Source of the DNA: Oscillospiraceae bacterium
GTDB taxonomy: Bacteria > Bacillota_A > Clostridia > Oscillospirales > Ruminococcaceae
Direction: 5' to 3'
NCBI GenBank assembly: GCA_017523995.1
Contig: JAFWUX010000185.1
Span: 1 to 11,425 of the forward strand
Length of the DNA: 11,425 bases
The notes beneath the pieces were generated by a model. The model was not told the origin of the DNA. It did not search any database and worked only from the letters and a program-made list of their open reading frames with translations. Below are positions 1-11,425 of this stretch, in pieces. Both the position numbers and the translations under genes were made by a program. The stretch's first letter is position 1; every line of letters begins with the position of its first letter.

Positions 1-97
1 CCCCCTCGCTGGGGTCATTGACCCCAGACCCCATGTTTATATGTGGATGAAAAGAAGCCGCTGAATCGGGCGTCATGCCGGTTCGGCGGCTTTTTTA
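1..97 (-). repeat. Dispersed palindromic repeat, copy A (hairpin plus GGGGTCTGGGG module)
   Basis: Read on the minus strand this is a hairpin, then CTTTTCATCC, then ACATATAAACATGGGGTC, then a palindrome. The same order recurs at 6523-6608 and 6875-6966. The palindrome at 9-27 has arms CTGGGGTCA and TGACCCCAG around one base. The other two copies have arms CTGGGGATA and TATCCCCAG, so two base pairs have changed on both sides together. Only the end part of the composite unit is present here; more may lie off the window. It directly abuts the CPBP remnant. Confidence 0.75.
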
Positions 98-384
98 TCT
101 ATCCATGCGCGCCGCGTGCGCTCGATCTGCTCCTCACCGGCATTGTCTTCTGCATGATCTATATTCTCTCAAAGAACGTGATCTACAGCATCGCGTTCCA
201 TATGGCTGCAAACTGCGTCACGATGTTCGCCGCGCTGCATGCGGGTCTGTTCACTGCGCATCAATGGCTGCTCTGGCTTGCTGCCGCGGTTTTTGCAATT
301 GCCGTTGTCCCGATGTTCATCATGCTCTGCCGCGCCGGAAAAGACAAGGCATTCCAGCCGATGGATACGATCAAAAAAATCTGA
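43..384 (+). pseudogene. 3' remnant of a CPBP-family (CAAX-like) intramembrane protease
   Basis: An open frame of 113 codons. Family-like sequence starts only near position 112 and has two hydrophobic segments: LLLTGIVFCMIYILSKN into IYSIAFHMAANC, and WLLWLAAAVFAIAVVPMFIM. The H-x-x-x-N in FHMAAN resembles the last conserved motif of CPBP proteases. The upstream EExxxR and FxxxH motifs are absent. The first 20 or so codons are encoded by the repeat and terminator hairpin, and the frame has a stop at 19-21 inside the repeat, so the original N-terminal part is cut off. It lacks a convincing ribosome binding site. I read it as a gene broken by a repeat element; a small unrelated membrane protein is possible. 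The family assignment rests on one motif and the hydrophobicity pattern. Confidence 0.5.
55..96. terminator. Strong hairpin with T-run inside repeat copy A
   Basis: Positions 55-69 pair with 78-92 (15 pairs, two of them G-T), with an 8-base loop, followed on the plus strand by six T at 91-96. On the minus strand it is followed by CTTCTTTTC, so it could end transcripts in either direction. It occupies the variable-hairpin slot of the dispersed repeat family. Confidence 0.6.
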
Positions 385-405
385 CAGAACACAATCAGAC
401 ATACG

Positions 406-443
406 AAAAAAATCCGCCCCGAATCAATCGAAGCGGATTTTTG
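406..443. terminator. Bidirectional intrinsic terminator between CPBP remnant and araD
   Basis: AAAAATCCGC (408-417) pairs perfectly with GCGGATTTTT (433-442) around a 15-base loop. On the minus strand, just after the araD stop, the stem runs into seven T (complement of 406-412). On the plus strand it ends in five T. It separates the two convergent units. Confidence 0.85.
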
Positions 444-447
444 ATTC

Positions 448-1143
448 TCAGTTCTGACCGTAGTAGGCATTGGCGCCGTGCTTGCGGTTGTAGTGCTTAT
501 CGAGAATATACTGCTGCATGGTCGCCTGCGGATTGAGCATCAGCGTTTTGAGCGTCATTTCTGCAACGGTATCGAGCACAACCGCGTGATAGACCGATGC
601 AGCGGCATCCTTGCCCCATGTGAACGGACCGTGGTTCTTGACCACGATTCCCGGCACGGAAAGCGGCTCAATCCCGCGCTGCCGCAGCGTCTCCACGATG
701 ACCCTGCCCGTGTTCAGCTCATAGTCTTCCTCGACCTCTGCCTGCGTCAGCTCTCTGGTGCAGGGAACCGCGCCGTAGAAGTAATCGGCGTGGGTGGTGC
801 CGAGCGCCGGAATATCCATGCCCGCCTGCGCAAATGCGACCGCATTGACCGAGTGCGTGTGCGTCACGCCGCCGAGCGTCGGGAACTGCCGGTAAAGCTC
901 AAGATGCGTTTTGGTATCCGAGGAAGGCTTCCATTTGCCCTCAACGGTTTTGCCGCTCTCTAAATCAACCACGACCATGTCCTCTGCCGTCATGCCGTCA
1001 TAATCGACGCCTGAGGGCTTGATGACGATCAGTCCCCTGCTGCGGTCAATGCCGCTGACATTGCCCCATGTGTAAATGACAACGCCTCTTGCTGCGAGCT
1101 CCAGATTCGCTGCGCAGACTTCCTGTTTCAGATCCTCTAACAT
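448..1143 (-). CDS. araD: L-ribulose-5-phosphate 4-epimerase
   Basis: A zinc enzyme interconverting L-ribulose 5-phosphate and D-xylulose 5-phosphate, the step that feeds L-arabinose into the pentose phosphate pathway; cytosolic. The 231-residue product has the same length as E. coli AraD. The zinc ligand set falls at matching numbers: D76, H95 and H97 ([11 protein letters not shown]) and H171 (VKNHGPF). THAD ends at D120, the position of a known catalytic Asp, and the C-terminus has the typical [10 protein letters not shown]. The start at 1143 is chosen over an upstream in-frame ATG at 1224 because AGGGGGT lies 9 bases ahead and the extra 27 residues look non-coding. No araA or araB lies next to it, so it is monocistronic here. 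The paralogues UlaF and SgbE (ascorbate/xylulose routes) act on the same substrate and cannot be excluded by sequence alone. Confidence 0.93.
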
Positions 1144-1205
1144 AAAATATACCCCCTGATATTTTTCACTGCAGATGCAGTTTTTTACTGTTGTTTCTGT
1201 TTTAT

Positions 1206-1234
1206 ATTTTACCACAAGATACATGCAAAGTCAA
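1206..1234 (-). promoter_or_regulatory. araD promoter (sigma-A type, extended -10)
   Basis: On the minus strand, TTGACT (1229-1234) and TAAAAT (1206-1211) are separated by 17 bases, with TGG before the -10 giving an extended -10. Transcription would start near 1199, leaving a leader of about 55 bases. A small palindrome, ACTGCA and TGCAGT, lies at 1168-1181 in that leader. Confidence 0.7.
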
Positions 1235-1242
1235 GTCAAACG

Positions 1243-1280
1243 GTGAAAAGAAAACAGCCTCCGGCAGAACCGGAGACTGT
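1243..1280 (-). terminator. Intrinsic terminator of the GH9 cellulase gene
   Basis: ACAG-c-CTCCGG (1254-1264) pairs with CCGGAG-a-CTGT (1270-1280) around a 5-base loop. On the minus strand it is followed by TTTTCTTTTC. It lies about 90 bases past the cellulase stop and just upstream of the araD promoter, insulating araD. Confidence 0.8.
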
Positions 1281-1323
1281 AAAGAAGGATGAGGTATTAT
1301 GAGAACTTGGTTTATGGGGAGTA

Positions 1324-1356
1324 CCGGAACGCCGGCGGGATGAGCCGGCATTCCGG
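1324..1356. other. GC-rich hairpin in the 3' end of the cellulase transcript
   Basis: CCGGAA-c-GCCGGC (1324-1336) pairs with GCCGGC-a-TTCCGG (1344-1356): 12 pairs around one mismatch, with a 7-base loop. It has no T-run, so it is not a classical terminator. Sitting between the cellulase stop and the real terminator, it may protect the 3' end of the message. Confidence 0.55.
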
Positions 1357-1372
1357 AGGGATAATGGCGAAA

Positions 1373-3886
1373 TCAGAACTCTTTGATGAGCTTGACAACG
1401 TACTTCAGAATCAGTGTGACATCCTCGCTGTCAGGCTGACCGTTCTTGTTGGTGTCAGCGTTCTTCTGACCCTGCGCGGTAACCACTGCCTTCTGATCCT
1501 CTGCAACGAAGCGTGCGAGCAGAACTGCGTCAGAGACATCGACCTTGCCGCTCTCGTTGACATCACCGAGGAACAGCTTGCCTTCCGGCTGCGTCTCTGC
1601 GGCTGTGGTTGTGGTCTCGGCAGCGGTGGTAGTGGTCTCTGCAACGGTTGTGGTGGCCTCTGCAACGGTTGTGGTGGTCTCTGCGACGGTGGTAGTCGTC
1701 TCCGGTGCCGTTGTGGTGGTCTCCGGTACCGTTGTGGTCTCCTGCGGCTGGACGCTCTGCGCAGCCTCGGTCACAGCAAGCAGATAAACCAGCGGAGAGT
1801 TCCAGTAGATCGTGATCTCGTTGGTGGAATAGCTCTCTGCATTGTCGATGTAGCACTTTGCTGCCGGAGAAGTCTTGCAGTATGCCTTTGCAGCGCTGTC
1901 CTCAAGCGAGGAGTTGACGCCGCCGACGAGCATGCCCCGCTGTGCCTTGCCCGCTGCCATGGACGGACGGTGATGCGGTGTCTCCGGTGCGACGGTGCCG
2001 AAGCCGGTGACATAGCAGGTGCCGTTCGGGTTCAGACCGAGCAGGTGATCGAGGACCATGTTTGCAGCATCCTGCTTGCCTGCGAGACCGAGCACAACGC
2101 CTGCGTTTGCGATGGTCATGTTGGAGCCCCATTCATACTTGGTGATCGGGGAGCCGTAAGGGCTTGCGTTGACAGTCTTCTCGAAGGATGCTGCTGCATC
2201 TGCGAGCGCTGCCTTTGCCTTTGCGACCAGCTCGTGATTCGCGTTCTTCATGGTTGCAAGTGCGATGTTGCCGTAATCGCCGACGGTGGACCAATCCAGA
2301 CCGGTGCTGACAGAGGAGACGCCGTTGAGATACTGTGCGTCGCCGGTTGCGCGGTACATCTGGCATGCTGCCCAGTAGCGCTCGTCACGGTCGGTCTTGT
2401 CGCCGTACTCACCGGTGGAGATATCGGACGGATTCTTGAAGATGAAGTTCGGGTTCTGCTTCAGGAAGTCCCATGCCTTCTTTGCTGCATTGAGGCACTT
2501 CTCTGCGAAGGTCGCGTCAACGGACTTGTAGAACTCGGCAGCCATTGCCATCGAAGCGCAGAAGTCTGCAGTTGCGGTGGTGGAGATCGGGGTGACGATC
2601 AGCGGCTTGGTCTCTGCAGTCGGTGCGACATAACCCGGGAAGGTTGCGCAGGTGACCTTGTGATACACGCCGCCGTTTGCAGCCTGCATCTTGAGCATCC
2701 ACTCGAGCTCATAGCGGGTTTCATCGAGGATATCCGGCACGCCGTTGCCGCTCTCCGGAATGCCGACCTTATCGCTGAACAGCGACGGATTTGCCTGATA
2801 TGCGTAGAGCAGATCCGCAACAGCCTTTGCGCCTGCAACGGTGTATCTGCCGTAGTCGCCGGCATCGTGCCAGCCGCCGGAAACGTCGATCTTATCGCTC
2901 GTGCCGTAAACGGTTGCCATATCGGCGTGGCATGCCTTGTGACCGAAGTCTGCATCCTTGACCTCGCAGCCGCAGCGCTGCAGATAGAACATCTTGACAG
3001 CCTCATCGGTGAGCTTTGCATACGGATTGTCTGCAATCTCGAAGGTGTAGGACTGATCCAGACTGCCGCAGGTGATGTAATACTTGCCTGCCTTGGTCAC
3101 AGTGGAGAAATCTGCAACGCGGTCGGTCTCATCTGCGCTGCTGTTGCTGACAGCCGCGCCGAGCGTGCCGGTGTAGACAACTTCCTTGGTATCTGCATTG
3201 ACAACCTTGAACTCATTGCCGCCGTCCTTGCGGACAACTGCAGTCTTCTTATCGTTGGTGCGGTAGCCGATCTGGTTGGTGAGGATCGGGGACTGATACG
3301 GACCGACAGAGCTGTAATCGACCTTGCTGTCATCGACGAGCTCGAGCGAGACATTATCGAGATAGATCGTGTGTGCGCCGAGATCCGGATCGGTCTTCTG
3401 CTTGCCGCAGTTGAAGCAGAACTTTGTCATGATGTCTGTCTCCTCTTCCATCGTGAAGTCATAATCCACGACGGTCGGCTCGGTTCCGACATTCATGCCC
3501 TTCCATGTATATGCCTGATAGGTGCCGCCGTTCTGCTGGATCATGCCTTCCACATAGCGCGGAACAGAGCTGGAGATTTCATAGTGCAGATGATACACGC
3601 CGTTCTGATACAGCGGGACGATGTCATAGAACATCTGAACTGCGTAGTTCAGGGTGCCGACGCTGGAGATCTTCAGTGCGAGCTTGCCGTTCTCGGTGGT
3701 GAGTGAAGCAGCACCGCCGCTCTCCTTATAGATGCCCCAGTCCTTTGTACCGGTCTCAAACGTCGAGTTGGAGATCAGGTTTGCAGCTGCAAAGCCGGTA
3801 ACCGGTGCCATCGACTGTGCGGTGCCCGCGAGAAGTGTGACTGCTGCGAGTGCAGAAAGCAGTCTGAGTCTGAATTTTCTGTTCAT
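1373..3886 (-). CDS. Secreted dockerin-bearing GH9 cellulase (CBM4-Ig-GH9-Doc)
   Basis: An 837-residue cellulosomal beta-1,4-glucanase. Modules in order: signal peptide (about 1-34; basic MNRKFRLR, hydrophobic core, cut near GFAA); a CBM4/9-like jelly roll (about 35-185, ending LDNVSLELV); an Ig-like N-terminal GH9 domain (about 195-285, starting with ILTNQIGY); the GH9 catalytic domain (about 288-708); a Thr-rich linker (716-765); a type-I dockerin (773-834). GH9 landmarks: GGWHDAGDYGRY with catalytic base candidates D341 and D344, HHRP at 638-641, and DNAESYSTNE giving D681 and the general acid E690. The dockerin has two calcium loops, D775-D786 and D811-D822. The start at 3886 has GGGAGG 8-9 bases upstream and yields the signal peptide; the same frame stays open far upstream, but that part is non-coding. 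The CBM4-Ig-GH9 order resembles clostridial CbhA/CelK, which are cellobiohydrolases; exo or endo action is not decided here. Confidence 0.95.
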   Translation of the reverse strand: MNRKFRLRLLSALAAVTLLAGTAQSMAPVTGFAAANLISNSTFETGTKDWGIYKESGGAASLTTENGKLALKISSVGTLNYAVQMFYDIVPLYQNGVYHLHYEISSSVPRYVEGMIQQNGGTYQAYTWKGMNVGTEPTVVDYDFTMEEETDIMTKFCFNCGKQKTDPDLGAHTIYLDNVSLELVDDSKVDYSSVGPYQSPILTNQIGYRTNDKKTAVVRKDGGNEFKVVNADTKEVVYTGTLGAAVSNSSADETDRVADFSTVTKAGKYYITCGSLDQSYTFEIADNPYAKLTDEAVKMFYLQRCGCEVKDADFGHKACHADMATVYGTSDKIDVSGGWHDAGDYGRYTVAGAKAVADLLYAYQANPSLFSDKVGIPESGNGVPDILDETRYELEWMLKMQAANGGVYHKVTCATFPGYVAPTAETKPLIVTPISTTATADFCASMAMAAEFYKSVDATFAEKCLNAAKKAWDFLKQNPNFIFKNPSDISTGEYGDKTDRDERYWAACQMYRATGDAQYLNGVSSVSTGLDWSTVGDYGNIALATMKNANHELVAKAKAALADAAASFEKTVNASPYGSPITKYEWGSNMTIANAGVVLGLAGKQDAANMVLDHLLGLNPNGTCYVTGFGTVAPETPHHRPSMAAGKAQRGMLVGGVNSSLEDSAAKAYCKTSPAAKCYIDNAESYSTNEITIYWNSPLVYLLAVTEAAQSVQPQETTTVPETTTTAPETTTTVAETTTTVAEATTTVAETTTTAAETTTTAAETQPEGKLFLGDVNESGKVDVSDAVLLARFVAEDQKAVVTAQGQKNADTNKNGQPDSEDVTLILKYVVKLIKEF
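1592..1741 (-). repeat. 21-bp imperfect tandem repeat encoding the GH9 Thr linker
   Basis: About seven units encode ETTTTVA or ETTTTAA variants (residues 716-765) between the GH9 domain and the dockerin. The period is 7 codons. Such linkers are usually flexible, protease-resistant and O-glycosylated. The near-identical units are liable to change length by slippage or recombination. Confidence 0.85.
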
Positions 3887-3936
3887 GTGTTTTTCCTCCC
3901 AGTTTTTCATGTGCGATACATAGAATGACGAAGCCG

Positions 3937-4007
3937 ACGGTCCCCTCTCGACCGTTCCCGTTCTGCGCACAGTGCGTGATCTCGGATGTGCTGTATCATG
4001 GCACATC
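3937..4007 (-). other. Stem-loop-rich 5' leader of the cellulase mRNA
   Basis: Three perfect inverted repeats lie in the roughly 185-base leader: ACGGTC/GACCGT (3937-3942 and 3950-3955), CGCAC/GTGCG (3966-3970 and 3972-3976), and GATGTGC/GCACATC (3985-3991 and 4001-4007). None has a T-run, so they are not terminators. They could stabilise the message or bind a regulator. No known riboswitch was recognised. Confidence 0.4.
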
Positions 4008-4073
4008 GCCGCCTGTACGCAGTCCGGGAGAACAGCTTCGCAAACACAGGCGCTCCGCAGCCCCTGCAATTTC

Positions 4074-4102
4074 ATTATAATAGATTGACAAATAAAACGG
4101 AA
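4074..4102 (-). promoter_or_regulatory. Likely promoter of the GH9 cellulase
   Basis: On the minus strand a perfect TATAAT lies at 4074-4079. The hexamer 17 bases upstream (TTCCGT, 4097-4102) is a poor -35, as expected for a promoter needing an activator. It sits back to back with, and its -35 region overlaps, the regulator promoter at 4085-4113. Confidence 0.5.
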
Positions 4103-4113
4103 TAGTATATAAT
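4085..4113 (+). promoter_or_regulatory. Perfect-consensus sigma-A promoter of the AraC-type regulator
   Basis: TTGACA (4085-4090), a 17-base spacer and TATAAT (4108-4113) match the consensus exactly. The start point would be near 4120, about 40 bases before the regulator's ATG. Confidence 0.85.
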
Positions 4114-4124
4114 GCATATTATAT
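4107..4124. promoter_or_regulatory. Palindrome covering the regulator -10 box and start point
   Basis: ATATAAT (4107-4113) and ATTATAT (4118-4124) form a perfect inverted repeat around GCAT. Its left arm contains the -10 box. A protein bound here would block the regulator's own promoter, so it is a candidate operator. AT-rich palindromes also arise by chance around -10 boxes, and AraC proteins more often use direct repeats. Confidence 0.4.
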
Positions 4125-4162
4125 GATACATTGTGCAAATCTTTACTAAAAGGAGTATAAAA

Positions 4163-4945
4163 ATGATTCTTCATAACGTTGGGTATAATCACAGGCACGA
4201 TGCGGACTTTCAGGTCACCCGTCCAGAGGGCAGCGGCGATCATCTGCTGCTGATTCTCAAGACCGAATCTATCTTCACACTGAACGGCGAGGACGTCACG
4301 CTGCCCGCCAATACATTCTTTCTGTTTCCCGAGGGCATGCCGCAGTTTTACCGTGCCGTACCGCAGCATTCCTTTGCAAATGACTGGATTCACTTTTCCT
4401 TTGAAGATCCCGAGCCCGATTGGTTCCGCGCAAAATCGGTGCCCGTCGGGGTGCCGGTGCAGCTCCGCAGCACGGAGTTTTTCAGCTTCTGCATCAAGGC
4501 AATCGCAGATGAAAACAGCTCCGAGCATCTGCACAAGGCGGATTCGATCTCGCATTACTTCTGGCTGCTCTGCAACAAGGTCAGCGAGCAGGTGCATGAG
4601 CAGTCGCATCTGCAGCTCAGCTCGCGCTATGAGATGATGCTGATTATCCGGAACAAAATCTACACCGCGCCCTATCTCAACTGGTCGATCGACTGGGCTG
4701 CGCATGAAACCTGCATGAGCCGCTCGTCCTTCCAGCACCACTATAAGGAGCAGTTCGGCGTCACCTTCATTCAGGATCTCATCGAGAGCCGCGTCTCCCG
4801 CGCGCGCATGCTGCTCAGCACAACGAATATGTCGATTCAGGATATCGCCGTGCAGTGCGGATATCGCAGCTACGAGCATTTCGCGCGGCAGTTCCGCTCG
4901 CAGTGCGGCATTGCCCCCGGCGATTACCGCAGAAAGACACAGTGA
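4163..4945 (+). CDS. AraC/XylS-family transcriptional regulator
   Basis: 260 residues, a typical length for one-component sugar-responsive AraC regulators. The N-terminal half (about 1-140) looks like the cupin ligand-binding domain (HRHDADFQVTRPEG, then LNGEDVTLPANTFFLFPEG). The C-terminal third (about 165-257) holds two helix-turn-helix motifs: WSIDWAAHETCMSRSSFQHHY with YKEQFG, and SIQDIAVQCGYRSYEHFARQ followed by FRSQCGIAPGDYRR, the family signature. AGGAG ends 7 bases before the ATG, which settles the start over an upstream in-frame ATG at 4133. It is transcribed divergently from the GH9 cellulase across 276 bases, so it most likely controls the cellulase and perhaps itself. The ligand cannot be read from the sequence; a cello-, xylo- or arabino-saccharide is an inference from context. 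Confidence 0.92.
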   Translation: MILHNVGYNHRHDADFQVTRPEGSGDHLLLILKTESIFTLNGEDVTLPANTFFLFPEGMPQFYRAVPQHSFANDWIHFSFEDPEPDWFRAKSVPVGVPVQLRSTEFFSFCIKAIADENSSEHLHKADSISHYFWLLCNKVSEQVHEQSHLQLSSRYEMMLIIRNKIYTAPYLNWSIDWAAHETCMSRSSFQHHYKEQFGVTFIQDLIESRVSRARMLLSTTNMSIQDIAVQCGYRSYEHFARQFRSQCGIAPGDYRRKTQ

Positions 4946-4992
4946 GCCGGAGACTTGCATTTTCACGATGTTTGTGGTATGATTGTATTGCA

Positions 4993-5034
4993 CGGCTGCA
5001 GAAGGATTCTGCAAAAGATCATCTCCCGCAGCCG
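4993..5034. other. Inverted repeats downstream of the regulator gene
   Basis: CGGCTGC (4993-4999) can pair with GCAGCCG (5028-5034), and alternatively GCAGAA (4998-5003) with TTCTGC (5007-5012). No T-run follows, so it is at best a weak terminator for the regulator gene. It lies ahead of the putative promoter of the next gene. Confidence 0.3.
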
Positions 5035-5038
5035 GAAG

Positions 5039-5066
5039 TTGTACTGTTTTATTGTAGCAATATTAT
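5039..5066 (+). promoter_or_regulatory. Possible promoter of the zinc-PLC-like gene
   Basis: TTGTAC (5039-5044) and TATTAT (5061-5066) are 16 bases apart in an AT-rich stretch upstream of the gene. Each hexamer deviates from consensus, so read-through from the regulator gene is also possible. Confidence 0.35.
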
Positions 5067-5084
5067 TATAGTTCTGAATCACCT

Positions 5085-5113
5085 TGCGGATTCTGCATCC
5101 GCAGAAAGGCAGG
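5085..5113 (+). promoter_or_regulatory. Hairpin next to the ribosome binding site of the zinc-PLC-like gene
   Basis: TGCGGAT (5085-5091) and ATCCGCA (5097-5103) form a perfect 7-bp stem with a 5-base loop. It is immediately followed by GAAAGGCAGG, the only Shine-Dalgarno-like run near the start. AGG (5111-5113) is 9 bases from the TTG at 5123. The stem swallows the alternative TTG at 5084-5086, which argues for the downstream start. Confidence 0.45.
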
Positions 5114-5122
5114 CGCACATCA

Positions 5123-6313
5123 TTGGCAAAATTCGATAAGCACAGATATCCTTCCGTACACCGCGGCATTGTGTGCGCGGCACTGCAGGCGCTGCAGCTC
5201 GAATCGCATCCGGCGGCAGAGCGCTTTTCTGAGCAGGATGCGGCGGTTCTCATCGAAGAAGCTGCCGCCCCCGATCAGCTCGGCGACCGGCAGCAGGGGC
5301 GCGGTCTGCACTACTACAATTCAGTCAAGCCCGACGGCACCGCACTGCCGCCGCATCCGGCGACCGGCGGCTTCTGCAACGGAAAAGGCGCGCCTGCACC
5401 CTCTCCGCTGACGGTTCTCGATGCCGAATACCGCACGGCACTCGCACTGCGCCGCGCCGGAAAAGATGACGCCGCCATGCGCAGTCTCTCCCGCGCGCTG
5501 CACATGCTCGCCGATATCTGCTGCCCGCCGCACAGCAGCTCGCTCACCTATTTTTCCATCTACGGCACTGCGCACAAGCGATACGAAAGCTGCGCCGCGG
5601 ATATCTTCTGGGATTGCGCACCCGAGCAGCTCGATGTATCCGCCGCCGCGATGAAATGGGCGGAGCAGGCTGCCGGCAAAATCCCCTATCATACCTATGT
5701 CAACCTGCTCTGCGGCAGTGTTCCGGTCGGCGGAAAGGAATGGCAGACCGGCACGCTCCCGAAGATCTGCAATGCGCTCGCACAGTCCGGCGCGGCGCAT
5801 CTCGAGGCGGTGCTCGGCAGCAATGAAGCCGCGAGAGCACAGTCCATCCGCGCGCGGCTGATTCTCTCAATCACAAACTGTGCCGCGCTGCTCGCCGCCT
5901 TCGACCGCGACCTCAGCGAGGACAATCCCGCGATTCTGCGCGAACAGCACCCATATTGGCTCAAAAGCTTCAATACGGCGTTTGTGGTCAGCCGCTCGCC
6001 GTTCTTTCTGCAGTTTGCCGCGGACGGCACGGTTGCGTTCGTCACACAGGAGGGCAAGGCGCTCGGCATCGGCAGATTCGGGCGCGTCATGCTGACACTG
6101 CCGAACGCCGACCTGCGGACACAGTTCCGCATCGGCAGAGAGCCCCTGCTCACGCTCTATCCCGACGGCGATCAGGATAAACTGCTCGCCCACATCCGCG
6201 GACAGCTCCACTGTGTCCGGCGTGTGGCGAATCTGCAGGGCAATCTGTTCTTAGCGCAGGTCTCGTTTGCGCTGGTCAATCAGCTGCCCGATTCCGCCCG
6301 GTTCCTGTTTTAG
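5123..6313 (+). CDS. Phospholipase C/S1-P1-nuclease-like zinc protein, no signal peptide
   Basis: 396 residues from a TTG start; no ATG is available upstream of the conserved region. Eight of the nine zinc-ligand positions of Bacillus cereus phospholipase C are visible: H13, D51, H63 (GLHYYN), H127, D131 and H137 (RALHMLADICCPPH), H151 and E155 (GTAHKRYE). The spacings 4, 6, 14 and 4 between the last five match those I recall for the Bacillus enzyme. The ninth ligand there is the N-terminal Trp of the mature enzyme; here residue 1 aligns to that place and is Met, with DKH at 5-7 in both. There is no signal peptide, so it is probably cytosolic. Residues from about 270 to 396 form a non-helical-looking C-terminal extension with no family I recognise. 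Substrate unknown: a phosphodiester is inferred from the fold. Confidence 0.75.
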   Translation: MAKFDKHRYPSVHRGIVCAALQALQLESHPAAERFSEQDAAVLIEEAAAPDQLGDRQQGRGLHYYNSVKPDGTALPPHPATGGFCNGKGAPAPSPLTVLDAEYRTALALRRAGKDDAAMRSLSRALHMLADICCPPHSSSLTYFSIYGTAHKRYESCAADIFWDCAPEQLDVSAAAMKWAEQAAGKIPYHTYVNLLCGSVPVGGKEWQTGTLPKICNALAQSGAAHLEAVLGSNEAARAQSIRARLILSITNCAALLAAFDRDLSEDNPAILREQHPYWLKSFNTAFVVSRSPFFLQFAADGTVAFVTQEGKALGIGRFGRVMLTLPNADLRTQFRIGREPLLTLYPDGDQDKLLAHIRGQLHCVRRVANLQGNLFLAQVSFALVNQLPDSARFLF

Positions 6314-6319
6314 GCTGAG

Positions 6320-6690
6320 GGAGTTTCGCTCTACTGCGCAATGGTTTGCAAGCAAACCATGAGCGACAAGCGGCGCCGCCTCTGGACTTTTATTCCGGCT
6401 CTCCGGCAGCGTGCTTGATATTTACGGCACAATACGTAACCGGAATGCTTTAGAATAAGGAGCCGCACACGGCGCGGTGAAAAAGTTTGATCAAAACTTT
6501 CGATATGTGGTGCGACACAAGCGAAGCCGCGCCAATCAACGTTGATTGAAGCGGCTTTCTGCCATGCACACATAAAAACGGGGTCTGGGGATAATATCCC
6601 CAGCGGGGAGGTTGGGTGAGTTTGCTTTGCAAACTCATAACGCAGTGTGGCGAGATAGCCCCCATTACAAATCCATCGGCGATACTGCTG
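6320..6690 (+). repeat. Composite palindromic repeat, unit B1
   Basis: This is the first part of a 706-base gap without a gene (6314-7019). It contains, in order: TTTCGCTC and GAGCGACAAG enclosing an inner palindrome at 6341-6360 (arms ATGGTTTGC and GCAAACCAT); AAAAAGTTTGATC and AAAACTTTC at 6480-6501; a hairpin at 6524-6557 (AAGCCGC/GCGGCTT, enclosing AATCAAC/GTTGATT); the GGGGTCTGGGG module with its palindrome at 6585-6603; a hairpin at 6617-6637 (TGAGTTTGC/GCAAACTCA) replacing the GGGGGC/GCCCCC hairpin of unit B2; and a 22-base stretch at 6658-6679 repeated exactly at 6979-7000. Small frames across it are artefacts of the palindromes. Confidence 0.8.
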
Positions 6691-7007
6691 AAAAGATGTA
6701 TCCGCTCCGCGGATGCTATTTTAGAATGGGCGCCTCTATCGCAGGCGCCCAAGCCCCCGAGCTCTTGATATGCAAAGGGAGTTTCGCTCGTTGTGACGAG
6801 CGACAAGGGCTCTGCCCTTGACCCGCAAACTTTTGAAAAAGTTTGATCAAAACTTTCGTCTTGGATGAGCACATGTAAGAAAGCCACTCCTATTTACGAA
6901 AACAGGAGCAGCTTACTTTCATCCATACATAAACATGGGGTCTGGGGATAATATCCCCAGCGGGGGCTTGGGGGCAGCGCCCCCATTACAAATCCATCGG
7001 AGATACC
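6691..7007 (+). repeat. Composite palindromic repeat, unit B2, running into the tcdA leader
   Basis: Second unit of the gene-free stretch. In order: ATCCGC/GCGGAT (6700-6714); GGGCGCCT/AGGCGCCC (6728-6750); TCGCTCG/CGAGCGA (6784-6803); CAAGGGC/GCCCTTG (6804-6820); CAAACTTTT/AAAAGTTTG (6826-6845), overlapping AAAGTTT/AAACTTT (6838-6856); a hairpin at 6875-6916; the palindrome CTGGGGATA/TATCCCCAG (6942-6960); and GGGGGC/GCCCCC (6970-6984). The tail reaches to within about 5 bases of the tcdA ribosome binding site, so the tcdA 5' leader is made of repeat sequence. Confidence 0.8.
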
Positions 7008-7019
7008 TATGGAGGAACT

Positions 7020-7748
7020 ATGTTAGATCAATTTGCGAGAACGGCGCTGTTGTTCGGCGCTGATGCTATGAACAAACTCCGCGGCAGCCGCGTTGCCGTA
7101 TTCGGCGTCGGCGGTGTCGGCGGATATGCCGTGGAAGCGCTTGGGCGCAGCGGCATCGGAACCCTCGATCTCATCGACAGCGACACGGTCAGCCTGACCA
7201 ATCTCAACCGGCAGATTATCGCGCTGCACAGCACTGTCGGGCAGTACAAGGTCGATGTCGCCGCGGCACGCCTGCGCGATATCAACCCCGATATCACCGT
7301 CCACGCGCACCGCTGCTTCTATCTGCCCGAGACCGCCGACCAGTTCGACTTCACGCAGTATGACTATGTGATCGACGCAATTGACACCGTCAAAGGCAAA
7401 ATCGAAATCATCATGCGCGCAAAAGAAGCCGGCGTCCCCGTGATCTCCAGCATGGGCGCCGGCAACAAGCTCGATCCTTCCGCGCTGCGGCTGACCGATA
7501 TCTATCAGACGAAGGTGTGCCCGCTCGCGCGCGTCATGCGCTATGAACTGCGCAAGCGCGGCGTCAAGGCGCTCAAGGTGGTGTATTCCGAGGAGCTGCC
7601 TGTCGAGACCGATCCGGCGCTGACTGCAGAATGCCTTGCGGAGGAGGGCGGCGTCCGGCGGAATGTGCCCGGCTCGAATGCGTTTGTCCCCTCGGCTGCC
7701 GGTCTGCTGATCGCGAGCGCGGTTATTCGGGATCTGGCTGGGCGCTGA
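7020..7748 (+). CDS. tcdA: tRNA threonylcarbamoyladenosine dehydratase (ThiF/E1-like)
   Basis: 242 residues. TcdA uses ATP to cyclise t6A at position 37 of ANN-decoding tRNAs into the hydantoin form ct6A, in the cytosol. The E1-like ATP-binding fold is clear: GVGGVGG (G29-G35), then LIDSDTVSLTNLNRQ with D53 and R64-Q65, then K77 and D119-x-x-D122 in YVIDAIDTVKGK. The C-terminal half has MGAGNKLDP and the ICP-like TKVCPLARVMRYELRKRG typical of TcdA rather than MoeB or ThiF. It lacks the paired CxxC zinc motifs of MoeB/ThiF. GGAGG (7011-7015) lies 4 bases before the ATG. It stands alone on this strand, its leader is composed of repeat sequence, and its 3' end overlaps pnuC tail to tail. Confidence 0.93.
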   Translation: MLDQFARTALLFGADAMNKLRGSRVAVFGVGGVGGYAVEALGRSGIGTLDLIDSDTVSLTNLNRQIIALHSTVGQYKVDVAAARLRDINPDITVHAHRCFYLPETADQFDFTQYDYVIDAIDTVKGKIEIIMRAKEAGVPVISSMGAGNKLDPSALRLTDIYQTKVCPLARVMRYELRKRGVKALKVVYSEELPVETDPALTAECLAEEGGVRRNVPGSNAFVPSAAGLLIASAVIRDLAGR

Positions 7749-8430
7749 GCTGCGTTCCGGCACGGCGCCGCCAGCTGATAAACGCATAGGCATCGTTGAC
7801 GAGAAACATCGCAAAGCACGCGGTCATCGGGATGCAGGACGCATCCTGCCGCGCCGCAAGAATCCACAGCACAATCAGCACCAGATCGTTCGTGGCATAG
7901 GCGAGCGCATAGTAGGGCGAACGGCATGCCGTCAGATAGGCGGCGAGAAAGCTCGTTGTGATGGAGACAATGCTGACCGGCAGATTCGCCGTATGCAGCA
8001 GCGCGAGCATCCAGCCGAAGCCTGCGGTCGCTGCCGCTGTCAGTACAAGCATCCAGACAATCAGTTTCACAGAAAGCTTCTGCCGGATCGTCACGATCCG
8101 GCTTTTTCCGTATGGATTTTTCAGCCATGTCCAGAGCGACACCGCCGCCATCGGCATCGTCATGCCGAGATAGGTCAGCATTTCGCCGTAATACCGGAAA
8201 AAGAACGAGATGACGCCGTAAAACAGCGAGAACACAATCGTCAGGAGCTGCCCGTACGGATGCCCCTTCGCCATGTAGATCAGCGCGGTGACGCCGATCA
8301 GTGAGGCGATCAGCGAGAGCACGCCTGCGCCGCTGAACAGCAGAAAGGACGCCGCAACAATCAGGACGGAGCCGCCCCAGATCACATAATCCAGCCTGTT
8401 CAGCAGCCGGAACGGATTATCAAAATGCAT
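7723..8430 (-). CDS. pnuC: PnuC-family nicotinamide riboside (vitamin) transporter
   Basis: 235 residues, almost entirely membrane-embedded with about seven hydrophobic helices. PnuC proteins are facilitated carriers, usually of nicotinamide riboside for NAD salvage; relatives take riboflavin (PnuX) or thiamine (PnuT). Family features seen: YGVISFFFRYYGEMLTYLGM (71-90), the Trp-rich W100-T-W102-LKNPYG after it, ATNDLVLIVLWILA (179-192), and the C-terminal VNDAYAFISWRRR (211-223). The start at 8430 has GGAGGG 6 bases upstream; an in-frame start at 8475 would lie inside the leader terminator. The final 26 bases overlap the end of tcdA. The leader carries a candidate transcription attenuator. 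The vitamin carried is inferred from the family; the substrate cannot be fixed without the leader ligand. Confidence 0.9.
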   Translation of the reverse strand: MHFDNPFRLLNRLDYVIWGGSVLIVAASFLLFSGAGVLSLIASLIGVTALIYMAKGHPYGQLLTIVFSLFYGVISFFFRYYGEMLTYLGMTMPMAAVSLWTWLKNPYGKSRIVTIRQKLSVKLIVWMLVLTAAATAGFGWMLALLHTANLPVSIVSITTSFLAAYLTACRSPYYALAYATNDLVLIVLWILAARQDASCIPMTACFAMFLVNDAYAFISWRRRAGTQLSAQPDPE

Positions 8431-8445
8431 TGTTTTCCCTCCAAA

Positions 8446-8500
8446 CAAAAAAGCACCCGTCAATCCGTCTTCCAAGACCTAACGACGAATTGCGAATGCT
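8446..8500 (-). terminator. Intrinsic terminator within the pnuC 5' leader
   Basis: On the minus strand AGCATTCG then CAATTCGTC (8500-8484) pairs with GACGGATTG, a bulged A, then CGGGTGCT (8469-8452). That gives 17 pairs including a few G-U, followed directly by a run of six T (8452-8447). It lies between the promoter and the ribosome binding site, so it would stop transcription before pnuC. Confidence 0.7.
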
Positions 8501-8535
8501 CACTGCCTACCCGGTGGCAGGCGATATTGACTTCT
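8452..8535 (-). promoter_or_regulatory. pnuC leader: candidate riboswitch or attenuator of unrecognised class
   Basis: Besides the terminator, the leader can form an alternative fold. GTCAAT (minus strand 8531-8526) pairs with ATTGAC (8464-8459), enclosing a 7-bp hairpin at 8505-8522 with a 4-base loop and a small hairpin at 8467-8478. The closing ATTGAC and the small hairpin use bases of the terminator's 3' arm, so the two folds exclude each other. I compared it by eye with TPP, FMN, preQ1, NAD+-I, NAD+-II and guanidine consensus features and saw no match. The ligand is unknown; a leader peptide or protein-controlled attenuator is also possible. Confidence 0.5.
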
Positions 8536-8540
8536 CTGAT

Positions 8541-8569
8541 ATCATATCACATTCCGGCAAATTTGTCAA
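8541..8569 (-). promoter_or_regulatory. pnuC promoter
   Basis: TTGACA (8564-8569) and TATGAT (8541-8546) on the minus strand are exactly 17 bases apart, one mismatch from consensus. Transcription would start near 8534, giving a leader of about 104 bases before the pnuC start. Confidence 0.85.
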
Positions 8570-8627
8570 GTTCGGGAATCAAGGATTGGGGGTAGCTGAG
8601 ACAAGGTGTTTCCTAATTAAAAGAGGA

Positions 8628-8785
8628 ATCCGCTTCGCGGATACGATTTGGAATGGTCGCCTCTATCGCAGGCGCCCAAGCCCGCGAGCTCTTGATACGC
8701 AAAGGGGCGTTTCGATGCCTGCGGGCATCGACGAGGGCTCTGCCCTCGACCCGCAAACTTTTGAAAAAGTTTGATCAAAACTTTT
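8628..8785 (+). repeat. Composite palindromic repeat, copy C (front half of the unit)
   Basis: Same order as 6700-6856: ATCCGC/GCGGAT (8628-8642), GGTCGCCT/AGGCGCCC with the identical CTATCGC loop (8655-8677), a hairpin TCGATGCC/GGCATCGA (8712-8731), CGAGGGC/GCCCTCG (8732-8748), and the AAACTTTT...AAAAAGTTTGATC...AAAACTTT block (8754-8785). The back half (hairpin plus GGGGTCTGGGG module) is missing. It forms the main part of the 568-base gap 8431-8998. Small frames over it are not genes. Confidence 0.8.
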
Positions 8786-8885
8786 ATATTGACATCGCCG
8801 GAAACGAAATAATTGATCTTCGATAAGCCTCTCCCCTTGTATCGCCGCCTCATAATCACACGCTTTCTGATTCATCTGCAAACGC
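8786..8885. other. Intergenic stretch without recognisable features
   Basis: Between repeat copy C and the xylanase terminator I see no gene, promoter or strong repeat. Confidence 0.6.
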
Positions 8886-8922
8886 AAGAAGGACATGAAA
8901 CTTTCGGCTCATGTCCTTCTTT
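8886..8922. terminator. Likely terminator of the xylanase gene
   Basis: AAGAAGGACATGA (8886-8898) pairs perfectly with TCATGTCCTTCTT (8909-8921), 13 pairs with a 10-base loop, about 80 bases past the xylanase stop. The T-runs on both sides are short (TTCTTG on the minus strand), so it may act as a 3' stabiliser as well as a terminator. Confidence 0.65.
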
Positions 8923-8998
8923 GCTGTAATGGATTCAGTTTACATCATGCAGCGTTCCCGCATTCTGTACATACATATTGGAGATTTCAGGGAATCAA

Positions 8999-11425
8999 TC
9001 AGAACGAAGTGATAATCTTGGCGACGTACTTGAGAATGAGGATGACGTCGTCCTTATCAGGTGTGCCGTTCTTGTTGGTATCTGCATTCAGCTTGCCGAC
9101 GCTGCTGATTCTCACAGAGGAATCCTCAGCAACGAGTCTTGCGAGCATAACTGCATCCGAGACATCAACCTTGCCGCTCTCATTGACGTCGCCGACGAGC
9201 GTAGCCTTGACAACGTCCGGAGCCTTGGTGGTTGTAGTTGTGGTAACCGGAGCGGTGGTGGTTGTTGTGGTAGTAGTAGTAGTAACAGTGGTGTTGGTAG
9301 TGGTGGTAGTGGTTGTGGTGGTTGTAGTGGTGTTGCCGCCGACTTCAGTCGGGTTCGGTGCCGGATACTTGCTGGTCAGACCGCAGACGGTGCTGTAGAT
9401 CGGCTTCGGATTCGGAGTGCCTCTGCCGGTCCAGAGAAGCGGAGACTGGCTGCCTCTCCAGCTGTGATCATCGGAAACGCCCCAAAGGGTAACGGAAGAA
9501 ATCTTGTCAGCGTGCTTCAGAATGACACTGTAGATATCCTCATATGCCTTGTTCCACTGGCTGTCGCCGAGATCCTTGGTGATATCGAGCTCAGTGACCT
9601 GAACATCGAGACCGAGGCCGCTGAATGCAAGGATTGCATCCTCGTAGGTCTTTGCATCCGGATACTTGTCGCTGAGGTGGGACTGCATGCCGATACCGTC
9701 GATGTACGGACCTTCTGCAAGGATTGCCTTTGCCATGTTGACGAGATCCTGGCACTTGTCAGGCATGTACTCGTTGTAATCGTTCATGTAGAGCTTGCAG
9801 CCTGCCGGAGCATACTGTCTTGCATACTTGAACGCCTTGATGATGAACTCATTGTTGTTTTCGCCGTAAACCTTTGCCCAGTCGGAACCGCCGCTGCCGT
9901 AGGAGTCGCCGGGTCTCTGGTAATGCTCCTTCTTACGGAGTCCGCCGCCGTCATTGAGGAACAGCTCGTTGCAGACGTCATAAGCATAGAGGTCGAGCTT
10001 CGGATAATTCTTCTTGATCAGATCGAAGGTCTGCTTGATCATTGATTCGAGACGCTTATCCATTTCCGCCTTGGAAACGAATGCGCCGTTTCTGTTAAAG
10101 CCTTCACGGAAGAACCATGTCGGAGTCTGGGAATACCATACAAACGTATGACCGCGGACGCCGATGCCGTTCTGCTCACAGAACTTGAGAACGTTTGCAG
10201 CCTGATTCAGGTTGACCTGAACGGAACCGGTCTGACGGCTCGCATTCTCATCAAGAATGTTATCCGGCTTCATCTCATTCTCGAGGGTGATCGAGTTGTA
10301 GTGCTGCTTGAGGTAGTTGGAAAGACCGCCGAGGTCAGATGCGGTCAGGCAGGTACCGGTGCGGAAGTACGGTCCGAAGACATCGCGGAAGTTTTTGCCG
10401 CCCGGGGTATACGGATAAGAACCGCTGCCGCTGGAAGTGCCCGGAGTGGTCGGAGTTGTGGTGCCCGGATCGGAGCTCGAAGAACCGCCGCCGGAAACCT
10501 TTGCGCCGCTCAGGTCGATCTTTGCTGCAGTGCCGCCCTTTGCAGAGGAGATGCTGTCGAAGTAGAAATCAGGCGTGCTGCCTTCGGTCTCAATGTAAAG
10601 CAGGAGATTGGAAGCGCCGGAAGGAATCGTGTAGTTGGTGCTGCCGATCTTTGCCCATTCGCCCTTGCTTGCGGTCACGCTGCCGATTTCATCGTAGTTC
10701 TTGGTGCCGCCTGCATCCTCATATTCGAGGGAGAGCTTGAACTTTGTGGAGCTCTCGGAGTTCTGCATCACAGCGCCGTTGAAGCTGTAGGACTGACCCG
10801 GAATATAGGTGCTGGTGCTCAGGCTGAGACCTGCGCCGTTCCAATCCTGGCTTCTGCTGGTGACTGCCAGAGAGCCCTTGCCCTCTGCGTAGTTATTGGT
10901 ATCCAGCGAGACGGTTGCGCTGCCGCGCGGGCCCCAGTCGCCCTTGCTGGAATCGAAATCGTTGGAGAAGAACTTGCCGTCGGACTCTGCCGGCGTGGAA
11001 GTACCCGGATCAGAAGTGCCCGGATCAATCTGACCCTTCTTGCTCGGGTCGGTGTAGACATCGAGCTCGGTGACGTCTGCGACGCCGCTGCTCTGCCAGC
11101 CTTCAGCATTCAGTGCGACCTCATAGAGGTTGCCGATGCCCCAGCCCTGCTGTGCCCATGCCTTGAAGTGATCGGAAACGGTGATGTGACCGGAAGTTCT
11201 CTTGGACTGACGGACACTGAAATACTGCTTAAAGGTGGAGCTTCCGCCGTGGATATCCGGACCGGTGTGATCGAGCTGGAAGATCTTGTACTGTGCGCCG
11301 TCAATCGTGACAGTCTTGCTGTTGCCGCTCGGGCACCAGTCTTTCCAGTCTTCGATGATGTAGTACTCGACGAGCGGCGGATTGCCTGCTGCGCCTCTGT
11401 TCTCGAACCAGCCGTAAACGCACAG
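8999..11425 (-). CDS. Cellulosomal xylanase GH11-CBM22-GH10-dockerin (5' partial)
   Basis: The frame runs through the window edge; 808 residues are visible and the signal peptide and N-terminal part of GH11 are missing. Modules by visible residue: GH11 (1-118), nucleophile E20 in PLVEYYIIED and acid/base E108 in ALNAEGWQSSG; a DPGTS linker; CBM22 (about 150-305; FFSNDFDSSKGDWGPRGS to PDFYFDSIS); a Ser/Gly/Pro linker; GH10 (about 345-685), acid/base E487 in YDVCNELF and nucleophile E612 in VQVTELDI, with ITLENEMKPDN and GHTFVWYSQTP; a poly-Thr linker (699-733); a dockerin (745-804) with calcium loops GDVNESGKVDVSD and NADTNKNGTPDKDD. Both catalytic sites look intact. It cuts beta-1,4-xylan with two xylanase folds on one chain. 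Its dockerin is nearly the same as that of the GH9 cellulase. A start at an internal GTG near 10771 would be wrong: CBM22 and GH11 continue in frame above it. Confidence 0.95.
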   Translation of the reverse strand: MCVYGWFENRGAAGNPPLVEYYIIEDWKDWCPSGNSKTVTIDGAQYKIFQLDHTGPDIHGGSSTFKQYFSVRQSKRTSGHITVSDHFKAWAQQGWGIGNLYEVALNAEGWQSSGVADVTELDVYTDPSKKGQIDPGTSDPGTSTPAESDGKFFSNDFDSSKGDWGPRGSATVSLDTNNYAEGKGSLAVTSRSQDWNGAGLSLSTSTYIPGQSYSFNGAVMQNSESSTKFKLSLEYEDAGGTKNYDEIGSVTASKGEWAKIGSTNYTIPSGASNLLLYIETEGSTPDFYFDSISSAKGGTAAKIDLSGAKVSGGGSSSSDPGTTTPTTPGTSSGSGSYPYTPGGKNFRDVFGPYFRTGTCLTASDLGGLSNYLKQHYNSITLENEMKPDNILDENASRQTGSVQVNLNQAANVLKFCEQNGIGVRGHTFVWYSQTPTWFFREGFNRNGAFVSKAEMDKRLESMIKQTFDLIKKNYPKLDLYAYDVCNELFLNDGGGLRKKEHYQRPGDSYGSGGSDWAKVYGENNNEFIIKAFKYARQYAPAGCKLYMNDYNEYMPDKCQDLVNMAKAILAEGPYIDGIGMQSHLSDKYPDAKTYEDAILAFSGLGLDVQVTELDITKDLGDSQWNKAYEDIYSVILKHADKISSVTLWGVSDDHSWRGSQSPLLWTGRGTPNPKPIYSTVCGLTSKYPAPNPTEVGGNTTTTTTTTTTTTNTTVTTTTTTTTTTAPVTTTTTTKAPDVVKATLVGDVNESGKVDVSDAVMLARLVAEDSSVRISSVGKLNADTNKNGTPDKDDVILILKYVAKIITSF
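9227..9331 (-). repeat. Poly-threonine-coding low-complexity linker of the xylanase
   Basis: Thirty of 35 residues are Thr (runs of 12, 10 and 6), encoded by mixed ACC, ACT and ACA codons. It joins GH10 to the dockerin. The DNA is a degenerate trinucleotide tract with strong strand asymmetry and may vary in length between strains. Confidence 0.85.

Follow-up and report, generated by a model that had tools for sequence, protein, structure and literature searches.

The leader of a pnuC-like gene in an 11,425-nt stretch of DNA (hereafter the window) is very probably a guanidine-IV riboswitch (GGAM-1/mepA motif) that operates as a transcriptional ON switch, an assignment reached by matching its described features rather than the published alignment. 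The leader fits well into a known riboswitch class, and it stands ahead of a gene family already named for that class. According to the text passages cited here, guanidine-IV RNAs consist of two hairpins joined by a pseudoknot (the 3' hairpin being the terminator) and precede sugE, MATE and PnuC genes, the last of which were named by the discoverers themselves (PMC7736828, PMC12186494); in the portions cited, the published members are ON switches, in which guanidine stabilises a kissing loop and the terminator stem is not fully closed (PMC7736828, PMC11611296). By analogy with these members, guanidine would be the ligand of the present leader and ON its direction. An orphan riboswitch candidate (as which the leader stood in the original prediction) is thereby replaced by a named class, and guanidine, not the vitamins, becomes the first ligand to assay. 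The riboswitch class and its PnuC target were already known; new here are a residue-level prediction for the transporter and a linker hairpin, both predicted from sequence.

All features of the element lie on the minus strand (the original prediction had named no strand), where the leader fold surpasses all of 200 dinucleotide shuffles (z -3.5); the plus strand, when folded, showed nothing out of the ordinary (z -1.0). The near-consensus promoter and the leader of about 104 bases that had been predicted were both borne out: a promoter-like site (8541-8569) carries TTGACA (8569-8564) and TATGAT (8546-8541) around a 17-nt spacer, with 11 of 12 consensus matches and a TG ahead of the second hexamer (a consensus scan of 8300-8800 returned 2 sites against 0.4 expected), and the leader, taken from the transcription start expected near 8534 as far as the ATG at 8430, spans about 104 nt. 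The minimum-energy fold likewise recovered the anticipated 7-bp hairpin (hairpin 1 or P1, 8505-8522, GCCUGCC-ACCG-GGUAGGC), which is followed by a linker (8502-8504) that is short here; in most PnuC relatives the linker is longer and forms a competing hairpin. Hairpin 2 (P2, 8451-8501) is the intrinsic terminator, with a bulged base at 8460, a 14-nt loop (8483-8470) and a U6 tract (8447-8452); its position just before the ribosome binding site (GGAGGG, 8437-8442) and its six T were as described, and the 17 pairs originally counted become 18 in the minimum-energy fold. This 3' hairpin, with its 18 pairs and U6 before the gene, is arranged as in guanidine-IV and is conserved in relatives. The covariance model R1 (described below) places the whole element at 8438-8523 with 79.6 bits, a match by construction, as the window is among the 57 rows of the model. 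The gene that follows (7723-8430, ATG at 8430) encodes a PnuC-like transporter of 235 aa (PF04973, E 2e-28).

Several further features surround the locus. The 3' end of pnuC overlaps a ThiF-family gene (plus strand, 7020-7748) tail to tail over 7723-7748, and two sets of dispersed repeats, 78-93% alike, lie outside the annotated genes (6720-6863 and 8647-8791; 3-62, 6524-6608 and 6881-6965), one copy being placed just upstream of the pnuC promoter. Positions 8999-10771 encode a GH10 xylanase with CBM4/9 and dockerin, and a minus-strand frame (1373-5014) shares repeats with the xylanase gene, including the dockerin-coding end. On account of this dockerin and the shared dockerin-end repeats, the source organism may have a cellulosome.

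For the comparative analysis, a single scan of 84,980 species genomes gave 364 related PnuC loci, the best 80 of which were retained, and a strict-pattern leader was present in 67 of these best 80 loci (65 distinct leaders). The window and 56 of the 65 distinct leaders (57 rows) make up alignment A1, on which the model R1 was trained; the other nine (L012, L015, L028, L037, L045, L049, L055, L057 and L076) were left out by choice as near-copies or for their odd length, and all nine later matched R1. At E <= 0.01 the model finds the motif in all of the 80 PnuC loci but L043, L053 and L074 (77 loci). Within A1, 98.1% of 1337 cells were paired and 15 of 24 pairs changed on both sides (0 of 500 shuffles were as high), and a shift of the partners by one to three columns lowered the pairing to 30-42%. 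The five inner pairs of hairpin 1 were formed in 99.6% of cells, three of them with both-side changes, and 12 of the 16 pairs counted in the two helices of the terminator changed on both sides. Furthermore, 9 of the 17 invariant columns fall within the two loops, and as a plain terminator has no need of conserved loop bases, this pattern points to an aptamer.

The two loops are able to contact each other: the loop of hairpin 1 presents ACC (8515-8513), a possible pairing partner for the GGU (G8479, G8478 and U8477) of the terminator loop. All three pairs are formed in each of the 57 A1 rows (100% of cells) and hardly vary there. In the wider leader set (148 rows, counting those where both strands were recognised by the script) the contact covaries: the first pair is A-U in 122 rows, G-C in 17 and G-U in 5, and it is open in the other 4. 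Because the G-C version is seen ahead of PnuC, MATE, SMR, Nim-like and other genes alike, the change is not limited to one gene family. A third conserved loop base, G8472, sits six bases past G8478 in an invariant column of A1. The same spacing separates G77 from G71 in the Clostridium botulinum RNA and G72 from G66 in that of Lactococcus lactis, going by the positions given in the cited passages (PMC11611296, PMC7736828). Mapped onto the C. botulinum RNA, A8515, C8514, G8478, U8477 and G8472 correspond to its A29, C30, G71, U72 and G77, and the part of the study cited here describes mutations at G71, U72 and G77 as harming the kissing loop and the combination A29G + U72C as restoring it, whereas the double mutant C30G + G71C, expected to restore it as well, did not (PMC11611296). 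For L. lactis, where mutation of four loop positions showed them to be required for binding, G66, U67 and G72 fit G8478, U8477 and G8472 by spacing alone, and the fourth, G62, misses the conserved G8483 by one base at plain spacing from G66 (only the positions given in the cited text being compared; PMC7736828).

The kissing loop also bears on the two mutually exclusive folds that had been proposed for the leader. A competing structure does exist, namely this contact between hairpin 1 and the terminator loop; the alternative closing helix that had been put forward (8526-8531 with 8459-8464) does not hold up. Forcing it yields -25.2 against -36.5 kcal/mol (a cost of 11.3 kcal/mol), and the three nearest relatives (L001, L002 and L003, with PnuCs 89, 74 and 68% identical to that of the window) lack its 5' strand, GTCAAT, in the 43 nt leading to hairpin 1. 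The small hairpin supposed to lie inside it (8467-8478) can be formed on paper, but in L126, L144 and other rows one or two of the four pairs are lost with no compensating change. The covariation alignment of pnuC leaders that the original prediction had suggested bears out the two hairpins, which covary. The cited eLife text sets guanidine-IV apart from switches that exchange overlapping base pairs (PMC11611296). The failure of the closing helix, much weaker than the terminator and not conserved, is what could be said for a plain terminator or attenuator without a ligand, in which the two folds would amount to chance complementarity; we consider this explanation scarcely credible, as a plain terminator does not need the invariant loop bases, both hairpins and the kissing loop covary, and the RNA is conserved across unrelated transporter genes. 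The riboswitch or attenuator logic read from the leader is accordingly retained in the form of a cis-acting riboswitch that acts via its terminator.

The original prediction had recognised no riboswitch class in the leader and had proposed a search with the Rfam covariance models. That search matched no known class above chance: with Rfam 15, the window at E up to 5 and positions 8400-8600 at E up to 10 gave only chance matches below the gathering score, none of them to a riboswitch family, and the same release held no family that matched the motif above chance in five motif-bearing loci (L144, L155, L138, L126 and L084). The claim of no recognisable class is therefore right for Rfam and wrong for the literature, in which guanidine-IV was already in print, and the lack of a matching family in Rfam 15 would explain why the class looked unknown. 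The TPP and FMN families, which we take to be contained in Rfam, were absent from the matches under both of these settings, and in agreement with the earlier reading nothing ties the leader to NAD+, TPP or FMN switches. We regard it as very improbable that the leader senses an NAD+-related compound, thiamine or riboflavin like the leaders of other PnuC-family genes. Its PnuC does score above the cut-off of the nicotinamide riboside transporter model (TIGR01528, 48.9 bits against 42.45), and the cited text describes other Pnu-type genes as driven by NAD+-II, TPP or FMN switches (PMC7749635); against this stand the chance-level Rfam matches, the occurrence of the same RNA before MATE, SugE-type and Nim-like genes, and a PnuC branch that has lost residues typical of other PnuCs (see below).

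The range of downstream genes was obtained by applying R1 to 391 genomes of the class of Massiliimalia massiliensis, in which the motif was found at 78 places in 73 genomes (E <= 0.001; a lower bound, given strict filters and 11 candidates scored per genome). Six places in five further genomes bring the set to 84, of which 80 have a downstream frame picked by script and 4 do not. Pfam assigned the 80 proteins to PnuC (51), MATE (17), PNPOx/Nim-like (4), SMR (3) and other families (5), a tally biased to PnuC as R1 was trained on PnuC leaders. The three SMR proteins have the NCBIfam SugE model as their best match, below its equivalog cut-off. For one of them, the closest plasmid-borne relatives are found in Paraclostridium bifermentans and Enterococcus faecalis (58.5% identity each), and the P. 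bifermentans gene lies behind an Rfam guanidine-I riboswitch (91.8 bits, cut-off 63), so the motif and a known guanidine riboswitch have a target family in common. The leader of the E. faecalis sugE was matched by neither R1 nor any Rfam guanidine family, and in three named plasmid records, these two included, R1 matched none of the sugE leaders. The Nim-like genes, encoding proteins of the pyridoxamine-oxidase fold, follow the motif at L126, L127, L157 and L161; single cases precede genes for Nudix (L154), PPDK (L149), YjjI-like glycyl radical (L163) and YhfC (L158) proteins, and some of these frames may be wrongly picked.

This gene inventory also bears on Gd4v, a guanidine-IV variant that senses an unidentified guanidine-related ligand and to which we think it unlikely that the leader belongs. 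By the account in the cited text, Gd4v is nearly identical in its architecture and its conserved bases, shows enrichment among gut bacteria and controls MATE genes too (PMC9788692), and its extra hairpin in the terminator loop recurs in 4 of the 80 PnuC loci. The same text associates it mostly with transaminase genes and never with sugE (PMC9788692), whereas SugE-type proteins make up 3 of our 80 targets and no aminotransferase family is among the 12 families in the 80 downstream proteins; moreover, the terminator loop of the window is an open 14-nt loop without the extra hairpin in the minimum-energy fold, and the only hairpin possible in it is a competing one of 4 pairs. In the four PnuC leaders concerned (L017:1840-1963, L041:1734-1843, L052:1742-1854 and L059:1902-1994) the additional hairpin (-6 to -13 kcal/mol) is inserted between AGGUC and GAAGA and resembles D2 of Gd4v; these leaders may be intermediates between guanidine-IV and Gd4v.

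Beyond the guanidine-IV core, a genuine antiterminator hairpin, formed between the linker and the 5' arm of the terminator, appears to accompany the kissing loop in many PnuC leaders. Counted over the rows with both terminator arms complete (115 PnuC, 16 MATE, 4 Nim-like, 3 SMR and 9 other, four antisense R1 matches having been removed beforehand), at least five contiguous pairs between the two were possible in 90 of the 115 PnuC rows against 11.5 expected from shuffled linkers, in 4 of the 16 MATE rows against 2.0 expected, and in none of the three SMR rows; as a control, the linker paired equally well with the 3' arm in 18 of the 115 PnuC rows. The linker, the 5' arm and the 3' arm change together at three arm positions: C-G-C becomes U-A-U at position 1 (7 rows), A-U-A/G becomes G-C-G at position 5 (17 rows) and G-C-G becomes A-U-A at position 6 (8 rows). 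When linkers were swapped between rows, the mean stem fell below that of the own linkers (mean 4.61 against 5.16) in all of 500 trials, related rows not being independent. The linker of the window offers only three such pairs with the 5' arm (its hairpin 1 is longer instead), and without a linker hairpin it must rely on the kissing loop. A literature search combining guanidine-IV riboswitch and antiterminator listed no paper devoted to this class, the second discovery paper (Salvail 2020) lying outside the literature covered.

The PnuC-like proteins form the second extension of the known class. In the 391 genomes we counted 103 PnuC-domain matches (a few being fragments of one gene), 46 of them with the motif 99-366 nt ahead of the domain and 57 without it; conversely, no PnuC match follows the motif at 33 of its 78 places. 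In a tree of 99 rows (made by a quick method, with long branches elsewhere in it, and omitting 3 of 51 motif PnuCs that were under 180 aa and 8 of 57 motif-less loci without a sufficient hit) all 48 motif-bearing PnuCs, the window and 11 motif-less proteins fall into one branch (SH-aLRT 99). Columns were compared between 59 members of this branch and 38 other PnuCs (L237, present in the tree, being omitted). The tryptophan pair WxxW of PnuC (W182 and W185 in the structure 4qtn), which presumably contacts nicotinamide riboside, is absent from the window, where A175 and Y178 take its place: the first position is A in 0.95 of the branch and W in 0.76 of the others, the second Y in 1.00 and W in 0.74. 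Similarly, D160 of 4qtn has become S153 (S 0.98 in the branch, D 0.82 in the others), and D182 and D213 have been gained (1.00 and 0.98 in the branch; among the others no single residue exceeds 0.34 there). E83 is common to 4qtn and about half of the other PnuCs, and is invariant only in the motif branch. In the predicted model of the window PnuC (pLDDT 91; best PDB match 4qtn, Foldseek TM 0.80), E83, D182 and D213 all lie inside long helices.

The loss of the aromatic pair together with acids gained in helices is a better fit for a small cation, guanidinium for instance, than for a nucleoside, and, judging from these residues, the transporter ahead of which the leader sits probably handles guanidine rather than vitamin B3. 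This reasoning is supported by the statement, made in the cited part of the NAD+-II paper, that riboswitch class predicts Pnu specificity (PMC7749635). In its full form our reading is more demanding, and we hold it with confidence evenly balanced between yes and no: the PnuC-like proteins behind guanidine-IV would be a separate lineage that has given up vitamin transport and that handles guanidinium through the carboxylates E83, D182 and D213 in place of the aromatic pair, possibly with proton coupling for export, and most of their riboswitches would add a hairpin that works by base-pair exchange. PnuC is described as working by facilitated diffusion, a mode that would not move a cation out of the cell against the membrane potential; that the new aspartates couple transport to protons is our guess. 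PnuC-class guanidine exporters were a speculation of 2020 in the cited text (PMC7736828), and a search for guanidine or guanidinium with PnuC found no paper on guanidine transport by PnuC beyond it. Eleven PnuCs of the branch gave no R1 match in the stretch fetched (L217, L219-L223, L225, L228, L232, L236 and L237). Across the 57 motif-less PnuC loci, R1 returned a remnant at L217 (20.9 bits) and a chance-level match at L231 (12.6 bits, E 0.59), and a search for other riboswitches gave only tRNAs at the gathering threshold; these genes therefore give no contrast in riboswitch class.

Taken together, the observations suggest the following course of events. Without guanidine, the second hairpin would reach its full length and terminate transcription shortly ahead of the ribosome binding site. 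When guanidinium is present, the ACC of hairpin 1 would kiss the GGU of hairpin 2 while RNA polymerase is still on the leader, closure of the outer terminator stem would be blocked, and pnuC would be transcribed; its product, which the other target genes suggest by analogy to be an exporter, would then relieve the guanidine load. Genes of gut Clostridia that are annotated as nicotinamide riboside transporters may thus be guanidine transporters, and the speculation of 2020 on PnuC exporters is turned into a testable prediction at residue level.

Compared with the known systems, the leader shares with guanidine-IV, as far as the cited passages describe it, the two hairpins, the kissing loop with its A-U and C-G identities, the terminator as second hairpin, the G-U-N4-G in the loop and the position ahead of sugE, MATE and PnuC genes; the linker hairpin of most PnuC-type members goes unmentioned in those published descriptions (PMC7736828, PMC11611296, PMC12186494). 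Within our own alignment, the window differs in its longer first hairpin (7 pairs against 5 conserved) and in the absence of the linker hairpin. Gd4v is distinguished in the cited text by the extra terminator hairpin, absent from the window, and by a changed base at D1 (PMC9788692). NAD+-II (the Streptococcus pnuC motif) likewise precedes a gene called pnuC and, in the passages cited, is believed to work through a pseudoknot that involves the ribosome binding site, with no terminator, where the window has a conserved terminator before that site (PMC8632094, PMC7749635). Finally, the window PnuC is predicted to have the same fold as 4qtn, the nicotinamide riboside transporter PnuC of Neisseria mucosa, from which it differs in sequence (21% identity), in the replacement of W182 and W185 and in the two gained aspartates.
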